A stretch of DNA of 64,000 nt. Origin: Pseudobutyrivibrio ruminis AD2017 (lineage in GTDB: Bacteria > Bacillota > Clostridia > Lachnospirales > Lachnospiraceae). Numbering within the stretch: position 1 is the first letter of the stretch; each line of letters opens with the position of its first letter. The notes under the pieces are model-generated. The model worked only from the letters and a program-made list of their open reading frames with translations, had not been told where the DNA came from and ran no database searches. Below are positions 1 to 64,000 of the stretch, piece by piece. A program made the position numbers and the translations under genes. The stretch spans positions 62,001 through 126,000 of the forward strand of contig NZ_AUJQ01000003.1 in assembly GCF_000424305.1 (NCBI RefSeq), in the 5' to 3' direction.

Positions 1-1
1 T

Positions 2-1282
2 GTAGAGCATGTAGACAAGGTTTATAAGCTCTACGCTAGTAATAAAGCCAGAGTGGCAGATACTTTAGGACTTAGTAGGAAGAAGAATTATAAGGAACAT
101 TATGCCCTGAAGGATATGTCGTTTTCTGTTAAGAAGGGTGAATGTGTAGGACTTATTGGTACTAACGGTTCCGGTAAATCTACAATTCTGAAGATTATTA
201 CAGGTGTGTTGTCGCCTACGGCAGGTGAGGTGACTGTTAACGGCCGTATTTCGGCTCTATTGGAGCTTGGAGCGGGCTTTAACATGGAATACACAGGTAT
301 GGAAAATATCTACCTTAACGGAACCATGCTTGGCTATTCTAAGGAAGAAATAGATGAAAAGCTTGATGATATTCTTAGCTTTGCAGATATAGGCGATTTC
401 GTTTTCCAGCCAGTAAAGACATACTCTAGCGGTATGTTTGTACGTCTTGCCTTTGCGGTAGCTATCAACATTGACCCTGAGATTCTTATTGTAGATGAGG
501 CTCTTTCAGTTGGCGATGTGTTCTTCCAGGCAAAGTGCTATAAGAAGTTCGAGGAATTTAAAGAGGCAGGAAAGACTATTCTTTTCGTTTCCCACGATTT
601 GGGCGCAATCAGCAAATATTGTGATAAGGCAGTGCTTATCAATAAGGGTGATAAGGTTGCTGAGGGCACACCAAAGGAAATGATAGATATATATAAAAAG
701 ATTTTGGTTGGTCAGGAGCCAGTGCTTAACAGCAAGGTCGATATCGCAGATAGCTTTGCAGCTATTGATGGTCAGGCTTTAGCTCAGGTAGATAATGGCA
801 AGACCTGGAAGTCAAATTATCAGCTTAACCCTAACGTTAATGAATACGGTGATGGCAGAGCTTCTATCGTGGACTTCGCTATAATCGATGACAACGGTAA
901 TTACACCAATGCAATTATGAAGGGCAGCACCTTCACAGTTAAGTCAAAGGTGCATTTCAATACAGATATAGAAAACCCAATATTCACACTTACCTTTAAG
1001 ACTCTTAAGGGAATAGATGTTACAGGTACCAACACTATGTACGAAAAGTGCGATGTTGGTCTTTGTAAGGAAGGTAGCGAATACGTTGCGACCTTCACAC
1101 AGAGAATGGATATGCAAGGCGGCGAATATCTTATGTCTATCAGCTGTACAGGCTTTGATGGTGTAGATTTTGTTGCATATCACAGATTATACGATGTTAT
1201 GAATCTTACAGTTGTAAGCACCAAGAATACTGTTGGATTTTATGATATGAATTCTAACGTAACGGTAGAACAGGTGAAATAA
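2..1282 (+). CDS. wzt: Polysaccharide ABC exporter ATPase, Wzt type (5' truncated)
   Basis: The reading frame is open to the window edge, so the true start lies upstream; 426 codons are visible. The protein would power export of a polysaccharide across the membrane with a Wzm-type permease, presumably encoded just upstream. Visible ATPase motifs are Walker A GTNGSGKST (about residues 53-61), signature SSGM, Walker B ILIVDEALSVGD and the switch histidine in FVSHD. After residue 260 there is a beta-rich C-terminal extension typical of the Wzt carbohydrate-binding domain, which in this family recognises the finished glycan. The next gene follows after a few bases, so it heads an operon of glycan genes. 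A TagH-type teichoic-acid exporter is the main alternative. Confidence 0.88.
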   Translation, partial: VEHVDKVYKLYASNKARVADTLGLSRKKNYKEHYALKDMSFSVKKGECVGLIGTNGSGKSTILKIITGVLSPTAGEVTVNGRISALLELGAGFNMEYTGMENIYLNGTMLGYSKEEIDEKLDDILSFADIGDFVFQPVKTYSSGMFVRLAFAVAINIDPEILIVDEALSVGDVFFQAKCYKKFEEFKEAGKTILFVSHDLGAISKYCDKAVLINKGDKVAEGTPKEMIDIYKKILVGQEPVLNSKVDIADSFAAIDGQALAQVDNGKTWKSNYQLNPNVNEYGDGRASIVDFAIIDDNGNYTNAIMKGSTFTVKSKVHFNTDIENPIFTLTFKTLKGIDVTGTNTMYEKCDVGLCKEGSEYVATFTQRMDMQGGEYLMSISCTGFDGVDFVAYHRLYDVMNLTVVSTKNTVGFYDMNSNVTVEQVK

Positions 1283-1294
1283 AAGGGAGTGCCT

Positions 1295-1783
1295 ATGATT
1301 CAGGAAAAGTATAACAGGCGAATTTTTGATGAGGGAACTATCGAGGCCATTGAAAATCTGTCACACCTTAGAAGCAATGTGCTGTCGCCAGTAGGAATTG
1401 GCAAGGGCGATAAGGTTCTGATTATTGATCCAGACAGCGATGCTTTGGTGGAATGGCTTAAAGAGGTTGCTACAGATGTTACTGTAGCAACTGAGGATGC
1501 AGTGAGAGATATTAAAGGTACATTTAATATCATCATTAATCTCGGACATTTAACAGAAACCCCATCAGTTCTTAAGCAGATGCTTTCAGCTGAAGGAAAG
1601 CTGGTATATGCTTTGCCAGAAAAGCTTAGAATGGCAGATTTTACCAAAAGGCTTTTAAAGGAAGCAGGCTTCAAGGACATTACGACCTACAGGGTCAGCC
1701 CTGATTACATGTTTACTACAGAAATATACTCAGAGGATTATATAGGGGGTGGAGCAGGCGACTATCTGCTCATTGCTAAATAA
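1295..1783 (+). CDS. Small methyltransferase-like protein, function unclear
   Basis: This 162-residue protein has a Rossmann-like pattern resembling a class I SAM methyltransferase: a VLIIDPDSD strand-loop, a second strand near FNIIINLG, and GKLVYALP in the place of a late methyltransferase strand. It lacks a clear glycine-rich SAM loop, so it may be a degenerate or non-catalytic member. I chose the ATG at 1295 because AGGGAG at 1284-1289 sits five bases before it; the GTG at 1289 overlaps that ribosome site. Its stop overlaps the ATG of the next gene (TAATG), which suggests translational coupling within the polysaccharide operon. A role in modifying or capping the exported glycan is inference only. 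Confidence 0.6.
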   Translation: MIQEKYNRRIFDEGTIEAIENLSHLRSNVLSPVGIGKGDKVLIIDPDSDALVEWLKEVATDVTVATEDAVRDIKGTFNIIINLGHLTETPSVLKQMLSAEGKLVYALPEKLRMADFTKRLLKEAGFKDITTYRVSPDYMFTTEIYSEDYIGGGAGDYLLIAK

Positions 1784-4700
1784 TGGAGAGATTACTTTAC
1801 GAAAAGCTTTCTAACGAGCGTAATCCAAAATATAACATCATCACTGATATAGTTGAAAGAGACGGCAAAAGGGTTGTTATTAAACGCCCATACGATGATG
1901 AGGCCAAGGGCCATATACATAGAGTTTTTGATAGCTACAGAGGCTTGCAGCAGATATTGCAAGGCTCTGATTTTTGCGTAAATGAAAGTAATTTGGTGGG
2001 AGATGCCATCGAAAGCGAATTCTTAGAAGGACAGCATATTACAGAGGCTGATGCAGCTACATTCATCGAAGCAGTTAAAAAGGCTTACATGAAAAACGCC
2101 AAGGAATTCGAAATAAGCCCAGAGTTTGAAGAGGTATTCGGACAGGTCAGCATGCCAAGAGGAGTGCTGGCAAGTGAATACTTAGATGTAGATTTAATTT
2201 TTGACAACGTCATCAAAACAGACAAGGGTTGGCAGATAATTGATTACGAGTGGACATTTGATTTCCTTGTTCCTATCAATTACGTATTCTACCGCGCTAG
2301 CAAGTTCAGTGACCTTCCAGAACATCTAGTATCAATATCAGATGAGGAAAGAGCTGTATATCAGCAGATGGAGGACCACTTCCAGTCAAAATACATCTTC
2401 AAGGATGTTAAGAATCTTCACGAATTAAGAGAGCATGCAAAGGGACGCAGCAAGACAAGTGCTGATTTTGCAATTGCCAGCCGCGACTATCAGATAAAGC
2501 AGCTGCAGGATTTGATTGCAGCTAAGGATGTTCACATCCGCAACATCGAGGCTAACCTCAGTCAGATTCAGACCATATACGATAACACAGTTAACACCAG
2601 AGGTTATCAGACACTTGAAAGCATCAGAGCTTTCAAATCCTTCCTTACAGGCAAGGATACTCCAGCACGCCAGGCAAAGCGTGCTGCCAAGGAGGAAGCA
2701 AAACGAGCAAAGCTTGCAGCAAAGGAAGCCAAGAAAAAGGCAGCTATGGGTGAGGCAGAGCCAAGCATCGCCATCCACCTGCATCTTTTCTACGTGGATT
2801 TGCTACCAGAATTTGTTAGCTATTTTGCAAACATGCCATACAGATTTGACCTTTACATATCTTGCCAGGAGGATGCTGATGTTGCAGCTATAAGAGCTGG
2901 TCTTAAGGAGCTTAAGCTTGCTAAGAGCATCGACATCAGACCTCTTCCAAACAGAGGTAGGGATTTAGCACCTTTGTATGTAAAGTTTGCGAATGAAATA
3001 TTAAATCACGATTATTTTTTACATATTCATAGTAAAAAGTCTTTGTACTCAGGACAGGAGAAGGGTGGCTGGAGACAGTTCTCATTAGAGCTACTTCTTG
3101 GTTCAGAGGACAAGATAAAGGATATATTTGATCTATTCAAAAACAAAAACGCCGGTCTCATTTATCCTGATATCCATGAAGAAGTACCTACAATCGCTTA
3201 TTCATGGTTGGCAAATGAGGGATTGGGCAGACAGCTTTTTGCAGAATACGATTTAGGCGATATGCCTTCAGTATTCAATTATCCAGCAGGCTCATTCTTC
3301 TGGGCTAGGACAGATGCACTCAAACCATTGTTTGAACGTGGATACACCTACGAGGATTTCCCTCGTGAGCAGGGCCAGACAGATGGCACACTTGCTCATG
3401 CATTAGAGCGCATCCTTCCATTCATTTCCAGAAAACAGGGCTATGATGATTACATCATGTATTTAGATAAGGCTGATACAGTCAGAAATAAGAGCCTTCG
3501 CCCATTTTACAATACCTTCAAAATGGACAAGGAGCTTCTCACAATGAAGCTTGGGGCTTATGATGTGGTATCCTTTGATATTTTCGATACTTTGGTTACC
3601 AGAACAATCTTCGAGCCAGATGATGTTTTCCATCTTATGGAGAATATTATCGCTAATAAATACGGCAAGCACGTGCCTTTCCTTAAGATTAGAAAGGCCG
3701 CAGAGGCCGAGGCAGTTAAAAAGTACGGCGCCATGACCACTCTAGATAAGATTTACGTGGAAGTGGCTAACGACAAGACCATTGGCAACATCGCCCAGGA
3801 CATCAAAAAGCTGGAGGTAGACCTTGAAACAAGGCTTTGCATTCCAAGAAAAGATATGGTTGATGTGTTCAACACATTAAAGGCCATGGGCAGACACGTA
3901 ATCTTAGTCAGCGACATGTATCTTAACCGTGCACAGATGGTTGGAATCCTTCACAAATGCGGCATCGGTGGATATGATGAACTGATTATTTCCTGCGAAG
4001 TAGGAGCTAGAAAAGATGATGGAAGCATGTGGGATATGTTACTTTCTGGTATCAATCCAAACAGCTTTATCCACGTGGGTGATAACTTCCGTTCTGACTC
4101 GCAGTTTCTTATGGACAGAGGCGTTGCCAGCCATGTAGTGCTTAGCCCTAAGGCTATGCTGGAGCTTTCAGATTTCGATTATCTAAAAGCATTTGCAAAG
4201 GACAACATTCCTAATTCGCTTATGCTAGGACAGGCCTTAAATGGTGGGCTTTTCAATTCTCCATTTGCTTATGGTGAAGGTGGAACACTTAAGTTTAAGG
4301 ATAATTACGATTTCGGCTACACCACAATGGGACCTTTGATGGCCCGATTCATTCAATGGGTAGTTGAAAACAATGCTAATACAAAGGAATCCTTGTTGCT
4401 ATTAGCTCGCGAAGGATATCTTCTAGAGCAGATGTTCAAGGATTACTGCAAAAACCGTGGTAAGGAAATGCCAGTAGCTAATTATTTTCTTACATCACGT
4501 CGTGCGGTGGCAGTGCCAGCACTTGAAACTGAGGAGGATATCAGAGAGCTTCTCCTTCAAAAATATATGGGAAGCTTTAGCAATCTTTTAGAGGAGCGCT
4601 TTGGAATAAGCCTTCATGAGGATGATCAGGATGTCCAAATCGACTACGCTACAAGCCAGGATGAAATGATGAGAATAATCAGTCCATACAAGGATGAGAT

Positions 4701-5313
4701 TCTTGCCAAGGCAAAGGTTGAAAAGAATTCTTATATGAACTACGCAAATAAGATATTCAGCTCAGCTACAGACCTTGCAGTAATAGATGTAGGATTTTCT
4801 GGAACAATCCAGTATTTCCTAATGAAGCTTACAGGCAGGGATATCGCCGGACATTACCTGGCCCTTCATTCTAACAAGCCAGAGCGTATCGGCGGCAGAG
4901 CAGATGCCATCTACGAAATAAAGGATGCCAGCAAAATCGGCGAAAGCAAGCTTCTTAGATATCAGCTGTTTTTGGAGAGTGCCCTTAAGGCTCCAACAGG
5001 TCAGCTCATCAACTTCACTATGGAGAATGGCCAGCCACAGCCTCATTACAAGGATGACGATTACGTCAGCGATGATGTAAGAAGGCTTCAGCAGGGTATC
5101 AAGGATTTTGTTAAGCAGTTTGCAGAATCCACAAAGGATACGAAAGATGGGCTTTTCGCTGATACAAAGCTTGTAGAAGATTTATTCTATGATATAATTG
5201 CAAACGGTACATTAACTGAGGAAATTGCAGACAGTCTTACAGTTGAGGATGGCTACAGCCGCGGTGGTGTACAAAAGTTTGATATTAAGACAGGTACATG
5301 GAAGGTAGATTAG
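1783..5313 (+). CDS. Multidomain glycan protein: kinase-like, RgpF and HAD domains
   Basis: This is a 1176-residue fusion. Residues 1-220 resemble a phosphotransferase/kinase-like fold, with an acidic block ending in IIDYEW. Residues 235-275 look like a coiled coil, followed by a Lys/Ala-rich helix (290-325). Residues 330-560 match the rhamnan synthesis protein F (RgpF) type, with NRGRDLAPLYVKF and HIHSKKS. Residues 590-790 form a HAD-like hydrolase domain with FDIFDTLVTRT (nucleophile Asp), ILVSDMYL and HVGDNFRSD. The remaining 380 residues are unassigned. RgpF proteins act in rhamnose-glucose polysaccharide assembly at the cytoplasmic face. No signal peptide is seen. The start overlaps the previous stop. 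The enzymatic sum of the domains is not known to me. Confidence 0.8.
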   Translation: MERLLYEKLSNERNPKYNIITDIVERDGKRVVIKRPYDDEAKGHIHRVFDSYRGLQQILQGSDFCVNESNLVGDAIESEFLEGQHITEADAATFIEAVKKAYMKNAKEFEISPEFEEVFGQVSMPRGVLASEYLDVDLIFDNVIKTDKGWQIIDYEWTFDFLVPINYVFYRASKFSDLPEHLVSISDEERAVYQQMEDHFQSKYIFKDVKNLHELREHAKGRSKTSADFAIASRDYQIKQLQDLIAAKDVHIRNIEANLSQIQTIYDNTVNTRGYQTLESIRAFKSFLTGKDTPARQAKRAAKEEAKRAKLAAKEAKKKAAMGEAEPSIAIHLHLFYVDLLPEFVSYFANMPYRFDLYISCQEDADVAAIRAGLKELKLAKSIDIRPLPNRGRDLAPLYVKFANEILNHDYFLHIHSKKSLYSGQEKGGWRQFSLELLLGSEDKIKDIFDLFKNKNAGLIYPDIHEEVPTIAYSWLANEGLGRQLFAEYDLGDMPSVFNYPAGSFFWARTDALKPLFERGYTYEDFPREQGQTDGTLAHALERILPFISRKQGYDDYIMYLDKADTVRNKSLRPFYNTFKMDKELLTMKLGAYDVVSFDIFDTLVTRTIFEPDDVFHLMENIIANKYGKHVPFLKIRKAAEAEAVKKYGAMTTLDKIYVEVANDKTIGNIAQDIKKLEVDLETRLCIPRKDMVDVFNTLKAMGRHVILVSDMYLNRAQMVGILHKCGIGGYDELIISCEVGARKDDGSMWDMLLSGINPNSFIHVGDNFRSDSQFLMDRGVASHVVLSPKAMLELSDFDYLKAFAKDNIPNSLMLGQALNGGLFNSPFAYGEGGTLKFKDNYDFGYTTMGPLMARFIQWVVENNANTKESLLLLAREGYLLEQMFKDYCKNRGKEMPVANYFLTSRRAVAVPALETEEDIRELLLQKYMGSFSNLLEERFGISLHEDDQDVQIDYATSQDEMMRIISPYKDEILAKAKVEKNSYMNYANKIFSSATDLAVIDVGFSGTIQYFLMKLTGRDIAGHYLALHSNKPERIGGRADAIYEIKDASKIGESKLLRYQLFLESALKAPTGQLINFTMENGQPQPHYKDDDYVSDDVRRLQQGIKDFVKQFAESTKDTKDGLFADTKLVEDLFYDIIANGTLTEEIADSLTVEDGYSRGGVQKFDIKTGTWKVD

Positions 5314-5314
5314 T

Positions 5315-7762
5315 TTGAGAGATACTTTTAATGTGGTATTTATCAGATATCACTTAACCAAGAAAAATACATTATTGTTCCAGGGATTTTATCCATTCGA
5401 TAATCCTAAAGGCTACGAGCTTGTAGCAGAAATGAACGGACAGCCATACAAGATGGACATCACTATCAACGAAGGCAACGAGGTTCGTCGTCGCTACATT
5501 GCAGCTCACAAAAGCGTTTCCAAGGAATACGTTGGCGAGATAGAGCTTCCAGCAAACCTTAAGGAGGTTAAATCCCTTAAGCTTGTTTGCGTGCTAGGCG
5601 ACACAAAGAGCGTTGTCTACAAGGCTACAGGCCGAGACCTTGAAAAGCTTAAAAAAGAATATGAATACAATTTGGAGCGTTCTGCGGTTACAGACGACAA
5701 GATTCAAATCTTGGGCTGGGCCATCGGCAACGTGCCAGAGGAATTCCATTTATATGATGGCAACACAGAAATTCCAATTTCTGTTAAGCGTATGTTCAGA
5801 AAGGACGTTTACGGCGTTTATCCTGAGCTTACAGAAAAGTGCGATTCTGGTCTTGAGATTGTTTTTGACAAGGGCAACTACAAAAAGCTTCGCCTTACAA
5901 TCACTGCAAATGGTCAGGTTTACGATTGCAAGGTTGATACGGAGCACGTCCTTACTGGCGGCAATCTTCTTCCAAAGAAGAGCCTCTGGGAGCGCATCGA
6001 GCTTTACCGTCAGGACAACGGAATCGGCGCTACTATCAAGCATGCCATCGACAAGTTCAAGGATGCTGATGCACCAAAGTACACATACATGGATTTCCTT
6101 ACAAGCTTTGGTCCTACAGATGTAGAGCTTCAGCGCCAGAGAGATGAAAAGTTCGAATACAATCCAGTGATGAGTATTGTAATTCCACTTTATAAGACAC
6201 CAGAAAAATATCTGGTAGAGCTTATCGATTCAATCATCGCCCAGACATATCCTAATTGGGAGCTTTGCCTTGCAGATGGCAGCGGTGATGATTCAATTGG
6301 CAAGTTTATTGAGAAGAAATACCCTAAGGAAAGCAGAATCAAATACACATTGCTTTCAGATAACTTAGGTATTTCCGAAAACACTAATGCAGCCATTGCA
6401 CTTGCAACTGGTGATTACATCGTGCTTTCCGACCATGACGATACATTGGCTCCAAACGCTATGTACGAATGCGTTGCAGCTATCAATAAGGACCGCGAAA
6501 TCGATGTGCTTTACACAGACGAGGATAAGATTTCCATGGATTCCAAGGAATACTTTGAGCCAGTGTTCAAGCCAGATTTCAACTTGGATTTACTTTGTTC
6601 GGTTAATTACATCTGCCACTTATTTATTTTCAAGAAGGAATTATTTGAAAAGGTTGGCGGATTCAATAAGGAATATGATGGAGCACAGGATCACGATTTA
6701 ATTCTTCGTTACTGTGAGGCAGCTAAGAAGGTTCATCACGTTCCAAAGGCGCTCTATCACTGGCGTAGCCATGCAGCATCTACAGCCATGAGTGCAGAAA
6801 GCAAGCTTTACGCTTTCGATGCAGGAGCCAAGGCTGTTCAGGCTCACTACGACAGATTAGGCATTCCAGCTACAGTTGAGCAGGATACATTCTACGGATG
6901 CTACCGCACAACATACAACTGGGGCAAGGAGCCACTTGTTTCTATCATCATCCCTAACAAGGACCATACAGATGATTTGGACAAATGTATTAAATCAATC
7001 GATACAAAGAGCACATACAAGAATATTGAATATATCATTGTTGAGAACAATTCTACAGAGCCAGAAACCTTCGAATACTATAAGAGCATCGAAGGCAGAG
7101 ATGATGTAAAGATTGTTCGTTACGAGACTCCAGGCTTTAACTTCTCTGCAATCAACAACTGCGGAGCAAAGGTTGCCAAGGGAGAAATGTTCCTACTTTT
7201 AAATAACGATACAGAAATCATCAACGAAACCTGTATCAAGGAGATGGTTGATGTTTGCCTTCGTCCAGATGTTGGTATCTGCGGAGCGCTTTTATATTAT
7301 CCTGACAACACAGTGCAGCATGCAGGTGTTGTAATGGGAATCGGCGGCATCGCTGGCCACACCTTTGTTGGCCTCGAGCGAAGCGAGCCAGGCTATATGT
7401 TCAGAGCCGTAACTACTCAGGATTTGTCAGCAGTTACAGCCGCATGTCTTATGGTTAGACGCGATGTATTTGAAGAGGTTGGCGGCCTTACAGAAGACCT
7501 TGCAGTTGCATTCAACGATGTGGACTTCTGCATGAAGGTTCGCGACAAGGGATACCTTGTAGTCTACAATCCACACGCAGAGCTTTACCACTACGAATCA
7601 AAATCCCGTGGCTACGAAGACACAGGCGAAAAGGTTGCCCGCTTCAATTCAGAAGTAGAAAAGCTAGAAAAATACTGGCCAGACATCTTAGAAAAAGGCG
7701 ACCCATACTACAATCCAAATCTATCAATATTAGATGGCTGGTATCGCCTGAAGGAAGAGTAA
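5315..7762 (+). CDS. Two-domain family 2 glycosyltransferase
   Basis: The 815-residue protein carries an N-terminal beta-rich region of about 270 residues and then two GT2 (GT-A fold) domains. The first begins near residue 282 (SIVIPLYKTPEKYLVELIDS, with TDEDK as the metal-binding acidic motif). The second begins near residue 538 (SIIIPNKDHTDDL, with LNNDTEI). Such twin-domain enzymes usually add two sugars or alternate linkages on an undecaprenyl-linked glycan at the inner face of the membrane. The start is a TTG at 5315, two bases after the previous stop, with GGAAGG at 5300-5305; the next Met would remove conserved-looking N-terminal sequence. The C-terminal two thirds resemble the product at 17169-19019. 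Confidence 0.88.
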   Translation: MRDTFNVVFIRYHLTKKNTLLFQGFYPFDNPKGYELVAEMNGQPYKMDITINEGNEVRRRYIAAHKSVSKEYVGEIELPANLKEVKSLKLVCVLGDTKSVVYKATGRDLEKLKKEYEYNLERSAVTDDKIQILGWAIGNVPEEFHLYDGNTEIPISVKRMFRKDVYGVYPELTEKCDSGLEIVFDKGNYKKLRLTITANGQVYDCKVDTEHVLTGGNLLPKKSLWERIELYRQDNGIGATIKHAIDKFKDADAPKYTYMDFLTSFGPTDVELQRQRDEKFEYNPVMSIVIPLYKTPEKYLVELIDSIIAQTYPNWELCLADGSGDDSIGKFIEKKYPKESRIKYTLLSDNLGISENTNAAIALATGDYIVLSDHDDTLAPNAMYECVAAINKDREIDVLYTDEDKISMDSKEYFEPVFKPDFNLDLLCSVNYICHLFIFKKELFEKVGGFNKEYDGAQDHDLILRYCEAAKKVHHVPKALYHWRSHAASTAMSAESKLYAFDAGAKAVQAHYDRLGIPATVEQDTFYGCYRTTYNWGKEPLVSIIIPNKDHTDDLDKCIKSIDTKSTYKNIEYIIVENNSTEPETFEYYKSIEGRDDVKIVRYETPGFNFSAINNCGAKVAKGEMFLLLNNDTEIINETCIKEMVDVCLRPDVGICGALLYYPDNTVQHAGVVMGIGGIAGHTFVGLERSEPGYMFRAVTTQDLSAVTAACLMVRRDVFEEVGGLTEDLAVAFNDVDFCMKVRDKGYLVVYNPHAELYHYESKSRGYEDTGEKVARFNSEVEKLEKYWPDILEKGDPYYNPNLSILDGWYRLKEE

Positions 7763-7817
7763 ACGTAAAGTAACCAAAGGCTAATTTTATCGAACTGTAA
7801 TAGTATTTTATTTATAG

Positions 7818-7962
7818 ATGAGGACCTGAGCATAACCTAGGCAAGCGCGAGGAGGAGGGCCCCATGTAGTTAAGGAGGGACCCTTTAGGGAGGTTCCCTT
7901 GACTGCAATGGGAGGTGGCCTCCGGGAGCACGGAGTACTAGAGGACAGGTCCGGACTAGGAG
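7818..7962 (+). ncRNA. Structured 5' leader of ugd, riboswitch-like candidate
   Basis: This GC-rich stretch stands out between AT-rich flanks. A closing stem GGACCTG (7822-7828) pairs with CAGGTCC (7946-7952). Inside it, GG-GGGC plus CCCAT (7854-7865) can pair with ATGGG and GGCCTCC (7908-7923), and AGTTAAGG (7868-7875) pairs with CCTTGACT (7897-7904), capped by CCC-TTTA-GGG (7881-7890). The segment CCTAG (7836-7840) can pair either with CTAG at 7938-7941 or with CTAGG at 7956-7960, which overlaps the ribosome site AGGAG of ugd (7958-7962). That is the layout of a translational switch. I recognise no established riboswitch class. No ORF fits here. Ligand and regulation are inference. Confidence 0.6.
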
Positions 7963-7969
7963 TAAGAAA

Positions 7970-9214
7970 ATGAACAGAAAAATTGCAGTAGCCGGCACAG
8001 GCTACGTAGGACTTTCAATTGCTACACTTTTAGCACAGCACAACCACGTAGTAGCAGTAGATGTTATTCCAGAGAAAGTAGAACTAATCAATAATAAAAA
8101 GTCTCCAATCGTAGACGCAGAGATTGAAGATTATCTTGCAAACAAGGAGCTTGATCTTGTAGCTACACTTGATGGTGAGAATGCTTACAAGGATGCAGAA
8201 TTCGTTGTTATTGCAACACCTACAAACTATGATAGCTCAAAGGATTACTTTGATACATCAGCTGTAGAAGCAGTTATCGAGCTTGTACAGAAGGTTAATC
8301 CTGATGCATACATGGTAATTAAATCTACAATCCCTGTAGGTTACACAAAGAGAATCCGTGAGAAGATGGGTTCAAATAAGATCTTATTCAGCCCAGAATT
8401 CCTTCGTGAATCAAGAGCTCTTTATGATAATCTTTATCCAAGTCGTATCATCGTTGGTACAGATGAAAAGGATGAGGCTCTTACAAAGGCAGCTCATGAA
8501 TTTGCAGCACTTCTTCAGGAAGGCGCAATCAAAGAGGATATTGATACTCTTGTAATGGGATTCACAGAGGCAGAGGCAGTAAAGCTTTTTGCTAATACAT
8601 ATCTTGCACTTCGTGTCAGCTACTTCAACGAGCTTGATACTTATGCAGAGACAAAGGGCTTAGATACACAGGCAATTATCAAGGGTGTTTGCCTCGACCC
8701 ACGTATCTCAGACCAGTACAATAACCCATCATTTGGTTACGGCGGATACTGCCTACCAAAGGATACAAAGCAGTTGCTTGCAAACTACAATGATGTTCCA
8801 CAGGAGCTTATCCGTGCCATCGTTGAATCAAATAGAACACGTAAGGATTTTATCGCTGATCAGGTACTTAAGAAGGCTGGCTATTATGGCTACGGCGATT
8901 CTAATGAGTACAACAAGGATGCTGAAAAAGAAGTAACAATCGGTGTTTACAGACTTACAATGAAGTCTAATTCAGATAACTTCCGTCAGTCATCAATCCA
9001 GGGCGTAATGAAGCGTGTAAAGGCAAAGGGCGCTACAGTAATCATTTATGAGCCAACACTTGAGGATGGTACAACATTCTTCGGTTCACGCGTAGTAAAT
9101 GACCTTGGCAAGTTCAAGGCACTCAGCAACGCCATCATCGCCAACCGCTACAACTCATGCCTCGACGACGTCCGCGACAAGGTATACACCCGTGACGTCT
9201 TCGCCCGTGACTAA
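7970..9214 (+). CDS. ugd: UDP-glucose 6-dehydrogenase
   Basis: The 414-residue enzyme oxidises UDP-glucose to UDP-glucuronate with two NAD+, supplying uronic acid for surface glycans. It has the N-terminal nucleotide-binding motif GTGYVGLS (residues 9-16), the substrate motif SPEFLRES, and the catalytic cysteine motif [14 protein letters not shown]. It closely resembles the short Ugd type of E. coli. The N-terminal NAD domain, the central helix region and the C-terminal UDP-binding domain are all complete. The ATG at 7970 has AGGAG seven bases upstream, and that ribosome site is the one which could be paired in the leader RNA. A related UDP-sugar dehydrogenase specificity cannot be excluded. 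Confidence 0.93.
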
Positions 9215-9237
9215 TGTAATCAAAGCGGAGTAAAGAT

Positions 9238-10446
9238 ATGGAAGCAATAGTAACATTAAAGAAAGGCGAAGGCCGCACTATTAAGGCGGGCGGAGCCTGG
9301 ATATTCGATAACGAAATAGATACAGTAATGGGCTCCTTCGAAAACGGAGACATTGTCATCGTCCACGACTTTGATGGCTACATGATGGGCCGCGGCTTCA
9401 TCAACACCAATTCAAAGATAAGAGTGCGCATGATGACTCGCAATAAGGAACAGCTTATCGACGACGATTTCATTGCCATGCGAGTAAAGAATGCATGGGA
9501 ATATCGTAAGTCAGTGCTTTTAGAGAAGGATTTGAATTGCTGTAGAGTAATTTTTGGCGAGGCAGATTTCTTGCCTGGTCTTGTAATTGATAAGTATGCT
9601 GATGTGCTTGTGGTTGAATCACTTGCACTTGGCATTGATAGATTTAAGGTGCAGATTGTAGAGCATCTTAAAAAGATTATGGCTGAGGATGGCTATAGCA
9701 TCCGCGGCGTTTACGAGCGTAGCGATGCGGCTGTTCGTAAGAAAGAAGGCTTGGCACCATACAAGGGCTTCATCGGTGAAGAATTTGATACCGATGTTGA
9801 GGTAGTAGAAAACGGAGTTCATTACATGGTAGATGTAGTGAATGGTCAAAAGACAGGCTTCTTCCTTGACCAGAAGTACAATCGTCTTGCTATTCAGCGT
9901 TTGTGCAAGGGTAAAAAGGTACTTGATTGCTTTACCCACATGGGAACCTTCGCACTTAACGCAGGTATCGCAGGGGCCGCTGATGTAACAGGTCTTGATA
10001 TATCAGAATTCGCTGTATCTCAGGCCACAGCAAATGCAAAGCTTAACGGATTAGATTCCACTGTAAAGTTCAGACAGGCAAACGTCCTTGATGAGCTTCC
10101 AAAGCTTGCAGAGGCTGGTGAGAAATATGATGTGGTAATCCTTGACCCACCAGCATTCACAAAATCCCGCGAGGCTACAAAGAACGCCATGAAGGGTTAC
10201 CGTGAGATTAACATGAAGGGCTTAAAGCTGGTAAAGGATGGCGGTTATCTTGCCACTTGCTCATGCTCCCATTTCATGACACAGGATTTATTTATAAAAG
10301 TAATCGGTCAGGCTGCCAAGGCTGCTCACAAGCGCCTTCGTCAGGTTGAGTTCCGCACTCAGGCACCAGACCACCCAATACTATGGGCTGCAGATGAAAG
10401 CTATTATCTTAAGTTCTTAGTGTTCCAGGTTGTGGATGAGAAATAA
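9238..10446 (+). CDS. rlmI: Class I rRNA cytosine methyltransferase, RlmI family
   Basis: The 402-residue protein has an N-terminal PUA-type RNA-binding domain (about 1-80), a central linker domain, and a Rossmann methyltransferase domain from about 215, with VLDCFTHMGTFALNA as the SAM-binding motif, VTGLDIS, and LDPPAF as the catalytic-site motif. The late CSCSHF motif fits the RlmI/YwbD group, which makes 5-methylcytosine in 23S rRNA. GGAG precedes the ATG. It lies 23 bases after ugd and is followed by a strong terminator, so it may be the last gene of that transcript. Housekeeping function; exact target base not shown by sequence. Confidence 0.88.
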   Translation: MEAIVTLKKGEGRTIKAGGAWIFDNEIDTVMGSFENGDIVIVHDFDGYMMGRGFINTNSKIRVRMMTRNKEQLIDDDFIAMRVKNAWEYRKSVLLEKDLNCCRVIFGEADFLPGLVIDKYADVLVVESLALGIDRFKVQIVEHLKKIMAEDGYSIRGVYERSDAAVRKKEGLAPYKGFIGEEFDTDVEVVENGVHYMVDVVNGQKTGFFLDQKYNRLAIQRLCKGKKVLDCFTHMGTFALNAGIAGAADVTGLDISEFAVSQATANAKLNGLDSTVKFRQANVLDELPKLAEAGEKYDVVILDPPAFTKSREATKNAMKGYREINMKGLKLVKDGGYLATCSCSHFMTQDLFIKVIGQAAKAAHKRLRQVEFRTQAPDHPILWAADESYYLKFLVFQVVDEK

Positions 10447-10450
10447 AAAA

Positions 10451-10475
10451 AGGCCCCGATAATTCGGGGCCTTTT
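10451..10475 (+). terminator. Rho-independent terminator after rlmI
   Basis: AGGCCCCG (10451-10458) and CGGGGCCT (10465-10472) form a perfect eight-pair stem with a six-base loop, followed by a T-run. An A-run precedes the stem, so it could work in both directions. Confidence 0.92.
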
Positions 10476-10506
10476 AAAGTGGCTAACAGCAAAAGGAAGG
10501 TGAATT

Positions 10507-12015
10507 ATGAAGAATGGGATTAGATGCTTAGCAGTGATAATGACACTAATGCTGACTGGCTGCGGTGAGATTTCGGCTAGCTCGGATTACGGTGTTTACA
10601 TCGGGGCAGAATATAGTGAGCTGCCGGAGGGTATAAGCTATGACACCCTTGTTATAGATGCCCAATATTATTCTAAAGAGGAAGTCGCAGCTTTAAAGGA
10701 AAACTGTGGCGAGATTTACTCATATCTGAATATTGGTTCAGTGGAAAGCTTTAGAGATTATTATGATGAATACAAAGATATTACCACAGCCCCTTACGAA
10801 AACTGGGATGAGGAGCGCTGGGTAGATGTCAGCAATCCGAAGTGGCAGGAGTTTATTATAAATGACCTGGCTCCACAGCTGATAGAAAAAGGCATAGATG
10901 GATTCTTTATTGATAATTGCGATGTCTATTACATCGACCCAAGAGAGGAGATATATCAGGCTTTGACTGACATGCTTTCTAGCCTAAAAGCAACTGGCAA
11001 GACTGTCATCGTAAATGGCGGAGACTCCTACGTTTCCCGCTACCTAGATGAGAATGACACTCTATCTGCAGTAATAGATGGCGTCAATCAGGAGAGTGTC
11101 TACACTTCCATCAACTGGGATGAAGGCACCTTCGGTGAAACCACAAAGGACGACAGCGAATACTTTCTGGACTACCTAGAGCGCGTCAGCGACGCTGGCG
11201 GTGAAGTATATCTCTTAGAATACACCACCGATGACAAGCTAGCCCGCTACATCCAAGACGAAGCAGACGCTTTAGGCTACCATGTGTTTATATCATCAAC
11301 ACTGGAGCTAGTGCCTGTGGAGGGTGGTGAAAAAGATGTTAATCAGCAATCAGAAGCGATGGCACCACCAGATGAACCGGTTAAAGAAAACACTACAGGG
11401 GAAGAGAAAATGACCACAACAAATGTTAAAGACACAGAAAATTTCTACGGAATAGAATTTACAGCCGACAGCGACATCTTCGCAAGGATAAAGGGAAAGT
11501 CCTACAAGGATGACTGCACAGTGCCGCTAGAGGATTTGAGATATTTGCATGTATTACATGTGGGATTTGATGGGCAGACCCATGAGGGAGAAATCATATG
11601 CAACAAGGCAATAGCGGAGGATTTGCTGGAGATATTTGAGCAGCTGTATGAAGCAGGCTATCAGATAGAAAAGATTAAGCTGGTGGATGAATATAATGCA
11701 GAGGATGAAGCGTCAATGGCAGATAATAATTCTTCAAGCTTCAACTTCCGATTCATCAGCCACACAACAAAGATTTCAAAGCACGGAAGTGGAATGGCTA
11801 TAGATATTAATCCACTTTACAATCCATATATCAAAACAGTTAATGGAAACCTGAACATAGAACCAGCCAACAGCACACCATACGTAGACCGCGCCGCCGA
11901 TTTCCCGCACAAGATTGATGAAACAGACCTGGCATATCAGCTGTTCATCGCACACGGATTCAGTTGGGGTGGAGCATGGAATTCATCAAAAGACTATCAG
12001 CATTTCGAGAAGTGA
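10507..12015 (+). CDS. Lipoprotein fusing a GH114-type domain to an M15 peptidase
   Basis: The 502-residue protein starts with a lipoprotein signal ending in LTGCG, so it is probably anchored outside the membrane. Residues 25-275 form a TIM-barrel domain like GH114 endo-alpha-1,4-polygalactosaminidase, with SYLNIGS and the acidic motif GFFIDNCD. After an acidic linker (275-310) comes an M15 D-Ala-D-Ala carboxypeptidase-type domain with zinc motif SKHGSGMAID and the late HFE. One half would therefore act on an amino-sugar polymer and the other on peptidoglycan stem peptides. An in-frame ATG at 11410, preceded by GGGGAAGAG, sits just before the peptidase half. GGAAGG precedes the main ATG. Confidence 0.82.
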   Translation: MKNGIRCLAVIMTLMLTGCGEISASSDYGVYIGAEYSELPEGISYDTLVIDAQYYSKEEVAALKENCGEIYSYLNIGSVESFRDYYDEYKDITTAPYENWDEERWVDVSNPKWQEFIINDLAPQLIEKGIDGFFIDNCDVYYIDPREEIYQALTDMLSSLKATGKTVIVNGGDSYVSRYLDENDTLSAVIDGVNQESVYTSINWDEGTFGETTKDDSEYFLDYLERVSDAGGEVYLLEYTTDDKLARYIQDEADALGYHVFISSTLELVPVEGGEKDVNQQSEAMAPPDEPVKENTTGEEKMTTTNVKDTENFYGIEFTADSDIFARIKGKSYKDDCTVPLEDLRYLHVLHVGFDGQTHEGEIICNKAIAEDLLEIFEQLYEAGYQIEKIKLVDEYNAEDEASMADNNSSSFNFRFISHTTKISKHGSGMAIDINPLYNPYIKTVNGNLNIEPANSTPYVDRAADFPHKIDETDLAYQLFIAHGFSWGGAWNSSKDYQHFEK

Positions 12016-12050
12016 CGTAGTGAAGCCGCGAACCAGATGTTTAGAATGAG

Positions 12051-12128
12051 CCTGTAGCTGTCAATGAATATATTACACAATGAGCCAATCTCGCGACGGT
12101 GTAATATATTTATTGACAGCGTAACAGG
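12051..12128. repeat. Long inverted repeat between convergent genes
   Basis: The arms at 12051-12078 and 12099-12128 are nearly complementary: CCTGT with ACAGG, then a 20-pair block containing CTGTCAAT and AATATATTACAC, with one mismatch and a small offset. The loop is 20 bases. It sits between the stops of the lipoprotein gene and the minus-strand membrane protein gene. No clear T-run follows, so it may be a bidirectional terminator, an RNA-stabilising hairpin or a small mobile-element relic. Confidence 0.75.
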
Positions 12129-12147
12129 CGGACTAACGTGTCTTGGA

Positions 12148-13647
12148 CTACGCTGCAAAGTGAAGCAAGAAAAATGGGAAATTACCATAGAAAAGTAGGA
12201 AGGCATATCCTAATCCAATGGCGTAAATCATTTGGTTGTAGAACATGCGCTTTCCAAAGGTGGCAAGTGACCCATTCACTGTGAGTTCTTCTGTCTCAGC
12301 ATTGAAGCCGTTTTCTACAAGCAGGCTGGCAAGAATGACAGCAAGGGCTAATGCTAAAACAGGAATAAATGGTAAATAATATCTAGAGGCGAATCCGCCT
12401 AAGTATCCACGGGTAATATAAGTTCCATAAGCACTCTTAAGCTGGTAGATAAATGTAAGGGCACATGATATCCATCCGGCCTGAAGAGGAAGAGCTAGTG
12501 AGCCAGCTTTCTTGTTTACCACTGGGATAAACAGTAGTACAGGAAGCACCCAAAGCAATTCAAATGGAATAGCAGTAAGGCTGTAGGTGAAGGTCTTCAT
12601 AAAACGATAAATAGATTCGATTCCAGACCAAGAAAGGAAGAATCGCTCAAAGTAATATGAAAGATATTCGCTAAAGGTGAAGCTAACACGCTCGGCCTTG
12701 CTAACATAATATATCGTATTTTCGAAGTAATCCTTGCTGCAGATAAGCTCCAAAGAAGGATGTATAGTTCCGTAACGCTGATAAACTAAAATGTAGTAAA
12801 CAGCAGCGATGACATAAACAGGGATGGAGATAAAAAACTCCTTGGCGATAAGCCCCTTTAGGCTGCGCTCTTTAATCATAGTAATAACAAGAACGATAAG
12901 TGCCATAAATATGCAAAGCATTGCAGTAGTAAGCTTTGTCAAAAGCGAAGCAGAAATGCCTGTGGCGATTAGCATGTAGGTGCCAAGGTTTCGTTTCTTT
13001 TCGCAAAATCTGATAAGACCAAGTATGCAGATGGTACCAGTAACAAGGGCAAGTGCATCGTTGGTAACAGCGCAAAGCTCATAAGAAAGCATTGGAATGC
13101 TTGTAATAGTAACGGCATATAAAAGATGTAACCAAGGACACTGCTTTGTTAGTCTGGAATAACCGATGTAAAGCATCAGACCAACGCCAATCATCGAAAT
13201 GGCAAGGCTGAAGTAGCGAAGCTGCATCTTTTGAATAGTAACAACAACATCTGATTCGGTAGGAGTAAAGCCACCGGCTAATCTCATAATGTGATAATAA
13301 AGAGGTGGGTGGCAAAGATAGTTAACCAATGATTCCTGATATTCATAGTTAGGCTCTGTAGACCACTTCATCATGACGTTGTTGAAAATATGCATGTCCT
13401 CAAAATGAGGAATAATTTCGCCCGTTTCATGGAGATAGTAGACATATGCAATGTGAGCAGATTCATCAGGAGATGAGTCTGGAACATAGTGTGCATAGAA
13501 CACGCCAATTGCAGCAGTGTAAATGAATATTATGACATACAGGCCGATAATAAATACCGGACGACCCTTTTTCTTTACACCAAAATAGAAGGAAGCTAAG
13601 GCTAAAATAAAAAATAAAACAATTAAAAGATATGCTAATGTTCTCAT
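12148..13647 (-). CDS. Polytopic membrane protein, GT-C glycosyltransferase-like
   Basis: The 499-residue protein has about ten to twelve hydrophobic segments. The first extracytoplasmic loop holds the acidic motif PDSSPDESAH, matching the D-E-x-x-H style active-site loop of GT-C enzymes that use polyprenyl-phosphate sugars. The general pattern resembles DUF2142 membrane proteins. It is the last gene of a minus-strand operon, nine bases after the flippase stop. A role in adding side sugars outside the membrane is inferred from fold type and context; no donor or acceptor can be named. Confidence 0.7.
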   Translation of the reverse strand: MRTLAYLLIVLFFILALASFYFGVKKKGRPVFIIGLYVIIFIYTAAIGVFYAHYVPDSSPDESAHIAYVYYLHETGEIIPHFEDMHIFNNVMMKWSTEPNYEYQESLVNYLCHPPLYYHIMRLAGGFTPTESDVVVTIQKMQLRYFSLAISMIGVGLMLYIGYSRLTKQCPWLHLLYAVTITSIPMLSYELCAVTNDALALVTGTICILGLIRFCEKKRNLGTYMLIATGISASLLTKLTTAMLCIFMALIVLVITMIKERSLKGLIAKEFFISIPVYVIAAVYYILVYQRYGTIHPSLELICSKDYFENTIYYVSKAERVSFTFSEYLSYYFERFFLSWSGIESIYRFMKTFTYSLTAIPFELLWVLPVLLFIPVVNKKAGSLALPLQAGWISCALTFIYQLKSAYGTYITRGYLGGFASRYYLPFIPVLALALAVILASLLVENGFNAETEELTVNGSLATFGKRMFYNQMIYAIGLGYAFLLFYGNFPFFLLHFAA

Positions 13648-13656
13648 TATTAATTA

Positions 13657-15114
13657 TTAACTCCGTTTGATGATTTTCTTAACTTTATTAAGTACGATTG
13701 TAGCATTTTCTATAAAGAATGTATCTACAAGCACTACCAAAAGTGCAAAATACAGACCGGCACCTGAAACCACTCTAATCAATGTTCCAACGATTGTGGC
13801 AGGTAAAAAATTGCCTTCTACAATTAGAAGAGCAAGCATCAAAACAGATGCGAGAAGATACTTGCAGGCAGGCTTAAATACCCGTTTGATATCAAGCTCA
13901 TGTCGTACATAGTAAAGCTGAATGCCTGCGATTGAAAGCTCGGCTACAGCAGATGCAATAGCTGCACCGTAGGATAATAATCGAGGAATCAACACAAGGT
14001 TCAGGCAGCAGTTGATAACAGCGCCGATTAAAACTGTTCTTGTGTATAACCTCTCACGTTTAGTTGGAACCAGATATTCAATTCCAGTTACGTTGTTTAT
14101 TGATATTGCAACAGTGATTACTGATACAATCTTAAGCAACATCTTAACCTTTTCATAGCTGTCACCGTAGAACCATGGCACAAAGCTGTCTGCTATTCCA
14201 AACAATCCAAACATAAGAGGAAGACCTAAAAACCATGCAAACTGGTAAGCCTTGTACATGGCTGAGCGGATAGCGTCCTTATTGCCTTCACTGAAATATT
14301 GCCCGATGCGGGGAACCATAACTGTGCTCATGGATGTTACCAAAACAAGCACCATTTTGGTGATACGCATGGCTGCATCATAGTAACCATTTTCTGTATT
14401 TCCTTCGGTGAACAGTCCAATCATAATCTTGTCTAAATACTGGTAGATTTGAACCGCAATAGTAGGAAGGAAAAGCCCTAATATAACTTTAGTATCCTTA
14501 AATGGTGTTAAATCCTGGCGATGAACCCTTGTCAGATACTTAGGCAGATATACCCACAGGGAAACGTGCCCCATCATAGTGATAATGGCTGTGCCTGCAG
14601 TGTAAAGAGCCAAATCATTTTCATCCTTAATAAGGGCGAAAATCATGATAAGATTTATGATTCTAAAGATGGCATTTCGTCCAACTATTTTGCCGAACTC
14701 TTCAAGGCCCTGGAAGAACCAGCTGGTGTCGCAGGCCACGTTTATTATTTCGATAAATTGGATAATGTAGATAACCATCCACTGTGGATGTGCTACAAAT
14801 ACAAACACGCCATAGATAAAAAGAAAAATGGCAGTGCTTACACATCTGAAGATGGCAGTATTCCAAAAAGCAATTGATCTTTTGTATGTATCTGTTTGGA
14901 CATAGGAAACTTCACGCTGACCGTAGGTAGATGTGCCAAGATTTGCAAATATAATAAAGAAGGCTGCAATAGCAGTGACATAGCTAAATACACCCATTCC
15001 GTTGGCACCCAAAACTCTGGCAATGTAAGGTGCTGTGAGAAGAGGTGTAATAATAACTAGCATCTGATATGCAACATTGTATATGTAATTTTTCTTAACG
15101 TTCTTTTCTTTCAT
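13657..15114 (-). CDS. Lipid-linked oligosaccharide flippase (Wzx-like)
   Basis: The 485-residue protein has about 14 predicted membrane spans and opens with YIYNVAYQMLVIITPLLTAP, the usual beginning of the RfbX/Wzx family in the MOP superfamily. It would flip undecaprenyl-diphosphate-linked repeat units to the outer face. The motif GTSTYGQREVSY in the loop after span two is typical. It sits between the GT2 gene (18 bases upstream) and the GT-C-like gene in one minus-strand operon. A second flippase of the same family lies at 53220-54674, so the window serves at least two Wzx-type glycans. Confidence 0.9.
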   Translation of the reverse strand: MKEKNVKKNYIYNVAYQMLVIITPLLTAPYIARVLGANGMGVFSYVTAIAAFFIIFANLGTSTYGQREVSYVQTDTYKRSIAFWNTAIFRCVSTAIFLFIYGVFVFVAHPQWMVIYIIQFIEIINVACDTSWFFQGLEEFGKIVGRNAIFRIINLIMIFALIKDENDLALYTAGTAIITMMGHVSLWVYLPKYLTRVHRQDLTPFKDTKVILGLFLPTIAVQIYQYLDKIMIGLFTEGNTENGYYDAAMRITKMVLVLVTSMSTVMVPRIGQYFSEGNKDAIRSAMYKAYQFAWFLGLPLMFGLFGIADSFVPWFYGDSYEKVKMLLKIVSVITVAISINNVTGIEYLVPTKRERLYTRTVLIGAVINCCLNLVLIPRLLSYGAAIASAVAELSIAGIQLYYVRHELDIKRVFKPACKYLLASVLMLALLIVEGNFLPATIVGTLIRVVSGAGLYFALLVVLVDTFFIENATIVLNKVKKIIKRS

Positions 15115-15131
15115 TTCACGTCCTGTTTTTA

Positions 15132-16067
15132 TTAAAGCTTTCCAAGTAATATGATTATTCTAAGAAGAATTTCGCCAGTAGCGCTGCGTCTTAGGTGTTT
15201 AGAATAGAAAAGCTTTTTATACTTTTTGTCTGAGGTAAAAATCTGAAGGAAATGCTTTATCTGTGAATCCACTGAATCTGAAAAAAGCTGTGTAAAGCTT
15301 TTAAGCATCAGCTTAGTGCGTGGGCAAAAATCACCATTTAAGACAGTGTCAATTCTCCATTTGATTTTGGCAATAACACCAAGATTTGTTGATGATGCCG
15401 CAGAAGAATGGCGTCTGTATTTTGCAAGTGGAGTGGTATCGAAAATGATATTGCCGCCAAGACCCAGTGCAATAAGTGACACCCATTTATCGTGATAGTA
15501 AATATCCTTTGAACAATCATTTAAGAATGAAAGCTCGGCAAGATGTCTGTTGATTACAAGAGTAAATCCAGGGAAGACACCTTCAAAAAACATGTTTTGG
15601 AAGGTGACACCAACCATAGGATCAGTATCGGAAAATATTCCATTTATATTAAGATTTTCGTCGCAAATATAATAATTAGATGCGTATAAAGCAGGGGTAT
15701 CTGAGGCTACGCCTGAAAGCTTATCCATAGCAGCCTTAAGCTTATCTGCTTCCCAAACATCATCCTGATCACAAAATGCCAGATAACTAAAATCGGCATC
15801 ATTCTTAAGAGCAAATGATGCAGCAGATGAAAAGCTTGCTCCAAAGCCTACGTTTTTGTTTGAAGCACTGCCATTATCCTTAACCATAATGATTCTAGAA
15901 TCAGAAGATGCCATTTCTTCTATTATGGAAACAGTATCATCTGATGATCCGTCATCCCTGATGTACAGGGTAAAATCAGAAAAGCTCTGCCCCAGGATAC
16001 TGTTTATTTGTTCCTTTAAAAAAGTCTGCCCATTATAGGTAGACATTACGATTGCTATAGTTGCCAT
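15132..16067 (-). CDS. Family 2 glycosyltransferase
   Basis: The 311-residue protein has a GT-A fold with an opening nucleotide-binding motif IVMSTYNGQTFLKEQINS and DDGSSDDT, and the acidic motif FCDQDDVWEADKL, characteristic of rhamnosyltransferase-like GT2 enzymes. It is the first gene of the minus-strand operon, divergent from the gene at 16181. AAGGAT lies before its ATG. It probably transfers one sugar to the lipid-linked repeat unit at the cytoplasmic face. The sugar cannot be deduced. Confidence 0.87.
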   Translation of the reverse strand: MATIAIVMSTYNGQTFLKEQINSILGQSFSDFTLYIRDDGSSDDTVSIIEEMASSDSRIIMVKDNGSASNKNVGFGASFSSAASFALKNDADFSYLAFCDQDDVWEADKLKAAMDKLSGVASDTPALYASNYYICDENLNINGIFSDTDPMVGVTFQNMFFEGVFPGFTLVINRHLAELSFLNDCSKDIYYHDKWVSLIALGLGGNIIFDTTPLAKYRRHSSAASSTNLGVIAKIKWRIDTVLNGDFCPRTKLMLKSFTQLFSDSVDSQIKHFLQIFTSDKKYKKLFYSKHLRRSATGEILLRIIILLGKL

Positions 16068-16098
16068 AATATCCTTCCAACTAAAGTTATTTAAAACT

Positions 16099-16127
16099 AT
16101 TCTAAATCAATACCATAGGCAATGCAA
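16099..16127 (-). promoter_or_regulatory. Promoter candidate for the minus-strand glycan operon
   Basis: Read on the minus strand, TTGCAT (16122-16127) and TAGAAT (16099-16104) are separated by 17 bases. Transcription would start near 16092, ahead of the GT2 ATG at 16067. It shares its upstream hexamer region with the plus-strand promoter. Confidence 0.5.
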
Positions 16128-16141
16128 GGATTGACGGTTTG

Positions 16142-16150
16142 TGCTATACT
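16142..16150 (+). promoter_or_regulatory. Extended -10 promoter candidate for the plus-strand operon
   Basis: TGCTATACT is an extended -10 element (TG plus one base plus TATACT). A start near 16157 would lie after a possible TTG codon at 16139, which supports the ATG at 16181 as the real start of the next gene. Confidence 0.5.
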
Positions 16151-16180
16151 AAGTACAAACTGTGTTTTAAAGGAAAAACG

Positions 16181-17176
16181 ATGGATAAATTTGAAACCCT
16201 GTCATCTGATTTTGATGGCAAGCAAGTTTTATATATAACAACTAAAAACCTTGATTATATAAGGGTTACACAGGAAATCGATTTCTTAAAAGCTAATGCT
16301 TTAGGCGTAACTGTAATCGGAAGCAAAAGCAAGAGCTACCCTAAGAGATTGATGCATGTATGGAAGCAGATTTTAGGTCAGTCTATGGAGGATATCGATG
16401 TAACCTTTGTTGGCTTTGCACCACAGCTTGTTGTTCCGTTTTTTAAGAACAAGCTTAAGCAAAAGCAGCTGGTTATAGATTTCTTTATATCCGTGTACGA
16501 CACCATGGTTTTGGATAGAAAGAAGTTTAAGGACGGTGGCATCGTATCAAAGCTTTGCCATAAGCTGGACGAAGCTACCCTTAAGCAGGCAGATGCAATC
16601 GTGTGTGATACCAAGGCCCATGGCCAGTTCTTTTCAGAGGAATTTGGCGTGGCAATAGACAGGCTATTTGTTTACTATTTGCATGCTAACGAGGCCATCT
16701 ATCATCCAATGGATGTGGCAAAGCAAGAAGGGCAAACCGATTCTAGGAAAAAGGTTTTGTACTTTGGCTCAATCCTGAACCTTCAGGGGGTAGATGTAAT
16801 TTTAGATGCTCTTAAGGAATTTGCAGATGATGACCGAATCAACTTTGAAATTATCGGCCCTATATCTGATAAAATGCACAAGCCCCTCCAGCCAAATGTT
16901 ACCTACATCGATTGGCTCACACAGGAGGATTTAGCAAAGCATATCGCTTCAGCTGATTTGTGCTTAGCAGGACATTTCTCAGGTGATATTATGAAGGCAA
17001 AGCGCACCATTCCAGGCAAGGCCTACATTTACGAAGCAATGTCAAAGCCAATGATTCTTGGTGATGGCATGGCCAACCACGAGCTATTTGAAAAAGACGA
17101 TAAACATATTTTTGTAGAAATGGGAAATCCTAAAGCGCTGGCAGCAGCCATAAAGGATTATTTTGATTATGAGTGA
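16181..17176 (+). CDS. Glycosyltransferase, GT-B (GT4-like)
   Basis: The 331-residue protein has a Rossmann-type N-terminal half and a C-terminal half with KKVLYFGSI, a FEIIGP strand and an acidic/basic nucleotide-sugar loop, followed by KAYIYEAMSKPMILGD, which resembles the donor-binding EX7E region of GT4 enzymes. The ATG at 16181 is preceded by AAAGGA; an upstream TTG in frame would fall in the promoter. It overlaps the next gene by eight bases. It probably adds one sugar to a lipid-linked glycan; the sugar is unknown. Confidence 0.78.
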   Translation: MDKFETLSSDFDGKQVLYITTKNLDYIRVTQEIDFLKANALGVTVIGSKSKSYPKRLMHVWKQILGQSMEDIDVTFVGFAPQLVVPFFKNKLKQKQLVIDFFISVYDTMVLDRKKFKDGGIVSKLCHKLDEATLKQADAIVCDTKAHGQFFSEEFGVAIDRLFVYYLHANEAIYHPMDVAKQEGQTDSRKKVLYFGSILNLQGVDVILDALKEFADDDRINFEIIGPISDKMHKPLQPNVTYIDWLTQEDLAKHIASADLCLAGHFSGDIMKAKRTIPGKAYIYEAMSKPMILGDGMANHELFEKDDKHIFVEMGNPKALAAAIKDYFDYE

Positions 17177-19019
17177 GATAAGAGATTACAAACAACCAAC
17201 TAATAAAATCGAAAAGGGTGTGCTATATCTACAGCACTACGGAGTGAAAAGAACTGTAGCCAAAACCATCAGAAAGCTTATGGGACACGACCAGGAGCAC
17301 TACAGCTACAGACGCTTCCTCAAGGAAAACCCTATTTCAGAGGAAGAATTAGAAAGACAGCGAAATACAGTATTCGATTATAACCCAGTAATCAGTATCG
17401 TAATTCCGTTATACAACACAAAGGAAAAGTTCTTGAGAGAACTGATCGAATCCTTCGAAAATCAGACATATCCACATTGGCAGTTATGTCTTGGCGATGG
17501 CAGCCCGAAGGAAGGACTTTACGATATCATCAAGGCTACAACAGGTGGCAAATGGGATGACAGAATAGTTTACAAAAAGCTTACTGACAACACAGGAATA
17601 GCAGGCAACACTAATGCAGCCATGGAACTTGCTACAGGCGATTATATCGGATTTACTGATCACGATGATTTAATCACAGCAGATGCCATGTACTACATTG
17701 CCGAGGCTTTGAATAATGACAGAACAATAGAAGCAATCTATTCAGACGAAGACAAAATCGACATGGAGGGCAAGCAGTATTTCCTTCCACATTTCAAGTC
17801 AGATTTTAATATTGATTTGCTTTGCTCACATAATTACATCACTCATCTGTTTATAGTTAGAGCTGACATTGCAAAGCAAAGCGGTGGAATCTTATCAGAA
17901 TTCGACGGCGCTCAGGATCACGATTTTGATTTAAGAGTTCTTGAAAAGTGCTCAAATATCTATCACATTCCAAGAGTGCTTTATCACTGGAGATGCCATC
18001 CTGATTCCACAGCGGATCACCCAGAGGCTAAAATGTACGCCTACGAAAACGGTAGACGTGCTGTAGAAAATCACTACAAGCGTCTTGGAATTCCAGCCAG
18101 AGTTGAGCTTGATACTCATCTAGGATATTACAGAACTATTTATGAATGGCCTGATACACCACTTCTTTCTATCATCATTCCAAACATGAATCACCTGGAT
18201 GATTTAAGACAGTGTATCGATAGCATCATTGAAAAGACCACTTATCCAAATTACGAATTTGTTATTGTGGAAAACAACTCTTCTGATCCAAGCTTACGTG
18301 AATATTACAACGAGCTTGAGAAGAGAAACGATATTAGTGCAAGAGTTTGTGATTATACAAAATCACACCCAACAGAAAAGGGAAGCTTCAATTTCTCAGC
18401 TCTTGTTAATTACGGAGTGCAGCATGCATTTGGAGAATATATTCTCCTTCTTAACAATGACACACGCATGATTAATAATGACGCTATCACAGAAATGATG
18501 GGCTTCATCAGAAGAGAAGATGTTGGTGCAGTTGGTTCAAGACTTTATTACGGTAACAACACTGTACAGCATGCAGGCCTTATCATAGGACTTGGCGGAG
18601 TTGCTAATTCGCAGTTCTTGGGCAGTGGCAGAGAGCAGGTAGGATACTTCTACAGAAGCACCTGTGTTCAGGATTTATCAGCAGTCACAGGGGCATGCCT
18701 TCTTACAAAGCGCGCTTGCTATAACGATGTAGGCGGTTTTGATGAAGGATTAGCTGTAGCATTTAACGATGTAGACTACTGCCTAAAGCTTAGAAGTAAA
18801 AACAAGCTGGTTGTTTACACACCGTTTTCAGAGTGGTACCATTTGGAATCTGTCAGTCGTGGACTTGACCATGAGGACCCAGATAAAAAAGCCAGAATGG
18901 ATGCTGAAACAAAATATTTCATGACTAAGTGGAAGGATTATTATAGCAAAGGAGATCCTTACTACAATCCAAACCTTTCACTTACAAAATTTGATTATTC
19001 ATTTAAAACTAAGGAGTAG
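17169..19019 (+). CDS. Two-domain family 2 glycosyltransferase
   Basis: The 616-residue protein holds two GT2 domains, one from about residue 70 (SIVIPLYNTKEKFLRELIES, acidic motif YSDEDKID) and one from about residue 330 (SIIIPNMNHLDDLRQ, LNNDTRM). It lacks the long beta-rich N-terminal region of the related 815-residue enzyme at 5315 but otherwise has the same architecture, so the two loci probably share ancestry. I chose the ATG at 17169, inside the end of the previous gene, over the TTG two codons earlier. Cytoplasmic; a bifunctional or polymerising transferase is likely. Confidence 0.87.
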   Translation: MSEIRDYKQPTNKIEKGVLYLQHYGVKRTVAKTIRKLMGHDQEHYSYRRFLKENPISEEELERQRNTVFDYNPVISIVIPLYNTKEKFLRELIESFENQTYPHWQLCLGDGSPKEGLYDIIKATTGGKWDDRIVYKKLTDNTGIAGNTNAAMELATGDYIGFTDHDDLITADAMYYIAEALNNDRTIEAIYSDEDKIDMEGKQYFLPHFKSDFNIDLLCSHNYITHLFIVRADIAKQSGGILSEFDGAQDHDFDLRVLEKCSNIYHIPRVLYHWRCHPDSTADHPEAKMYAYENGRRAVENHYKRLGIPARVELDTHLGYYRTIYEWPDTPLLSIIIPNMNHLDDLRQCIDSIIEKTTYPNYEFVIVENNSSDPSLREYYNELEKRNDISARVCDYTKSHPTEKGSFNFSALVNYGVQHAFGEYILLLNNDTRMINNDAITEMMGFIRREDVGAVGSRLYYGNNTVQHAGLIIGLGGVANSQFLGSGREQVGYFYRSTCVQDLSAVTGACLLTKRACYNDVGGFDEGLAVAFNDVDYCLKLRSKNKLVVYTPFSEWYHLESVSRGLDHEDPDKKARMDAETKYFMTKWKDYYSKGDPYYNPNLSLTKFDYSFKTKE

Positions 19020-19021
19020 AT

Positions 19022-20002
19022 ATGAAACTTATCATACAAATTCCATGCTATAACGAAGCTGAAACACTTGAAATCGCACTTAACGATTTGCCAAAGCATA
19101 TAGATGGAATCGATGAAATCGAATATTTAATTATCAATGATGGAAGTAAAGATAACACTGTAGAGGTTGCCAAGAAATGGGGCGTAAACTACGTAGTTAA
19201 CTTCCGTCGTAACAAGGGACTTGCATACGGATTTATGGCAGGACTTGATGCATGCCTTAGAAACGGTGCAGATATTATCGTAAATACGGATGCAGATAAT
19301 CAGTATGTGGCAGATGATATTGAGCTTTTAGTTCGCCCAATCCTAGAAGGCAAATCCGACATAGTAATCGGTGCGCGTCCTATCGATGCAACAGAGCACT
19401 TCTCGCCACTTAAGAAAAAGCTTCAGCATCTTGGTAGCTGGGTAGTTCAAAAGGCCAGCAACTCTGATATCCCTGATGCGCCAAGCGGATTCAGAGCATA
19501 TTCAAGAGATGCAGCTATGCGAATCAACGTTACAAACGATTACACATACACACTTGAAACTATCGTTCAGGCAGGTAGAAACCGAATCGCTCAGACAAGC
19601 GTTCCTATCAGAACAAACGGAGAGCTTCGTCCATCAAGACTTTTCAATAGCATGATGGGATATGTTAAAAAGTCTATGGTTACAATCATTAGAGCGTACC
19701 TTATGTACCAGCCTTTAAAGACATTTAGCGCACTCGCTATTTTGCCTTTCGTTGTAGGACTTGGTGTTATCATTAGATTCCTTGTTTTCGTTGCAATGGG
19801 CAACTCAGCAGGACACATCCAGTCACTGATTTTAGGCTGTACACTTCTTATCATGGGATTCATCAGTCTTATGATTGCACTTATCGGAGATTTGCTTGCA
19901 AAGAACCGTAAGATATTAGAAGACATCGAATATCACACTAGAAAAATGGATTATGATGGTGTGAAGAATAATGATGGATATAAAAACGACAATAATCTAT
20001 AA
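19022..20002 (+). CDS. Membrane-anchored GT2, DPM1/ArnC-like
   Basis: The first 230 residues are a GT2 catalytic domain (IQIPCYNEAETLEIAL, INDGSKDNT, NTDADNQY) of the dolichol-phosphate-mannose synthase type. Two C-terminal hydrophobic segments (about 238-262 and 270-300) anchor it. Such enzymes either charge undecaprenyl phosphate with a sugar for GT-C transferases outside the membrane, or add sugars directly. The GT-C-like protein encoded at 12148-13647 would be a natural user of such a product; that link is inference. It follows the previous gene by two bases, with AAGGAG as ribosome site. Confidence 0.85.
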   Translation: MKLIIQIPCYNEAETLEIALNDLPKHIDGIDEIEYLIINDGSKDNTVEVAKKWGVNYVVNFRRNKGLAYGFMAGLDACLRNGADIIVNTDADNQYVADDIELLVRPILEGKSDIVIGARPIDATEHFSPLKKKLQHLGSWVVQKASNSDIPDAPSGFRAYSRDAAMRINVTNDYTYTLETIVQAGRNRIAQTSVPIRTNGELRPSRLFNSMMGYVKKSMVTIIRAYLMYQPLKTFSALAILPFVVGLGVIIRFLVFVAMGNSAGHIQSLILGCTLLIMGFISLMIALIGDLLAKNRKILEDIEYHTRKMDYDGVKNNDGYKNDNNL

Positions 20003-20043
20003 TAGAGAAGAAAGTATTGGGGAATACATAGGGGGAATAAGCG

Positions 20044-21468
20044 TTGTATAAAAAGAAAAAACGCTCTTGGGTTAAGCACCTGGATTTTGTCATTTGGGAT
20101 TTGCTAGCTGCGGAACTAGCACTCTTTATCGCTGTAATGATAAGATTCAATGGAAGCATTATCTTTTTGGACAAATTCGAATGGTTTAGCGGGTACCAGA
20201 ATTTGGTTAAGATATTGCCTTTCATTGATTTAACTGGGGTATTTTTTACTGAAACCTATAAGGGCATTTTACGTAGAACTAAATATGAAGAATTAATGTC
20301 TACCATATGGCATGTTGCCTTGAATTTCCTAGGAGTTCTTATTTACATGTACATCACTAAAACATCGTTCATGTATTCAAGAACAGCCCTTGGAATTTTT
20401 GTGGCAGGCATGATTATAATCACATACATTTTCAGAGTAGGCTGGAAACGTGTTATCCGTCGCAGGAAGCTAAAAGATATCAACAAGACAGCTATGATAG
20501 TTGTGGCTGAATCCACAAACGTAGAGCAGTGCCTGAGAGAAATCGCACTTAGCCCATATCCTGAATATAAGGTAGTAGGGGTAACTGTTGTGGACAAGGA
20601 CATGACAGGTCAGCAGATTCAGGGCATCCCTGTGGTGGCCAATGCGGACACATTATTTGAATATCTTAGAACCAGCGTCGTAGACGAAGTGTTCTTGGAT
20701 GGCAATACAAGAGCCAGTGAAGAAACTCTTGCTGGAAGGTTAGTGGAGCAGGGGCTTACAGTTCACATGCCACTTGTAAAGACCAGTAATCTTATGCCAA
20801 ATCGTATAATGGAAACATACGGAGAATACATCGTTCTTACCACAAGTATGCACATAGCCAGCAACAGGCAGGCATTTGTTAAAAGAGTGATGGATATACT
20901 TGGAGCATTGGTTGGCTTATTTTTTACAATTATTGCCTTTATCATTTTTGCTCCAATTATAAAGATACAATCAAAAGGACCAGTGTTCTTCACACAAACC
21001 AGAATAGGAAGAAACGGTCGCAAGTTCAAATTTTACAAATTCAGAACCATGTATGTGGACGCTGAGGAACGTAAAAAAGAACTCATGGAAAAAAATGAAA
21101 TACATGGAAATATGTTCAAAATGGATAATGACCCTAGAATCATTCCAATTGGACATTTCATGAGAAAGTATTCAATAGACGAATTGCCTCAGTTTTTAAA
21201 TGTTTTGGTTGGTGATATGTCCTTAGTTGGTACTAGACCACCTCTTGAGGATGAATACGAAAATTATGCGCTCCATCATAAGGCAAGACTTTCTATTAAG
21301 CCTGGCCTTACAGGAATGTGGCAAGTCAGCGGACGAAGCGACATCAAGGATTTTGAGCAGGTGGTAGCGCTTGATACGCAGTATATATCTAATTGGTCTT
21401 TAGGATTAGATATCAAAATCCTTTTTAAGACCGTAGCTGTTGTATTTGGGGGAAAGGGTTCGAAATAG
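20044..21468 (+). CDS. Polyprenyl-phosphate sugar phosphotransferase (initiating enzyme)
   Basis: The 474-residue protein has four or five N-terminal membrane spans, a central Rossmann-like region (about 150-270) and a C-terminal bacterial sugar transferase domain with KRVMDILGALVGL, the TRIGRNGRKFKFYKFRTM block, SIDELPQFLNVL and PGLTGMWQVSGRS. It would start the repeat unit by moving a sugar-1-phosphate from a nucleotide sugar to undecaprenyl phosphate. The start is a TTG at 20044 with a strong AGGGGG eight bases upstream. Its stop overlaps the GTG of the next gene. The sugar (glucose, galactose or an amino sugar) cannot be decided. Confidence 0.92.
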   Translation: MYKKKKRSWVKHLDFVIWDLLAAELALFIAVMIRFNGSIIFLDKFEWFSGYQNLVKILPFIDLTGVFFTETYKGILRRTKYEELMSTIWHVALNFLGVLIYMYITKTSFMYSRTALGIFVAGMIIITYIFRVGWKRVIRRRKLKDINKTAMIVVAESTNVEQCLREIALSPYPEYKVVGVTVVDKDMTGQQIQGIPVVANADTLFEYLRTSVVDEVFLDGNTRASEETLAGRLVEQGLTVHMPLVKTSNLMPNRIMETYGEYIVLTTSMHIASNRQAFVKRVMDILGALVGLFFTIIAFIIFAPIIKIQSKGPVFFTQTRIGRNGRKFKFYKFRTMYVDAEERKKELMEKNEIHGNMFKMDNDPRIIPIGHFMRKYSIDELPQFLNVLVGDMSLVGTRPPLEDEYENYALHHKARLSIKPGLTGMWQVSGRSDIKDFEQVVALDTQYISNWSLGLDIKILFKTVAVVFGGKGSK

Positions 21469-22817
21469 TGGCAGAAACATATTTTTCGCTAGTGATATGG
21501 ACAGACGAGACAGACATGAATCAGTTCAAGGATTGTCTTGAGTCCATTGATGAACAGGAATATCGTGAATTCGAATTATATATTTTAGACAATAATCCTT
21601 CTAACGCCATTGAAGTGACTATCAAGGAGTTCTTCCCTGATATCGTAGATAAGGTTCACTATCGAAGGCTGAAAAAGAAAAATGGGATGTCCTATGCTTA
21701 TAACATAGGCGCCCATTTTGCGGAGGGGGATTATCTGGTCTATCTTGGACAGCACGACCGACTCAGTGGAAACACTCTCAGTTCTTTAAATGAGAAATTA
21801 GATTCCCTGGAAAATAAGGAGTGCATTATCTATTCAGACCATGATGAACTTATTGGTCTCGACAGGAAAAATCCTCACTTCAAACCAGATTTTAATAAAG
21901 AGCTTTTTCTTCAGATGAATTATATAGGAGATTTTGTCTGCATTTCTAAATCTCTTTATAGAAGACTAGGCGAGTTTAATGAAAAGGCAGTAACATCCAC
22001 TCTTTATGAATTTATATTAAGAGCTGTATTTAAAAACGAGCCTATAGAGCACGTGCCATCTCTTCTTTATCACAAGAGAACCAGCGAGAAGGCGCTTAAC
22101 AAAGAAGAAAGAAAAGCTGCTAACTTCTATTGCAAGGAGCATATGGCACTTGCAATATCATACCTAAGACAAAATGGAGTTATCTGCGAAGGCAGTATAG
22201 ATAACTCACTGAAAAAATGGCATTTAGATTATGATAATTCAACCTTCAGAAGATTTTCGGGAGATTACATGTTCTTAAGAGATGAAAATGTAAGGTTGTA
22301 CACTAGAAATAACGTAAAGAAAATGTATTCATATCTATGTCAGCCAGATGTTGCTGTGGTTGGAGCAAGGTTTATAGATAGAGGTTTGACACTAGATAAC
22401 ATCGGATATATATACGATACAGACGGTGCATGGTACCCAGCGTTCCACGGGCAAAGCGTTTTTAGAGGGGGCTATGATGGAATAGGCAATATGCCCCGTG
22501 ATGTTTCGGTGGTAGATTGCGGCTGTTGCCTGATAGATGCCAAGGTATATCGAATGCTTAGGGGCTTCGATACCAGGCTGACAGGCCAGGATGCAATGTT
22601 TGATTTTTGCCTGAGGGCAAGAAAAAGAGGATACAGAATAATAGTGCTTCCACAGGTTATAGCCAGATGGAAAAATAGGGTGGTTGAAACACCAACAGAT
22701 AATCATCAGCTAATCATGGAAAAGCATGGCGAATACCTTGAAAAAGGGGATTTGTTTTACAATAAAAACCTCCCTATAGGTATGGAAAATTATGTACTTC
22801 CAGGAACACAATCTTGA
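21468..22817 (+). CDS. Family 2 glycosyltransferase-like protein
   Basis: The 449-residue protein begins with a GT2-type fold (SLVIWTDETDMNQFKDCLES, LDNNPSN) and carries YSDHDELI as a likely metal-binding acidic motif. The second half (after about 270) contains VVDCGCCLIDAKVYRMLRGF and ends with a block similar to the end of the two-domain enzymes, as if derived from one by loss of parts. The start is GTG at 21468, overlapping the previous stop, with GGGGGAAAGGG upstream. It ends the plus-strand glycan operon that began at 16181. Confidence 0.75.
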   Translation: MAETYFSLVIWTDETDMNQFKDCLESIDEQEYREFELYILDNNPSNAIEVTIKEFFPDIVDKVHYRRLKKKNGMSYAYNIGAHFAEGDYLVYLGQHDRLSGNTLSSLNEKLDSLENKECIIYSDHDELIGLDRKNPHFKPDFNKELFLQMNYIGDFVCISKSLYRRLGEFNEKAVTSTLYEFILRAVFKNEPIEHVPSLLYHKRTSEKALNKEERKAANFYCKEHMALAISYLRQNGVICEGSIDNSLKKWHLDYDNSTFRRFSGDYMFLRDENVRLYTRNNVKKMYSYLCQPDVAVVGARFIDRGLTLDNIGYIYDTDGAWYPAFHGQSVFRGGYDGIGNMPRDVSVVDCGCCLIDAKVYRMLRGFDTRLTGQDAMFDFCLRARKRGYRIIVLPQVIARWKNRVVETPTDNHQLIMEKHGEYLEKGDLFYNKNLPIGMENYVLPGTQS

Positions 22818-22843
22818 CAACGGTAGGATGATTAGAGTATCCT
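22814..22843 (+). promoter_or_regulatory. Promoter candidate for the LCP gene
   Basis: TTGACA (22814-22819) overlaps the previous stop codon; TATCCT (22838-22843) follows after 18 bases. It leaves a leader of about 68 bases before the ATG at 22918. Confidence 0.5.
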
Positions 22844-22917
22844 AGCATAGACTATTGCTTCCATTAATTTGAAGGCATATTAAGGAAATAAAACTTAAGA
22901 TTGGAGACATTCAGTTA

Positions 22918-24537
22918 ATGAGTAATTTCGAAGATTACGACTTAAGAGGTAGAGATAGCTCTGGCCGTCGTAGACCAACAAATAGACCATCAGGTCGTCC
23001 AGTGGGGAGCCGCCCAGCCGGTAGTCGTCCAGCAGGTGCTAGACCATCTGGCAGACCAACAGGCAGCCATAACCCACAGAGAAGACCAGTAAACAGAGAT
23101 GAATACAGCAGCCGTCCAAGATATTCTATGGATTTAGATGATGAAATAGAATTATACGATGGTTACGGCTCACAATATGGAATTGAGGAGGACGATATGC
23201 CAGCTAGACGTTCAGCATCAAGTAGCGCCCACAGAGCATCCGCTAGCCGTTCAAGCAGTCGTTCTGGTTCAGCTAATCACAAGAAGCCAGCCTCTAGAAA
23301 CGCTAAGAGCTCTAGAGATTCTAAAGACGCAAGAAACACACGAGCAGCACAGACTCGTTCAGGCAACAGAAGACCAACAGGAAAGAACGCAAAGAAGAAA
23401 AAAATGAAGCGCACAATTTTCGTTGTAGAAATTGCAGTACTTCTTGTAATTCTTATCATATTCTTCTTCTGGAGCAAGTTCGGTAAGGTTAATTGGGACA
23501 ACATCAACATGTCAGAGCTTGAAAACGAAAACCTTGATGAAGAGACAAAGGAAGTTCTTAGTAAATATACAACCTTAGCATTGTTCGGTGTAGATAACCG
23601 TTCAAACGGTAACCTTGACAGTGGTAACTCAGATACAATCATCCTTGTTTCTATTAATAATGATACTAAGGAAGTTAAGATGGTATCAGTACAGCGTGAT
23701 ACTTACTTAGAGGTTGCAGATAACACTTACAGAAAATGTAACTACGCATACAACCACGGTGGTGTTGAAACAGCTATCGAAATGCTTAACAAGAACCTTG
23801 ACTTAAATATTTCAGGTTACGTATCAGTTGACTTTTACGCAGTTGCAAAGGTTGTTGACGATTTAGGTGGACTTGACCTTGAGGTTACTCAGAAGATGAT
23901 TGATACAAACAATAAAGAAACTGGTCAGAACGCACTTGCAGGTTACATTGCTGAGGTTGAAAACGTCCTTAAGTATTATCCTGACAAGAAGGAATACTGG
24001 GATAGAAACGACTGCTACTTCGATAAGCCAGGTGTATATCACATGAATGGTGCACAGGTAGTTGGTTACTGCCGTAACAGATATGCAGTAGATAACGATT
24101 ACGGCCGTGCTGAGAATCAGCGTAAGGTAATTAAGCTTATTGTTGAAAAGGCAAAGAAAGCTAACCTTAAACAGCTTAATGATATTTGTAATGATGTATT
24201 CCCAGAGATTTCAACAAGCTTAAGCTTAGGTCAGTGTATCGGTATGGCTACAGCAGTTAAGGATTACGAGGTTACTAATTCAACTGGCTTCCCATTTGCA
24301 CTTACAACAAAGACTCCTAGCAAAAAGACCGGTAGTGTTGTTGTTCCATGTACTCTATCAACAAATGTTTCAACACTCCATCAGTTCTTATATGAGCAGG
24401 AGAATTACGATACGACGGATGATGTTGTTGATGTAATCAGTGAACACATCGTAAATGAAACAGGATGTACAGAATCTAGCGCTGAAATTAATCAGACCCC
24501 AGATATGTCATCGGGTTCAGAAGATAAAAAAGAGTAA
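22918..24537 (+). CDS. LytR-CpsA-Psr (LCP) family wall glycopolymer ligase
   Basis: The 539-residue protein has an unusual cytoplasmic N-terminal tail of about 160 residues rich in Arg, Pro, Gly and Ser, with repeated RP-S/A-G units between residues 20 and 50 and a Ser/Arg/Lys-rich stretch at 95-160. One membrane span (163-185) follows, then the extracytoplasmic LCP domain (210-460) with LFGVDNR, VQRDTYL and CRNRYAVDNDYGRAENQRKVI, whose arginines bind the polyprenyl pyrophosphate. LCP enzymes attach glycans to peptidoglycan. It stands between the glycan operon and glmS. Confidence 0.92.
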   Translation: MSNFEDYDLRGRDSSGRRRPTNRPSGRPVGSRPAGSRPAGARPSGRPTGSHNPQRRPVNRDEYSSRPRYSMDLDDEIELYDGYGSQYGIEEDDMPARRSASSSAHRASASRSSSRSGSANHKKPASRNAKSSRDSKDARNTRAAQTRSGNRRPTGKNAKKKKMKRTIFVVEIAVLLVILIIFFFWSKFGKVNWDNINMSELENENLDEETKEVLSKYTTLALFGVDNRSNGNLDSGNSDTIILVSINNDTKEVKMVSVQRDTYLEVADNTYRKCNYAYNHGGVETAIEMLNKNLDLNISGYVSVDFYAVAKVVDDLGGLDLEVTQKMIDTNNKETGQNALAGYIAEVENVLKYYPDKKEYWDRNDCYFDKPGVYHMNGAQVVGYCRNRYAVDNDYGRAENQRKVIKLIVEKAKKANLKQLNDICNDVFPEISTSLSLGQCIGMATAVKDYEVTNSTGFPFALTTKTPSKKTGSVVVPCTLSTNVSTLHQFLYEQENYDTTDDVVDVISEHIVNETGCTESSAEINQTPDMSSGSEDKKE

Positions 24538-24554
24538 TAATAACTAGGTAATCA

Positions 24555-24592
24555 ATGAGGATTGACCGTTGGGCCAGTCCTCATTTTACTTT
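24555..24592 (+). terminator. Rho-independent terminator after the LCP gene
   Basis: ATGAGGATTG (24555-24564) pairs with CAGTCCTCAT (24575-24584) with one wobble, followed by a T-rich tail. Confidence 0.88.
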
Positions 24593-24648
24593 TATGCAAA
24601 ATAGTAGTAAAATGATAACGCTTATTATGCGAAGAAAGGAATTTTAAT

Positions 24649-26481
24649 ATGTGTGGAATAGTAGGTTACGTAGGTAAATCACAGGCAGCGCCTATACTTT
24701 TGGATGGACTTAGTAAGCTAGAATATAGAGGCTACGATTCAGCAGGAATGGCTGTATATGATGGTAGCAAGATTGAATATGAAAAGGCTAAGGGGCGTCT
24801 TCGTCTTCTTAGTGAAAAGACTCACGATGGTGCTACAATGCAGGGTACTATCGGTATTGGTCATACACGTTGGGCTACACACGGTGAGCCTAGCGAGACA
24901 AACGCTCATCCACATCTTAACGAGGATGAGACTATTGCTGTTGTTCACAACGGTATTATCGAAAACTACGCCAAGCTTAAGGATAAGCTTATTAAGCGTG
25001 GATATAATTTCAAATCTGAAACAGACACAGAGGTAGTTGCACACCTTCTTGATTACTATTACAAGGCAGGCAATGATCCTCTTACATGTGTAACAAAGGT
25101 TATGCACCGTGTTGAGGGTGCTTATGCCCTTGGTATCATTTTCGCTGATTACCCAGATCAGATTTATTCAGTTCGTAAGGACAGCCCACTTATCGTAGGT
25201 CTTGGAAAGGATGGCAATCTTATTGCTTCTGATGTTCCAGCTGTTCTTAAGTACACTCGTGAGGTTTACTTCATCGAGAACGAAGAAATTGCTCGTCTTT
25301 CAGAGAACGAAATCGAATTCTTCGATGTAGATGGTCAGCCAATCGAAAAGGAATCTAAGACAATTGATTGGGATGTTGATGCAGCAGAAAAGGGTGGTTA
25401 CGACCACTTCATGATTAAGGAAATCCACGAGGAGCCTAAGACTGTTCGTGATACTCTTAATCCACGTATCAAGAACGACACTGTTGATATTGAAGAGCTT
25501 GGCATGTCTGATGAAGAGATCAAAGCAATCTCACGTATCAGAATCGTTGCCTGCGGTTCGGCTTATCACACAGGTGTTACAGCTAAGTATGTATTTGAAG
25601 AGATGGCACGTATCCCTGTAGAGGTAGACATCGCTTCAGAATTTAGATATCGTAATCCAATTCTTCAGGAGAACGAGCTTGTTATCGCAGTTTCACAGTC
25701 AGGTGAGACAGCTGATACAAAGGAAGCAGTTAGAATGGCACGCGCTATGGGTAACATGACACTTGCTATCGTTAACGTAGTAGGTTCATCTATTGCACGT
25801 GAGGCTGAAAAGGTTATGTACACATGGGCAGGCCCAGAGATTTCAGTTGCTACAACAAAGGCTTACAGTGCACAGCTTATCGCATTCTATCTTCTTGCTA
25901 TGAAGTTTGCAGATGTTAGAGGCCTTCTTTCAGCAGATGAGATGAAGTCTCTTATCTCTGATTTAAAGAAGCTTCCAGAGCAGATTGAAATGCTTCTTGG
26001 AAATAAGGAACGTATCCAGAGATTTGCCAACCGTTTCGTTGCTGCAAAGGATGTATTCTTCATCGGTCGTGGTATTGATTATGCTATCTCTATGGAAGGC
26101 TCACTTAAGCTTAAGGAGATTTCATACATCCACTCAGAGGCATACGCAGCAGGCGAATTAAAGCACGGAACTATCTCTCTTATCGAAGATGGTACACTTG
26201 TTGCAGCAGTAGCTACACAGGACAACATCTACCCTAAGACAGTTTCAAACATAGTAGAATGCAAGACTCGTGGAGCATTCATCCTTGCTGTTACAACAGT
26301 AGGACACGAGGATATCGAAGAAGTGGCAGATTACGTAATGTACATCCCACAGACTAACAGATACTTCACTAACTCACTTGCAATCATTCCACTACAGTTA
26401 TTTGGTTACTATGTATCTGTAGGTAAGGGATTTGATGTTGATCATCCAAGAAACTTAGCAAAATCAGTTACTGTTGAATAA
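24649..26481 (+). CDS. glmS: Glutamine-fructose-6-phosphate aminotransferase
   Basis: The 610-residue enzyme makes glucosamine-6-phosphate, the entry point to UDP-GlcNAc for peptidoglycan and amino-sugar glycans. The N-terminal glutaminase has Cys2 as nucleophile (MCGIVGYVG) and the motif GHTRWATHG. Two SIS domains follow (about 285-425 and 455-600), with SQSGETADTKEAV and the C-terminal KSVTVE. Full family length. AAAGGAA precedes the ATG. The 110-base upstream region is too short and does not resemble the glmS ribozyme, so that control is not seen here. Confidence 0.97.
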   Translation: MCGIVGYVGKSQAAPILLDGLSKLEYRGYDSAGMAVYDGSKIEYEKAKGRLRLLSEKTHDGATMQGTIGIGHTRWATHGEPSETNAHPHLNEDETIAVVHNGIIENYAKLKDKLIKRGYNFKSETDTEVVAHLLDYYYKAGNDPLTCVTKVMHRVEGAYALGIIFADYPDQIYSVRKDSPLIVGLGKDGNLIASDVPAVLKYTREVYFIENEEIARLSENEIEFFDVDGQPIEKESKTIDWDVDAAEKGGYDHFMIKEIHEEPKTVRDTLNPRIKNDTVDIEELGMSDEEIKAISRIRIVACGSAYHTGVTAKYVFEEMARIPVEVDIASEFRYRNPILQENELVIAVSQSGETADTKEAVRMARAMGNMTLAIVNVVGSSIAREAEKVMYTWAGPEISVATTKAYSAQLIAFYLLAMKFADVRGLLSADEMKSLISDLKKLPEQIEMLLGNKERIQRFANRFVAAKDVFFIGRGIDYAISMEGSLKLKEISYIHSEAYAAGELKHGTISLIEDGTLVAAVATQDNIYPKTVSNIVECKTRGAFILAVTTVGHEDIEEVADYVMYIPQTNRYFTNSLAIIPLQLFGYYVSVGKGFDVDHPRNLAKSVTVE

Positions 26482-26552
26482 ACCGTCACCTGTTTGTCAC
26501 ATTTCGGGATTATTCTACGTTCATGAAATGAAAAATCAATGGAGGCGAGTTT

Positions 26553-27935
26553 ATGAGCGATTTTTATTCAAACAACGGTACAAACAATTCGGGGGACAAC
26601 GAGACAAACAGCTCTACTACAAATGGAGCTTACTCTTATAAGAAAGACCAAATTAACCAGGGCGAATCATATTATCAGTGGTCCCCTTACGATGATGGAA
26701 AAAAGAACAAAAAGCCTAAGAAGTCATCTGGCTTTGGCGCAAAGCTTGGTAAGACAGCTGCCATAGCATTAGTATTCGGGCTTGTTGCTGGTATTTCATT
26801 TCAGTCTGTAGTGACAGTTTCTAACAGGTTCATCAATAAGGATGCTACTCAAATCACTGAAACAAAGACTGAAACAAAATCAAGCAAGGAAAAGATTCCT
26901 TCATCAACAACAGCAACTACTACTTCAACTACAGTTACAACTGATGTTTCCACAATAGTTGACAATGTGTTGCCAGCAATTGTACAGGTTACAAATGCAG
27001 GACTTAAGGAATACAGAACATTCTTTGGAACAATGCAGCAGCCTACTACTTCAGCAGGTTCTGGTATCATCGTTTCACAGGATGAGGATAACATCTACAT
27101 CGCTACTAACAATCACGTAGTTAGCGGAGCAGAGACACTTACTATCACATTCAATGATGGTGAAGCTGTTGAAGGCACTATCAAGGGAACAGATTCTTCT
27201 TGTGATCTTGCAGTTGTATCAGTAGCTATCAAGGACATCAAGGAAGATACATTATCAGAAATAAAGGTTGCTACACTTGGCGATTCAGATTCCACAGTTG
27301 TAGGTGAAGCTACAATCGTAATTGGTAATGCCATGGGCTATGGTACATCAGTTACTAACGGTATCATTTCCGCTAAGGACCGTGAGGTTTCTATTACAGA
27401 TGATGATGGAAACGTTGTTACAAACAGCCTTATTCAGACAAACGCAGCAGTTAACCCTGGTAACTCAGGTGGTGCATTACTTAACGCTAAGGGCGAAGTA
27501 ATCGGTATCGTATCTGCTAAGCTTGCAGAGGAAAGCGTTGAAGGTATGGGATATGCTATTCCTATCTCTTACGCTTGGAATATCATCCAGCAGATGGTTG
27601 ATAACGATGTAGTATCAGAGCTTGAGGCATCTTATCTTGGTATTGCAGGTAGAGATATTACAAAAGAAATGTCAGAACAGTACAATGTACCTATTGGTGT
27701 ATATGTAGCTCAGGTTGTTGAAGGTTCTGGTGCAGAACAAGCAGGTATTGAAACAGAGGATGTAATCACAGCATTCAACGGACGTAAGGTAACATCTGTT
27801 AATACACTTAACAACATCATGAAGTATTTACCTGCTGGATCAACAGTAGAAGTTAAGGTCGCTAAGGCTAGCAAAGACTACAAGGAAGAGACAATTAAGG
27901 TTACACTTACACACAAGATTGATTCAGTACAATAA
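26553..27935 (+). CDS. htrA: HtrA/DegP-type membrane-anchored serine protease
   Basis: The 460-residue protein has a cytoplasmic Asn/Ser/Thr-rich tail (1-65), a membrane span (about 70-92), a Thr-rich linker, an S1C protease domain and a PDZ domain (about 360-455). The catalytic triad is visible: His188 in NNHVVSG, Asp218 in CDLAVV and Ser305 in NPGNSGGAL. It degrades or refolds misfolded exported proteins on the outer side of the membrane. GGAGG lies before the ATG, and a terminator follows. The tail-plus-anchor layout is the Gram-positive HtrA form. Confidence 0.95.
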   Translation: MSDFYSNNGTNNSGDNETNSSTTNGAYSYKKDQINQGESYYQWSPYDDGKKNKKPKKSSGFGAKLGKTAAIALVFGLVAGISFQSVVTVSNRFINKDATQITETKTETKSSKEKIPSSTTATTTSTTVTTDVSTIVDNVLPAIVQVTNAGLKEYRTFFGTMQQPTTSAGSGIIVSQDEDNIYIATNNHVVSGAETLTITFNDGEAVEGTIKGTDSSCDLAVVSVAIKDIKEDTLSEIKVATLGDSDSTVVGEATIVIGNAMGYGTSVTNGIISAKDREVSITDDDGNVVTNSLIQTNAAVNPGNSGGALLNAKGEVIGIVSAKLAEESVEGMGYAIPISYAWNIIQQMVDNDVVSELEASYLGIAGRDITKEMSEQYNVPIGVYVAQVVEGSGAEQAGIETEDVITAFNGRKVTSVNTLNNIMKYLPAGSTVEVKVAKASKDYKEETIKVTLTHKIDSVQ

Positions 27936-27950
27936 TAATCGTATATACGA

Positions 27951-27979
27951 AGAGCCAACATTCAATGTTGGCTCTTTTT
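27951..27979 (+). terminator. Rho-independent terminator after htrA
   Basis: AGAGCCAACAT and ATGTTGGCTCT form a perfect eleven-pair stem with a three-base loop, then TTTTT. It excludes the longer reading frame upstream of the VanZ-like gene. Confidence 0.95.
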
Positions 27980-27991
27980 AACTGTAATCGT

Positions 27992-28020
27992 TTTACGAAT
28001 AGGGCTGATTATGGTAGAAT
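27992..28020 (+). promoter_or_regulatory. Promoter of the VanZ-like gene, leaderless layout
   Basis: TTTACG (27992-27997), 17 bases, TAGAAT (28015-28020). The expected start near 28027 is one base from the ATG at 28028, which has no purine-rich site at a normal distance. Confidence 0.6.
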
Positions 28021-28027
28021 ACGGGGT

Positions 28028-28468
28028 ATGAATAAGAAAAAGATTATAATAGGAATATTAATTGTTGCATGGATTTGTGTGATATGGGGACACAGCATGC
28101 AGCCGGCAGTAGTTTCAGAGGGAGAAAGTGGTAAGTTTCTAGCGATACTTAGCAAAGTACTACCATTTCTTGCAGAAAATGAAAATGGCATGTTTATAGT
28201 TAGAAAGGCAGCTCATTTTACAGAATATCTGATTTTGGGTGTATTGCTGTGCATGGAATTTTCTACTTATTTACGTGGAATATGGGAGAGATTCTTAAAT
28301 CCTCTTTTTTCAGGTTTATTTGTTTGCTTTATAGACGAAACTATTCAGTTATTTGTAGAAGGTCGTTCTGGTGAAATAAGAGATATGTGGATTGATTTTG
28401 CAGGAGTTGCCTTAGGCACACTTATCGTTCTTGCAATTATTAATAATAAAAAAGGCAGACGCTATTAA
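28028..28468 (+). CDS. VanZ-like membrane protein
   Basis: The 146-residue protein has four hydrophobic segments and VanZ-family motifs: IWGHSMQP near the N-terminus, RKAAHFTEYLILGVLL in the middle and DETIQLFVEGRSGEIRDMWID near the third segment. VanZ proteins confer low-level teicoplanin resistance in some hosts; in most genomes the role is unknown. I chose ATG 28028 because the upstream part of the frame lies in the terminator and promoter. The downstream gene starts 13 bases after its stop and may share its transcript. Confidence 0.88.
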   Translation: MNKKKIIIGILIVAWICVIWGHSMQPAVVSEGESGKFLAILSKVLPFLAENENGMFIVRKAAHFTEYLILGVLLCMEFSTYLRGIWERFLNPLFSGLFVCFIDETIQLFVEGRSGEIRDMWIDFAGVALGTLIVLAIINNKKGRRY

Positions 28469-28481
28469 AGGGAGGCATCAC

Positions 28482-29414
28482 ATGGGAAAGAAAAGAATAG
28501 TTATTGCACTTGGACATGACGCACTTGGTACAACAGTGTTAGAGCAGTGGAACGCAACAAAGCGTACAGCTGTAGCTGTTGCTGAGTTTATCGGACAGGA
28601 TTATCAGGTTGTTATTACTCACAGTAATGGACCACAGGTTGGAATGATTCACACAGCATTTTCTGAGTTCTATCAGAATCATCCAGAATACACATCTACA
28701 CCAATGTCAGTTTGTTCTGCAATGAGTCAGGGCTACATCGGTTACGATTTACAGCAGGCCATTCGCTCAGAGCTTGTAGGCAGAGGTATTTATAAACCAG
28801 TTTCAACTATTCTTACACAGGTTACTGTAGACCCATATGATGAAGCTTTCTATAAACCAACAAAAATAATAGGAAGAACTATGACTGCTGAAGAGGCTGA
28901 GCGTGAGGAAGCCAAGGGCAATCATACAGTTCAGGTTGAGGGTGGCTATCGCAGAATCGTGGCTGCACCAAAGCCAATGGAGATTGTAGAAATAGATGCA
29001 ATCAAAGCACTCTGCGATGCAGACCAGGTTGTTATTGCAGCAGGCGGTGGTGGAATCCCAGTGCTTACTCAGGACAACAAGCTTAAGGGCGCATCAGCAG
29101 TAGTAGAAAAGGATACAGCAGCAGGCTTACTTGCAGCAGAGCTTAATGCAGATATGTTAGTTATCCTTACATCAGTTACAAAGGTATGTAAGAACTTTGG
29201 CAAGGCTGACGAAGAGCCACTTGATTACATATCAGTTGCAGATGCAAAAAAGATGTTAGAGGCTGGAGAATTTGGTGCAACAGATATGGCTCCAAAGATT
29301 CAGGCTGCTATCGATTATATTGGCGATTCAGCCATTAGAAAGGTATTAATAACCAAGCTGTCAGATGCTGGCAACGCAGTAGGCGGACAGACTGGTACAA
29401 TGATAGGAAAGTAA
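28482..29414 (+). CDS. arcC: Carbamate kinase
   Basis: The 310-residue protein belongs to the amino-acid kinase fold and would convert carbamoyl phosphate and ADP to ATP, CO2 and ammonia (or act in reverse). Motifs include SNGPQVGMIH, MSQGYIGYDLQ, TQVTVDPYDEAF and AAGGGGIPV. The opening reads ALGHDALG where classic enzymes have ALGGNA, a change I associate with a clostridial subgroup. I chose ATG 28482, with AAAGGGAGG six bases upstream. No other arginine-deiminase genes are nearby. It ends one base before the FeoB gene. Confidence 0.9.
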   Translation: MGKKRIVIALGHDALGTTVLEQWNATKRTAVAVAEFIGQDYQVVITHSNGPQVGMIHTAFSEFYQNHPEYTSTPMSVCSAMSQGYIGYDLQQAIRSELVGRGIYKPVSTILTQVTVDPYDEAFYKPTKIIGRTMTAEEAEREEAKGNHTVQVEGGYRRIVAAPKPMEIVEIDAIKALCDADQVVIAAGGGGIPVLTQDNKLKGASAVVEKDTAAGLLAAELNADMLVILTSVTKVCKNFGKADEEPLDYISVADAKKMLEAGEFGATDMAPKIQAAIDYIGDSAIRKVLITKLSDAGNAVGGQTGTMIGK

Positions 29415-29415
29415 T

Positions 29416-31767
29416 ATGACAATCAGAGATTTACAGATTGGACAAACAGCTAGAATAGATGCTGTCGGGGGCGAGGGAGCCCTCAGACAGCATTTCTTAG
29501 ATATGGGAGTAATTCCAGGTGTGGAGGTAACTCTTGTCAGACTGGCCCCAATGGGAGACCCAATGGAACTTAGAATCCACGGTTACGAGCTTACTCTTAG
29601 ACTAGCCGATGCAGAAAAAATAGATGCAACATTAGTGGAGAACATCAAGGACGAAGAGATATCAGTGGAGGCAAACAAGCATGACATCGCCCACCCTGGT
29701 CTTGGCGAGGAAGGCAAATATCATCTTAAGGGTGATGGCGAACCGCTTCCAAAGGGAACACAGCTTACATTCGCACTTGTGGGTAACCAGAACTGTGGTA
29801 AGACTACTCTTTTCAATCAGCTTACTGGTTCTAATCAGCATGTAGGAAACTTCCCTGGCGTTACAGTAGATAGAAAAGATGGCGCTATTCGAGGCAAGGA
29901 TAATACCTGCATCACAGACCTTCCAGGAATCTATTCCATGTCACCATATTCTAACGAGGAGCTTGTCAGCCGAGACTTTGTTTTACACGAAAAGCCAAGG
30001 GCTATCATCAACATTGTTGATGCTACAAATATAGAGCGAAATCTGTATCTGACTATGCAGCTATTGGAGCTTAACATCCCTATGGTTGTTGCTCTTAATA
30101 TGATGGATGAGCTTAGAGGTAACGGCGGATCTGTAGATATCAACAGAATGGAAAAAATGTTAGGTGTTCCAGTAGTTCCTATTTCTGCAGCTAAGAACGA
30201 AGGTATCGACGAGCTTGTAGCTCACGCAATGCATGTGGCTCAGTATCAGGAAAGACCTCAGGTAGATGATTTCTGCGACGAGAACGATAACGGCGGTGCA
30301 GTTCACAGATGCATCCACGGCGTTATTCATCTGATGGAGGACCACGCAAAGCGTTCTGATATTCCAGTCAGATTCGCAGCCAGCAAGGCCATTGAAAATG
30401 ACGCGCAGATTATTAAGAAGCTGGATTTAGATGAAAACGAAATCGAGACCTTAGAGCACATCACAAAGCAGATGGAAAAGGAAAGAGGTCTTGATAGAAG
30501 CGCTGCCATGGCAGATATGCGTTTCGCATTTATAGATAAGGTTTGCAAGGAATGTATTATCAAGCCGAAGGAAAGCAAGGAGCACATCCGCAGCCAGCGT
30601 ATTGATAAATGGCTTACAGGAAAGTACACAGCTATTCCTATTTTCATCTGTGTAATGGCCATGGTGTTCTTCCTTACATTTAATGTTATTGGCGCATGGC
30701 TGCAGGGATTGCTTGAAGAAGGGATAGCATTCCTTACAGATATTACAGATAAGGCTCTTACTATGGCAAACGTAAACGTCACAGTTCACGAGCTGATTAT
30801 AGGCGGTATATTTGAAGGTGTTGGAGGAGTGCTTAGCTTCCTTCCAATCATCATCACCATGTTCTTCTTCCTATCTATTTTGGAGGACAGTGGTTATATT
30901 GCCAGAGTAGCATTTTTCATGGATAAGATGCTTAGAAGAATCGGTCTTTCAGGTCGAAGCATCGTGCCACTTTTGATTGGATTTGGATGTACAGTTCCAG
31001 CGGTAATGTCTACACGTACATTGCCTAGTGACAGGGACCGTAAGATGACAATTCTTCTTACACCATTTATGAGCTGTACAGCAAAGCTTCCAATATACAC
31101 ATTCTTCGTAGCAGCATTCTTCCCAGAGAATGGATGGCTAGTAATCACTGTGTTGTATTTCCTTGGGATATTCCTTGGAGTGCTTGCAGCATTGTTCTTT
31201 AAAAAGGTTAGATTCAAGGGTGAGGCTGTTCCATTTGTTATGGAGCTTCCAAACTACAGATTGCCAAGCGCAAGAAACGTAATTCAGCTTCTTTGGGAAA
31301 AGGCAAAGGATTTCTTGCAGAGAGCATTTACAGTAATCTTCCTTGCAACAGTTATCGTATGGGTATTGCAGAGCTTTGATACTCATCTTAATCTTGTGGC
31401 AGACCAGAAGGACAGCATCCTTGCACTTATTGCAGGAGGACTTGCACCATTATTCAAGCCAATAGGATTGGGAGATTGGAGAATCTGTACCTCACTTATT
31501 TCAGGATTTATGGCAAAGGAAAGTGTGGTATCAGTGCTTGAAGTATTGTTTGGTACTACAGGAGTTGCAGCAGCTATGTCAAGCCTTACAGCATTTTGCT
31601 TGCTAGTATTCTCATTGCTTTATACACCATGCGTGGCAGCTATTGCATCTATCAAAAGAGAGATGGGCCGTAAGTGGGCTGTGTGTGTAGTGATTTGGCA
31701 GTGTGCGATTGCATGGATATGCGCATTTATAGTTCATACAATAGGACTATTGATAGGATTAGCTTAA
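29416..31767 (+). CDS. feoB: Ferrous iron transporter FeoB with fused FeoA domain
   Basis: The 783-residue protein has an N-terminal FeoA (SH3-like) domain (1-75), then a GTPase domain (about 115-290) with GNQNCGKTTLFNQ, GNFPGVTVD, LPGIYSMSP and NMMDEL, and a membrane region from about 400 with two Gate blocks: FGCTVPAVMSTRTL and the late TPCVAAIASIKRE. It imports Fe2+ across the cytoplasmic membrane. The gene begins one base after the carbamate kinase stop and is followed by a terminator, so it is transcribed apart from the second Feo operon just downstream. Confidence 0.95.
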   Translation: MTIRDLQIGQTARIDAVGGEGALRQHFLDMGVIPGVEVTLVRLAPMGDPMELRIHGYELTLRLADAEKIDATLVENIKDEEISVEANKHDIAHPGLGEEGKYHLKGDGEPLPKGTQLTFALVGNQNCGKTTLFNQLTGSNQHVGNFPGVTVDRKDGAIRGKDNTCITDLPGIYSMSPYSNEELVSRDFVLHEKPRAIINIVDATNIERNLYLTMQLLELNIPMVVALNMMDELRGNGGSVDINRMEKMLGVPVVPISAAKNEGIDELVAHAMHVAQYQERPQVDDFCDENDNGGAVHRCIHGVIHLMEDHAKRSDIPVRFAASKAIENDAQIIKKLDLDENEIETLEHITKQMEKERGLDRSAAMADMRFAFIDKVCKECIIKPKESKEHIRSQRIDKWLTGKYTAIPIFICVMAMVFFLTFNVIGAWLQGLLEEGIAFLTDITDKALTMANVNVTVHELIIGGIFEGVGGVLSFLPIIITMFFFLSILEDSGYIARVAFFMDKMLRRIGLSGRSIVPLLIGFGCTVPAVMSTRTLPSDRDRKMTILLTPFMSCTAKLPIYTFFVAAFFPENGWLVITVLYFLGIFLGVLAALFFKKVRFKGEAVPFVMELPNYRLPSARNVIQLLWEKAKDFLQRAFTVIFLATVIVWVLQSFDTHLNLVADQKDSILALIAGGLAPLFKPIGLGDWRICTSLISGFMAKESVVSVLEVLFGTTGVAAAMSSLTAFCLLVFSLLYTPCVAAIASIKREMGRKWAVCVVIWQCAIAWICAFIVHTIGLLIGLA

Positions 31768-31787
31768 TATTGATTTTTAAATTTTAG

Positions 31788-31817
31788 AGAGTTCCGCAAA
31801 AGCGGGACTCTTTTTTT
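31788..31817 (+). terminator. Rho-independent terminator after feoB
   Basis: AGAGTTCCGC and GCGGGACTCT pair around an AAAA loop, followed by TTTTTTT. Confidence 0.94.
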
Positions 31818-31850
31818 AATGATTATTTACAAAAAACTTTGGTTAGGCTC

Positions 31851-31879
31851 TTGAAACAAAAGTAAGTTTATGATAAATT
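31851..31879 (+). promoter_or_regulatory. Promoter of the second feo operon
   Basis: TTGAAA (31851-31856), 17 bases, TAAATT (31874-31879). Transcription would begin near 31886, at the edge of the CGTTAG palindrome. Confidence 0.6.
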
Positions 31880-31886
31880 ATACATG

Positions 31887-31904
31887 CGTTAGCGAATACT
31901 AACG
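31887..31904. promoter_or_regulatory. Palindromic operator candidate for metal control of feo
   Basis: CGTTAG, six bases, CTAACG is a perfect inverted repeat at the expected transcription start. The TTAG...CTAA core recalls boxes bound by DtxR/IdeR-family iron regulators. A Fur-type site is not obvious. Regulator identity is inference. Confidence 0.5.
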
Positions 31905-31942
31905 TATATTAAGTATGTGAAACTCGGGTAAGGAAGTGATAT

Positions 31943-32155
31943 ATGATGCCTTTAGTAGTCGCGCCAACAGGCGAAGAGCAAATGATTAAACGAATTGGTG
32001 GTAATGAGGATGTTAAAAGACATCTTCAGGAGCTTGGTTTCGTGCCAGGCGGACATGTAACAGTTGTTAACGAAATAGGTGGAAACCTAATCGTGAACGT
32101 AAAGGAGTCAAGAGTGGCTGTTGATAAGCAGCTGGCTCAGAAAATTTTTGTTTAG
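31943..32155 (+). CDS. feoA: FeoA-domain protein
   Basis: The 70-residue protein is a single SH3-like FeoA domain (KRIGGNEDVKRHLQELGFVPG and the late glycine-rich strand). FeoA proteins act in the cytoplasm with FeoB and support Fe2+ uptake. AAGGAAG lies six bases before the ATG at 31943; a second ATG follows at once. It is the first gene of the second feo operon. It is more divergent from the FeoA domain fused to FeoB-1 than the next gene is. Confidence 0.88.
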   Translation: MMPLVVAPTGEEQMIKRIGGNEDVKRHLQELGFVPGGHVTVVNEIGGNLIVNVKESRVAVDKQLAQKIFV

Positions 32156-32171
32156 TTAGAAGGAGAGAACA

Positions 32172-32393
32172 ATGAAGACATTAAAGGACGTTAATGTTGG
32201 CGAGAAAGTCAATGTAACAAAGCTAAACGGCGAAGGCGCAGTAAAGCGCAGAATCATGGATATGGGAATTACAAAAGGTGTAGAGATTTACGTTAGAAAA
32301 ATCGCTCCTCTTGGAGATCCAGTAGAGATTACAGTTAGAGGCTATGAGCTTTCAGTACGTAAGGCTGATGCTGAAATGATAGTAGTAGAATAA
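32172..32393 (+). CDS. feoA: FeoA-domain protein
   Basis: The 73-residue protein is a FeoA domain with GEGAVKRRIMDMGITKGVE and APLGDPVEITVRGYELSVR, closely matching the domain fused to the upstream FeoB. AGAAGGAGAG precedes the ATG, and the gene lies 16 bases after the first feoA. It likely partners the unfused FeoB that follows. Confidence 0.94.
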   Translation: MKTLKDVNVGEKVNVTKLNGEGAVKRRIMDMGITKGVEIYVRKIAPLGDPVEITVRGYELSVRKADAEMIVVE

Positions 32394-32408
32394 AAGGAGG
32401 AGAATAAA

Positions 32409-34784
32409 GTGGGAATTCGTATTGCACTAGCAGGTAACCCAAACTGCGGTAAAACAACATTATTCAATGCTCTTACAGGCTCTAACCAGTTCGTAGGTAA
32501 CTGGCCAGGTGTTACTGTAGAGTACAAAGAAGGAAAATATAAAGGTGATAAGGAAGTAACAATCGTTGACCTTCCAGGTATCTATTCACTTTCACCATAT
32601 ACATTAGAGGAGGTTGTATCACGTAACTATCTTATCGATGAGAAGCCAGATGCAATCATCAATGTAATCGATGGTACTAACCTTGAAAGAAATCTTTATC
32701 TTACAACACAGGTTGTAGAACTTGGTATTCCAGTAGTTATCGCTATCAACATGATGGATGTTGTAGAAAAGAACGGTGACAAGATTAATGCTAACAAGCT
32801 TTCAGAGGAAATTGGCGTTCCTGTAATCCAAATTTCAGCTCTTAAGAACAGAGGTCTTAAGGAAATCGTTGAGGCTGCAGTGAAGGCTGGTAAGGAAGCA
32901 AAGCCACAGTCACCTAAGCACAGATTTGATGGTTCTGTAGAACATGCACTTGCTCATATTGAAGAGCTTTGCTTACATAACATCGATGATGAAAATCTTC
33001 AGAGATGGTATTCAATCAAGTTATTCGAGCGCGACACAAAGATTCAGGAGAAGCTTGGTCTTTCATCAGACGTTATCGCACATATCGAAAAAGATATCGC
33101 TTCATGCGAGAAAGAGTTAGATGATGATTCTGAATCAATCATCACTGGGGAGAGATACAATTACATCGGCACAATCATTGGTGCTTGTGTAAAGAAGGCT
33201 TCAAAGGGAATGACAACATCTGATAAGATTGATCAGATTGTTACAAACAGATTCCTTGCACTTCCTATCTTCGCTGTAGTTATGTTTTTAGTTTACTTTG
33301 TATCAGTTACAACAGTTGGTACATATGCTACAGACTGGGCAAATGATGGTGTGTTTGGTGATGGATGGCACTTATTTGCAATCGGCTCAAAGGCTTATAC
33401 TGAAGCAGCTGATGAATATACAGCAAATCAGCTTATCGTAGATGGATATGATTTATATGTAGAAGAAAACGGCACAGAGCCTACAGGTGATTTCGAATAT
33501 CCTGTAGAGGATGAGGAAACAGCAGCCGTTGAATATGAGACAGCTACACTTGATGATTATGCAGCAGCTGCAGCTTATGTAGAGGCTAATGAAGAGCCAG
33601 ATCCAGCAAACTATGGCGTATGGATTCCTGGTATTCCAGTATTCATCGAGACTGGGCTTGATGCAATCGGATGTAACGATGTGGTTAAGGGACTTATCCT
33701 TGACGGTATCGTAGCAGGTGTTGGTGCAGTTCTTGGTTTCGTTCCACAGATGCTTGTACTTTTCATCTTCCTTGCATTCCTTGAGGCTTGCGGTTACATG
33801 GCACGTGTTGCATTCATCATGGACCGTATCTTCAGAAAGTTTGGTCTTTCAGGTAAGTCATTCATTCCAATGCTTATTGGTACAGGTTGTGGTGTTCCTG
33901 GTATCATGGCATCACGTACTATCGAAAATGATAGAGACCGTAAGATGACAATCATGACAACAACATTCATTCCATGTGGAGCTAAGCTTCCATTCATCGC
34001 AATGGTAGCAGGCGCTATCTTCGGTGGAGCAGCTTGGGTTGCACCAACAGCTTACTTCCTTGGAATTTTCTCAATCATCGTATCAGGTATTATGCTTAAG
34101 AAGACAAAGCTCTTCGCTGGCGACCCAGCACCATTCGTTATGGAGCTTCCAGCATACCACTGGCCAACAGTAGGTAACGTACTTAGAAGCATGTGGGAGC
34201 GTGGCTGGTCATTTATCAAAAAAGCTGGTACAATCATTTTACTTTCAACAATCGTAGTTTGGTTCTGTACATTCTTCGGTGTTGTTGATGGAGCATTTAC
34301 AATGCTTGAGGAAGACCAGATTGATCATTCAATCCTTGCTGGTCTTGGTAAGTGCCTTGCATGGATTTTCCTTCCACTTGGCTTTGGCGATTGGGAAGCA
34401 ACAGTTGCTTCTATCACAGGTCTTGTTGCTAAGGAAAACATCGTTGGTACACTTGCTATCATCTACGGTGCATCAGGTGATGTTTACGAGACAATGCGTG
34501 CAGCATTTACAGATGCATCTGGTATGGCATTCCTCGCATTCAACCTTCTTTGCGCTCCTTGCTTCGCAGCTATGGGTGCAATCAAGCGTGAGATGAACAA
34601 CACTAAGTGGTTCTGGACAGCTATCGGATATCAGTGTGGCTTCGCATGGGTAATCGGCCTTATCATCTACCAGGTAGGTAAGGTATTCACAGGCGAAGGA
34701 TTCACATTCGGAACAATCTTCGGACTCGCAGCTATCTGCTGCCTAATCTACGGATTAGTTCGTAAAGATAAGTACAATAAATAA
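32409..34784 (+). CDS. feoB: Ferrous iron transporter FeoB, unfused
   Basis: The 791-residue protein starts at a GTG with AAAGGAGGAG upstream. The GTPase domain occupies residues 1-170 (GNPNCGKTTLFNALTG, GNWPGVTVE, LPGIYSLSP, NMMDV). The membrane part starts near 285. Between the first and second spans (about 311-410) lies an acidic insertion rich in Asp, Glu, Tyr and Ala that I do not expect in ordinary FeoB. The Gate motifs GTGCGVPGIMASRTI and CAPCFAAMGAIKRE are present. It imports Fe2+. It forms an operon with two feoA genes and the small Cys-rich gene. Confidence 0.95.
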   Translation: MGIRIALAGNPNCGKTTLFNALTGSNQFVGNWPGVTVEYKEGKYKGDKEVTIVDLPGIYSLSPYTLEEVVSRNYLIDEKPDAIINVIDGTNLERNLYLTTQVVELGIPVVIAINMMDVVEKNGDKINANKLSEEIGVPVIQISALKNRGLKEIVEAAVKAGKEAKPQSPKHRFDGSVEHALAHIEELCLHNIDDENLQRWYSIKLFERDTKIQEKLGLSSDVIAHIEKDIASCEKELDDDSESIITGERYNYIGTIIGACVKKASKGMTTSDKIDQIVTNRFLALPIFAVVMFLVYFVSVTTVGTYATDWANDGVFGDGWHLFAIGSKAYTEAADEYTANQLIVDGYDLYVEENGTEPTGDFEYPVEDEETAAVEYETATLDDYAAAAAYVEANEEPDPANYGVWIPGIPVFIETGLDAIGCNDVVKGLILDGIVAGVGAVLGFVPQMLVLFIFLAFLEACGYMARVAFIMDRIFRKFGLSGKSFIPMLIGTGCGVPGIMASRTIENDRDRKMTIMTTTFIPCGAKLPFIAMVAGAIFGGAAWVAPTAYFLGIFSIIVSGIMLKKTKLFAGDPAPFVMELPAYHWPTVGNVLRSMWERGWSFIKKAGTIILLSTIVVWFCTFFGVVDGAFTMLEEDQIDHSILAGLGKCLAWIFLPLGFGDWEATVASITGLVAKENIVGTLAIIYGASGDVYETMRAAFTDASGMAFLAFNLLCAPCFAAMGAIKREMNNTKWFWTAIGYQCGFAWVIGLIIYQVGKVFTGEGFTFGTIFGLAAICCLIYGLVRKDKYNK

Positions 34785-34831
34785 GCCTTCCCCCTTTGGG
34801 GGAAGGTGTCAGCGTAGCTGACGGATGAGGG
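34785..34831 (+). repeat. Double-hairpin intergenic repeat (Lachnospiraceae type)
   Basis: CCTTCCCCC (34786-34794) pairs with GGGGGAAGG (34798-34806); GTCAGC (34808-34813) pairs with GCTGAC (34817-34822); then comes GGATGAGGG. I recall repeats with this exact layout scattered through Roseburia/Eubacterium rectale-like genomes. Here it fills the gap after feoB, and its terminal GAGGG sits eight bases before the next ATG. Confidence 0.8.
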
Positions 34832-34839
34832 TAATAATC

Positions 34840-34983
34840 ATGGGAACAGCAATAGTAATTCTAATCCTAGCCGTTATCGTTGGCGCAATTATTCGCTCGA
34901 TGGTAAAGGCACATAAACGTGGCGAACATCCAGCCTGCGGCGGCGACTGCGGTCACTGCGGCGGAAGCTGCGGTTGTCACTAA
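34840..34983 (+). CDS. FeoB-associated Cys-rich membrane protein
   Basis: This 47-residue protein has one membrane span (about 3-20), a basic stretch (KAHKRGEH) and a C-terminal Cys/Gly cluster ending CGGDCGHCGGSCGCH with five cysteines. It matches the small FeoB-associated Cys-rich family always found behind feoB in Clostridia, thought to assist iron transfer. Its ribosome site GAGGG is supplied by the repeat upstream. It closes the second feo operon before a terminator. Confidence 0.92.
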   Translation: MGTAIVILILAVIVGAIIRSMVKAHKRGEHPACGGDCGHCGGSCGCH

Positions 34984-34990
34984 GTATAAT

Positions 34991-35019
34991 GCCCTGGGTT
35001 GTATAACCTGGGGCTTTTT
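34991..35019 (+). terminator. Rho-independent terminator of the feo operon
   Basis: GCCCTGGGTT and AACCTGGGGC pair with two central wobbles around a GTAT loop, followed by TTTTT. Confidence 0.92.
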
Positions 35020-35027
35020 GGTATCAT
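34999..35027 (+). promoter_or_regulatory. Weak promoter candidate overlapping the terminator
   Basis: TTGTAT (34999-35004), 17 bases, TATCAT (35022-35027). A start near 35034 would put the ATG at 35035 at the very 5' end of the mRNA. Confidence 0.35.
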
Positions 35028-35034
35028 TTTAAAT

Positions 35035-36123
35035 ATGAGCGAGGATATTAAATTTTCCGTGATAATGCCTACTTATGGGGTGGGCGACTATATTACCGAC
35101 GCGCTAGGATGCATCTCTATGCAGACCTACGACAACTTCGAAGTCATCATCGTAGATGACTGTTCACCAGATAATTCTGGCGAATTAGCGAAGGCTTTCA
35201 CACAAAGAGACGACAGATTTTACTATGTAAAACACGACGTCAATAAGGGCGTTTCAGAGGCTCGCAACACAGGTATAGAACATGCCACAGGTGACTACAT
35301 TCTGTTTTTGGATCCTGATGATTTGTACGAGAGAAATCTTCTTAGAGTGTGTGCAGCAGCGTTGGAACGTAATCCGGTGGATATGCTGGTGTATAGCTTC
35401 ACAGAGGATTATCGTAATTACGAATCAGGAAAGATTGAATATAGAAAATGCATCAGCCTAGAGCAGATGGACTATGATGATGATATGGTAAGCACTAAGG
35501 ATCCTGCTACTATCCATAAGATGGCTATGCAGATGGAAGCTATCACCATGCTTGGCTATCCATGGAATAAATGCTATAAGACTAGCATTATTAAGGAGCA
35601 CAGTCTTAAGTTTCAACAGATAAAGCATGTGGAGGATATCCTGTTTAACTGTGATTTCCTGGATTACACCACATCTCTTACAGTGCTAAATGACGTTCTG
35701 TATCATTATAGAAATCAGGGACAGGCTCGCCTTACAGGTGGAGCTATTGATGATTATTTTAAGCTTCAGAAAATCCGTGTTCAGCGAATCTATGACCAGC
35801 AGCAACAGTGGAAGACATGTGACTTTGAAGCTCTTGGAACTCTTTCTAAGATATATTTCAGGAGCTTTCAATCAGCTATGGTTCGCCAAATCGAGAGCGG
35901 CATTAAGTGCGATGATATTTTAAAATGGTGCAACGCTGAGTCTGAAACAGAGCTTTATCAAGAGATGAAGAAATATCTCCCTGACGATTCTAAAACACTT
36001 AAATTCCTATATAAGCCTCTGGCTCAGGGAATGTTTGGCACTGCCCTTAAGCGTGCTCGCATAATGGAGTATACCAAGCATCACTTCCCAGGAATATTTA
36101 ATAGGGCGAAGCAACTACGCTAG
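35035..36123 (+). CDS. Family 2 glycosyltransferase
   Basis: The 362-residue protein has a standard GT2 domain: SVIMPTYGVGDYITDAL, VDDCSPDNS, and FLDPDDLYE as the acidic motif, with a C-terminal helical part of about 150 residues. It probably transfers one sugar in surface glycan synthesis. I chose ATG 35035 because the frame upstream runs through the terminator. No purine-rich ribosome site precedes this ATG, which suggests leaderless translation. It stands alone between two promoters. Confidence 0.85.
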   Translation: MSEDIKFSVIMPTYGVGDYITDALGCISMQTYDNFEVIIVDDCSPDNSGELAKAFTQRDDRFYYVKHDVNKGVSEARNTGIEHATGDYILFLDPDDLYERNLLRVCAAALERNPVDMLVYSFTEDYRNYESGKIEYRKCISLEQMDYDDDMVSTKDPATIHKMAMQMEAITMLGYPWNKCYKTSIIKEHSLKFQQIKHVEDILFNCDFLDYTTSLTVLNDVLYHYRNQGQARLTGGAIDDYFKLQKIRVQRIYDQQQQWKTCDFEALGTLSKIYFRSFQSAMVRQIESGIKCDDILKWCNAESETELYQEMKKYLPDDSKTLKFLYKPLAQGMFGTALKRARIMEYTKHHFPGIFNRAKQLR

Positions 36124-36130
36124 TGCAGAT

Positions 36131-36159
36131 TTGATTTTATAGATACAGTAGGTTATAAT
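36131..36159 (+). promoter_or_regulatory. Promoter for the small membrane protein and GT operon
   Basis: TTGATT (36131-36136), exactly 17 bases, consensus TATAAT (36154-36159). Confidence 0.75.
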
Positions 36160-36188
36160 TTAATTAGTTGTGAGAAGGAGGGTTTACT

Positions 36189-36326
36189 ATGACTGAAGGC
36201 GGTTTTTTAATTTTCTTTTTTGCATTAATTTTATTAGTTGTCATCGTAGCAGTTATCGCAGTTGTATCGGCTGTTTCAGGAGCAGCGGCAGCAATTGCCG
36301 ATGAAGAAGATGGCGAAGAGGATTAA
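36189..36326 (+). CDS. Small single-span membrane protein, unknown
   Basis: This 45-residue protein has one long hydrophobic segment (about 5-33, Ile/Leu/Val then Ala) and an acidic tail of Asp and Glu residues. It has a strong AAGGAGGG seven bases before the ATG and a near-consensus promoter, so it is very likely expressed. I recognise no family. It is followed six bases later by the DUF4422 gene and may share its transcript. Possible roles (membrane-protein regulator, toxin-like peptide) are speculation. Confidence 0.65.
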   Translation: MTEGGFLIFFFALILLVVIVAVIAVVSAVSGAAAAIADEEDGEED

Positions 36327-36332
36327 CTAGTT

Positions 36333-37157
36333 TTGGATATAAAAATCTTTATAGCGGCTCACAAACCTTGCTTGCTACCAGAGCAGGATTGCTATGTGCC
36401 AATTCATGTGGGAGCAAAGGGTAAAGACAGTATTTCATATAAAGAATGTGGTATTGACAGAGAAGGAAATCTTGTAAGAGATGATGAAGGTATTAACATC
36501 TCTGAAAAGAACCCATATTATTGTGAGCTTACAGCTACTTATTACATCTGGAAAAATATAAAGGCGGATGTAGTTGGCTTGTGCCACTACAGACGCTATT
36601 TTTCTTCTAAGAAGAATATAGGCGACGATAATCAGCCATTCAAAAACATCCTTTCAGCTGAAGAAATCAGCGACTTAATGAAGGATAACGATATAGTGGT
36701 TCCAAAGACTAATAAATACTTTATTGAGACTTTGTATAGCCATTATTCTCATACATTGGATGGAAGCCATCTGGATATTACCAGAGAGGTTATGGCGAAG
36801 CTGTACCCACAGGATTTGAAATATTTGGATACCATTTATTCTAAGACAAACGGAAGCATGTATAACATGTGTATTATGAAAAAGGACATGTTTGATGCTT
36901 ACTGTGAGTGGTTGTTCAACTTACTTGCTGGAGTTGAAGAACGAATAGACGTATCTAATCTTTCAGCTTTCCAAGCCAGATTATTTGGTCGTGTGTCCGA
37001 AATTCTTATGAATGTCTGGATACTAAAGGCTGCCGATGAGGGACATGGTGTTGTGGAAGTATCAGCTTCATACACTGAAAAAATCAATTGGGTTAAGAAG
37101 GGCGTTTGGTTCCTTCAGGCTAAATTCTTCGGAAAGAAGTATACGAAGAGCGCGTAA
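36333..37157 (+). CDS. DUF4422 glycosyltransferase
   Basis: The 274-residue protein matches DUF4422, a GT-A-like family found in capsule loci (IFIAAHKPCLLP near the start, then NPYYCELTATYYIWKN and GLCHYRRYF). It would transfer a sugar, often galactofuranose-like or hexose, but the donor is not defined. The start is TTG at 36333 since no ATG or GTG lies further upstream in frame and the family begins right at this strand; AGAGG lies about eleven bases before. A terminator follows. Confidence 0.83.
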   Translation: MDIKIFIAAHKPCLLPEQDCYVPIHVGAKGKDSISYKECGIDREGNLVRDDEGINISEKNPYYCELTATYYIWKNIKADVVGLCHYRRYFSSKKNIGDDNQPFKNILSAEEISDLMKDNDIVVPKTNKYFIETLYSHYSHTLDGSHLDITREVMAKLYPQDLKYLDTIYSKTNGSMYNMCIMKKDMFDAYCEWLFNLLAGVEERIDVSNLSAFQARLFGRVSEILMNVWILKAADEGHGVVEVSASYTEKINWVKKGVWFLQAKFFGKKYTKSA

Positions 37158-37165
37158 AAATACAC

Positions 37166-37207
37166 AAAGCTATGGTTCAAAAAATTCGAACTATAGCTTT
37201 TTTTTTT
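37166..37207 (+). terminator. Rho-independent terminator after the DUF4422 gene
   Basis: AAAGCTATGGTTC pairs with GAACTATAGCTTT with one wobble, then nine or ten T residues. Confidence 0.95.
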
Positions 37208-37274
37208 AAGATAATAATGATAGAATACAGTGTCGTAAAATAGAGTAATAAAGGAACAGATATTATATATAAAT

Positions 37275-38090
37275 ATGAAAAAGAGAAGTAAGTTAAAAAT
37301 ATTAGGATTTGTATTGTTGATATTGCTTGTTGTGGCACTTTTGGGATTTCTTAGTCCACTTAGAACGAAGAAGTACAACTTGCAGTTTAGTGACCTTCCT
37401 GAAGAGATGGATGGATACAGGATTGTCCAAATCACAGATTTTCACTGTAAAGAATTCGGAGATCATGAAGAAGACTTAGTAAAGCTTGTAGCTAAAGCCA
37501 AGCCAGATGTCATCTATTTAACAGGTGATATCGTAGATGAAAAGCACACAACAGAGAATGCTGAGGATCTTTTAGCAGGTATTACTAAGCTTGCACCAGT
37601 TTATTACGTAACAGGTAATCATGAGTACTATCAGGGCGCACCATATTATGAATTTAGGGATCTTTGCGATGAGTATGGCGTAGTGATGCTTGAAAATGAA
37701 TCTACAGAGGTTGATTTTAACGGAACAAGCTATATGCTTACAGGACTTGATTTTATGGATTCTACAGTACATATGAAAGATGTTGTTGGCTATGCCAATG
37801 CAGATTATTTCAACATTCTTTTATATCATGATTCGTCAAAATTTGATTTTCTTTCAGAATATGGATATGATTTGGAATTCGCAGGACATGGTCATGGTGG
37901 TTTGATTCGTTTGCCATTAGTTGGCGGGCTATTGGGACCAGACTATCGTTTATTCCCTAAGTATGACTACGGAGTTTTCCATGAGAAGAATGCAACAATG
38001 ATAGCCAGCTCAGGCTTGGGCGACGCCAGAGTACCTAGATGGAATAATCCTAGAGAGATAGTGCTGGTTACATTGCATTGTGAAAAATAG
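37275..38090 (+). CDS. Membrane-anchored metallophosphoesterase (YaeI-like)
   Basis: The 271-residue protein has one N-terminal membrane span (about 8-28) and a calcineurin-like phosphoesterase domain: ITDFHCK, LTGDIVDE, TGNHEYYQG and the late GHGHGG. These residues bind two metal ions. Related proteins (YaeI, YkuE) hydrolyse UDP-diacylglucosamine or other lipid-linked phosphates at the membrane; the substrate here is unknown. It is a single-gene unit between two terminators. A TGATAGAAT extended -10 is visible at 37218-37226. Confidence 0.88.
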   Translation: MKKRSKLKILGFVLLILLVVALLGFLSPLRTKKYNLQFSDLPEEMDGYRIVQITDFHCKEFGDHEEDLVKLVAKAKPDVIYLTGDIVDEKHTTENAEDLLAGITKLAPVYYVTGNHEYYQGAPYYEFRDLCDEYGVVMLENESTEVDFNGTSYMLTGLDFMDSTVHMKDVVGYANADYFNILLYHDSSKFDFLSEYGYDLEFAGHGHGGLIRLPLVGGLLGPDYRLFPKYDYGVFHEKNATMIASSGLGDARVPRWNNPREIVLVTLHCEK

Positions 38091-38144
38091 AAACAGCCAG
38101 AGCGCATATCACATTAGAATGATATGTGCCCTGGCTGTTTTTTT
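38091..38144 (+). terminator. Rho-independent terminator
   Basis: AAACAGCCAG and CTGGCTGTTT close a long stem that continues with CATATC/GATATG, followed by TTTTTTT. Confidence 0.94.
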
Positions 38145-38147
38145 ACA

Positions 38148-38176
38148 TTGCAATTTTATCGCAGTTGCGATAAAAT
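38148..38176 (+). promoter_or_regulatory. Promoter of the HipB/HipA-like module
   Basis: TTGCAA (38148-38153), 17 bases, TAAAAT (38171-38176). The predicted start is at or beside the ATG at 38183. Confidence 0.7.
38153..38176. promoter_or_regulatory. Perfect palindrome, autoregulatory operator candidate
   Basis: Two perfectly complementary eleven-base arms (38153-38163 and 38166-38176, TTATCGCA/TGCGATAA core) are separated by two bases. The site fills the whole spacer and the -10 box, so a bound dimer would block RNA polymerase. The adjacent HTH protein is the natural ligand. Confidence 0.75.
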
Positions 38177-38182
38177 CTAGAC

Positions 38183-38755
38183 ATGAATACTGATATATTT
38201 TTAAGTGAAAAACTAAATAGTTGCCATTTGAATCTGCACACATTAAGCGAACGGTCGGGAGTAGCTTATTCCACTGTATATAATTTATTTACTGGTAAGA
38301 AAAGCGTAGCAGCTGCAAAGACAGATAGTTTATATAGGATAGCGCGAGTACTTGGAATAAGTATGGATGAAGTGTATAGAGAATTGTTATTTACTGATAC
38401 AGAGCAGGTTATTCCCAACTTCTTACTTATGTGGGAGGACGAGGTCGTTGCATCGGTTCAGGTAGGTGAAACGGTTGTGTCAATCCAGCGGTTTGATTTA
38501 AACCCTATAAAGCAGATATTTTACAAGGATGAGATTTCCAGATTCGAATTTGGAGAAATTTTAAAGCTGCGTTGTTGGGATGAACATAGAGCTGATATAA
38601 AAGATCTTTTAAAGCGTATAGGGCTTGATGAGTTTAATCCATATAAAATATGCCGAATAACACATGGCAAAATGGTGCAAGACAAGACCTGGTTTAAATT
38701 TGATGGTGAGACCATTTGCTATGCAGATTTAATAAGGAGAAAAAATGCTTCCTAA
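38183..38755 (+). CDS. XRE-family regulator with extra C-terminal domain (HipB-like)
   Basis: The 190-residue protein begins with an XRE helix-turn-helix (residues 5-65; LHTLSERSGVAYSTVYNLFTG). The next 120 residues are not part of ordinary HipB: a beta-rich part (LLMWEDEVVASVQVGE) and a segment ending in ITHGKMVQDKTWFKFDGE. The partner kinase lacks the N-terminal part of full-length HipA, so this extra domain may take its place. The ATG at 38183 is the first possible transcribed base and has no ribosome site. It overlaps the next gene by eleven bases. Role as antitoxin and repressor is inferred. Confidence 0.78.
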   Translation: MNTDIFLSEKLNSCHLNLHTLSERSGVAYSTVYNLFTGKKSVAAAKTDSLYRIARVLGISMDEVYRELLFTDTEQVIPNFLLMWEDEVVASVQVGETVVSIQRFDLNPIKQIFYKDEISRFEFGEILKLRCWDEHRADIKDLLKRIGLDEFNPYKICRITHGKMVQDKTWFKFDGETICYADLIRRKNAS

Positions 38756-39506
38756 AATAGAAATTGGTCCAGAATATTTAGTGCAGGAATCCGGAACTAG
38801 TGATGGAACTCAAATAAAATATTGTAAAGATGATAAATGGTATAAAGTTGATAGGTATGGTGGGGAAGGACAGGTGGAAGAGCTAGTTTCTGAGATATTG
38901 GCACTTTCAAATCTTTCTAGTGATAATTATGTAAAGTATAGCCAAGTTATTATAAACGAAGAGAATGGTTGCGTGAGTGATAATTTCCTTCAGGCAGGTG
39001 AAAGTTTTATTACCTTCTATAGATTATACTCTAATATCCAAGGTGGAGATTTGGCTGTGGTGACATCCAAAATGGATTATGATGAAGCCATTGAATACGT
39101 CCTCGAATTTATGGATAGGAATGTGAAAGTGGATTTGAGAGAGTATTTAGCTAATATATTTGCGTTGGATGCACTAATTCTTAATGAAGATAGACATTTT
39201 AACAACTTTGGTTTGATCTATGATGGAAACATATTTAGGCCTGCGCCTATATTTGATAATGGCAAGAGCCTTTTTGTAGGGAATAAGAGATATAATCCTA
39301 AGCTGTCTATGTCGGAAAATAAGAAAAAGGCCTTTGCAAAGGCATTTAGTGGAAGCTTTGTATTGAACAATAGCTACTTGAAAAAATATCGTTCATTTGA
39401 TTTCGATTATGATAAAATTATACTTTTTTTACAGGATAAGATTACTGGTGAGGATACGGTTTATGATAGGCTGTATTCTTTGGTAAGTTGCTTGAGGCAG
39501 AGTTGA
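38745..39506 (+). CDS. HipA-like Ser/Thr kinase, short form
   Basis: The 253-residue protein keeps the HipA kinase core: an N-lobe with KWYKVDRYGGEG, the catalytic loop LNEDRHFNNFGL (around residues 145-156), and the metal-binding FDNGKSLF (near 170). It is far shorter than HipA of E. coli (about 440 residues) and lacks the N-terminal subdomain, as in HipT or CtkA-type kinases. HipA kinases phosphorylate tRNA synthetases or other targets and slow growth. It starts inside the end of the regulator gene, implying coupled translation. Toxicity has not been shown. Confidence 0.8.
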   Translation: MLPKIEIGPEYLVQESGTSDGTQIKYCKDDKWYKVDRYGGEGQVEELVSEILALSNLSSDNYVKYSQVIINEENGCVSDNFLQAGESFITFYRLYSNIQGGDLAVVTSKMDYDEAIEYVLEFMDRNVKVDLREYLANIFALDALILNEDRHFNNFGLIYDGNIFRPAPIFDNGKSLFVGNKRYNPKLSMSENKKKAFAKAFSGSFVLNNSYLKKYRSFDFDYDKIILFLQDKITGEDTVYDRLYSLVSCLRQS

Positions 39507-39561
39507 ACGAGAAAAATTATTAAGATACATTTCTGAACACAGGAGGAAGGTTGAAGATTAT

Positions 39562-39753
39562 ATGTTTGCATTATTAAGTGATGAAGAATTGAAAGAGGCG
39601 TATGGGGATTATAGGGAGAGTATTGGAAGAGAAGAGGAAAAAATTGAAGATATACAAAAAATCATGAACAATCTTAATCTTACAGCTGAGCAGGCAATGA
39701 CAGCATTGAGGATAGCCAAAGAAGATTTTGAAAAGGACCTTTCTAGATTGTAA
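39562..39753 (+). CDS. Small helical protein, third gene after the HipA-like kinase
   Basis: The 63-residue protein is acidic and helical. The first half has many Glu residues; the end, NLNLTAEQAMTALRIAKEDF, resembles a short tail I recall in several small clostridial proteins of unknown function. A GGAAGG site lies eleven bases before the ATG. It is followed by a perfect terminator and so ends the module. A second, truncated copy of its 3' end with its hairpin lies at 42624-42757. Confidence 0.6.
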   Translation: MFALLSDEELKEAYGDYRESIGREEEKIEDIQKIMNNLNLTAEQAMTALRIAKEDFEKDLSRL

Positions 39754-39767
39754 ATATTGAACGAAGT

Positions 39768-39803
39768 ACCAGGGCACACCGCAAGGTGTGCCCTGGTTGT
39801 TTT
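39768..39803 (+). terminator. Rho-independent terminator of the HipB/HipA-like module
   Basis: ACCAGGGCACACC and GGTGTGCCCTGGT form a perfect 13-pair stem with a GCAA tetraloop, followed by TGTTTTA. Confidence 0.9.
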
Positions 39804-39828
39804 ATGAAAAAGAATACTGAAATTGTGC

Positions 39829-39857
39829 TTGCCTGAAAATTTGCATAATAGTATAAT
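39829..39857 (+). promoter_or_regulatory. Promoter of the O-acylation pair
   Basis: TTGCCT (39829-39834), 17 bases, consensus TATAAT (39852-39857). Confidence 0.7.
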
Positions 39858-39897
39858 ACTTGTTACTTTGTATGAATTAATGCTAGGGAGAAAGTTT

Positions 39898-40929
39898 ATG
39901 TCTAAAAAGTATTTATTGAAACAAGTTATGCAATGGTTGGTGTGTATTATAGCGGGTTTTTTTATAGCGAACATAGTTTGCTTTGTTTACGAGCGACCTG
40001 TTGGATGGCATGATACACCTTGTGGAGCGACGGGGGCAGTTCGCGAACCAGGAGCTATATTAATTCATGGTACGGAAGGATATTCTGTAACTAAAATTGA
40101 TAGAAATGGTTATACTAATCCCGATAAAGAATTGGCTGATAACTATGTCCTGATGATGGGGGCATCTCATACACAGGGAAAAGAAATTTCAACGGATAAG
40201 AAATATTCTGTTTTAGTAGATAATTACTTGTCTACAGATGATAAATTGCATACTTACAATATATCTTGTGATGGTAATTTTTTGCCAGCGCAAATAAAGC
40301 ATTTTAAGGCAGCAATGCAAGCATTCCCGAATGCATCAATTGTAACAATAGAAATTCCAAGTACAGATTATTCGGTTGATGAGTTAGAAAATGCAGCTGA
40401 GCAACCTGAATATAATTGTGCAGATTCATCGGATTATTTTTCAAATCTTTCCTATATGGAAAAAATTAAAAATAATATAAAAGACTATGTTCCTCTGATT
40501 TCACTTATAAAAAATAAAATGGAAACTAGTAAGAAGAGCCAATTGGAGAATAAAACAAATACGGCTGTTGACTACGATGAATATGCAAGAGTAATCAATA
40601 AAGACTTAAGATTAATTCGTTCAGAATTTGATAAAAAGATTGTTTTTATTTATCATCCGGATGTGAAGCTTGAAGAAAACGGAAATCTTACGTTAGTTTA
40701 CAGTGATACTTGGGTAATGTTTAAAGATGCTTGTGTAGCTAACAATATAGATATTATAGATTCAGGAAATGATTTTTGTGACTATTTTGAAAAGAATCAT
40801 AAAGTTCCATATGGATTTTTTAATACGTCTTTGGGCAATGGTCATTTAAATGAAGTTGGCCATAAGATAATAGCTGATGAAGTGATAGAATATTTGGAGG
40901 ATAATAATAGTGAGCTTTTATTCAATTAG
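39898..40929 (+). CDS. Membrane-anchored SGNH-type protein paired with MBOAT
   Basis: The 343-residue protein has one N-terminal membrane span (about 10-32) and an extracytoplasmic SGNH-like domain with a block I motif GASHTQGKE and the late NGHLNEVGHKIIADEV, which supplies the catalytic histidine. Proteins of this type (AlgJ/AlgX/DltD-like) pass acyl groups from an MBOAT partner to a polysaccharide. I chose ATG 39898 with AGGGAG upstream. Its last 20 bases overlap the MBOAT gene. The coding sequence is visibly AT-rich compared with the loci upstream. Confidence 0.8.
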   Translation: MSKKYLLKQVMQWLVCIIAGFFIANIVCFVYERPVGWHDTPCGATGAVREPGAILIHGTEGYSVTKIDRNGYTNPDKELADNYVLMMGASHTQGKEISTDKKYSVLVDNYLSTDDKLHTYNISCDGNFLPAQIKHFKAAMQAFPNASIVTIEIPSTDYSVDELENAAEQPEYNCADSSDYFSNLSYMEKIKNNIKDYVPLISLIKNKMETSKKSQLENKTNTAVDYDEYARVINKDLRLIRSEFDKKIVFIYHPDVKLEENGNLTLVYSDTWVMFKDACVANNIDIIDSGNDFCDYFEKNHKVPYGFFNTSLGNGHLNEVGHKIIADEVIEYLEDNNSELLFN

Positions 40930-42295
40930 TTTTATTGTATTCTTTGTATTTTTTTCTTTGCTGATGAATTATGCTCCAACAGCTAAAAGTCAAAGAAGGA
41001 TTTTATTATTGGCCAATGCTGTCTTCTATGGTTTTTGGGATTATAGATTTTTATTATTATTAATTTTAGTGATTGTAATTGGTTATATTGGGGCCATTCA
41101 ATATAAAAAAAATCATAATAAGATTTGGATAGATGGTGCGGTAATTATATATATTTTGATTCTTGGTGTTTTTAAGTATTTTGATTTTTTTAGCGAATCG
41201 TTTTCAAGAATCTTTAGTATAAAAGATAATGTGACACTAAATTTGATTTTACCACTAGGTATTTCTTTTTATTTATTTCAAGCAATGAGTTATTTGTTTG
41301 ATGTCAAATATGAAAAGATTGAAATTGAAAAAGATTTTGTGAAGTTAGCTACATATATATCGTTTTTTCCACAGATTACAGCAGGACCTATTGTTAAATC
41401 GAAGGATTTTCTTCCTCAATTAGAAAGATTACATAGGATTAAGAAAGAAAATATATATTCAGGCATACAACTTATTGTATTAGGAATAACAAAAAAACTT
41501 GTATTTGCTGATAGAATAGGTGTTGCTGTAGATGAGGTTTATAAAGCACCCATTTCATATAATGGAATAAGTGTTTTAATGGCAATAGTAGGTTATTCGT
41601 TACAAATATATTGTGATTTTTCCGGATATTCTAATATTGCAATAGGAATCGCAAAAATATGGGATTTTGATTTAGGAGAAAATTTTAATGCGCCATATAT
41701 TGCAAAAAATCCTTCCGATTTTTGGAAAAGATGGCATATATCTTTATCTACCTGGTTTAGAGATTATGTATATATTCCTCTTGGCGGAAGTAGGAATGGA
41801 ATGTTTAGAACATACTTTAATTTGTTTATAACTATGGTTTTAAGCGGAATTTGGCATGGTGCTAATAGTACTTTTATAATATGGGGAATAGTTCACGGAA
41901 TGGCATCAGCATTAAACAGAGGATTTAATGATTGTTTAAGACGTACTAGCGCTAAATATACCATACCTAGTGGGCTATGTATAATGATGAATTATGTTTT
42001 TGTATCATTGGCATGGGTGGTTTTTAGGGCAGACAACTTTAAGCATGCTTGTACTATATATAAATGTTTGTTTAATACAAGTGGTTTATTATATATTAAT
42101 GTATATGTTGTTGCGTTCGTAATAATATATATATTTATCAGTGTGTTTGCAGTAATAATGAATAATGGGAATATTATTGCTATTAATTTGAATCTCGATT
42201 CGATGAAAAATAAGATATTGATTTCTATATGGATATGGCTTGTTGTTGAATTTATGTATTGCGGTAATTCGGCTTTTATATATGCCCAGTTTTAA
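40910..42295 (+). CDS. MBOAT family O-acyltransferase (AlgI/DltB-like)
   Basis: The 461-residue protein has about eleven membrane spans and the MBOAT motifs: FPQITAGPIVKSKDFLPQ, FWKRWHISLSTWFRDYVYIPLGGSR, and the catalytic histidine in LSGIWHGA. It would carry acyl (usually acetyl) groups across the membrane for transfer to a surface glycan by the SGNH partner. The start is GTG with TTGGAGG seven bases upstream, overlapping the previous gene. Very AT-rich codon use suggests recent transfer. Confidence 0.92.
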   Translation: MSFYSISFIVFFVFFSLLMNYAPTAKSQRRILLLANAVFYGFWDYRFLLLLILVIVIGYIGAIQYKKNHNKIWIDGAVIIYILILGVFKYFDFFSESFSRIFSIKDNVTLNLILPLGISFYLFQAMSYLFDVKYEKIEIEKDFVKLATYISFFPQITAGPIVKSKDFLPQLERLHRIKKENIYSGIQLIVLGITKKLVFADRIGVAVDEVYKAPISYNGISVLMAIVGYSLQIYCDFSGYSNIAIGIAKIWDFDLGENFNAPYIAKNPSDFWKRWHISLSTWFRDYVYIPLGGSRNGMFRTYFNLFITMVLSGIWHGANSTFIIWGIVHGMASALNRGFNDCLRRTSAKYTIPSGLCIMMNYVFVSLAWVVFRADNFKHACTIYKCLFNTSGLLYINVYVVAFVIIYIFISVFAVIMNNGNIIAINLNLDSMKNKILISIWIWLVVEFMYCGNSAFIYAQF

Positions 42296-42350
42296 TAGGA
42301 TAATCAAGGCTTTTGAGGGTTTGCCAAACTTGTTCAGGTTCAAACTTGAT

Positions 42351-42370
42351 GGTCTGGCGAAAGCCAGACC
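42351..42370 (+). terminator. Hairpin after the MBOAT gene
   Basis: GGTCTGGC and GCCAGACC form a perfect eight-pair stem with a GAAA tetraloop, followed by CTTTAATT. The weak T-run makes a terminator likely but not certain. Confidence 0.6.
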
Positions 42371-42386
42371 CTTTAATTGTACATTT

Positions 42387-42620
42387 CTAAAAATCATCAT
42401 CTTCAAAATAGGTCACAGGATTGTAATCAGAAATTCCATTTAATACAGGGGTTTTTCATGTAACGTATAGAAAGCGGTTTCTGAAGTGTTCAAAGTTTCT
42501 AAATCCTCTGCCAGAGCGACGAAGATCTTTCACTTTTCTATTCATTGATTAAATTGGACCGTTTGAAAGTCTGCTATTGTATAGGCCTCCAGTACCTTCT
42601 TTTTCAATCATAATAAATGA
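42387..42620 (-). pseudogene. ISL3-family transposase remnant, C-terminal end
   Basis: Read on the minus strand, one frame gives LSNGPI, stop, SMNRKVKDLRRSGRGFRNFEHF-like sequence, a second stop, then KTPVLNGISDYNPVTYFEDD and the natural stop at 42387-42389. The NGPxE-NRKxK-xxRxxxGxRNFxxFRNR pattern is the hallmark C-terminus of ISL3 transposases. Two in-frame stops and the missing N-terminal part show it is dead. It abuts the truncated copy of the small gene at 42624, so an IS-mediated rearrangement probably made this junction. Confidence 0.8.
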
Positions 42621-42623
42621 ATT

Positions 42624-42757
42624 AATAATCTTAATCTTACTGCTGAACAAGCAATGACAGCATTGGGGATTAAAGAGGAAGATTTTGAAAAGTATCTTTC
42701 AAGATTGTAAAGAGTGTATTTAGCCAGGGCACGCCGCAAGGTGTGGTCTGGCTATTT
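42624..42757 (+). pseudogene. Truncated second copy of the small gene at 39562 plus its hairpin
   Basis: Bases 42624-42710 align without gaps to 39667-39753 and still encode NNLNLTAEQAMTALGI through LSRL and a stop. A stop lies just upstream, so no start exists. The hairpin after it (42722-42751, GCAA loop) matches the one at 39768-39797 with several changes that weaken it. The copy marks a direct repeat flanking the O-acylation pair. Confidence 0.8.
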
Positions 42758-42829
42758 CGTTTTGTGTACGTTTTGTGAAATGTTACATATAAATAAGTAA
42801 AAAATGTAAGTATTTTTAACCATAAGCAA

Positions 42830-42858
42830 TTGTCAACAACTCCTGAATGATGTATACT
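42830..42858 (+). promoter_or_regulatory. Promoter of the main AT-rich glycan operon
   Basis: TTGTCA (42830-42835), exactly 17 bases, TATACT (42853-42858). It lies after the repeat remnant and 55 bases before the ATG at 42913. Confidence 0.78.
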
Positions 42859-42912
42859 TCTGCAAGATGGCCATTTATGGGCGTATCGGCAAAAAATATG
42901 AGGGAGTGTATT

Positions 42913-44112
42913 ATGAGAGTTCTAATTGTAAATAAATTCTTGTACCCTAACGGCGGTTCAGAAACATATATCTTTAAGCTTGGAGAAGCGCTTATGGCTA
43001 AGGGTCATGAGGTTCAGTACTTCGGCATGGAGCACGAAGGCAGATGCGTAGGAAATGCAGTGAATGCATACACATCTGATATGGATTTCCATGATGCCAG
43101 CAAGCTCGAAAAGCTTACATATCCTTTAAAGACTATTTATTCCAAAGAAGCTAGACAGAAGATTCGACTTGTATTAGATGATTTCAAGCCAGATGTAGTA
43201 CATCTTAATAATTTCAATTATCAGCTTACACCATCCATGATTTTAGAGATTGTAAAGTGGAGAAAGCAGACAGGACATGAATGCAAGATTGTATTCACAG
43301 CTCATGATTATCAGCTGGTTTGCCCTAACCACATGTGTAACAATCCAAACACACATGAGAATTGTGAGAAGTGCCTGAGCGGCAAATTCATTAATTGTAC
43401 TAAGGGTAAATGCATCCACGGAAGCACAGCCAAGAGCTTCATTGGTACCTTAGAGGCAACCTTCTGGAAGCTGAAGGGCACATACAAATATATCGATACA
43501 TTTATTTGCTGTAGCCAGTTTATGAAGAGCAAGCTGGATGCGAATCCACTGTTTGCACCAAAGACTGTGGCAATTCATAATTTTATAGAAGCAATCCCTT
43601 GGGTAGAGGCTGAGAAGGAAGATTACGTGCTTTACTTCGGAAGATATTCTGAGGAAAAGGGCATACGTACATTGATTGAGGCAGCCAAGAGAATGCCTGA
43701 GGTGAATTTCATCTTCGCAGGTAAGGGTCCTTTGGAAGATTTGCTTAAGGGCGTTGATAACATTAAGAATGTAGGTTTCCAGAGCGGAGACGATTTAGCG
43801 AACCTGATTCGCAAGGCTAAGATGTCTGTTTATTCATCAGAATGGTATGAAAACTGTCCATTCTCAGTAATGGAATCACAGATGTACGGCACACCTGTTA
43901 TTGGCGCAAATATCGGTGGTATTCCAGAGCTTATCCAGGTGGGCAAGACTGGTCTTCTGTACGAGAGCGGTGATGTGGATCAGCTGTGCGATGCAATCCA
44001 TAGCATTTGGCAGGATGACGCTAAGGCTAAGGCGATGCATGATGCATGTAAGGAATTGAGCTTTGATACTATTGATGAGTATTTAGAGAAGATAATGAAG
44101 ATATATGCCTAG
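42913..44112 (+). CDS. Family 4 glycosyltransferase
   Basis: The 399-residue protein is a GT-B enzyme: N-terminal FLYPNGGSETYIFKLGEAL, a Cys-rich insertion around residues 139-165 (CPNHMCNN, CEKC), and a donor-binding half with LYFGRYSEEKGIRTLIEAA, FAGKGPLEDL and the EX7E region SVMESQMYGTPVIGANIGG. Full length for the family. I chose ATG 42913 with AGGGAG upstream; the in-frame ATG at 42847 falls in the promoter. Codon use is closer to the host core than that of its neighbours. It adds one sugar; identity unknown. Confidence 0.9.
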   Translation: MRVLIVNKFLYPNGGSETYIFKLGEALMAKGHEVQYFGMEHEGRCVGNAVNAYTSDMDFHDASKLEKLTYPLKTIYSKEARQKIRLVLDDFKPDVVHLNNFNYQLTPSMILEIVKWRKQTGHECKIVFTAHDYQLVCPNHMCNNPNTHENCEKCLSGKFINCTKGKCIHGSTAKSFIGTLEATFWKLKGTYKYIDTFICCSQFMKSKLDANPLFAPKTVAIHNFIEAIPWVEAEKEDYVLYFGRYSEEKGIRTLIEAAKRMPEVNFIFAGKGPLEDLLKGVDNIKNVGFQSGDDLANLIRKAKMSVYSSEWYENCPFSVMESQMYGTPVIGANIGGIPELIQVGKTGLLYESGDVDQLCDAIHSIWQDDAKAKAMHDACKELSFDTIDEYLEKIMKIYA

Positions 44113-44136
44113 GGCTATAAATAATGGAGGGAGAAC

Positions 44137-45171
44137 ATGATTACTAATATATGTATGCTGTTATTGCTTTTATTCTTGGGATTTCTTTTATTATATAAAG
44201 CAGAGCTTTGTGAAGAGAATAAAAGCTTTTTTGATTTATCGTCAACTTCTGCAATGCGTGGATTTTGGTCTATTATTGTAATAATTGTTCATACACCGAT
44301 TTTATACCAAAATCGTATTCAGGATATGATAGGTAGTTTTGCTTATATAGGTGTAACTTTTTTTTTCATGACATCAGGGTATGGGTTGAAATTATCAGTA
44401 AATAAAAGCTCTGAAACTATAAAGAGATTTTGGAGAAATAGGTTACCTAAGATTATAATTCCTAAATACATAGTTAATGTCTTTGCTTTAGTAATGGCTT
44501 TCTTCATTTATAATAAGGTGAAGATATGGAATGTATTCCTGATAAGAGGATGGGTTTTATGGCTGCTTGTTTGTTATTTGTTTTTTTGGGTAGTATATAG
44601 GTTTAATTGCTTTAAAGCATACAAAGATTTGATAATATCAGTTTTGGTAATTTTATTTAGTTTGGTGACTTTTTTTATGCAAGATAAAATTCAATCTACT
44701 ATTTGGCCGACTGAAATATATGGATTTATATGGGGAATAATACTTGCTAACATAAAAGAGAAGTTTAGGATAAAAAGTTTAAGCGGTTGGTTAAGGAAAA
44801 CAATTATTATGTGTATATTATCTGGAGTATGTGGAATATTATATTTAAAGTTTAAGCCTATATATTTCGGAGGAAACTATATATTAAAAATAATATTAGG
44901 CATACTGATTTTGCTTTTTATTTTACAAATAATAACAAGGGTAAAGATAGGAAACAAAATTTCACTGTTTATAGGTTCAATCTCTTATGAGGTTTTTCTA
45001 TTGCATGGAGTGGTTTTTCAATTTTATGAATATTATTTTGCTAAATTAGACTCAGGTGTCTTTATTATACTTAGTATAATTACTACTATAGTTATCGCTT
45101 GGTTGGTAAGGTTAATATCAAAATACTGTATAGAAAAATGCAATTTGATAATAAATGCTATATTAAAATAG
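44137..45171 (+). CDS. Acyltransferase-3 family membrane protein
   Basis: The 344-residue protein has about ten spans. The motif SAMRGFWSIIVIIVHTP, with R and H, matches the active-site start of acyltransferase-3 (O-antigen acetylase-like) proteins, and FFFMTSGYGL is also typical. It would O-acetylate a sugar of the glycan. GGAGGG precedes the ATG. The gene is very AT-rich. It lies between a GT4 gene and the radical SAM gene in one apparent operon. Confidence 0.82.
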   Translation: MITNICMLLLLLFLGFLLLYKAELCEENKSFFDLSSTSAMRGFWSIIVIIVHTPILYQNRIQDMIGSFAYIGVTFFFMTSGYGLKLSVNKSSETIKRFWRNRLPKIIIPKYIVNVFALVMAFFIYNKVKIWNVFLIRGWVLWLLVCYLFFWVVYRFNCFKAYKDLIISVLVILFSLVTFFMQDKIQSTIWPTEIYGFIWGIILANIKEKFRIKSLSGWLRKTIIMCILSGVCGILYLKFKPIYFGGNYILKIILGILILLFILQIITRVKIGNKISLFIGSISYEVFLLHGVVFQFYEYYFAKLDSGVFIILSIITTIVIAWLVRLISKYCIEKCNLIINAILK

Positions 45172-45184
45172 AAGGAGTAATAAA

Positions 45185-46357
45185 ATGGCAGAGAAGAAAT
45201 TAAACGGAACCGTAATTGTAACATACAGATGTAACGCACGTTGTTCAATGTGTAACAGATATAAGGCCCCATCTAAGCCTGAGGAAGAAATCTCAATCGA
45301 GACTATTAAGAAGCTTCCTAAGATGTATTTCACAAACATTACAGGTGGTGAACCTTTTATCAGAACAGATATTAAGGATATTGTTCGTGAGCTTTATAAG
45401 AAGTCAGACCGTATTGTTATATCTACAAATGGTTTCTTCACAGATAGAATCGTAGACCTTTGTAAGGAATTTCCACAGATTGGTATTCGAATTTCTATTG
45501 AAGGTCTTGAGGAGACAAATAACAAGATTCGTGGTCTTGATAATGGTTTCCAGAGAGGATATCAGACACTTAAGAAGCTTCGCGAGATGGGTATGAAGGA
45601 TGTTGGATTTGGTATGACAGTTCAGGATATGAATGCACCTGACCTTGTACCTCTTTATCAGCTTTCTGATGAGATGGGAATGGAGTTTGCTACAGCATCT
45701 CTTCACAACAGTTTCTATTTCGTAGAAGCTAAGAATATTATCAAGGATCGTCCAATGGTTGCTCAGAACTTTGAGAATCTTGTTAACGAGCTCCTTGCAA
45801 GCAAGAGCCCTAAGAAGTGGTTCAGAGCTTACTTCAACCATGGACTTATCAATTACATCTATGGTCAGAAGAGACTCCTTCCATGTGATATGTCATTCGA
45901 TACTTTCTTCATCGATCCTTACGGTGACGTAATGCCATGTAATGGTACAAAGGATAAAGAGGTTATGGGTAACCTTAACGAGCAGTCTTGGGATGAGCTT
46001 TGGAATTCTCCAGAGGCAGAGTCAGTTCGTGCAAAGGTTCGTTGCTGTGATAGAGATTGCTGGATGATTGGTTCTGTATCACCTGCAATGCATAAGTATA
46101 TTTGGGTACCACTTTGGTGGGTAATCCGTCACAAGGCTAAGTTCTGGACAAAGAAGAAGTACAGCATGTACGAGAACAAGATTGTTCGCGACCTTCGTGA
46201 TGGCAAGGTAACAAAGGAAGATCTTGATAAGTGCAGCACATGCGATATGTGTGCAACAGTAAACAACGGTCTTTCAGCTGCATCTATGGAACAGCTTAAG
46301 GATAAGACTGGTGAAGAGATTGTAGATGCTGATATTGCAGCACAGATGGGTAAATAA
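45185..46357 (+). CDS. Radical SAM protein with SPASM-like C-terminus
   Basis: The 390-residue protein has the iron-sulfur motif CNARCSMC (Cys16, Cys20, Cys23), the GGEPF motif, and a C-terminal region with further cysteines (LPCDMS, VMPCNGT, RCCDRDC, CSTCDMC) as in SPASM/twitch domains that bind extra clusters. The substrate is unknown; in a glycan operon it may modify a sugar, lipid carrier or peptide. Base composition is clearly richer in GC than the genes on both sides. GAAGGAG precedes the ATG, and the Stealth gene begins one base after its stop. Confidence 0.88.
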   Translation: MAEKKLNGTVIVTYRCNARCSMCNRYKAPSKPEEEISIETIKKLPKMYFTNITGGEPFIRTDIKDIVRELYKKSDRIVISTNGFFTDRIVDLCKEFPQIGIRISIEGLEETNNKIRGLDNGFQRGYQTLKKLREMGMKDVGFGMTVQDMNAPDLVPLYQLSDEMGMEFATASLHNSFYFVEAKNIIKDRPMVAQNFENLVNELLASKSPKKWFRAYFNHGLINYIYGQKRLLPCDMSFDTFFIDPYGDVMPCNGTKDKEVMGNLNEQSWDELWNSPEAESVRAKVRCCDRDCWMIGSVSPAMHKYIWVPLWWVIRHKAKFWTKKKYSMYENKIVRDLRDGKVTKEDLDKCSTCDMCATVNNGLSAASMEQLKDKTGEEIVDADIAAQMGK

Positions 46358-46358
46358 A

Positions 46359-47357
46359 ATGGATAATAAGATAGATATTGTTGTAATGTGGGTAGATGGA
46401 AATGACCCAAAATGGCTTGAAGAAAAAAATAAATATACCCCTAAAACAAAAAAAGATAATTCAGCTAGTGATAATCGTTTCAGAGATTGGAATTTAATGA
46501 AGTATTGGTTCAGGGGAGTGGAAAAATTTGCACCATGGGTTAATAATGTCTATTTTATTACCTGGGGGCATTATCCTAAGTGGTTAAACATTGATAATCC
46601 AAAACTTAAAATAGTTAAGCATGCTGATTATATACCAGAGGAGTTATTACCTACATTTAACTCTAATGTAATCGAAATGCATTTGAATAATATAGAGGAT
46701 TTGGAAGAGCAGTTTATTCTGTTTAATGATGATATTTTTTTAATTAAAGATACTACGCCAGAAGATTTTTTCATTAATGGAAAGCCCTGCGAAAGTGCAT
46801 TATTAGGGGTTTTATCATCACAAGATTATAATGATGTATTCCCGCATATATTAATTAACAACTGCGCCATCATAAATAAACATTTTGATAAAAAAGAGGT
46901 ATTGTCTAAGCATAGAAATAAATTCATAGCTAAAGAGTATGGAAAAGATGTTATAAGAAATATATTATTAAAACCCTTTGTATATTTCTCAGATTTTAGG
47001 GATTTACATTTGGCATCAGCACATCTGAAGTCGAATTTTGATGAAATATGGAAGGCAGAACCAGAGATTATGTATAATGCTACAAAGTCAAAGTTCAGAT
47101 CAAAAGAAGATGTGAATCAATGGCTTATAAAAAACTGGTATATGTGTAAGGGGGATTTTGTTCCACGAAGTCCCAAGTGGGGAAGAAAATTTGAACTTGG
47201 GGCAGAGCAGGGAGAATGCGATTACATAAAGAAGCAAAAAGGTAAGGTTATATGCCTAAATGAGAGTAGCGATGATATTGACTTTGAACACATACAAAAA
47301 AAACTTATTGAAGCTTTTGAGGCTATCTTACCGGACAAGTGTGGATATGAAAAATAA
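46359..47357 (+). CDS. Stealth-family sugar-phosphate transferase
   Basis: The 332-residue protein shows the Stealth conserved regions: CR1 IDIVVMWVDGNDPKW, CR2 with FRDWNLMKYWFRGVEKFAPW, VYFITWGHYP and QFILFNDDIFL, and the later regions with LASAHLKS and FRSKEDVNQWLIKNW. Stealth proteins transfer hexose-1-phosphate from UDP-sugars to a glycan, making phosphodiester-linked polymers. This implies a phosphate-containing polysaccharide. I chose ATG 46359, one base after the previous stop; an in-frame ATG upstream lies within the radical SAM gene. Confidence 0.9.
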   Translation: MDNKIDIVVMWVDGNDPKWLEEKNKYTPKTKKDNSASDNRFRDWNLMKYWFRGVEKFAPWVNNVYFITWGHYPKWLNIDNPKLKIVKHADYIPEELLPTFNSNVIEMHLNNIEDLEEQFILFNDDIFLIKDTTPEDFFINGKPCESALLGVLSSQDYNDVFPHILINNCAIINKHFDKKEVLSKHRNKFIAKEYGKDVIRNILLKPFVYFSDFRDLHLASAHLKSNFDEIWKAEPEIMYNATKSKFRSKEDVNQWLIKNWYMCKGDFVPRSPKWGRKFELGAEQGECDYIKKQKGKVICLNESSDDIDFEHIQKKLIEAFEAILPDKCGYEK

Positions 47358-47372
47358 AATAGGAAAAATAGT

Positions 47373-48536
47373 ATGAAAAAGATTTTGATAGTGATGATGT
47401 CGTTATATAATGGCGGGGCAGAAAAAAGTCTTGTAAACATGTTGAACGAATTACCATCAGATAAATATGAGGTTGATTTACTGTTATTTAAAAGGGAGGG
47501 CATGTTTCTTAAACAAGTTCCAAGTTGGGTTAACATTATTGAGACTCCTAAAAGATTAAAACAGTTGTATTCACCTGTTAAAAAGAGTGGAGCTCTTATG
47601 CTAACTAAAGTTATAGGAACAGCAATAACACGAATGAAGGAATCAACTCCTAATATGCGTGAGGGATATAGATGGGAGAATTTCTATTCAAAGAAAATAG
47701 ATGTACTTGAAAAGAAATATGATGTCGCAATTGCCTATACATCAGGAGAGGCAATGTTTTATGTAGGTGATAAGGTGACTGCTGACAAGAAGATTGCTTG
47801 GATACATAACGATTTTAGAAGCGCAAAACACCCAAAGAAGTACGATTATAAATATTTTAAAGATTTTGAGTTGGTTACAATTTCTGAGGAATGCGCTAAA
47901 ATCGTTGAAGAAGAGTTTTTAGATTTGCATAAGAGTGTTCATAATATTGCTAATATAACATCATCTACTGTAACAAGAAGCAGAGCAGAAGAATTTGTTC
48001 CAGAAGAGTTTGAATATAAAGGATTTAATATTTTGTCTATTGGTAGATTAACTGAACAGAAGGGCTTTGATCTTGCTATAGAAGCAGCTTCAATTGTACG
48101 AGATGCTGGAAAGAAATTTAAATGGTTTATTATTGGAGATGGCGGATTACAAGATAAGCTTCAGGCTATGATTGATGACAAAAAACTAAATGATTATTTC
48201 TATTTGCTAGGACCTAGAGATAATCCCTATCCATATATTAAAAATTGTGATTTGTTTGCTCAAACTTCTAGATATGAAGGAAAGTCAGTTGTTTTAGATG
48301 AGGCAAAGATTATTGGTGCTCCGATTATTGTTACAAAATATCCTACAGTTTTTGATCAAATTGAGGATGGAAAAGAAGGATATGTAGTTGATCTTAATTC
48401 AAAGGCCATAGCAGAAGGTGTGATTGATTTGATAGAACATCAAGAAAAACGTGATGCCATTGGTAAATATCTTTTGTCGCATGAGTATGGTAACCAGTCA
48501 GAAATAGAAAAATATATTGCAGTTATTGGAGATTAA
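47373..48536 (+). CDS. Family 4 glycosyltransferase, first of three tandem paralogues
   Basis: The 387-residue protein is a GT-B enzyme with the opening MMSLYNGGAEKSLVNML, the acceptor-side AWIHNDF motif, LSIGRLTEQKGFDLAIEAA, and the donor motif TSRYEGKSVVLDEAKIIGAPIIV. The last differs from the classic EX7E only by a KSVVLDEAK variant shared by all three copies. The genes at 48540 and 49753 share the same motifs in the same order, so local duplication is likely. Cytoplasmic; sugar unknown. Confidence 0.88.
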   Translation: MKKILIVMMSLYNGGAEKSLVNMLNELPSDKYEVDLLLFKREGMFLKQVPSWVNIIETPKRLKQLYSPVKKSGALMLTKVIGTAITRMKESTPNMREGYRWENFYSKKIDVLEKKYDVAIAYTSGEAMFYVGDKVTADKKIAWIHNDFRSAKHPKKYDYKYFKDFELVTISEECAKIVEEEFLDLHKSVHNIANITSSTVTRSRAEEFVPEEFEYKGFNILSIGRLTEQKGFDLAIEAASIVRDAGKKFKWFIIGDGGLQDKLQAMIDDKKLNDYFYLLGPRDNPYPYIKNCDLFAQTSRYEGKSVVLDEAKIIGAPIIVTKYPTVFDQIEDGKEGYVVDLNSKAIAEGVIDLIEHQEKRDAIGKYLLSHEYGNQSEIEKYIAVIGD

Positions 48537-48539
48537 TTA

Positions 48540-49739
48540 ATGAAGGAAGTTTTTATAATCATTACTGATATGGGGAGCGGAGGTGCTCAAAAAAGTCTAT
48601 TATCTTTTTTTCAAGCACTAGAACGCACTGGTAAGACTAACGATTACAATATAGATTTAGTAGTTGTGAATCCTAAAGGTATTTTCATGAATCAAATACC
48701 TGATTATGTTAATGTTATACAGGCACAAAAGACTTTAGCATGGATGGGTGTTGAAAGTGGCGATGAGTATCTAAAAAATAACTTCTCATTATTGGGATTA
48801 TATGGAAAGATTAAGTTTGGAATTAATAAGAAGTTTAATCCGTGGTATACAAAGCTAAACTCTGAGCAGAAGTTATGGGCTTCTTGGAATACATTAATTC
48901 CAAATGTTAAAAAGAAGTATGATATTGCTATTTCATATCTGAATGGCTATCCAAACTATTATGTAATTGATAAAGTTCAGGCCAATAAGAAGGTGTTGTG
49001 GATTCATAATGAGTATCAAAAATTGAAATATAATATCAATTATGATGAGATTTATTACAATAAATGTGATGAAATAATAACAATTTCTAAAGAGTGCTTA
49101 GATAGCTTTACCGAAATATTTCCGCAGCATAAAAATAAGATATCAGTATTAGAAAACATATCACTTTCATCAGATATTATTGATAAGAGTAAATCATTTG
49201 TGCCAGAGGAATTTGAAAATTATGCAGGGCTTAAGCTTTTATCGATTGGTCGTCTCAATGAGCAAAAAGGCTTTGATTTTGCTATAGAAGCTGCAAAAAT
49301 ATTGCTTGATAAAGGGATGGATTTTAAATGGCTTATTCTTGGAGAGGGACCTGATCGTAAAAAATTGGAATCCCTAATAAATGAAAAAGGTATTGAAAAA
49401 TGCTTTTTACTTCTTGGTATAAAGGATAATCCATATCCTTATATTAGATACACGGATATTTTTCTTCAAACATCAAGATTTGAAGGTAAGTCTATTGTCC
49501 TAGATGAAGCCAAAATTCTTTTAAAGCCAATAGTTGTTACTAATTATCCTACAGTATATGATTCGATAGAGAATGGCATCACAGGAACAATTGTTAATAT
49601 GGATGGAAATGAAATTGCCGAGGCTGTTATTGACATAGAAAATAATAGCGAAAAAGCAGAGCAGTATATTGAGAATTTAAAAAAAATGAATTCTGGAAAT
49701 GAGAGTGAAATACAAAAATATATGTCAATAATGCTTTAA
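48540..49739 (+). CDS. Family 4 glycosyltransferase, second tandem paralogue
   Basis: The 399-residue protein matches its two neighbours along its length (GGAQKSLLSFF near the start, LWIHNEYQKLKYN, LSIGRLNEQKGFDFAIEAA, TSRFEGKSIVLDEAKILLKP). It starts three bases after the previous stop without a strong ribosome site, suggesting reinitiation. In the N-terminal half it has a longer insertion than the first copy, the part of a GT-B enzyme that recognises the acceptor, so it may act on a different acceptor. Confidence 0.88.
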   Translation: MKEVFIIITDMGSGGAQKSLLSFFQALERTGKTNDYNIDLVVVNPKGIFMNQIPDYVNVIQAQKTLAWMGVESGDEYLKNNFSLLGLYGKIKFGINKKFNPWYTKLNSEQKLWASWNTLIPNVKKKYDIAISYLNGYPNYYVIDKVQANKKVLWIHNEYQKLKYNINYDEIYYNKCDEIITISKECLDSFTEIFPQHKNKISVLENISLSSDIIDKSKSFVPEEFENYAGLKLLSIGRLNEQKGFDFAIEAAKILLDKGMDFKWLILGEGPDRKKLESLINEKGIEKCFLLLGIKDNPYPYIRYTDIFLQTSRFEGKSIVLDEAKILLKPIVVTNYPTVYDSIENGITGTIVNMDGNEIAEAVIDIENNSEKAEQYIENLKKMNSGNESEIQKYMSIML

Positions 49740-49752
49740 TTGGGAGATATTT

Positions 49753-50952
49753 ATGAATGTTTTTATTTCGATAAATGGGTTAAGATGTGGCGGGGCAGAG
49801 AAAAGTCTAATTTCTTTTTTGAATGAAATACCTGAAGAATATATAAAAAGGAATGATCTTAAAATAGATTTATTGGTATTGGATAAGAAAGATCATTTTT
49901 TTACTGACATCCCTGCATGGGTAAATACATTGCAGACAGATGATATGATAGATGGAATGTTCGAAAGTTCATTGGAACATATTAAGAATCCAGTAAGTAT
50001 TCCAATATTATTTGCAAAAATTCTTACCAAAATTAGAATGAAACTAATTAAAGAAGAAAATGTGTCTAATGTGCAACACATTTGGAATATGTGGAAAAAT
50101 AATATAGAAGTCCGTGATGAAGAGTATGATATTGCGATTTCGTATGTTGATGGGTTCTCAAATTATTATGTTATTGATAAGATTAAGGCTAAAAAGAAAG
50201 TACTTTGGGTTCATAATGAGTATTCTAAATTAAATTATAAGAAAGAATACGATAAAAAGTATTTTGATGAAGCTGATGCGATTATCACCATATCAGATAT
50301 ATGTGTAAATAGTTTACAAGAGAATTTTCCAGAAAATGTTGATAAAATAAGAATGATTCCAAATATTTCTTCACCTAAAAATATATGGAATTTGGCAGAA
50401 AAAGAGAGACCTAAAGAATATGTTGGAAAAAATATAATTGTATCAATAGGTAGATTGAATATTCAAAAGGGATTTGATATGGCTATCGATGCAGCGAAGA
50501 TATTATCAGAAAAAATAGATTTTTCATGGTATATATTAGGCGAAGGTGAGCTTAGAGAAGAACTTGAACAAAGAATAAGAGATTGTGAGTTGCAGAATAA
50601 AATTCATTTAATAGGTAATAGGAGTAATCCATACCCATATATACGATATGCAGATGTGTTTGTACAGCCGTCAAGGTATGAGGGAAAATCTATTGTATTG
50701 GATGAAGCAAAGATTCTTGAGAAACCAATAGTTGTAACAGATTATGAAACGGTATTTGATTCTATAGAAAATGATATAAATGGAGTGATAGTTGGATTTA
50801 ATAAAGAAGAATTGGCTAACGCTATAGTGAATCTTTTCGATGATGTTAAAAAGCGAGATAGGCTTGTTAATGCATTAAAAAACGAAAATGAGATAAAAAG
50901 AACAGATATAGATAAATATTTATCGTTGATAGAAGATTTAAGATATGAATAA
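49753..50952 (+). CDS. Family 4 glycosyltransferase, third tandem paralogue
   Basis: The 399-residue protein has the same motif set (GLRCGGAEKSLISFLNE, LWVHNEYSKLNYK, VSIGRLNIQKGFDMAIDAA, PSRYEGKSIVLDEAKILEKP). TTGGGAG lies before the ATG. Its last eight bases overlap the polymerase gene. It is the most AT-rich of the three. Three consecutive related transferases suggest three successive, similar linkages in the repeat unit. Confidence 0.88.
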   Translation: MNVFISINGLRCGGAEKSLISFLNEIPEEYIKRNDLKIDLLVLDKKDHFFTDIPAWVNTLQTDDMIDGMFESSLEHIKNPVSIPILFAKILTKIRMKLIKEENVSNVQHIWNMWKNNIEVRDEEYDIAISYVDGFSNYYVIDKIKAKKKVLWVHNEYSKLNYKKEYDKKYFDEADAIITISDICVNSLQENFPENVDKIRMIPNISSPKNIWNLAEKERPKEYVGKNIIVSIGRLNIQKGFDMAIDAAKILSEKIDFSWYILGEGELREELEQRIRDCELQNKIHLIGNRSNPYPYIRYADVFVQPSRYEGKSIVLDEAKILEKPIVVTDYETVFDSIENDINGVIVGFNKEELANAIVNLFDDVKKRDRLVNALKNENEIKRTDIDKYLSLIEDLRYE

Positions 50953-52144
50953 TAATTATTTGAGTATAAAAAAAATAATGCAGTTAGTTTATGGTGTGTT
51001 AGTGTTTGCATGCTTTATGCCATATGTGTTTGATAATTTTTATAGCATGGTATTTATGCGAGGACAGTTGCTTAGAATCTTTTTTTATGCATCAGTTTTT
51101 TTGTATATTTATAAGAAATTATACAAAGAGCCACTAGTTAATATATGGATATTTATAGTAGCATACATTGATATTCAAGCTCATTTAATAAGTGGTTATG
51201 GCATAAATATTATGAATATATATATCTATATAGATATAGTTGTATTTTCTGTCTATTGTTGTAAAACAATTCCAAATTTCTTTTTGAAAGTAAATACTTA
51301 TTATTTCACAGTATTATTAGCATTAAATACGCTTTTTATGGGATCTAATGGTGCATTTATTAATTCAAATGGACAAGTATCCTACCTAATAGGAACAAAG
51401 ACAAGTATTACATTGTTTCAAATTGTAGCATTTTTGTTCGTGCATGTATACTACCGTGCGAAAAGCAATAAGAAAAAAAATGATGCTACGCTACTTTATA
51501 TGGTATTGATAGCTAGCGTTGTTATATATAATATAAGACAGCCGATTTCGACATCCAAAATATGTATGGCACTATGGTTTGGAATGATGTTTCTGTATTA
51601 TATTTTTCCTAAAAAAATTGGTATAGTTTTAAATTGGTTATTTTGGGTAATCAATGTAGTAAATGTTTTGATAATATTTTTTAAGATACAATATAGATTT
51701 GAATACTTACTAGTAGATGTATTGCATGAGGATTTAACTTTAGACAATCGCGAATATATATGGGAAATTGTCATTGCCAATATTATTAATAGGCCTTTAT
51801 TTGGACATAGTATTAACTCCAATGTATCATTTGGACTGAGCGAGGCTTTGGCATATAATAGAAGCGCACATAATCAAATTTTAAGTTGGATTTTTTATTT
51901 CGGATTAATAGGCACGATTATTATTTTTATTTTGTTAGCCCTTTTATTTTATAGGTATAAAGTTTTAGACATTAGAGGTGTAATTACCAGAATGACATTA
52001 ACCGTACTAGCTACATTATGGATTAGTGAGCAGTGGTTTTTATTTACAAACTTTATGTTAATAACAATCTTGTTGAATTATTTACAGGAGTATGAATTTA
52101 AAGACATAGAATCAAAGCTAAGTAAATATATTTATTGGAGATAA
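50945..52144 (+). CDS. Wzy-like polysaccharide polymerase
   Basis: The 399-residue protein has about ten or eleven membrane spans and a large outer loop after about residue 255 with ENIPLFG-like sequence NRPLFGHSINSN followed by SAHNQILSWIFYFG, a pattern of the O-antigen polymerase/ligase families. It would join repeat units outside the membrane. The N-terminus overlaps the previous gene by eight bases. Sequence identity in such proteins is low, so the call leans on topology and position next to the flippase. Confidence 0.78.
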   Translation: MNNNYLSIKKIMQLVYGVLVFACFMPYVFDNFYSMVFMRGQLLRIFFYASVFLYIYKKLYKEPLVNIWIFIVAYIDIQAHLISGYGINIMNIYIYIDIVVFSVYCCKTIPNFFLKVNTYYFTVLLALNTLFMGSNGAFINSNGQVSYLIGTKTSITLFQIVAFLFVHVYYRAKSNKKKNDATLLYMVLIASVVIYNIRQPISTSKICMALWFGMMFLYYIFPKKIGIVLNWLFWVINVVNVLIIFFKIQYRFEYLLVDVLHEDLTLDNREYIWEIVIANIINRPLFGHSINSNVSFGLSEALAYNRSAHNQILSWIFYFGLIGTIIIFILLALLFYRYKVLDIRGVITRMTLTVLATLWISEQWFLFTNFMLITILLNYLQEYEFKDIESKLSKYIYWR

Positions 52145-52147
52145 ATA

Positions 52148-53209
52148 ATGAAAAAAATAGGAATTATAACATATCATCATACGACTAATTTTGGATCGAT
52201 ACTTCAAACTTATGGTTTATATAGAAAAGTAACTGAATTTGGATATAACTGCGAAATCGTAAATTATATAAACGCTGTTGTAGAAAAAAGAGAAAGACCA
52301 AAAAAGTTATTCGACTGTAAAAATATTAGAGCTATAAGAGATTATTTTAAGTATGAGCATGTAAAGAAGAATAAAGATAAAGAATTTGACAAATTTTTAG
52401 ATGAAAACATGCGTGTCTCGAAAAAAATTTATGACAAGGATAATATAGAGGAGGCAAATCCAGTATATGATATATTTCTTGTTGGAAGTGATTTGGTATG
52501 GGATGATACTATTAATAACTGTGATAGAAATTATATGCTAAAGTTTGTTGCTGATAATAAACAAAAAATAGCATATGCATCTTCTACTGGGCAGTTTTGG
52601 GATAATGATTTAAATGAGGTATATTCACTATTAAATAGATTCAAAAATATAGGTGTTAGGGAAAAAGAAATCTATGATGAATTGAATAAACATCTTAATT
52701 TTGAAGTTGATTTCGTTGGTGACCCTACAATTCTTTTAGAACCTCAGACATGGGGGAATTTGGCTTGCAACAGAATCATTAACGAAGAGTATGTATTAAT
52801 ATATTTTAATGATGATGAATTAAAGATATATGAAGATGCTATTAATTATGGAAAGAAGTATGGTTTAAAGGTATATGCAATTTCATATAGTTGGTTGCCA
52901 AAGGACATTACTCCTATAAGACCAACAAAGATTGAAGAGTTTTTATCTCTTGTAAAAAATGCTAATACTGTGTTCACTGCATCATACCATGGTATGTTAT
53001 ACTCTATATATTTTAATAAGAACTTTTTCTATTACAACCGTGGATGGAAGTCAAGAATGCGCTCGATTGCAGATTACTTGGATTTAGGAAATAGAGAGCA
53101 TTACGATGAGAAAGTGAACAAAGATATTGATTATGACGAAGTAAACAGAAGAATGGAACTCTTGAGACAAAAATCTATAGCTTGCTTAGAGTCTTATTTG
53201 AAGGATTAG
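52148..53209 (+). CDS. Polysaccharide pyruvyl transferase family protein
   Basis: The 353-residue protein begins IGIITYHHTTNFGSILQTYG and has FLVGSDLVWDD and ASYHGMLYSIYFNKNFFYY, the signature blocks of the PS_pyruv_trans family (CsaB/WcaK type). It would add a ketal-linked pyruvate from phosphoenolpyruvate to a sugar, giving the glycan negative charge. It follows the polymerase gene by three bases. Confidence 0.9.
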   Translation: MKKIGIITYHHTTNFGSILQTYGLYRKVTEFGYNCEIVNYINAVVEKRERPKKLFDCKNIRAIRDYFKYEHVKKNKDKEFDKFLDENMRVSKKIYDKDNIEEANPVYDIFLVGSDLVWDDTINNCDRNYMLKFVADNKQKIAYASSTGQFWDNDLNEVYSLLNRFKNIGVREKEIYDELNKHLNFEVDFVGDPTILLEPQTWGNLACNRIINEEYVLIYFNDDELKIYEDAINYGKKYGLKVYAISYSWLPKDITPIRPTKIEEFLSLVKNANTVFTASYHGMLYSIYFNKNFFYYNRGWKSRMRSIADYLDLGNREHYDEKVNKDIDYDEVNRRMELLRQKSIACLESYLKD

Positions 53210-53219
53210 AGGAATCGTC

Positions 53220-54674
53220 GTGGAAAAGAAAAGTAGTATTAAGAAAAATTTTATTTACAACCTGATTTATAATATTTTAAACATTATAGTACCTCTTATC
53301 AGCGCTCCTTATACATCTAGAGTATTGGGAGTAGATAAGATTGGAATCTATAGCTATACATACTCATTAATTAGTACTGTAATTATGATAGGCGCAATGG
53401 GTACTGCTACATACGGCCAGAAAGAAATAGCTGCATCAAAGGATGCCGAAGAGCGTAGCACCCTATTTTGGGAAATATTTGTTATAAAAGGTGTAACCAC
53501 CATTCTTTGTGCGGCTTTATTTATGGTTTATGCATTAAATGATAATTATGCATTTTACTATTTAATACAGATACCATTTTTTATTGCGGCAGTATTAGAT
53601 GTAAGTTGGCTTTTCCAGGGTTTAGAGAAGTTCAATTATATTGCTATTAGAAACTCATTAGTTAGAATTGCTGGAATAATCCTTCTGTTTATAATTGTTA
53701 AATCCCCAAGTGATTTGTGGAAATACTTACTAATTATTTGTGGATCGCAGTTGGTTGGTAATTTATCAATGTGGCCATATGTGCCTAGATATGTTCACCG
53801 TTTTTCGTTTAGTAAAAAGCGTATTGTTTATCATATTAAAAACATGATGGTGTATTTTGTGCCATCAGTGACATACCAGATTTATGCAGTGCTTGATAAA
53901 GCAATGCTAGGATGGTTAGTAGGTTCTGATTATGAAAATGGCTATTATGAGCAGGCACACAAAATTGTAAATATGGCGGTTAGTATCATTAGTGCTTTTA
54001 CTATAGTTATGCGTTCACGTATGTCATATCTGTATAGCATTAAAGATTATAAAGAGATTGAGCGAAAGTTGTACCAAGCTTGTAATACAATGGCTTTTAT
54101 GGTATTTCCAATGTCATTTGGGTTAGCACTGATTGCTGCAGGTATGGTTCCTTGGTTCTTTGGTGATGGTTATGATAAGGTAATCTCATTGTTATATGTT
54201 TTCTGTCCTTTCTTTGCATTTATGGGGTATTCAAGACTCATTGGAACCCATATTTTGACTCCTAGTGGTAGGCAGGGAAAGAGTAATGTTGCACAATGTT
54301 TTGCTGCTGTTTGTAATTTAATTCTTAACTTGCTTCTTATACCAAAGTTTTATGCATTTGGAGCTGCAATTGCATCGGTTGGCGCAGAGTTTGTAATTGT
54401 TGTTATATACTACTATGCAATTCGTAAAGAGTTATCATTAGTTACGGTTGCAAAGACTGGATGGAAAAAGTTGTTATCTGCTGCAGTAATGTTCGCAGTA
54501 TTATTTCCATTGACTAAACGCTTACCAATAAGCATTTTATCTTCTGTTTTAGAAGTTGTTTTGGGAAGTTGTATTTATGTCGTATTTTTATTTATTATAC
54601 GTGATGAGTTCTTATTGATTAATTATCAACAGATTAAGAAAAAGTATTTTGAGAAATTTTTTAAAAAGAATTAA
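53220..54674 (+). CDS. Lipid-linked oligosaccharide flippase (Wzx-like)
   Basis: The 484-residue protein has about 14 spans, opening KKNFIYNLIYNILNIIVPLI and carrying MGTATYGQKEIA, as in the flippase at 13657. It moves the finished repeat unit to the outer face. The start is a GTG at 53220 with AGAGGAA five bases before it. The close likeness in motifs to the other flippase suggests a shared family, but it serves this AT-rich island with its own polymerase. Confidence 0.92.
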   Translation: MEKKSSIKKNFIYNLIYNILNIIVPLISAPYTSRVLGVDKIGIYSYTYSLISTVIMIGAMGTATYGQKEIAASKDAEERSTLFWEIFVIKGVTTILCAALFMVYALNDNYAFYYLIQIPFFIAAVLDVSWLFQGLEKFNYIAIRNSLVRIAGIILLFIIVKSPSDLWKYLLIICGSQLVGNLSMWPYVPRYVHRFSFSKKRIVYHIKNMMVYFVPSVTYQIYAVLDKAMLGWLVGSDYENGYYEQAHKIVNMAVSIISAFTIVMRSRMSYLYSIKDYKEIERKLYQACNTMAFMVFPMSFGLALIAAGMVPWFFGDGYDKVISLLYVFCPFFAFMGYSRLIGTHILTPSGRQGKSNVAQCFAAVCNLILNLLLIPKFYAFGAAIASVGAEFVIVVIYYYAIRKELSLVTVAKTGWKKLLSAAVMFAVLFPLTKRLPISILSSVLEVVLGSCIYVVFLFIIRDEFLLINYQQIKKKYFEKFFKKN

Positions 54675-54680
54675 TAAATA

Positions 54681-54699
54681 AAGATGCTCATGGCATCTT
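54681..54699 (+). other. Short intercistronic hairpin
   Basis: AAGATGC and GCATCTT pair perfectly around a five-base loop between the flippase gene and the TPP-enzyme gene. It could mark an mRNA processing or attenuation point. No further T-run is present. Confidence 0.5.
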
Positions 54700-54714
54700 T
54701 GTGGAGGAAAAATT

Positions 54715-56391
54715 ATGAATCGAAATCAACGTGCAATTGATATCACTGTTGAGTTGTTAAAAAAACATGGGGTTCGCCATATTGTGATTAGTCCCGGAGC
54801 GACAAATTTAGCTTTTGTAAATGCAGTAAAGAATGATCCAGCATTCACATGCTATTCAATTGTTGACGAAAGAAGTGCTATTTACTTTGCTATTGGTCTT
54901 TATTTACAGACTGGTGAAATAATAGCTGCATCATGTACTAGTGCTCAGGCTACAAGAAATTATATTCCAGGTCTTACAGAAGCATTTTATAAAAGAGTAC
55001 CTATTTTAGCCATTACAATGGAGAAGCATGTTAGATTTATTGGGCAGGAATACATGCAAGCTCCACATCAGATGTCTTTACCGGATGATAGTGTCAAGCA
55101 GAGTTTTGAAACTCCATTTGTTTCAGATGTTAATGATGAGTATCATTGTATAAGAGTGGTTAATGAAGCTATATTAAAAACCAAGGAAAAGAGCTATGGT
55201 CCAGTACAGCTTTGTATTCCGTGGTTAGATTTCCCTATTAAGGATGAACGACCTGAAATTAGAAAAATAGAACAATTATATGAGTGTGACTGTAAAGATA
55301 TTAATCTTGGTAGCAAGAAAGTTCTTGTTGTTATTGGAGAGCATCTTCCATTTACAGAAGAAGAAAAGAAATCTATTGAATCATTTGCAGAAAAACATAA
55401 CTGTGCAATTTATGCAAATCACCTTTCGAATTATGATGGTAAGTATGTTATAAATGCTAATCTTGGATTAACGACGCTGTCTATAGAAAACTTTATAAAA
55501 GATTATGCCCCTGATGTTATTATCACAATTGGCGGGCAGACAGGCGATTATCCATTATATTTACTTATTTCGAAGCCAGAATTAAAAGCAGAACATTGGA
55601 GGATATCTGAGGATGGTCAAATAGTAGATACATATGATAAGTTGACTAAAGTATTTTGTATGTCAGAAAAGTCATTTTTCAATGCCGTAGATAATACTAA
55701 TTCAGATCATTCATTTTACGAAAAATTCAATTCTTTGTGTTTAAAGATGGATACAAATATTGAAGTTCCACTTTCAAATGCATATTTAGCACAGGAACTT
55801 CATACCATATTGCCAAAGAATAGTATAATGCAGTTCTCAATTCTTAATAGCTTGAGAGTATGGAATCTTTTTGATTTAGATCCGTCTATTCAATGTTATT
55901 CTAATGTGGGGGCATTTGGAATTGATGGTGGTTTATCAACATTAATTGGACAGAGCATTGCTACAGACAAGATGTCGTATATGATTATTGGAGATTTAGC
56001 ATTTTATTATGATATGAATTCGCTAGGTATTAGACATATTAAGAATAATTTACGTGTTATAGTAATTAATAATAATGGTGGTGTAGAATTCAAATTAAGT
56101 GATGGTGATCATGCTGAAGTAGATAAGTATACTGCTGCTGCTAACCATTATAAAAATGCTAAAGGATGGGCAGAGACTTGTGGATTTAAATATATAGATG
56201 TGAGAAGCAAGGAAGATTTACAGAAAAATAAGAAACTCCTTGTAGAAGAGTCAGAACAGCCTATCGTTATGGAGATATTTGTCTCAGACGCAGATGATTA
56301 TAAGGGTTATAAAAATATTGTAGATGCTAATAAAAAAGTATCTATGACTGATAAAATGAAAAAAGGTTTTGGCAAGCTTGTGAGATTTTAG
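54715..56391 (+). CDS. MenD-like thiamine-diphosphate enzyme
   Basis: The 558-residue protein has the three-domain TPP-enzyme layout. The N-terminal PYR domain has the cofactor-activating Glu52 in VDERSAIYFA, as in MenD. The C-terminal PP domain has GDLAFYYDMNSL (from 426) and NNNGG (452-456), which bind Mg-TPP. No other menaquinone genes are in the window, so a C-C bond-forming or decarboxylating step on a sugar or acyl precursor is more likely than menaquinone synthesis. TGGAGG precedes the ATG. It sits 18 bases before the SDR gene, inside the glycan island. Confidence 0.85.
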   Translation: MNRNQRAIDITVELLKKHGVRHIVISPGATNLAFVNAVKNDPAFTCYSIVDERSAIYFAIGLYLQTGEIIAASCTSAQATRNYIPGLTEAFYKRVPILAITMEKHVRFIGQEYMQAPHQMSLPDDSVKQSFETPFVSDVNDEYHCIRVVNEAILKTKEKSYGPVQLCIPWLDFPIKDERPEIRKIEQLYECDCKDINLGSKKVLVVIGEHLPFTEEEKKSIESFAEKHNCAIYANHLSNYDGKYVINANLGLTTLSIENFIKDYAPDVIITIGGQTGDYPLYLLISKPELKAEHWRISEDGQIVDTYDKLTKVFCMSEKSFFNAVDNTNSDHSFYEKFNSLCLKMDTNIEVPLSNAYLAQELHTILPKNSIMQFSILNSLRVWNLFDLDPSIQCYSNVGAFGIDGGLSTLIGQSIATDKMSYMIIGDLAFYYDMNSLGIRHIKNNLRVIVINNNGGVEFKLSDGDHAEVDKYTAAANHYKNAKGWAETCGFKYIDVRSKEDLQKNKKLLVEESEQPIVMEIFVSDADDYKGYKNIVDANKKVSMTDKMKKGFGKLVRF

Positions 56392-56409
56392 TTTGGGAGA
56401 TTAGATAAA

Positions 56410-57243
56410 ATGGGATTAAAAAATAGACTCAGAAAAATAGTAAAGTTTTTCCGAGTAAGTGAAAAAATAGCGGTGCCTACAATTACAGACATGGAAAAGT
56501 TATTAGCGGGCAAAACAGCTCTTATAACAGGTGGGAGTAGTGGTATAGGATTAGCTATTGCTGAAAAGTTTGAGGCGGCAGGATGTCAGGTCATCATAGC
56601 AGGTACAAAGGAAGAAAAACTCAAGAAATGTTGTGAAAAGTTCGAGTCAGGTAGAGTAAAAGGCATTGTTCTTAATTTGAACGAAGTAGATAAATTCGGT
56701 GCTAAATTAGAGGAGGCTTTGTCTAAGTATCCAGATTCGAAGATTGATATTCTTGTTAATTGTGCTGGATATCATCCGCGTAAGGCTTTTTTTGACATTA
56801 CAGAATCAGATTATGACAGGACCATGGATACGAATGTTAAGGGCACCTTCTTTATAAGCCAGACTATTGGAATGTATATGTTAAAGAATCATATTAAAGG
56901 GCATATTCTTAATATTAGTTCATCGTCAGCTTTGCGACCAGCTTGGTCTCCATATGAAATCTCAAAATGGTCTATTCGAGGCATGACAAAAGGGCTTGCT
57001 GATACTTTAATTCCTTTTGGTATTGTAGTGAATGCCATTGCCCCAGGTCCTACAGCGACGCCTATGATTGGTAGAGATTCAAAAGGTGATTTAGATTTTC
57101 CAAACAATCCAAGCGGACGATTTGCATCACCTGAGGAAATTGCTAATTTAGCGCTTATTCTTTCAAGTGACATGGGGAATTTAGTGGTTGGAGATACTTT
57201 GTATGCTACTGGTGGTAGTGGAGTTATTTCGTTGCATAGATAA
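56410..57243 (+). CDS. Short-chain dehydrogenase/reductase
   Basis: The 277-residue protein has an unusual basic N-terminal lead of about 30 residues and then a classical SDR domain: cofactor motif TGGSSGIG (near 38-45), NCAG, a catalytic serine in NISSSSAL, Tyr182 and Lys186 in YEISK, and the C-terminal APGPTATPM. It reduces or oxidises a carbonyl with NAD(P)H. Being directly after the MenD-like enzyme, it probably reduces the keto product of that step. It is the last gene of the island operon. Confidence 0.92.
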   Translation: MGLKNRLRKIVKFFRVSEKIAVPTITDMEKLLAGKTALITGGSSGIGLAIAEKFEAAGCQVIIAGTKEEKLKKCCEKFESGRVKGIVLNLNEVDKFGAKLEEALSKYPDSKIDILVNCAGYHPRKAFFDITESDYDRTMDTNVKGTFFISQTIGMYMLKNHIKGHILNISSSSALRPAWSPYEISKWSIRGMTKGLADTLIPFGIVVNAIAPGPTATPMIGRDSKGDLDFPNNPSGRFASPEEIANLALILSSDMGNLVVGDTLYATGGSGVISLHR

Positions 57244-57267
57244 TAGATATATCTATAAATATAAAAG

Positions 57268-57355
57268 AGGATGTTAAAAAAATCCCATGAAAAAAGTAAG
57301 GAGTGAAATCTGATGGTGGCTTAATCCTTACCTTTTGTGGGATTTTTTACATCCC
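57268..57355. terminator. Very long hairpin closing the glycan island operon
   Basis: The arms 57268-57302 and 57324-57355 are complementary in several blocks (GGATGT/ACATCC, AAAATCCCA/TGGGATTTT, GTAAGGA/TCCTTAC) around a 21-base loop. The T-run within the right arm would serve as terminator. The unusual length also fits a mobile-element end. Confidence 0.75.
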
Positions 57356-57418
57356 CTTTTATTGTTTTATGGACTTTAGTCTGTTGAGCCCTTCGGAATT
57401 TTTCGAGATACTAAAAGT

Positions 57419-57586
57419 GGAGATGGGCGAAATAATAAACATAATCGGTAAACCGTTTACAATTACGTCTCTATAGTAGGTTTAAATGAGGCTACGATTA
57501 AAAAATATATTCAGGATCAGGAAAAGTATGACATGATGCAGGATAAACCAAGTGTGAAGGAATACGAAGATTCGTTCAAAGAGTAG
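57419..57586 (+). pseudogene. IS200/IS605-type TnpA remnant, C-terminal end
   Basis: One frame reads YNYVSIVGLNEATIKKYI, then QDQEKYDMMQDKPSVKEYED and a stop at 57584-57586. This resembles the helix at the end of IS200/IS605 Y1 transposases, where YYVSTVGLNE and a late SVKEY-DPF motif are common. The catalytic His and Tyr parts are gone and a stop interrupts the frame at 57449. The family call is from memory of the motif. Confidence 0.6.
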
Positions 57587-57595
57587 AGTGAAGAA

Positions 57596-57735
57596 CATCC
57601 CCTTCAAGGGGCAGATGTAACGCGTCAAGAGCAACAGTGACTTGAGCGAAGAGAAAGTCAGAGCGCCTTGAGACGCTGCCTAGTAGCAAGGGCATATAGC
57701 CAGCGTCCCGAGCCACCCCTTTTAGGGGCGGTGGC
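57596..57735. repeat. Structured GC-rich intergenic element
   Basis: Several stems can form: CCCCTT/AAGGGG (57599-57611), GACGCTG/CAGCGTC (57672-57678 with 57701-57707, or GCGTC at 57622-57626 as alternative partner), and GCCAC-CCCT with AGGG-GTGGC (57712-57735). It lies between the IS200-type relic and the end of the minus-strand beta-helix gene. It may be a repeat, an RNA, or that gene's terminator. No reading frame fits. Confidence 0.6.
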
Positions 57736-57742
57736 GACTTAT

Positions 57743-59719
57743 TTATCTTATCTTTTTAATTAGGGTATATGATGATTCAAAGGTGTTATTGTCAACAGTT
57801 AAATTGTCATTGTTTATTTCTGTCGACGTACAATTATCTAGAGCTAAAGTGCCAGATGATTTGCATACATTATCTACGAAAGTTAAAGTTCCAGTCGCAG
57901 ATTGATTAAATTGATTTGTAAAATCACTATGTATAGTATTGCCCTTATATATGAAATCTACTTCAGACACATTTGTTGCATTTGATAATTTGCTTGAAGT
58001 ATCAATTTCTGAATTATTAGTTGTAATAGTGCAATTGCTAGTGGCACCTATACTAAGCATGGACTTATTCAGGGTCATATTTATATTGCTACCGCTTAAT
58101 AGATAGTTATAGTTTTTTCCGCCATAATCATTGATAATATATGAAAAGCTTTGTTTATTTGTAGAATCAACAAAGTTGCATTCGTTAAAGATTATATTTT
58201 TGTTAATGAAATCATTCTCTATATTTTCATTAGTATATATAACAGCATTCATGTCAATAATACTATTTTGACAATTATTATTAAAATTACAACGATTAAA
58301 AGTGAATACTGAGTCAGATTTAAAATCTCTGAATTTAACAATACAAGCTGCTGAACCTGAAATATTAAAATTGCAATTATTTAAATTTATGTTATTAAAG
58401 TTACCATTGAAAAAAGCTAATAGATTATTAGAATAATTCTCAAATAAATTGATATTACAGTGTGTAATAGTAATATCGTCTGCTACACATTTCCAAAAAG
58501 CTATAGCCTCATCGCTACAAGTGGTTGTAAAATTGCAATCTTTTATTTGTATATGTTGTAGAGTTGAATGCATGGAATCAGACCCACTAAACCATAAGCA
58601 GCCACCTACATTAGGAATATCTTTCCGAGAGATAATTCCACTTGCTGTATTATTTTTAAAATCACAGTTTATAATATTTATGTTACTGCTTGAACTTTCC
58701 TGAAACCATAACAAGTCACATTTCATAAAAGTTTTGTCATTTTCACTATGTGATGCTATAAATTTACAATTTTTAATAGTACAACTCTCAATATCACTTA
58801 GTGCTACAAGAATAGTTTCAGAATCTTTCAGTGCATGGTTAGACGAAGTTAGATAATAAAAATTAATATTCTCGATATTTAGTTTATACTTTATATCATG
58901 TCTGCTTAAATCGGTTAAGAAAATCCTTTTTGCTAATGGATTAAAGTTTGATGAGATGGAAAAATTAGTATTTCCTGTACCAACAATATTTAAGGATTTT
59001 AGCCAAACTTGATTTTCAAAAATATAATTTCCATCATTGAATTGCAATGTAGATATTTTTCCTTCAAAAAAACGTAATGCTTCATTCAGCCTTTTGGAGC
59101 AATCTTGCTCAGGAAAAATACCAATTGATGCAACATTTAAAGTAGGAGAATAGTTTAAATGTGCAATTAAGCCATTATGTAAACGAATATCAGTCATAGG
59201 TGATGTATAAGTTGAATCAATATAATAAGAAGCACCGCCATTGTCATTTCGAGAATAGTAGCCCTCTGTAGTGGCTTGATCACCTGAAGAAAGATTTGCT
59301 GCAATCATTTCGGTTATTGTTGGAAAAACAATTCCTTTAGTATTAGCTATTTGCACAATTTTCCCATACACGTTATAGGTATTATTTGAGTACTTTATGG
59401 AATCCCATTTAACTTCCATAGAAGGGCCAATAAATGCACTATAGTTGGGCGATGTAACAATAGCTGATTTTACTATTTCAGCATTATCAATTGATGTGTT
59501 GGTGTTTATCAACCCATCCCCAATACAAGTCATAGAACCAGTATCTGGATTTTCAATATAAAACATAGCCTCAACGTTACCTGATGATAAAGGACTAATA
59601 TCGTCAGTTATGGTTTTGATATTTTTGGCAAATGCAAAGCAGAATAATGCTAGTGCAATAACTAAGAATATTTGTAATACTCGATTTTTGTAATGTAATG
59701 CGTAATGTGTAATCATCAT
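57743..59719 (-). CDS. Secreted or membrane-anchored beta-helix protein
   Basis: The 658-residue protein has an N-terminal hydrophobic signal or anchor (about 14-34), a 150-residue lead with NDNGGASYYID, recalling the start of pectate-lyase and tailspike proteins, and then a right-handed parallel beta-helix (about 210-640) with many Asn-rich turns and CxF-type strands (INCDFKNNT, IKDCNFTT). Such folds bind or cleave polysaccharides. No LPXTG or S-layer anchor is seen at the end. It follows the 506-residue secreted protein gene by 41 bases in one minus-strand operon. The gene is very AT-rich. Confidence 0.75.
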   Translation of the reverse strand: MMITHYALHYKNRVLQIFLVIALALFCFAFAKNIKTITDDISPLSSGNVEAMFYIENPDTGSMTCIGDGLINTNTSIDNAEIVKSAIVTSPNYSAFIGPSMEVKWDSIKYSNNTYNVYGKIVQIANTKGIVFPTITEMIAANLSSGDQATTEGYYSRNDNGGASYYIDSTYTSPMTDIRLHNGLIAHLNYSPTLNVASIGIFPEQDCSKRLNEALRFFEGKISTLQFNDGNYIFENQVWLKSLNIVGTGNTNFSISSNFNPLAKRIFLTDLSRHDIKYKLNIENINFYYLTSSNHALKDSETILVALSDIESCTIKNCKFIASHSENDKTFMKCDLLWFQESSSSNINIINCDFKNNTASGIISRKDIPNVGGCLWFSGSDSMHSTLQHIQIKDCNFTTTCSDEAIAFWKCVADDITITHCNINLFENYSNNLLAFFNGNFNNINLNNCNFNISGSAACIVKFRDFKSDSVFTFNRCNFNNNCQNSIIDMNAVIYTNENIENDFINKNIIFNECNFVDSTNKQSFSYIINDYGGKNYNYLLSGSNINMTLNKSMLSIGATSNCTITTNNSEIDTSSKLSNATNVSEVDFIYKGNTIHSDFTNQFNQSATGTLTFVDNVCKSSGTLALDNCTSTEINNDNLTVDNNTFESSYTLIKKIR

Positions 59720-59760
59720 AGGGTGTACCTCGTATTTATTATTTTATATCCAATAAAATG

Positions 59761-61281
59761 TTACCACCATCCAAAAAAGTTTTTCATAAAGTCCAGAAAG
59801 CTGTTGAAGTAGTCAAATATACTAGATTGCTTTTTGTTAGTGTTTTTATTAGCTTCTGTATCTTTAGCTGTGTTATTTGATTCAGATGGTTGCTGTTCTT
59901 TAGCTGTATTAGTTTTATTGTCGTTATTATTTTCTGCTACCGGAGTAGAGCTGCTGGTTGATTCTTCAACAGTATTTTCAGATTCTTTATCGGAAGGTTT
60001 GTCATGGGTGTTTATCTTTTCATCTATAACATTGCCTGTATTAGTTGGTTCAGGTACTTCCTTTTCAGATGTTGTATCTTGTTCATTTTGTTTTTGGTTA
60101 TTTGATGTTGGGATAGACTCCTCGGAAATTGGTACACTAGGTGTCGCGTCATGTGGTGTCTCATTAGTTTGTGTCTCCTTTTGTGTTTCCATATTTAGGT
60201 TGATTTCGATATTTTTGTACTCATCAGGCAGAGAATCTGATTCAATGGAATAATGAACACTTTCGCCAGTTGTACTTCTGATATAAATAGATCTAAGGGA
60301 GTATTTTCCTGATACATAGTCAGAAGTAATATTGCAGCTTGCACTCCAGCTGTCATTGGAAGTATATACAAATTCTGATGACTGAAAATCGAAATACTTT
60401 CCTTGAGCTAAGCCAACATTTATATATTTATTAGCTCCATAGTTTGCAAAACAAACTTGGGCATATTCTATATCGTAATCTTCCTGTGATATGTATACAG
60501 AAATGACAGGGTTAGCATCACCCATGTTAAATGACTGGGTTGATTTAGAAAAGGAAATAGATGGAGCAAAGTCTTCCTTTTCCTCTGTTTTTTCAGCTTT
60601 ACAGTATATACACAGTCCGTCATCCCCGTAAGTACAAGCTTCTATCTCTTCATAATCACAATGGATGGTTGCTGTTTCAGTGCTTTCTGTAGCCGCACTG
60701 TCCTCTGTGACATTATCTTCTGAGTCATCGGTAACATTATCACTATCTAATGGTGCTGTGCATCTTTTAGTATGTGTGCCATCTCCGTTATATTCATAAA
60801 CAAAAACATGCTCATGCTCATTTGGTAGCTCATCTTCTTTTATTGTTTCATCATCAGATAAAGTATTCTCATTGATGCTATTTATAGTAGAAGGATTTTC
60901 AGATTGTTCCTTATCAGTATTGTTTAATGTTGTTCTGTCATTAGAAGCATTGCCGTCATTATCTTCTTCATTGGCAGGGATTTCAGAAGTTATCCCTGGT
61001 ACTTGTGTAGTGGAATCCTTTGGCAAATCGCCAGGAACATCATTGTTAGCAGAGGAATCCTCTGATGATTCAATAGGTTTGACCACATCGCCATTTTCAG
61101 AACTAGGAAGAGTATTGGTATTTTCATCAGTAGGCCTGTCACTTTGGTTTAATTCTACTGAAGAGGGTTGTACATCAGTGGGGGTAGGTGAATTATTAAG
61201 TTCATCCGTTCCCGTGGCAAATGCCAATGCCGGATTAAAAGCTATAATTGTAATAATTAAAGCTGCATATAGTTTCTTCAT
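59761..61281 (-). CDS. Secreted low-complexity protein, unknown
   Basis: The 506-residue protein has a clear signal peptide (KLYAALIITIIAFNPALAFA). Residues 25-160 and 365-480 are low-complexity stretches rich in Ser, Thr, Asn, Asp, Glu and Pro. Between them lie a small Cys/His-containing unit (HEHVFVYEYNGDGTHTKRC to GLCIYCKAEK, a form I recall in Lachnospiraceae surface proteins) and a beta-rich domain (about 235-360). The end is aromatic and hydrophobic (DYFNSFLDFMKNFFGWW). It is probably exported to the wall or medium. No enzymatic motif is seen. Confidence 0.7.
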   Translation of the reverse strand: MKKLYAALIITIIAFNPALAFATGTDELNNSPTPTDVQPSSVELNQSDRPTDENTNTLPSSENGDVVKPIESSEDSSANNDVPGDLPKDSTTQVPGITSEIPANEEDNDGNASNDRTTLNNTDKEQSENPSTINSINENTLSDDETIKEDELPNEHEHVFVYEYNGDGTHTKRCTAPLDSDNVTDDSEDNVTEDSAATESTETATIHCDYEEIEACTYGDDGLCIYCKAEKTEEKEDFAPSISFSKSTQSFNMGDANPVISVYISQEDYDIEYAQVCFANYGANKYINVGLAQGKYFDFQSSEFVYTSNDSWSASCNITSDYVSGKYSLRSIYIRSTTGESVHYSIESDSLPDEYKNIEINLNMETQKETQTNETPHDATPSVPISEESIPTSNNQKQNEQDTTSEKEVPEPTNTGNVIDEKINTHDKPSDKESENTVEESTSSSTPVAENNNDNKTNTAKEQQPSESNNTAKDTEANKNTNKKQSSIFDYFNSFLDFMKNFFGWW

Positions 61282-61796
61282 ATCTTACACCTAATCCTTT
61301 CATAGTGTAGTCATTACTATTAAAAGTTTAGGAAATCAATATGGAAAAACTGTGTGTCATTTATCATAAATTATTGAAAAAAGTATAGGAAAAATAAGGC
61401 TTTCCTACATATTGGGGTTGAGAAAAGTGGAATTCTAAATGTAGCGATAATCAACACTTTTCTCAACTTGTATATTAGTTTATCAGAAGAGAAATGTGTA
61501 ATATATTATAAATAAATTACGGTAAAATGACTAAAGCGTGACGTTTTTAACAAAGATAACTTGTAATTAAAGAAAAATTGGGGTGAATGTACAATGTACT
61601 AAAATGGATTATATAGTACTAAAGTGATGAACAGTTGAAGAAATGGCTTTATTGATTTGTGTACTACAATAACTTGGGGTATAAGTATAAGAAGTTGACT
61701 TTTTATCTAATACCAGACGGGTGATAGACTATAAAAATAAATGATGGTATTATAAATACAGCAGATTTAGTAAACTAAGTAGAAGTCGGAGAAAAA
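61282..61796. other. 515-base AT-rich gap between divergent genes, with two hairpins
   Basis: No gene is supported here. TAGGAAA/TTTCCTA (61386-61407) and a perfect twelve-base inverted repeat TTGAGAAAAGTG/CACTTTTCTCAA (61418-61429 and 61455-61466) are present. The second could be an operator for the divergent genes on either side. No convincing -35/-10 pair was found. Confidence 0.6.
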
Positions 61797-63386
61797 ATGG
61801 GAAATTACTTAAATCCAGGAAATGAAGAATTTAAAAGAATTATAAAGTCTTCTTATATTGATAAAACTGGACTAATTAGTATTATCAATTCAAAAATAGA
61901 TACGAAGAAGAATCTTATATGTGTTAGTAGACCAAGGCGATTTGGAAAGTCATACGCTGCTCAGATGCTATGTGCTTATTATGATTGTACATGTGATTCT
62001 AAGGAATTGTTTGAGAAGTATAATATTGCAGCAACTTCAGATTTTACCACTTATTTAAATAAGTACAATGTTATATATTTGGATATAACCAGTTTTATTT
62101 CTACTATCAATAGTTCAGGATTAAGCATTGATTCTGTAGTTAAGTATATACAGGATTCTGTTATAAAAGAACTACATGCTGTTGAGAAAAACATTGACTT
62201 AACAGAGTCTTTTACGAATATTATTTTACAATTTGTTAATTTGACTGGTAAAAGGATTGTCTTTATCATAGACGAATGGGATGCTATAATTCGTGAAGCG
62301 AAGGATAATGATGCTCTGCAGAATGCTTATTTGAATTTGCTAAGAAGCTTATTTAAGAATGGCAATTTCACATCTAAAGCAATTGCAGCAGCTTATATGA
62401 CAGGAATACTTCCAATAAAAAAGGATGGAACAGAATCTGCAGTGTCAGATTTTGATGAGTACACAATTATTAGTCCTGGAAAATTTGCAGAATACACAGG
62501 ATTTACCGAAAAGGATATTTCTAAAATATGTTCAATTAACAACAATATTAGTGCGGATGATTTAAAGGCTTGGTATGATGGCTATTCTTTGGATGAGAGG
62601 AATACTATCTATAATCCATATTCTGTTATGCAAGCGGTTGAAAGGGGAAAACTAGAATCCTACTGGCGAAAAACCACCGCAGCAGAAACTTTGTTTACAT
62701 ATATAAATCTAGATTTTAAAGGCTTACAGGAAGATATAGCCAGATTAATAGCAGGTGAACAAATAGAAGTAGATGTTAATACCTTTAACAATGATGTGGA
62801 GTCTTTTAATAGTAAGGATGATGTATTAACTTTGCTTATTCATTTGGGATATTTAGCTTATGACAATGATGAACATATCGTGAGAATACCTAATAAAGAG
62901 GTTAGAATAGAATTTGAGGCGCTTCTTAAAAGTGAAAATAAATCTAGGTTGACTGACTTAGTTGTGCAATCACAGAAATTGTTTAATAAAACCTTAGATA
63001 TGGATGGAGAAGCGGTTGCAGAAGCTATTGATAGGATTCGATGTTCTGAATATGCACCTACATTTTATAACAATGAACAGGCTTTACGTTATGTTATCAA
63101 ATTTGCGTATATTAGTTGTGTAGATACTTACAATAGGGTTGAAGAACTTCCATCTGGTAAAGGTGTTGCCGATGTAGTTTATATACCTAATAATAGTAGA
63201 GTATTGCCGGGATTAATTGTTGAATTGAAATGGAATAAATCTGATAAGGCAGCCATCTCTCAAATTAAGGAAAAGAGTTATCCAAATGTTCTCAAGGATT
63301 ATTGTGGAGATATTTTACTTGTTGGAATTAATTATGATGAAAAGACAAAAAAACATAGTTGTACAATAGAAAAATATAGTAAGTAA
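61797..63386 (+). CDS. AAA-ATPase-like protein with PD-(D/E)XK domain
   Basis: The 529-residue protein belongs to the group with an N-terminal AAA-ATPase-like domain (PF09820 type; NPGNEEFKRI, YIDKTGLI, CVSRPRRFGKSYAAQML as Walker A-like loop, VFIIDEWDAI as Walker B) and a C-terminal PD-(D/E)XK nuclease-like domain with GKGVADVVYIP and IVELKWNKS as D-ExK residues. These are numerous in gut Bacteroides and Clostridia and their role is unknown; a link to mobile elements or defence has been suggested. GTCGGAG precedes the ATG. A hairpin follows. Confidence 0.88.
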   Translation: MGNYLNPGNEEFKRIIKSSYIDKTGLISIINSKIDTKKNLICVSRPRRFGKSYAAQMLCAYYDCTCDSKELFEKYNIAATSDFTTYLNKYNVIYLDITSFISTINSSGLSIDSVVKYIQDSVIKELHAVEKNIDLTESFTNIILQFVNLTGKRIVFIIDEWDAIIREAKDNDALQNAYLNLLRSLFKNGNFTSKAIAAAYMTGILPIKKDGTESAVSDFDEYTIISPGKFAEYTGFTEKDISKICSINNNISADDLKAWYDGYSLDERNTIYNPYSVMQAVERGKLESYWRKTTAAETLFTYINLDFKGLQEDIARLIAGEQIEVDVNTFNNDVESFNSKDDVLTLLIHLGYLAYDNDEHIVRIPNKEVRIEFEALLKSENKSRLTDLVVQSQKLFNKTLDMDGEAVAEAIDRIRCSEYAPTFYNNEQALRYVIKFAYISCVDTYNRVEELPSGKGVADVVYIPNNSRVLPGLIVELKWNKSDKAAISQIKEKSYPNVLKDYCGDILLVGINYDEKTKKHSCTIEKYSK

Positions 63387-63388
63387 GA

Positions 63389-63422
63389 AAGAACCTCGCT
63401 TAATTACTCCAGCGAGGTTCTT
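63389..63422. terminator. Bidirectional hairpin between convergent genes
   Basis: AAGAACCTCGCT and AGCGAGGTTCTT form a perfect twelve-pair stem with a ten-base loop. It overlaps the last codons of the minus-strand gene. The tails are only moderately T-rich. Confidence 0.75.
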
Positions 63423-64000
63423 CTTTCATAATCATTCATAAACAATGCCATGAACAAGAATAGGAATGCATACATATTTACCGTGCTTAGTGTGGTAAGT
63501 AGATACACAATGCAAAGTATCAGGCGGTCCTTATTGCCACGGGCTAATAAAAACATGCTGACTATGGCTAGTGTAACACCGATTAATCCAAGTATGCCTT
63601 CGTATGTAACTGCTTCAACAATACCTACATCTATAGCAGGGTAAGGGCGCCATTCTCCTGCAATGTAGCATTTTAATTCCTTGCGATCTAGAGCTCCCGC
63701 ACCAAAACCAAATAAAGGAGATTGTTGAAGCGTGTAGCCAATACTTGTGAGCTGTACCTTTCTAGAACCAGTGCCTCCCTGGATAGAGCCTGCCGCTTTA
63801 TCGTTTGCACCATAGCCATCTATACCTTCTGGGGCACCCTCGTTCAGATCAAAATCAAATCCCACTTCGTTCAGAATAGATTTTCCTGTACCAATATAGA
63901 AATATCTAAAATAAGGATTTCCAGCACAGTTGGTTCCGATGAATAGGAAAAGGGTTACTACAATAATGGCTGTGTTTCTGATAAATAAAATCAGTTTTCC
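63404..64000 (-). CDS. O-antigen polymerase/ligase-like membrane protein (5' part beyond window)
   Basis: The frame is open to the window end; 198 C-terminal residues are visible. They show one span near the edge, a long outer loop with a possible GTGSRKVQLTSIGYTLQQSP, then LFGFGAGALDRKELKC, and two more spans. The sPLfGfGaG motif is typical of the Wzy_C/O-antigen ligase family. It would polymerise or attach a glycan outside the membrane. The rest of the gene, and probably another glycan locus, lies beyond the window. Confidence 0.75.
   Translation of the reverse strand, partial: GKLILFIRNTAIIVVTLFLFIGTNCAGNPYFRYFYIGTGKSILNEVGFDFDLNEGAPEGIDGYGANDKAAGSIQGGTGSRKVQLTSIGYTLQQSPLFGFGAGALDRKELKCYIAGEWRPYPAIDVGIVEAVTYEGILGLIGVTLAIVSMFLLARGNKDRLILCIVYLLTTLSTVNMYAFLFLFMALFMNDYERRTSLE

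Follow-up and report, generated by a model that had tools for sequence, protein, structure and literature searches.

Modular structured repeats of Pseudobutyrivibrio gene leaders, apparently undescribed, with one copy before ugd

The block that precedes ugd in the window (the whole 64,000-nucleotide stretch of Pseudobutyrivibrio ruminis AD2017 DNA that was analysed) is one copy of a large, genus-restricted and apparently undescribed family of folded repeats. The elements recur at many loci, pair in the manner of RNA, change on both sides of their stems at orthologous sites, carry different cores at one and the same site and are unevenly placed relative to genes. We regard it as probable that they are modular structured non-coding repeats restricted to Pseudobutyrivibrio, located mostly in leaders and acting generically without a ligand, if they act at all.

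The element before ugd

The initial annotation described a GC-rich block in this leader, and the GC content indeed reaches 0.60 at 7850-7949. The seven-pair closing stem that it proposed, GGACCTG 7822-7828 with CAGGTCC 7946-7952, and the inner stems nested within it can be read from the sequence and recur in the predicted fold. The fold of the block was calculated at -57.5 kcal/mol (z -2.31) by structure prediction, and 5 of 200 shuffled sequences equalled or beat this value. The parts of the copy are the following:

7818..7962, plus strand: complete type A element, which begins with the 5' closing motif ATGAGG and runs to GGACTAGGAG at the ribosome site (sequence; copies elsewhere; covariance-model match at 7832-7942, 110.7 bits)
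7819..7822, plus strand: TGAG, the 5' half of the closing motif (consensus drawn from 41 sites of type A and 34 of type B)
7822..7828, plus strand: 5' arm of P1, GGACCTG, locus specific (sequence and fold; GGACATA/TATGTCC in the G018 ortholog)
7851..7855, plus strand: 5' arm of P3, GGAGG, pairing with 7919-7923 (two-sided changes in 102 distinct copies)
7862..7865, plus strand: 5' arm of P4, CCAT, pairing with ATGG 7908-7911 (purM alignment and 102-copy alignment)
7867..7905, plus strand: apical hairpin, TAGTTAAGG 7867-7875 with CCTTGACTG 7897-7905, the most variable part among copies (copy comparison)
7919..7923, plus strand: 3' arm of P3, CCTCC (two-sided changes in 102 distinct copies)
7946..7952, plus strand: 3' arm of P1, CAGGTCC (sequence, predicted fold and comparison with G018)
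7953..7958, plus strand: 3' half of the closing motif, GGACTA (consensus GCGGACTA)
7959..7962, plus strand: GGAG, probable Shine-Dalgarno sequence of ugd, unpaired in the predicted minimum-energy fold (sequence and fold)
7970..9214, plus strand: ugd, nucleotide sugar dehydrogenase (TIGR03026 above its cut-off; UDP-glucose 6-dehydrogenase model below its cut-off)

The view that the block is an unrecognised structured RNA in leader position was upheld by the covariation described below and by a search with Rfam 15, which gave no match at gathering score anywhere in the window; by E-value, only a weak match to mir-1803 fell on the 7818-7962 block. That view was to be given up if no homologues with compensatory changes could be found. 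The search was run, such homologues exist, and the claim survives it. A scan of this copy detected neither a terminator-like site on the plus strand nor a sigma-70-like site at 7600-8050 (chance expectation for the latter, 0.3), and no clear fixed -10 box was seen ahead of the element.

Copies, cores and pairing

Rather than a leader class of ugd, as had been suggested, the block proved to be a dispersed repeat. A BLAST search of its own genome returned 31 matches, 10 of which (the block itself included) had an E-value of 1.7e-25 or better. The cores of the 24 copies that were read share GGCAAGCGCGAG ... GGGAGCAYG, and two copies contain an extra hairpin module. Comparison of the flanks showed that the outer stems are locus specific; a duplex formed by the copy's own flanks was found for all 24, at -15 to -34 kcal/mol, figures that stand without a shuffled control. 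The covariance model R1, which defines the type A core, was built from 21 of these copies, the two with the extra hairpin and one divergent copy being excluded. It has at least 27 matches in this genome and at least 397 summed over 29 Pseudobutyrivibrio genomes, 27 of which are positive; the richest, G018, has at least 54, and these counts include some incomplete assemblies.

Many copies are flanked outside P1 by UUUAnAUGAGC and GCGGACUAA. A second core, type B, is often enclosed by this motif as well (UGAGC...GCGGACUAA), and some leaders carry type A in one genome and type B in another. Scanning for TGAG, a 7-bp stem and GGAYTA gave 29 sites, at least two of them in coding sequence, against none in the reversed sequence, and a looser scan gave 136 sites (41 type A, 34 type B and 61 others, many of them coding), with 32 hits in the control. 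By a simple pattern, both halves of the motif were recognised in 39 of 148 type A copies. Type B has a near-invariant GUAG within P1, inside the outer stem, which type A does not have. The type B model, R2, has 1,668 matches in 28 of the 29 Pseudobutyrivibrio genomes, with 65 in this genome and 137 in the richest (G003). One type B copy lies in this window; the minus-strand gene 12148-13647 has its stop codon 12 nt from it:

12047..12136, plus strand: type B element with closing motif TGAGCCTGTAG ... CGTAACAGGCGGACTAA, between convergent genes (R2, 53.3 bits; sequence; ORFs)

A third, longer core with conserved letters of its own was also noticed in a similar closing motif (L098 3524-3689, L116 6619-6785 and L091 5808-5973).

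R1, with stricter filters, matched 2 of 299 genomes of the family sample and R2 matched 2 of 397, all of them Pseudobutyrivibrio. Among the loci listed, every R1 match above 45 bits came from Pseudobutyrivibrio or from Butyrivibrio fibrisolvens 16/4 (L085), and the maximum in other groups was 20.1 bits, which we regard as chance. The same applies to two single one-mismatch hits of a 16-base pattern in 16 genomes from other families of the order; two pattern matches in viral contigs were not confirmed by the covariance model. Rfam searches yielded one match, to a separate element, in 12 loci whose leaders are of type B or related to it, and weak miRNA matches only in 14 further loci. The separate element is a TwoAYGGAY RNA (RF01731) situated downstream of the ugd 3' end in G011 (L191 1103-1261, plus strand, 49.7 bits at a cut-off of 43). 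Among the matches listed in the literature searched, which was mostly outside subscription journals, we found no published description of type A or type B repeats.

Pairing was assessed in orthologous leaders and across copies. Of the 15 purM leaders with type A, 13 were aligned (A3), one with an insertion and one cut off being left out; the structure is an RNAalifold prediction from the alignment itself. On these terms 95.9% of the cells were paired, a value reached by none of 500 shuffles and far from the 34-46% of slid controls; three of five measures were reached in 0 of 500 shuffles, and further pair types were not in excess over shuffles (350 of 500). All cells of the eight P1 pairs are paired in the 13 orthologs, and six of the eight pairs have two-sided changes. 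The P1 forms include GCTAGCAC/GTGCTAGC, GCTAACAC/GTGTTAGC and GCTTGTAC/GTACAAGC. The type B alignment, A5, contains 31 of the 58 sequences matched by a search pattern; many of those left out were nested duplicates. It has 94.7% of cells paired and two-sided change in 25 of 31 pairs (0 of 500 shuffles), with a structure derived from the same alignment; since the pattern demands CAAGC-like and GCTTG-like arms and a GAGAC...GTCGA-like tip, those pairs were partly chosen.

In 102 distinct type A copies, 97.8% of core cells were paired; this alignment was made by fitting to the model and is biased in its favour, and 37 of 500 shuffles had at least as many pairs changed on both sides. The ratio of G.U to A.C in the core was 102:1 in 60 sense copies and 39:0 in 25 antisense copies, an excess in both orientations as expected for RNA of the element strand. 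We also considered the same asymmetry in P1 as a mark of the transcribed strand. A first count gave 88:48 in sense and 23:43 in antisense copies, a stricter one 10:2 versus 3:2 (Fisher p 0.54), and this candidate was dropped.

Placement and exchange at leaders

For the analysis of placement, 148 of 156 distinct type A copies passed the score and length filters. The position of 114 could be assigned, the others overlapping ORF calls (21) or lying at edges (13). Between tandem genes there were 82 sense and 18 antisense copies (binomial p 6e-11, a value that overstates the strand bias because orthologous copies are not independent); 7 copies were convergent, 6 divergent, and for 1 the upstream gene is unknown. 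In 64 of 89 sense copies the distance from the end of the core to the start codon is 20-58 nt, and for 24 of 25 antisense copies a stop codon lies 10-40 nt from where the copy ends. The 109 distinct type B copies comprise 61 sense and 19 antisense copies between tandem genes, 8 convergent, 1 divergent, 7 in ORF calls and 13 at edges, with a median distance of 23 nt to the start codon and, for antisense copies, of 15 nt to the stop codon. At four loci (L019, L024, L331 and L344) a type A and a type B element were found divergent in one intergenic gap, their 3' ends towards both neighbours.

A second set, likewise of 148 type A copies, was used for the tests of downstream genes, core identity and Shine-Dalgarno pairing. 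The downstream proteins form 27 groups of two or more, a few of which are false ORFs beside antisense copies. The genes are unrelated; reading of the N-termini suggests purM, purE, icd, dnaE, leuS and hypA. The RlmI-like methyltransferase encoded after ugd is also among the downstream proteins, with matches below the cut-offs of the models. Two mutually exclusive partners had been proposed for CCTAG at 7836-7840, one of them masking the ribosome site. Both are present in this copy (ACTAG 7937-7941 and, beside the Shine-Dalgarno sequence, CTAGG 7956-7960), but the latter is not conserved. In the 91 of 148 copies with a predicted start codon 15-70 nt away, the segment could pair with the Shine-Dalgarno region (at least 5 bp) in 43%, while shuffled letters did so in 39%; for the internal partner the two values were 38% and 26%. 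The proposed masking thus finds no support in these sense copies.

Orthologous leaders were compared at ugd, purM, icd and dnaE, with core types judged by eye. Among 19 ugd loci with the same preceding gene (this one included), 5 carry type A and 4 have a different core inside the closing motif; in 4 there is another palindrome, and in 6 no element was recognised. In G018, the ugd leader has not only the different P1 given above (GGACATA/TATGTCC) but also a different apical hairpin. The other palindrome is CTTCCCC...GGGGAAGCTGTCAGCGAAGCTGACTGATGAGGG (L182, L184, L187 and L195), into which a further hairpin is inserted in L182 and L187. The purM leader, readable in 26 genomes (4 of 30 loci were unreadable), carries type A in 15, type B in 3 and neither in 8. 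At icd, type A occurs with four different P1 stems and type B copies are found as well; L379, L382 and L396 retain TAGCGGACTA only. Where relatives carry type B, the icd leader of G019 (L386) has nothing but the closing motif and a perfect hairpin, CCAGTAGCT-TGAT-AGCTACTGG.

Modules also nest, as a hairpin module TTGCTAAAGGTCC...GGACCTTTGCTTAGCAACGACCG was seen within the type A core (L015 1472-1617 and L018 1554-1699, minus strand). Core identity had a median of 0.72 in both comparisons made, 1,221 pairs of sites in the same genome and 164 pairs of orthologous sites from different genomes; the upper quartile was 0.88 for the orthologous sites and 0.81 within a genome. These values do not separate gene conversion from transposition.

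Explanations and related systems

According to the explanation that we favour, a copy would be built from a series of helices and conserved internal loops. The outermost part would often be the closing motif UGAGC / GCGGACUAA; next would come a locus-specific P1, enclosing one of two or more cores (A, B) that can replace one another and whose apical hairpin can also be swapped. Copies would spread and swap through an unseen copying process, the family being non-autonomous, and most would be retained in leaders, on the gene strand and shortly before the ribosome site. The leaders are presumably transcribed through the element, which may then work generically, its hairpin at the 5' end affecting mRNA stability or translation and being tolerated or mildly useful. 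No insertion event, target-site duplication or mobilising enzyme was seen, short of a systematic search for duplications or a partner IS. The pairing of P1 in all 13 purM sequences and the conservation of the closing motif speak for something more than neutral repeats. A role in leaders alone would not account for the antisense copies beside stop codons (25 of the 114 with an assigned position).

As is typical of interspersed structured repeats of the BOX or MITE kind, many similar copies were found at unrelated intergenic sites and have strong secondary structure. The nearest known kinds are BOX-type repeats and REPs. BOX, RUP and SPRITE of Streptococcus pneumoniae are described in PMC3049150 as short non-coding repeats, interspersed in the genome, whose RNA is predicted to be strongly structured; BOX is modular (boxA, boxB, boxC), and the repeats occur in 5' and 3' ends of transcripts and are thought to affect co-transcribed genes. 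The Pseudobutyrivibrio repeats are likewise short, interspersed, structured and modular. Unlike those elements as described there, they have a P1 that differs per locus and covaries at orthologous sites, two unrelated cores in one closing motif and a placement biased to sense leaders, and no related IS was met with for them, again short of a systematic search. TwoAYGGAY RNA (RF01731) is similarly structured, of unknown function and present in Pseudobutyrivibrio, but types A and B do not match RF01731.

The main rival to the generic-repeat explanation holds that a shared factor recognises the closing motif. In its broader form, which we hold to be rather unlikely, the elements are a genus-wide cis-regulatory RNA whose closing motif and core bind a shared protein or the ribosome, so that the leaders form a regulon and copies spread because regulation comes along with them. 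It would explain why the closing motif and P1 pairing are kept at purM, icd and dnaE orthologs while the letters of P1 change, why type A and type B have the closing motif in common, and why there is a sense bias with tight spacing to the start codon. It sits badly with the purM leaders that have neither core (8 of 26 readable), with the antisense type A copies, with the small share of type A copies in which both motif halves were recognised by the simple pattern, and with the lack of an evident function common to the genes. A specific version, in which one trans-acting factor reads UGAGC / GCGGACUAA before many ribosome sites and the cores A and B are mobile RNA modules that set the response of each leader, also seems unlikely to us.

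Template switching in DNA replication, by which one stem arm is copied onto the other, is a described process (PMC8794818) and might keep P1 paired in place of selection on the RNA. Since P1 of the purM leaders has one G.U among 103 cells, intermediates are rare and this explanation has to be taken into account; the hairpin in the icd leader of G019, which resembles a fold-back copy of the 5' arm, is a possible template-switch product. However, the unpaired closing motif is conserved too, and the core tolerates G.U but hardly A.C, and we consider it improbable that template switching is the main cause.

Still less likely are REP-like elements mobilised by a tyrosine (Y1) transposase. REPs, according to PMC3733652, are GTAG-tagged palindromes of 20-40 bp that are accompanied by RAYT transposases. 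The GUAG that adjoins a stem in type B recalls this tag, both kinds are high-copy intergenic hairpins, a Y1 match (PF01797) was found in 10 of the 29 genus genomes, and G003, the richest in type B, has three. On the other hand, no Y1 match was found in this genome (G000), for which reason RAYT mobilisation was set aside, nor in G018, the richest in type A; and the elements, with their locus-specific outer stems, are several times longer than the REPs of that account.

A riboswitch for UDP-sugars or another metabolite, with a switch that masks the ribosome site, is the least credible explanation: leader position, a complex covarying structure and the two possible partners of CCTAG in the ugd leader would suit it, but the genes downstream are unrelated and not of one pathway, genomes carry many copies, pairing with the Shine-Dalgarno region is at chance level, no conserved switch at the ribosome site was seen in 91 copies, and the type A core is missing or replaced at 14 of 19 ugd loci. 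The suggestion that the leader senses a sugar nucleotide for ugd is therefore unsupported, and such sensing is unlikely.

About 2,000 matches (at least 397 of type A and 1,668 of type B in 29 genomes) are placed where they could alter the expression of core genes. The purM and icd leaders, known from many species with several P1 stems and cores, offer a direct test of whether selection or template switching lies behind two-sided changes in RNA stems.
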